DNA of 11,272 bases from contig PKXR01000059.1 in the NCBI GenBank assembly GCA_003133485.1, positions 546-11,817 of the forward strand. Reading direction: 5' to 3'. A program made the position numbers and the translations under genes. This document shows, piece by piece, positions 1 through 11,272 of the stretch (its first letter is position 1; each line of letters opens with the position of its first letter). A model generated the notes under the pieces. That model was not told the DNA's origin. It did no database searches and worked only from the letters and a program-made list of their open reading frames with translations. Source of the stretch: Candidatus Dormiibacterota bacterium. Its GTDB lineage: Bacteria > Chloroflexota > Dormibacteria > UBA8260 > Bog-877.

Positions 1-629
1 AGAATCCGCCGGCGGCTTCCGCCCATGACCGAGACCGCCTGGACGTAATCCCGGACGCGCAGCGAGAGAGTCTCCGCCCTCACTAATCGCGCCGGTACCA
101 ACCACGCCACCAAGCCGATGACGATGATGAGTTCCAAGATCGACGTGCTGAAGATTGCGCCCAGCAGGATCAGTGCGAAGAGGAACGGGAAGGCCAAGAG
201 CGTGTCGACTATCCGCATCATCACCGCGTCCAGCAGTCCCCCGGCCAGCCCGGCGATGGCGCCCCAGATCACCCCGAAGGTCACCGCGATGAGGGCCGCC
301 GCAAAGCCGATTTCCAGTGAACTCTGGCCGCCGAACATAAGGCGGCCGAGGACGTCGTAGCCGACTTCGTCGGTGCCCAACGGATGGGCAAGGCTGGGTG
401 ACTGAGTGGCAATGCTGGGGTTGTTATAGATTTGCTGCGTGTGGTATATCAGCGGGCCCACGAAGCAGAAGAGCACCATGAAAATGATCACGCCCAGACC
501 GACAGCAGCCAAGCGGTTCTGGAAGAAGACGTCTGCGATCATGCGCCAGACCGAACCGGATGCAGCGACTTCTCCCCCTTCGGGGATCACCTCATCGGAC
601 GCCGAAGAGAGCTGGGAGATGAGGCTCAC
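1..629 (-). CDS. dppC: Dipeptide/oligopeptide ABC transporter permease, DppC/OppC type (partial, C-terminus beyond the window)
   Basis: This is an inner-membrane permease subunit of a peptide-type (or nickel-type) ABC importer, partner of the DppB-like protein encoded just upstream. The 209 visible residues start at a GTG, which has AGGTGA seven bases upstream and an in-frame TGA a few codons further up. A polar N-terminus of about 35 residues is followed by the first membrane helix (about 40-62). Next comes the DppC/OppC hallmark HPLGTDEVGYDVLGR (82-96), then helices near 105-128, 140-160 and 164-180. The cytoplasmic EAA loop that contacts the ATPase begins at about residue 195 (DYVQAVSVMGGSRRRI), where the window ends. 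Usual family length is 270-310 residues, so roughly a quarter to a third is missing. The 52-base gap after dppB suggests co-transcription. Substrate cannot be read from the permease; no binding protein or ATPase gene is visible here. Confidence 0.93.
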   Translation of the reverse strand, partial: MSLISQLSSASDEVIPEGGEVAASGSVWRMIADVFFQNRLAAVGLGVIIFMVLFCFVGPLIYHTQQIYNNPSIATQSPSLAHPLGTDEVGYDVLGRLMFGGQSSLEIGFAAALIAVTFGVIWGAIAGLAGGLLDAVMMRIVDTLLAFPFLFALILLGAIFSTSILELIIVIGLVAWLVPARLVRAETLSLRVRDYVQAVSVMGGSRRRI

Positions 630-636
630 GACCAAG

Positions 637-642
637 TCACCT
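637..642 (-). promoter_or_regulatory. Ribosome binding site fixing the GTG start of the DppC-like gene
   Basis: AGGTGA lies on the minus strand seven bases before the GTG at 629. It decides the start: the only other in-frame initiator before the upstream TGA is a TTG two bases after this motif, which is too close. Confidence 0.6.
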
Positions 643-681
643 GTTCAGCCCCGAGGCTTGGCCAGGCCCTCATGGCATGCA

Positions 682-1623
682 CTAGACGTACCTGATCCGG
701 GGATCGACCACCGCGTACAAAACGTCCGCGATGAGGTTCCCCACCACCGTGGCGATAGCTACCACGACGCTTACTCCCAGCAGCACCGGGAAATCGTCTG
801 TCACCGCCGATTGAAAGAACAGCAGTCCCATCCCAGGATAGTTGAAGACCTCTTCGACCACCACTGCACCGCTCAGGATCCCACCTAAGGAAAGGCCGAT
901 CAGCGTGATCACTGGCATCAGCGCATTGCGCACGACGTGGCGGATGAGCACCGCACGGTGGGAGAGTCCTTTGGCCCGAGCAGTCCGGACGTAGTCCTGA
1001 ATGCTCTGCTCTAGGACCGAGCTTCTCATGTACCGGCTGAACAGCGCGACCGTCACTAACGTCAGCGTCGCGACAGGCAGGATCATGCCGTTCAGCTGAG
1101 AAAAAACACTGATCTGATCCTGTGGTGCCTCATAGGGGAGCCAATTAAGGGTCAGGCTGAAGAGACCGATCAGCAAGATGCCGAGCCAAAAGCTCGGCAT
1201 CGAGTAAAAGATGAAGGAGAGGCCGGTGAGGACGTAGTCATCCACCTTGTTGCGTCGCACTGCCATCACCACGCCCAGTGGCACCGCGATGATGATCGCC
1301 AACACCAAAGAACTACCGACCAAGAACATCGTCTTGGGGATGCGTTGCGCCAGGAGGGCGGTAACCGGCTGGTCCAGCTTGTAGGAATAGCCCAGGTTCA
1401 AATGGATGAGGTTGTTCACCCAGATTCCGTACTGGATTGGTAGCGGCTTGTTCAATCCCAACTCGACCGTGAGTTGGTGAACCGCCAACGGCGTCGCTCG
1501 CTGGCCAAGGATTGCTCGCACGGGACTGCCCGGGAGCAGGTGCAGAAGGATGAACGTCACAATGGTCACCCCCAACACCACGATCAGCGACTGGGCGAGG
1601 CGCCGGAGGATGAACCCGATCAC
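682..1623 (-). CDS. dppB: Dipeptide/oligopeptide ABC transporter permease, DppB/OppB type
   Basis: This is an inner-membrane permease subunit that pairs with the DppC-like protein to form the channel of a peptide-type ABC importer. The 313-residue length is normal for the family. The GTG start is chosen because the protein then opens with the typical IGFILRRLAQSL, running into the first helix (about 9-31) and the HLLPGSP motif. No ATG occurs until deep in the protein, and the longer frame upstream is arginine-rich and unlike the family. Further helices lie near 99-122, 132-159, 177-198, 233-259 and 278-302. The EAA loop (about 211-240, YVRTARAKGLSHRAVL) matches the site that docks the ATPase, and the C-terminus DPRIRYV is classic. 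A weak AGAGG precedes the start. The spacer upstream carries hairpins, so the permease genes may be expressed at a different level from the enzymes. Confidence 0.94.
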   Translation of the reverse strand: MIGFILRRLAQSLIVVLGVTIVTFILLHLLPGSPVRAILGQRATPLAVHQLTVELGLNKPLPIQYGIWVNNLIHLNLGYSYKLDQPVTALLAQRIPKTMFLVGSSLVLAIIIAVPLGVVMAVRRNKVDDYVLTGLSFIFYSMPSFWLGILLIGLFSLTLNWLPYEAPQDQISVFSQLNGMILPVATLTLVTVALFSRYMRSSVLEQSIQDYVRTARAKGLSHRAVLIRHVVRNALMPVITLIGLSLGGILSGAVVVEEVFNYPGMGLLFFQSAVTDDFPVLLGVSVVVAIATVVGNLIADVLYAVVDPRIRYV

Positions 1624-1699
1624 GCGCCGCCGCCTCTGATGTCGGGAGGCCCAGCGAGACCGGCCCGCGGGTAATGCGTGCGCCGTGGACGAGCGCTCG

Positions 1700-1731
1700 C
1701 CGGAAGGACGCGAGAAGTCGCGCGCTTCCGG
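1700..1731. repeat. Strong 32-base hairpin (inverted repeat) in the deacylase-dppB spacer
   Basis: Two 14-base arms, 1700-1713 and 1718-1731, pair around a four-base loop. There are seven perfect outer pairs (CCGGAAG with CTTCCGG), one mismatch, one position that forms G-U in the minus-strand RNA, then five perfect inner pairs. A separate perfect ten-base palindrome, CGAGCGCTCG, sits directly beside it at 1690-1699. No T-run follows on the minus strand, so this is not a standard intrinsic terminator. It could stabilise mRNA ends, attenuate transcription, be a REP-like element or bind a protein. The structure is seen directly; its role is inferred. Confidence 0.55.
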
Positions 1732-1773
1732 AGCCCCTGTGCAAAAATCCGCGCTGGTCCCACCTTTGATGGG

Positions 1774-1796
1774 AAAAGTGCAGGCGGGGGCTGCAC
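1774..1796 (-). terminator. Possible weak intrinsic terminator after the deacylase gene
   Basis: Five bases past the deacylase stop, the minus strand reads GTGCAG, a seven-base C-rich loop, then CTGCAC, immediately followed by TTTT. The stem is only six pairs and the U-tract is short, so termination would be partial at best. The position directly after a stop codon and ahead of a 178-base spacer supports a role in lowering read-through into dppB. Confidence 0.4.
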
Positions 1797-1801
1797 GAAG
1801 T

Positions 1802-2773
1802 TCACAAGGTCTCCGGGACTCCAATCCCCAGCAGCGGGTCACCAGACTTGACCGCCAGAGAGGTCACCAAGAAAATCACGACCCCCCCCGCCGTCGCCCG
1901 GAGCTCCATGATTGTCTCCCCGAAAATGGTGCGCAACTCACCTACCGCCTGCCCCTCCGTGACCTGCTCGCCAACCTTCACGGTGGGATGGTACGTGGCC
2001 GACACGTCGGTTCTCATCCAGACCATCCGGTCCATCGGCATTGGCGCGGTTGGGGGCTCCCCCACCGGATCGATCATGCCGAGGTGGGCCATCACGTTCT
2101 GCAATCCCCGCAGGTGGCGCTGCACGGAGGGCTCGTCGCAGATTCCCTGCTGACCGATCTCGGCGATGATCGCTGGAACCCCGAGCAGCGCGCCTGCTGC
2201 GTAGGCGGCTCCGGGCACCGAGAGAGGGTCAACCCCCAAAGTGTGCTCGAAGCCGTACACCGCCGCGAGCTGTCTTGACCTCTCAGCGACTCCCGGGTCC
2301 CCGGCCCGCGTCCAGAGGGTGAATGGGCTAAGAGCCTCGATGAGGTCTCCGCAGTGGGCGTCAACGTAGGCGTCTGACCCGTCGATCAACTCGGAGAGCA
2401 GGAAGGCGGCCACCTGCTCGGCGGGACTTCCATCGCGGTTGCCCGGGAACGATCGATTCAAGTTGCGCCCATCCCGCGGATTGACGTAGATGGATCGCTC
2501 GTAGAAGCCAGGGGTGTTGACCAACAGCACGGCCACCAGCGTCCCTCGCAGCTTGGCGGGGTCGACCCAGCGAGTCAGTCGGGTCACTGCCTCGATAGGA
2601 ACGTACTCCGCGGCGTGCATGCCGCTGGTCACCGCCAGGGTCGGGCCCGGCGCTTTTCCTCGAATTACCACAGCCGGCATCTCCCAGACCGGGTCCAGCC
2701 CGGGAACTACTAGCTGGCCCCGGCGGCGCTCGCCGGGCTCGGCGGTTAGGTTCGCAATCGACTCTCTTCCCAT
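1802..2773 (-). CDS. Succinylglutamate desuccinylase/aspartoacylase-family (M14-like) zinc deacylase
   Basis: This is a predicted zinc-dependent amidohydrolase that removes an acyl group from an N-acyl amino acid or related amide (AstE/AspA, COG3608-like). The start at 2773 gives 323 residues and has an excellent GGAGG seven bases upstream. The metal site is visible as GMHAAEY with H53 and E56, and H140 in VDAHCGD. The family motif NLNRSFPG (104-111) would bind the substrate carboxylate, and E205 in IAEIGQQG is the likely general base. Residues about 250-323 form the lipoyl-like beta domain common in this family (VKVGEQVTEGQAVGEL, then a second half near the C-terminus). There is no signal peptide, so it is probably cytoplasmic. 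It sits between a DUF885 gene and peptide permeases. The true substrate is unknown; N-acyl amino acids, N-acetylated diamines and ectoine-type derivatives are known in the wider family. Confidence 0.88.
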   Translation of the reverse strand: MGRESIANLTAEPGERRRGQLVVPGLDPVWEMPAVVIRGKAPGPTLAVTSGMHAAEYVPIEAVTRLTRWVDPAKLRGTLVAVLLVNTPGFYERSIYVNPRDGRNLNRSFPGNRDGSPAEQVAAFLLSELIDGSDAYVDAHCGDLIEALSPFTLWTRAGDPGVAERSRQLAAVYGFEHTLGVDPLSVPGAAYAAGALLGVPAIIAEIGQQGICDEPSVQRHLRGLQNVMAHLGMIDPVGEPPTAPMPMDRMVWMRTDVSATYHPTVKVGEQVTEGQAVGELRTIFGETIMELRATAGGVVIFLVTSLAVKSGDPLLGIGVPETL

Positions 2774-2780
2774 CTCGCCT

Positions 2781-2785
2781 CCTCC
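2781..2785 (-). promoter_or_regulatory. Ribosome binding site of the deacylase gene
   Basis: GGAGG (within GAGGGAGGAGG on the minus strand) lies seven bases before the ATG at 2773. It is the best ribosome site in the window and argues for this start over the longer in-frame extension that reaches 2842. Confidence 0.7.
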
Positions 2786-2811
2786 CTCGAATCTACCTGA
2801 CGCTCTAGCCG

Positions 2812-2886
2812 GGTCGTGACGTCCGGCACCGGCTTGAGCCACGCCCTGGCGGACCTCTCAATTCCGAATCAGCCGGACCCACGACC
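2812..2886. repeat. Bipartite inverted repeat in the leader of the deacylase gene
   Basis: Within the 114-base spacer, 2812-2817 (GGTCGT) pairs with 2881-2886 (ACGACC), and 2821-2827 (GTCCGGC) pairs with 2872-2878 (GCCGGAC). This gives 13 perfect pairs with a small 3x2 internal loop, closing a loop of about 44 bases. The minus-strand RNA would fold it between the DUF885 stop codon and the deacylase ribosome site. No T-run follows. It may be an operator with two half-sites, an mRNA processing element, or chance in GC-rich DNA. Confidence 0.45.
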
Positions 2887-2887
2887 G

Positions 2888-4591
2888 TCACCCCGGCACC
2901 GATTCTATCCAGCGAAACACGACCCTCTCCAAGACCCCGAGGGGCACCGCGCCGTTGCTCAGAACCGCGCCGTGGAATGACCGGAGGTCGAACCGATCGC
3001 CGAGTCGCGCCTCGGCCAACGCGCGCAGGCGGCGGATTTCCCGACAGCCGACCATGTAGGCGAGCGCCTGTCCCGGCCATGAGATGTAGCGCTGGATCTC
3101 GTTGGTGACGTTCGCCATCGTGGTCGCCGTGTTGTTCCACATGTAATCGATGGCCTGCTGCCGCGACCACCCGAGGTGATGCATCCCGGTGTCGACAACC
3201 AGGCGGCAGGCCCGCAACGCATCAAAGGAGAGCATCCCCACGCGCTGCAGGTCCGAAGTGTAGAGCCCCATCTCGTCCGCCAGCCGCTCGCTATACAGAC
3301 CCCAGCCCTCGATGTACCCGCAGACCTCGGCATCCAGATGCCGTCGAAAAGCCGGCAGCCCAGTGAGCGCCTGGGCCGAGGTGATCTGCAGGTGATGGCC
3401 CGGGCTGCTCTCATGGAACGCCAGCGCCTCGTACTCGTAAACAAAGCGCTGCGTGGGGTTAGTGGTCAACACGCAGTGCGCCCCGGGCCGGGTGCCGGCT
3501 GGGGTCGGGGGACGGTAGTAGGCTAGCGCGGCGTTGTGGGACTCGATGGGGCTGATCTCCTCCACGACACATCCCGGCAAGAGCATCGGCGGAAACCACA
3601 GGTCGCGAGCGGCTTCGGCCCGACTCAGGGCATCGGTTACCACTTTGACGATCTCGACTGTGTTCGAGAATCGGAGCGCCGGGTCGTTGCGCAGCCGCGT
3701 CCGAATCTCGGCTACGTCGCTGGTGCCCAGCACCCGTTCCCCAAGCTCCGCCCACTCCTCCTGCAGATCGGCGATCTTGTCGATCCCGATCTGGTGGATC
3801 TCCGCCGGCGACAGGTCGGTGGTGGTATGCCGGCGGACGGCGTCGCGATAGCCCTCTTGACCGCCGGGGATGAAGCAGATCCCCACCCGATCGTCGTCCC
3901 GGGCCGCCGGGAGCAGCTCCTCCTGCAGCCCGGCCCGCAATCGGCGCATCGCCGGGCGCACCTGGGTCTCAACCAGCTCAGCGATCCCTGCCCTTGACTG
4001 GTCCTCGGCGCCGTGTCGGGGCAGCGCGACATCGACCAGGATGTCGCCGTCGAGCGGTTGGGCCAAGTGCCTATCGAGCTGTTCGACGGCCTGGCGCACG
4101 CCCGAACGGGTGGAGGGTCGGCCCTCGGAGGTGGCCTGGCGGTAGCGGTCGAGCACCGCATCGAAGTAATCGGGGAGACCAGAGAGTCGTTTCAGGTAGC
4201 CATCCAGCGCGGCGGCGTCGCCGAGGGGAGCCGTGGGCACCGCCTGGAAGACCATGCTCTGAGGCGACACATATCCCGCCGCGGAGGCATCCGCCTCCCA
4301 GAGACCGTGCTCCAGATCCGAGCGCGCACCCCAGGCCAGCCGGCCCAGCACGGCGTGGTTGACTCGGTCGGACTCGTTGAGGCTGTCCACCTCGATGGTG
4401 TTCAGTCGCTCTTCGATGCGGGAGAATCGAGCCGCGTTGCGCTCGGCTCCGGCGCGGCTGGGATCCGGGACCTGGTCGTCGAATCCTGGCACTCCCAACA
4501 TGGTCGCGTTGAAGGGATCGGCAGAGTTCATCACCTGGAAAAACTCCTCGCTGAGGTGCGCTAGCAAGCGATCAGGCGGTGGTTCGGTCAC
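2888..4591 (-). CDS. DUF885-family putative zinc metallopeptidase
   Basis: This 567-residue protein belongs to the DUF885 family, a poorly characterised group of gluzincin-like metallopeptidases. The metal-binding motif FHESSPGHHLQ places H393, E394 and H399 in the family HExxPGH pattern. E428 in GYIEGWGLYSE is the likely third ligand. Other family blocks follow: MHHLGWSRQQAIDYM and the WPGQALAYMVG block, where a substrate-pocket role is inferred. Family lengths are commonly 550-620, so it looks complete. No signal peptide is seen, unlike many secreted relatives, which suggests action on imported peptides. The start is GTG, with GGAG nine bases upstream; the next plausible in-frame start would remove conserved-looking N-terminal sequence. 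It follows the M20 gene by 56 bases. The exact substrate is unknown. Confidence 0.88.
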   Translation of the reverse strand: MTEPPPDRLLAHLSEEFFQVMNSADPFNATMLGVPGFDDQVPDPSRAGAERNAARFSRIEERLNTIEVDSLNESDRVNHAVLGRLAWGARSDLEHGLWEADASAAGYVSPQSMVFQAVPTAPLGDAAALDGYLKRLSGLPDYFDAVLDRYRQATSEGRPSTRSGVRQAVEQLDRHLAQPLDGDILVDVALPRHGAEDQSRAGIAELVETQVRPAMRRLRAGLQEELLPAARDDDRVGICFIPGGQEGYRDAVRRHTTTDLSPAEIHQIGIDKIADLQEEWAELGERVLGTSDVAEIRTRLRNDPALRFSNTVEIVKVVTDALSRAEAARDLWFPPMLLPGCVVEEISPIESHNAALAYYRPPTPAGTRPGAHCVLTTNPTQRFVYEYEALAFHESSPGHHLQITSAQALTGLPAFRRHLDAEVCGYIEGWGLYSERLADEMGLYTSDLQRVGMLSFDALRACRLVVDTGMHHLGWSRQQAIDYMWNNTATTMANVTNEIQRYISWPGQALAYMVGCREIRRLRALAEARLGDRFDLRSFHGAVLSNGAVPLGVLERVVFRWIESVPG

Positions 4592-4647
4592 TGCTTCTCA
4601 CTCCAGAATTCAGTGGAAAGCCTCGGGGGTGCCGGGGCGGGGTCGCC

Positions 4648-6015
4648 TCACGAGCTCGCGAGCCGGTGGGGACCACTGCCCAGCAGCCGCCAGAGGTGCT
4701 CCCATGCCCGCATCCCCTCCCGGAGTCGGCGGATGCGCAGGTATTCGTTGGGCGCGTGCAGCCGCTCGTCCGCGGTCGAGAATGAGAAGAAGAGGGTCTT
4801 GGCCCCGAGCACCTCCTCGAAGAGGACGGTGGCCGGCAGGGTGCCGCCGATCTTTGCTAGCAGCACCGGCTGGCCCGGGTAGACATGTTCCAAGGCAGCG
4901 CTGGCGGCCCGTACTGCCGGATGCTCGGGCGAGATGGTGTAAGCGGCGACGGCGACCTCATCCGGATGAACTTGGACTGTGACTCCCCGCGCGGGCTGGG
5001 CCATTACGTGTTCGGTGATCGCCTGCAGCACCTGATCCGGGTCCTGGCCCGGGACCAGCCGGCAGGACACGTGGCCGGTCGCGACGTGAGGGATGACGCT
5101 GTACTTGCCCCCGCCGCTGACGCCGGTGATCTCCAGGGTGGGGCGCTCCCAGAGCCGCTCGAGGGTCGAGTACCCCGGCTCGCCGTGCAGTTCATCGAGT
5201 TGGAGCTGGCTCATGTAGGCCCCATCGTCGAAGGGCACTGCCGCGATCTCCTGGCGGCGGGAAGGGCTGAGTTCGGGGATCCCGTCGTAGAAGCCTGCGA
5301 CCGCCACTGCTCCCTCTTCGGTGTGCAGGCTGGCCAGGATCTGGGCCAGCCCGTGAACCGGGTTGGCGACCGTGCCCCCGTAGCGACCCGAGTGGAGGTC
5401 ACCAGCGGCCCCTTGAACTTCGATGTTCATGGTCACCAGGCCCTTGGAGGCCACCGACACAGAAGGCTCACCTGGCCGCCACATCGCGCCGTCCGCGGAG
5501 ACAACCAAGTCGGCGGCCAGCAGTTGCGCGTGCGTCCTAAGAAAGGCCGGTAAGTGGGGACTTCCGATCTCCTCCTCTCCCTCGAAGACGAACTTCACGT
5601 GGAGCGGAGGCGAGCCCTCCTGGTTCGCAAATGCCTCGGCAACCCGGAGCACGATGTAGACGGGTCCCTTGTCGTCGCTGGCGCCCCTGCCCCGCATGAC
5701 GTCGCCATCCACCGTGAGCTCGAACGGCCCCGTGGTCCACTCTGCCAGATCCCCGGTCGGCTGCACGTCGTAGTGCCCGTAAACCAGGATCGTCGGGGCG
5801 CCGGGTGGACCGGCCAGCTCCGCGAACACGACGGGATTGCCCTGCGTCTCCATAATCCGGGAGTTGGCGAACTTCAGCTGGTCGGCCAACCAAGCGGCCG
5901 CGCGGCGCATGGTTTCCTGTGGAGCGTCCCGGCTGACGCTGGGGATTGCGACGAACTCCGCGAGCTGGCGGATGTAGCCGGCGTCGTCATCGCTAAAAGA
6001 GAGCATGTCCACCAT
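4648..6015 (-). CDS. M20-family metallodipeptidase (carnosinase/PepV-like)
   Basis: This is a predicted di-zinc exopeptidase cleaving dipeptides or N-acyl/N-carbamoyl amino acids in the cytoplasm. All M20 catalytic landmarks are present in order: H81 and D83 in YGHYDVQP, bridging D114 in RGASDDKGP, catalytic E148 and ligand E149 in EGEEEIGS, D175 in VSADGAMW, the dimerisation-domain motif DLHSGRYGG, and H420 in ERLHAPNEY. At 455 residues it matches the dipeptidase branch of the family. The ATG at 6015 lies inside the end of the SDR gene (23-base overlap). A TTG at 6018 and an ATG at 6006 are alternatives, and none has a convincing ribosome site, so translational coupling to the SDR is likely. 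Closest functional relatives by motif are carnosinase-type non-specific dipeptidases. Confidence 0.93.
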   Translation of the reverse strand: MVDMLSFSDDDAGYIRQLAEFVAIPSVSRDAPQETMRRAAAWLADQLKFANSRIMETQGNPVVFAELAGPPGAPTILVYGHYDVQPTGDLAEWTTGPFELTVDGDVMRGRGASDDKGPVYIVLRVAEAFANQEGSPPLHVKFVFEGEEEIGSPHLPAFLRTHAQLLAADLVVSADGAMWRPGEPSVSVASKGLVTMNIEVQGAAGDLHSGRYGGTVANPVHGLAQILASLHTEEGAVAVAGFYDGIPELSPSRRQEIAAVPFDDGAYMSQLQLDELHGEPGYSTLERLWERPTLEITGVSGGGKYSVIPHVATGHVSCRLVPGQDPDQVLQAITEHVMAQPARGVTVQVHPDEVAVAAYTISPEHPAVRAASAALEHVYPGQPVLLAKIGGTLPATVLFEEVLGAKTLFFSFSTADERLHAPNEYLRIRRLREGMRAWEHLWRLLGSGPHRLASS

Positions 6016-6715
6016 CAATTGAGAGGGTCTGGCCGGTCACCCACGCCGACGCGTCGGCGACGAAGAATCGGACCCCGTTGGCGATGTCTTCTGCCTTTCC
6101 CAGGCGGCGCACGGCGATCCCCTCCAGCAGCGCCGCCTGTCCCGCCTCCCCGTATCCCTCCCACTGCTTGATGGAAGTGGGGTTGGAGAGCACGAAGCCC
6201 GGGGCAATGCAGTTCACGGTGATCCCGTACCTGCCCAGCTCGTGCGCCATCTGGCGGGTGAATCCGATCTGTCCCGCCTTGGCGCTGGCATAAGCCTGGA
6301 TTCCGGTGAGGCTGACGCTGCGACCGGCTCCCGAGGAGATGTTCACGATCCGGCCCCACCCCCGCTGCTTCATCCCCGGAACGACTGCCCGCGTGCAGTG
6401 GAAGGTGCCGGTGAGGTTGGCGTCGACGATGGCGTTCCACTCCTCGTCCGAGATCTCCTCGAGCGGATGGTGGATCTGGCCCGCGACTCCGCCGGCGTTG
6501 TTGACCAGCACGTCGACTGTGCCCAGCCCGGCGAAGTAGGCCGTCACGGCCTGCCCGTCGGTGACGTCGACCTCTTCTTTGTCGACGCCGTGGACGGTCA
6601 TCCCGTCAGCCTCAAGAGCGGCGGCGATTGCCTCCCCGATCCCGTGCGCGGTGCCGGTGACCACCGCCACCCGGGCGTAAAGCCCCTCAGCCGGATCGAT
6701 GGCTCGCGATTTCAT
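5993..6715 (-). CDS. Short-chain dehydrogenase/reductase (classical SDR, FabG-like)
   Basis: This 240-residue NAD(P)-dependent oxidoreductase acts on a keto or hydroxy group. The cofactor loop is TGTAHGIG (20-27). NNAGG follows at 72-76, and the active site is N100, S128 (NISSGAG), Y142 and K146 (YASAK). D45, at the end of the second strand (GVDKEE), points to NAD(H) rather than NADP(H). The C-terminus carries the usual WVTGQTLSIDGG. The start at 6715 leaves an eight-base gap after the dipeptidase gene and gives a normal SDR N-terminus; a much longer in-frame extension to 6874 lies inside the upstream gene and is rejected. The ribosome site is weak, consistent with coupling. Substrate is unknown. 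In this cluster it may oxidise a hydroxy acid or alcohol released from the imported compound. Confidence 0.93.
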   Translation of the reverse strand: MKSRAIDPAEGLYARVAVVTGTAHGIGEAIAAALEADGMTVHGVDKEEVDVTDGQAVTAYFAGLGTVDVLVNNAGGVAGQIHHPLEEISDEEWNAIVDANLTGTFHCTRAVVPGMKQRGWGRIVNISSGAGRSVSLTGIQAYASAKAGQIGFTRQMAHELGRYGITVNCIAPGFVLSNPTSIKQWEGYGEAGQAALLEGIAVRRLGKAEDIANGVRFFVADASAWVTGQTLSIDGGHALF

Positions 6716-6723
6716 CCGACGGC

Positions 6724-7938
6724 TCACGGGTGGGATTCCCAGGCGACACCGATGAGCCGGAGGACATTGCCCCCCAAGACCTTGTGGATGTCCCCGTCCG
6801 AGTACCCGTGGGTCACCAGCCAGCGGGCGATGTTGGAGAAGGCCTCGGCGGGGCTCTCGAGCCCTTCGACCCATGGCACCCGCTCGAACTCCAGCGGCGG
6901 GTTGGGCTTCGGCAGTCCCTGGCCAAACCGTTGGTCCACGACCCGGTGCAGCCCTACGTGGTCGCCAAAGATGGTGTCCGGGCCGAAGGCCACGTGGTCG
7001 ATCCCGGCCAGCTCACAGCAGTACTCGAAATGGGCCATGTAGCTATCTATGGTGTGGCGGGGATGCTGGCGCGACAGTGTCGTGTGGGGAGCCGCCTCGA
7101 TGCCGATGATCCCGCCCTTTTCCGCGCAGGCCCGGATCACGTCGTCCGGTTTCATTCGCGCCGTGGGCCAGACCGCCCGGGCGCCAGCGTGCGAAATTGA
7201 GACGGGGGCCTGGCTGGCGTCGATCGTGTCCAGGGTGGTCCGATCGCCCGCGTGCGAGCAGTCGATCAGGATCCCCAGCTGATTCATCCGGTGGACGGCT
7301 CGGCGGCCGAAGGTAGTCAGTCCCCCGTCATGCGCCTCTGATAGGCCGCTTCCGAGATTGTTGGCCTCGCTGTAGGTGACCCCAACCGCGCGGATCCCAA
7401 ACCCGTAGAGAATGTCCAGCCGGTCGAGCTCGTTCTCGATCGGAGCCGCCGACTCCACCGCCAGGATGACCCCCAGCTGCCCATTCTTTTGGGCAGCCTC
7501 GATGTCGGAGACGCGGTGGACGATGCGCAGGTAATCCTGATGGGCGATGTCACAGAGCCGCATCCCCAAATCGACCAGAGTGTCGTCCCACTTCCAGCCC
7601 ATCAGCGAGGTGATCTGACCCTCGCCGTCCGCCAGGTTGTCGAAGACGGCGTCCAGTCCTGACTTGCTGAGTCCCAGGTACCCAGTGACGTCTCGGCCGT
7701 GCCGCCGATACTCAAAGAGTTGGTCTGGGTCTGCGGGCAGGACCGAAGGGTGGTCGTGGAAGGAGATCACCGGACCCTGCTCCAGCAAGCGCAGGACTCG
7801 GGCCTCCTCCGTCTCGTTGGTCGGCACCTGATGCAATGGCACGCGATCCAATTCATCCGCCAGCTCGAACACCCGGTAGTCCTGGTGGGGGACCAGGTAG
7901 TCGTAGGAGTGGTAGCCACGATAGGCGGTGCGCTTCAT
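6724..7938 (-). CDS. Membrane-dipeptidase-like (M19) metallohydrolase
   Basis: This is a 404-residue member of the renal/membrane dipeptidase superfamily (COG2355). Characterised members hydrolyse dipeptides, including ones with a D-residue at the C-terminal side, and some beta-lactams. The ATG at 7938 has GGAG six bases upstream. Visible landmarks are FHDHP (H61, D62, H63), E162 in ILAVESAA as the bridging carboxylate, H229 in LIDCSHAGD, H250 in VSISHAGAR, and D321 in AFGPDT. The usual first motif is HxD, whereas here it reads H-D-H, so a metal ligand may differ. The N-terminal 55 residues before this motif are unusual for the family. There is no signal peptide or lipid-anchor motif, so despite the family name it should be cytoplasmic. 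It ends eight bases before the SDR gene, implying tight coupling. Confidence 0.87.
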   Translation of the reverse strand: MKRTAYRGYHSYDYLVPHQDYRVFELADELDRVPLHQVPTNETEEARVLRLLEQGPVISFHDHPSVLPADPDQLFEYRRHGRDVTGYLGLSKSGLDAVFDNLADGEGQITSLMGWKWDDTLVDLGMRLCDIAHQDYLRIVHRVSDIEAAQKNGQLGVILAVESAAPIENELDRLDILYGFGIRAVGVTYSEANNLGSGLSEAHDGGLTTFGRRAVHRMNQLGILIDCSHAGDRTTLDTIDASQAPVSISHAGARAVWPTARMKPDDVIRACAEKGGIIGIEAAPHTTLSRQHPRHTIDSYMAHFEYCCELAGIDHVAFGPDTIFGDHVGLHRVVDQRFGQGLPKPNPPLEFERVPWVEGLESPAEAFSNIARWLVTHGYSDGDIHKVLGGNVLRLIGVAWESHP

Positions 7939-8008
7939 CGCCAGCTCCAGGTCTGCAAGCGGACGGAGACCGATTGCTCCGGGACCAGGGCCGGCCCCGG
8001 GGCGCAGC

Positions 8009-9052
8009 TCATGCCAGCATGACCTTGATCGACTGGCGCGCTGACATGGCCGCGTAGCCCTCCGCGACTCGGTCCAAAGGCAGCGTCTTGTCGAAGACCG
8101 GGCTTGGGTCAAGCGTGCCGGCGGTCACTCGGGCGATTAGATCGGGCAGGTACCGTCGTCCGGGAGCGACGCCCAGGCTAATGCGCAAGTGGTGGATGAA
8201 GGGGTCGAAGAGCGGGAGTTGCGGCATGGTGTGGGGCACCCCCACGGCACCGATCGAGGCGCCGTCGCGGGCCATGCCGATCGCCATCTCCCACGATTCC
8301 GGGGTCCCCACCGCCTCCACCACGTGACGCACCCCGAGTCCCCCGGTGAGCTCGCGGACTGCGCTGATCCCCTCGGCACCCCGGGTCGCGACGATGTCGG
8401 TGGCACCGAAGGTCTGACCGACCGTCTGCCGGTCCGGATGTCGGCTCATGAGGATGACTCGTTCCGCGCCCAGGATCTGGCGGGCACCCAGTACCGCGCA
8501 GAGTCCCACCGCCCCGTCGCCGATGACGGCGACGGTTGCGCCCTCGCCGACTTCGGCCAGTACTGCCCCGTGCAGTCCCGTGGCGACGACATCCGTCAGT
8601 CCTAGGAGCGACGGCAGGAGTCCATCACCCACCTGGGCCAACCCGCCAGGCACCTGGACCAACGTCCCGTCCGCCTGCGGCACCCGCACCGCCTCCCCCT
8701 GGCCCCCGTCAGTCCCTGGGGCTCCAAAGGTCCCACCGTTGACGCAGGACGTCTGGAGCCCATCGAGGCAGGCGGGGCAGGTGTTGTCAGACCACTGAAA
8801 TGGGGCGACTACCAGATCTCCCACCGCGATGGTCATCACCTCGTCCCCCACCGACTCCACGATGCCAATGAACTCATGGCCGAGCCGGGAACCGGCGATG
8901 CGCTGAATGATCCCGCGGTAGGCCCAGAGGTCGGAGCCGCAAACGCAAGAGCGCAGCACCCTGACCACGGCGTCAGTGGCCGCCCCCAGTGACGCGTCCG
9001 GGACGTCCTCCACCACCACGTGGCCGGCCGATTGGTAGATCGCGGCTCGCAT
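8009..9052 (-). CDS. Zinc-dependent alcohol dehydrogenase (MDR superfamily, probably NADP-linked)
   Basis: This 347-residue medium-chain dehydrogenase interconverts an alcohol and an aldehyde or ketone. Catalytic zinc residues are C38 (CVCGSD), H59 and E60 (GHE), and D154. The cofactor loop is GDGAVG (178-183). After the second strand the sequence is S203-R204, the pattern used by Thermoanaerobacter-type secondary alcohol dehydrogenases to hold the NADP phosphate. The structural-zinc lobe has only three cysteines (C92, C95, C103), with D89 where the first cysteine normally sits. The ATG at 9052 has GAGG nine bases upstream and follows the fusion gene by 32 bases. A 70-base gap precedes the dipeptidase gene. 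Substrate is not readable; a small alcohol or amino-alcohol product of the hydrolases is a guess. Confidence 0.92.
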   Translation of the reverse strand: MRAAIYQSAGHVVVEDVPDASLGAATDAVVRVLRSCVCGSDLWAYRGIIQRIAGSRLGHEFIGIVESVGDEVMTIAVGDLVVAPFQWSDNTCPACLDGLQTSCVNGGTFGAPGTDGGQGEAVRVPQADGTLVQVPGGLAQVGDGLLPSLLGLTDVVATGLHGAVLAEVGEGATVAVIGDGAVGLCAVLGARQILGAERVILMSRHPDRQTVGQTFGATDIVATRGAEGISAVRELTGGLGVRHVVEAVGTPESWEMAIGMARDGASIGAVGVPHTMPQLPLFDPFIHHLRISLGVAPGRRYLPDLIARVTAGTLDPSPVFDKTLPLDRVAEGYAAMSARQSIKVMLA

Positions 9053-9084
9053 TCAGCGGTACCTCGACTTGGTCTGGCAGCCGC

Positions 9085-11220
9085 TCATCGAGCCGCGGGC
9101 TCGCGGTGCGGCACGTCCAGGACAGCCTCGATCCAGGCCGCGGCCGCGAGGAGCGCGTAGTCGGTGCCCCGGGGGGTCGCGAGTTGCAGGCCAATGGGCA
9201 GGCCACCCTCGCTCCAACCGCACGGCAACACCAGCGCCGGAGCTGCCGTCAGGTTGAAGACCTTGGTGAACCTCCCCTCGGCCGCTCCCTCGGCAGTGTC
9301 GAGCGGGGGCGTGGTAACCGGCGCGACGAATGGCACCGCCGGGGTGATGAGCACATCGAGGTCCTCGTACATGGCGGCCACTCGGGGCAACAGCTCGTCC
9401 CGGCGCTGGCATGCGCTCCGGTAAGTCTCCTCACTGGTCTGCCTGGCCGATTCCAGGAGACGGAGGGTCTCCGGGCCAAAGTGATCCGGATCGTGGCGCG
9501 CCTGGGTCCCGTGGATCTGCCAGATCTCCCACATCAAGATGTCGTCATAGGTCTCGTCGAGGGCTGCCAGCGCGCTGCCGTCGATCTGGTTAACGGTGCA
9601 TCCCGCCTCCGTCAGCTGCTCCAGACTGCTGCGGAACGCCATTTCCACCTCGGGATCGAGCTGCCCAAAGTGCTCCTCGATAACGCCAATCCGCAGGCTC
9701 CGGGGCACACCGACCAGCTGCCCGCCGGTGAGGGCCGCCAGCGCCCGCGCCGTGATCTCGACATCGCGGCCTATCAAGCCGACGTGATCCAGGGAGTGAG
9801 AGAGGGGCTGAGCTCCCTCGACTGACAGTAGTCCGAACGACGGCTTCAGCCCGACCACGCCGCAGTAGGCGGCGGGGACCCGGATTGAGCCGCCGGTGTC
9901 GGTGCCCACGGCCAGCGGGCAGGCGCCGACCGCGACCAGCGCTGCCGAGCCGCCGCTGGATCCCCCGGCGGTCCGGCCACGGTCGTACGGATTCGTGGTC
10001 TCGGGGACGTCGGGATGGAGCGCCCCAGCGGCGTACTCGAGGAGCGTGGTGGTGGCAAAGACGTCAGCCCCCAACCGCCGCAGGTCCTTCACCACCGGCG
10101 CGTCTTCGGTCGCCGGCGGACCTGCCATGTCGTGCGGATTCCCGTTACCACGGGGGTAACCCCCGACGTCGATCAGGTCCTTGACCGCCACCGGGATTCC
10201 GTGCAGCGGCCCGTCGGGAGCCCTGGTCGGGGCCGGGATCAAGCGCACCACCGCATGGAGCGGGCGACCGAGCCGGTCGGCGCGCTCGTAGGCCGCTAGT
10301 AGCTCGAGGTTGGCAACCTCGCAGGTGCGCTCACCTCGCTCGATCGCCAGGATCAGCTCCCCCGCGAAGGTCGTCAGTGGCCCCTTGAGGTCGTGGAGCA
10401 GATCATCCACTTCCGTCTTGCGCTTGCGCACCATGAGGTCTCGATAGATGCCGCTGTGAGACTTGGCGCTGGTGCGGTTGAAGACGACTAACCGCGCCAG
10501 CGAATTCTCCAAGTCTTCCGGGTCGAATCCGTCGAAAGACTCAGGTTTGACGGGGGACTGCGCCAAGACCTCGCGCGCGATCGCCAGCATCAACGGCTGC
10601 CACTTCGGATCCTCCAACGAGTCCGCGATGGAGAGGTCAGACACCGCTCCCGCATAAAGCATGGCGCCGTAGGCTTCCTTGCCCCACAGGTACCCCAGGA
10701 TGTTGGCAGTCGGTTCCGCGTACGGCAGAGCGTCAGCCAGCTCGCGGACCCGGGGCGTGATCGATCCACCGCGGGGCTCACCAACGCGAAAGGTCCCGAC
10801 GTTTCCCTGCATGATTCGACCGGGGCCCATGACATCGGCCCCGAAGTTCACGAAGCTGACGATCACACGATCCCATCCGACCGCCGCAGCTAGGGTGTTG
10901 GCGGTCAGACCGTTCTGGAAGCTGACCAGATAGCCGTCCGACGCCAGGCGCTGGCGCAGGGGTTCGACCGCCTCCGCGGAGTGGTGACGTTTGACCGCAA
11001 TCGCGGCGCGGTCAATCGTGTCCGGGAGCTCGTCTGGGGTGACCGCTCGCGCTGCCACCGTGAAGCTCTCCACTGGCCCTTCGATGGTGAGGCCGTCGCG
11101 GTTGATCGCCGCTACATGAGCGGGGTCCGCGTCACAGAGGAGCACCTCGTGACCCGCACGGATCAGATGGGCTCCGACGGTGCCGCCGATGGCGCCGGCC
11201 CCGATGATCGTCAAGCGCAT
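9085..11220 (-). CDS. Fusion protein: ketopantoate-reductase-like domain plus amidase-signature hydrolase
   Basis: A single uninterrupted 711-residue frame carries two enzymes. Residues 1 to about 295 resemble 2-dehydropantoate 2-reductase (PanE/ApbA): the loop GAGAIGG at 7-13, a predicted catalytic K181 (LWGKEAYG) and E270 (KTEVDDL). Residues about 300-711 are an amidase-signature enzyme with the full Ser-cisSer-Lys triad: K347 (GIPVAVKDL), S421 (AGGSSGGS) and S445 (GTDTGGSIR), 74 and 24 residues apart as in the family. The junction is compact: the reductase tail runs straight into an amidase-like first helix (LELLAAYERADRLG) and LHAVV. The start is certain, since an in-frame TAA directly precedes the ATG and AGGAA lies eight bases upstream. 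It is the first gene of the visible cluster. Reaction is unknown: probably an amide hydrolysed and a 2-keto acid or similar carbonyl reduced (or the reverse oxidation). GatA function is unlikely without GatB and GatC. Confidence 0.92.
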   Translation of the reverse strand: MRLTIIGAGAIGGTVGAHLIRAGHEVLLCDADPAHVAAINRDGLTIEGPVESFTVAARAVTPDELPDTIDRAAIAVKRHHSAEAVEPLRQRLASDGYLVSFQNGLTANTLAAAVGWDRVIVSFVNFGADVMGPGRIMQGNVGTFRVGEPRGGSITPRVRELADALPYAEPTANILGYLWGKEAYGAMLYAGAVSDLSIADSLEDPKWQPLMLAIAREVLAQSPVKPESFDGFDPEDLENSLARLVVFNRTSAKSHSGIYRDLMVRKRKTEVDDLLHDLKGPLTTFAGELILAIERGERTCEVANLELLAAYERADRLGRPLHAVVRLIPAPTRAPDGPLHGIPVAVKDLIDVGGYPRGNGNPHDMAGPPATEDAPVVKDLRRLGADVFATTTLLEYAAGALHPDVPETTNPYDRGRTAGGSSGGSAALVAVGACPLAVGTDTGGSIRVPAAYCGVVGLKPSFGLLSVEGAQPLSHSLDHVGLIGRDVEITARALAALTGGQLVGVPRSLRIGVIEEHFGQLDPEVEMAFRSSLEQLTEAGCTVNQIDGSALAALDETYDDILMWEIWQIHGTQARHDPDHFGPETLRLLESARQTSEETYRSACQRRDELLPRVAAMYEDLDVLITPAVPFVAPVTTPPLDTAEGAAEGRFTKVFNLTAAPALVLPCGWSEGGLPIGLQLATPRGTDYALLAAAAWIEAVLDVPHREPAAR

Positions 11221-11272
11221 TTAGTGAATTCCTGATGGTTTGCAAGCTGCGCAGGGCTGGTCTGAGGCGAGA
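11221..11272 (-). promoter_or_regulatory. Leader of the fusion gene with its ribosome binding site
   Basis: These 52 bases precede the first visible gene. AGGAA at 11229-11233 lies eight bases before the ATG, and an in-frame TAA abuts the start codon. I see no convincing -35/-10 pair or operator, and the window ends before any upstream gene or promoter can be recognised. Confidence 0.5.

Follow-up and report, generated by a model that had tools for sequence, protein, structure and literature searches.

In malonamidase E2, Arg158 serves the substrate carboxylate, and ketopantoate reductases (KPRs; PanE/ApbA) fall in a wider dehydrogenase group that also holds opine dehydrogenases. For E. coli PanE, excerpts of PMC3478992 quote roles for Lys176, Asn98, Lys72, Glu256 and Ser244 and a contact of Asn180 with the alpha-hydroxy group, and they call a 2-ketoisovalerate reductase KPR-like. 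A reference title in PMC4580590 groups KPRs and D-mandelate dehydrogenases in one D-2-hydroxyacid dehydrogenase family, and an excerpt of PMC5592240 gives methylaspartate ammonia-lyase (MAL), mesaconate CoA-transferase and mesaconyl-CoA hydratase as members of the methylaspartate/mesaconate route. The gene analysed here joins a KPR-like domain to an amidase domain. Neither this fusion nor the gene cluster around it was found described in the titles and abstract beginnings of the papers listed from an open-licence library; database domain lists already show the architecture, under names such as 2-dehydropantoate 2-reductase or amidase family protein. The cluster is apparently undescribed, and the fusion a variant built from known families.

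The fusion gene is a single 711-codon open frame on the minus strand of the 11,272-nt stretch analysed here (the window), running from 11220 to 9085 with an ATG start and a TGA stop (Table 1). Pfam finds both domains in its product, PF02558 (ApbA/PanE N-domain) at residues 4–149 with 92.5 bits against a cut-off of 22.2, and PF01425 (Amidase) at residues 334–691 with 265.8 bits against 27. The initial annotation had claimed exactly such a frame, with a PanE-type fold and an amidase triad, and its coordinates were right, the strand being left unnamed; the GAGAIGG loop and the catalytic K181, E270, K347, S421 and S445 that it had named are all present where it placed them, the five residues being kept in 61–62 of 62 aligned fused rows. 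Invariant in these rows are K181, N103, K77, G185, S445 and D30. E270, K347 and S421 deviate in a single row, that of homologue P0039; S256 is kept in 60 rows, and G7, G9 and G12 of the loop in 61, the remaining row being gapped.

Table 1. Features of the window, with residue numbers of the fusion protein where they apply
Feature	Residues	Position	Strand	Evidence
KPR-amidase fusion gene	711 aa + stop	9085..11220	-	Open frame, Pfam, homologue search
KPR (PanE/ApbA-like) domain	1-311	10288..11220	-	Pfam ApbA 4-149; TIGR00745 3-274 below cut-off; stand-alone orthologues
Amidase-signature domain	312-711	9088..10287	-	Pfam, structure comparison
GAGAIGG dinucleotide-binding loop	7-13	11182..11202	-	Sequence and alignment
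Catalytic Lys, KPR half	K181	10678..10680	-	Kept in 62/62 rows
Catalytic Glu, KPR half	E270	10411..10413	-	Kept in 61/62 rows
Shared helix (the join)	302-321	10258..10317	-	AlphaFold2 secondary structure, malonamidase E2 alignment, stand-alone KPR tails
Amidase triad Lys	K347	10180..10182	-	Kept in 61/62 rows
Amidase cis-Ser	S421	9958..9960	-	Kept in 61/62 rows
Amidase nucleophile	S445	9886..9888	-	Kept in 62/62 rows
Zn-dependent alcohol dehydrogenase-like gene, next downstream of fusion, 32-nt gap		8009..9052	-	Pfam
M19 dipeptidase-like gene		6724..7938	-	Pfam; start from gene caller
Short-chain dehydrogenase (SDR) gene		5993..6715	-	Pfam and gene caller
M20 dipeptidase-like gene		4648..6015	-	Pfam, NCBIfam, gene caller
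DUF885 gene		2888..4591	-	Pfam
AstE/AspA-type deacylase gene, start uncertain		1802..2842	-	Pfam, NCBIfam
OppB-like permease gene		682..1623	-	Pfam, NCBIfam, gene caller
OppC-like permease gene, cut by window end		3..635	-	BLAST clustering with OppC-like permeases of other loci

Behind the fusion follow, all on the minus strand, the genes for the Zn-dehydrogenase, M19, SDR, M20, DUF885, an AstE-like protein and two Opp-like permeases. A Zn-dehydrogenase gene of this group directly follows in 26 of 60 fused sets and in 10 of 19 stand-alone loci. The Dormibacterota locus L018 has the same gene order, plus a binding-protein gene (PF00496) just upstream, and other loci carry a recurring gene set in several arrangements. 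Scanning genome contigs yielded 170 relatives; 80 loci were kept for study and classed by gene caller and BLAST labels as fused (59), KPR alone (19) or unclassed (2). One fused and one stand-alone form lie about 13 kb apart on the same contig (L054 and L063), and genomes G010 and G019 likewise hold both forms.

Fused and stand-alone forms usually lie in the same kind of cluster, made up of an Opp-type transporter, several peptidase-like hydrolases, dehydrogenases and, often, MAL (Table 2). Three fused loci, L024 (22 kb), L027 (15 kb) and the short L044, show one recognised cluster gene each. Ten representatives of cluster genes received their names from Pfam and NCBIfam: MAL scored 552.6 bits (cut-off 286), and the putative M55, asparaginase, CoA-transferase and CitE members remained under the NCBIfam cut-offs. 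As a whole, the cluster seems to serve the uptake and breakdown of an unusual peptide-like nutrient.

Table 2. Cluster genes near the fusion (60 sets: 59 loci plus the window) and near stand-alone KPRs (19 loci); counts are lower bounds, as flanks and contigs end
Gene	Fused sets (of 60)	Stand-alone loci (of 19)
Asparaginase-2	at least 40	at least 17
M55	at least 34	at least 15
SDR	at least 34	at least 18
Opp ATPase	at least 35	at least 14
DUF885	at least 19	19
MAL	at least 24	at least 13
M20	at least 12	at least 16
M19	at least 13	at least 15
AstE	at least 22	0
RpiR	at least 1	at least 16
Zn-dehydrogenase	at least 26	at least 10
Creatininase-like	at least 8	at least 8

Among the 19 stand-alone loci, which are L061–L080 without L065, 10 have the Zn-dehydrogenase, 8 the creatininase-like gene, one (L066) neither and none both; L037 is the only locus with both among the fused loci that have either. 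A distant second unit, at L046:13727-21919, carries an amidase (30%), Opp permeases, a binding protein, an amidohydrolase and a KPR (40%) as separate genes, so that KPR and amidase are paired there again, unfused.

The association with MAL was measured in 200 evenly drawn genomes of one family, with KPR called at E 1e-60 and MAL at E 1e-50. KPR was present in 23 genomes, MAL in 16 and both in 12; MAL therefore occurs in 12/23 KPR genomes versus 4/177 others (Fisher p 3e-10, kinship not corrected), and 11 of the 23 are without MAL at E 1e-50. MAL is thus a frequent, not a constant partner of KPR, and its role as an invariable partner was rejected. Across 396 genomes sampled at phylum level, the centre genome alone had the KPR (E 1e-60), and four, the centre included, had MAL. 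MAL was also over its cut-off in 29 of 31 chosen genomes, which is no independent evidence because 30 of the 32 loci behind them, hand-picked from the 80, already showed MAL in the locus or contig neighbourhood. Seven genomes (G466, G467, G486, G524, G547, G566 and G608) encode a divergent KPR half (54–60% identity, open frames of 735–865 aa) and are without MAL at E 1e-50; these may use another substrate.

The likeness to the methylaspartate/mesaconate route lies in the MAL genes near both forms (Table 2) and in further genes beside one cluster: just upstream of that in L102 are genes for a CoA-transferase and a CitE-like lyase, together with a match to mesaconyl-CoA hydratase (PF19315, 79 bits). 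In contrast, glutamate mutase E (PF06368) was over its cut-off in one of the 31 chosen genomes (and in 0/14 control genomes), and MAL is absent among the eight window proteins scanned, the cluster being cut by both window ends. The presence of MAL without glutamate mutase E suggests that glutamate is probably not the source of methylaspartate there and that the substrate of MAL probably comes from outside.

Taken together, the fusion is, on balance, rather probably a bifunctional enzyme that serves the catabolism of an imported aspartyl-type pseudopeptide or amide. Its N-terminal half would be an NAD-linked KPR-family dehydrogenase whose substrate is a 2-hydroxy or 2-oxo carboxylate, though not ketopantoate, and its C-terminal half a Lys-cisSer-Ser amidase opening an amide bond. 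The two would share one imported substrate, an aspartyl-type pseudopeptide or half-amide, or would work on fragments of it, and what remains would pass, in many species, through 3-methylaspartate and mesaconate. The fusion would mean that two enzymes of one route are made jointly and are perhaps kept close together; channelling need not be obligatory, since separate forms persist. Several observations speak against this catabolic reading: KPR is without a fused amidase in 19/80 kept loci; a search with the amidase half found a full-length match of at least 50% identity in 10 of these 19 stand-alone-KPR genomes and none in the other 9, several of which are incomplete MAGs; L024 and L027 are fused and have one recognised cluster gene each; MAL is missing from 11 of the 23 KPR genomes above; and P0039 is changed in both halves. 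Consecutive steps on one molecule, as first proposed from the sequence, remain plausible, with KPR and amidase as separate genes in one cluster in four genomes; a need for covalent linkage does not follow, and the nine genomes with no close full-length amidase weigh against the idea.

The KPR half shares with the ketopantoate reductase family (PF02558, TIGR00745) the N-domain, the GxGxxG loop and the main catalytic positions. Structural relatives identified by sequence include 5hws, 3hwr and 3wfi. The counterparts of the quoted E. coli residues are K181, N103, K77, E270 and S256, as placed by the alignments with solved relatives and by motif reading, E. coli PanE itself being outside the alignment; by analogy, the kept Lys181, Glu270, Asn103, Lys77 and Ser256 would fit the handling of a carboxylate and a carbonyl. 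Unlike in the family, Asp30 presumably replaces an NADP-type residue. It stands directly after strand 25–29 of the model in 62/62 rows, which we take to be a sign of NAD over NADP, and this one position suggests that the KPR half prefers NAD. Given the wider group to which KPRs belong, and the Opp/nickel-type permeases and many amide hydrolases nearby, this half could instead be opine-type or imine-reducing, splitting or making an N-substituted amino acid from which the amidase removes an amide. We regard this as unlikely: the KPR-half matches are KPRs and nucleotide-sugar-type dehydrogenases, with no opine dehydrogenase among the matches listed.

The amidase half resembles the amidase-signature family in its Pfam score, in its Lys347, Ser421 and Ser445 triad and, by structural alignment, in its fold; malonamidase E2 (1o9o and other entries) aligns structurally with it. 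In contrast to malonamidase E2, the position of Arg158 is taken by Val448, so the substrate need not be malonamate. The two halves diverge unequally: mean identity to the window protein is 74% for the KPR half versus 57% for the amidase half, the former being higher in 61/61 rows, and the KPR half is, to judge from identity, the more constrained one. Such unequal rates, and the loss of amidase residues in P0039, might indicate that one half alone is catalytic and the other a scaffold or NAD sensor. P0039 combines E270D, K347A and S421A and is probably a decayed or re-purposed member. With the key residues of both halves kept in 60–62 of 62 rows, and stand-alone KPRs persisting, 9 of the 19 in genomes with no close full-length amidase match, a single catalytic half has a slim chance of being right.

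The bifunctional reading assumes a substrate other than ketopantoate, and several features of the KPR half point in this direction. TIGR00745, the NCBI PanE family, matches residues 3–274 with 121.6 bits, under the cut-off of 141.35, and the stand-alone orthologue in L068 scores 120 bits. Pfam ApbA_C was not matched in the window protein at E 0.001; it is precomputed for the relatives P0021 and P0034. The counterpart of Asn180 is G185 in 62/62 fused rows, aligned with an Asn of 5hws (numbering by motif reading). With this Gly and the missed PanE cut-off, the KPR half probably acts on another 2-hydroxy or 2-oxo acid. That it is simply the ordinary PanE of the organism, with an amidase attached for pantothenate-related chemistry, is therefore improbable, even though the PanE/ApbA N-domain and the catalytic Lys and Glu are present and source databases call many relatives 2-dehydropantoate 2-reductase; most loci with long flanks show a peptide-type cluster (L024 and L027 being exceptions), and the spread is patchy (23/200 genomes of one family). 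The pantoamide- or lactamide-type substrate of the initial annotation finds no support here, in view of the same Gly and missed cut-off, of the neighbours, which point to peptides or aspartyl compounds, and of the eight window proteins scanned with Pfam, none of which is a pantothenate enzyme.

A protein search with the window protein gave 7077 matches among 7999 scored candidates. Among the best 120 of these 7077, both PF02558 and PF01425 are present in 119, and 118 have a length of 705–735 aa; the exceptions are P0020 (642 aa, a partial entry according to its source), which has Amidase only, and P0028, with 659 aa. The 120 derive from metagenomes, from MAGs of Dormibacterota and from named Actinomycetota, Streptosporangium and Nonomuraea among them. 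The fusion is conserved across many Actinomycetota and Dormibacterota. Among the fused loci, 57 exceed 650 aa, L053 and L058 being cut by contig ends. None of 71 viral stretches that matched a pattern encoded a relative, and none of 1551 plasmid records matching part of the query covers 80% of it. Two loci were left unclassed: L065, whose anchor the gene caller missed, and L059, with an apparent two frames and a run of X at the join that marks an assembly gap. The window sequence has no frame break between the domains, and relatives are mostly fused (59/80 kept loci), with 19 as KPR alone. An evolved rather than accidental fusion is thus strongly supported. That an assembly or frameshift artefact joined two genes can be dismissed, since full-length fusions recur in many separate assemblies, isolates among them, and the run of X explains the split in L059.

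The window protein was modelled with AlphaFold2 from 62 rows (mean pLDDT 94.6, pTM 0.92). In this model residues 302–321 form a single helix common to both halves, the final KPR helix continuing as the first amidase helix, a predicted difference from other amidase-signature proteins. The structural alignment with malonamidase E2 starts at residues 299–301. The 19 stand-alone KPRs are 63–70% identical to the window protein over their match, which stops at residue 311 for 16 of them (at 324 in L063, 333 in L076 and 340 in L078), and 18 of the 19 are 317–331 aa long (L073, 346 aa). The shared helix, the start of the alignment and the ends of the stand-alone KPRs together place the join after about residue 311, somewhat later than the residues 295–306 first suggested. 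As the structure comparison spans mainly residues 207–711, the KPR fold rests on sequence matches; the KPR domain modelled by itself from one sequence had a pLDDT of 38.7, and this model was set aside.

Of the 10 amidase matches in stand-alone-KPR genomes, three (G003, G010 and G019) are fused copies at another place in the genome and seven are separate genes. Four of the seven sit in the cluster and adjoin a binding-protein gene. In L102, L103 and L106 the amidase gene is placed between that gene and oppB; in L101 it diverges from the operon. The contig of L106 ends before any KPR, and the KPR of that genome is on another contig (L064). The three others (L104, L105 and L108; Geodermatophilaceae) lie away from cluster genes. 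In these three, the 20–25 residues before the amidase resemble a KPR tail better than 1999–2000 of 2000 shuffles. This likeness is absent in the cluster-borne separate amidases, where 126, 1526 and 1751 of 2000 shuffles were as good; the L103 gene has no preceding stretch as called.

In the amidase tree, with distant outgroups, separate amidases nest within fused ones in three places. A single clade of all fused amidases was rejected (AU p 9.5e-8; 32 fused rows versus 13 others), and one of fused plus cluster-borne separate amidases gave an AU p of 0.022. The KPR tree splits fused from stand-alone forms with 100/100 support and unites the stand-alone KPRs in one group; a fused clade was not rejected by AU (p 0.374), the root being unsure with a single distant outgroup. 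The nesting of separate among fused amidases suggests that separation probably came after fusion. The simplest history would be one old fusion followed by separations, some of which left both genes in one operon. The two trees do not fit a single simple account: separate amidases occupy three positions, stand-alone KPRs a single one, so transfer or repeated separation may have contributed.

More tentatively, the fusion could be the signature enzyme of an undescribed, widespread bacterial pathway, in which a beta-linked (methyl)aspartyl pseudopeptide or amide would be imported, oxidised and deamidated on one polypeptide, and 3-methylaspartate burned via mesaconate. Entries named 2-dehydropantoate 2-reductase or amidase (119 two-domain clusters in the best 120 of 7077) may be misnamed parts of a catabolic pathway. 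With its fused and separate forms, the conserved cluster provides a natural experiment on functional linkage, and its genes are a concrete set from which to look for a nutrient that has been overlooked in soil and freshwater bacteria.
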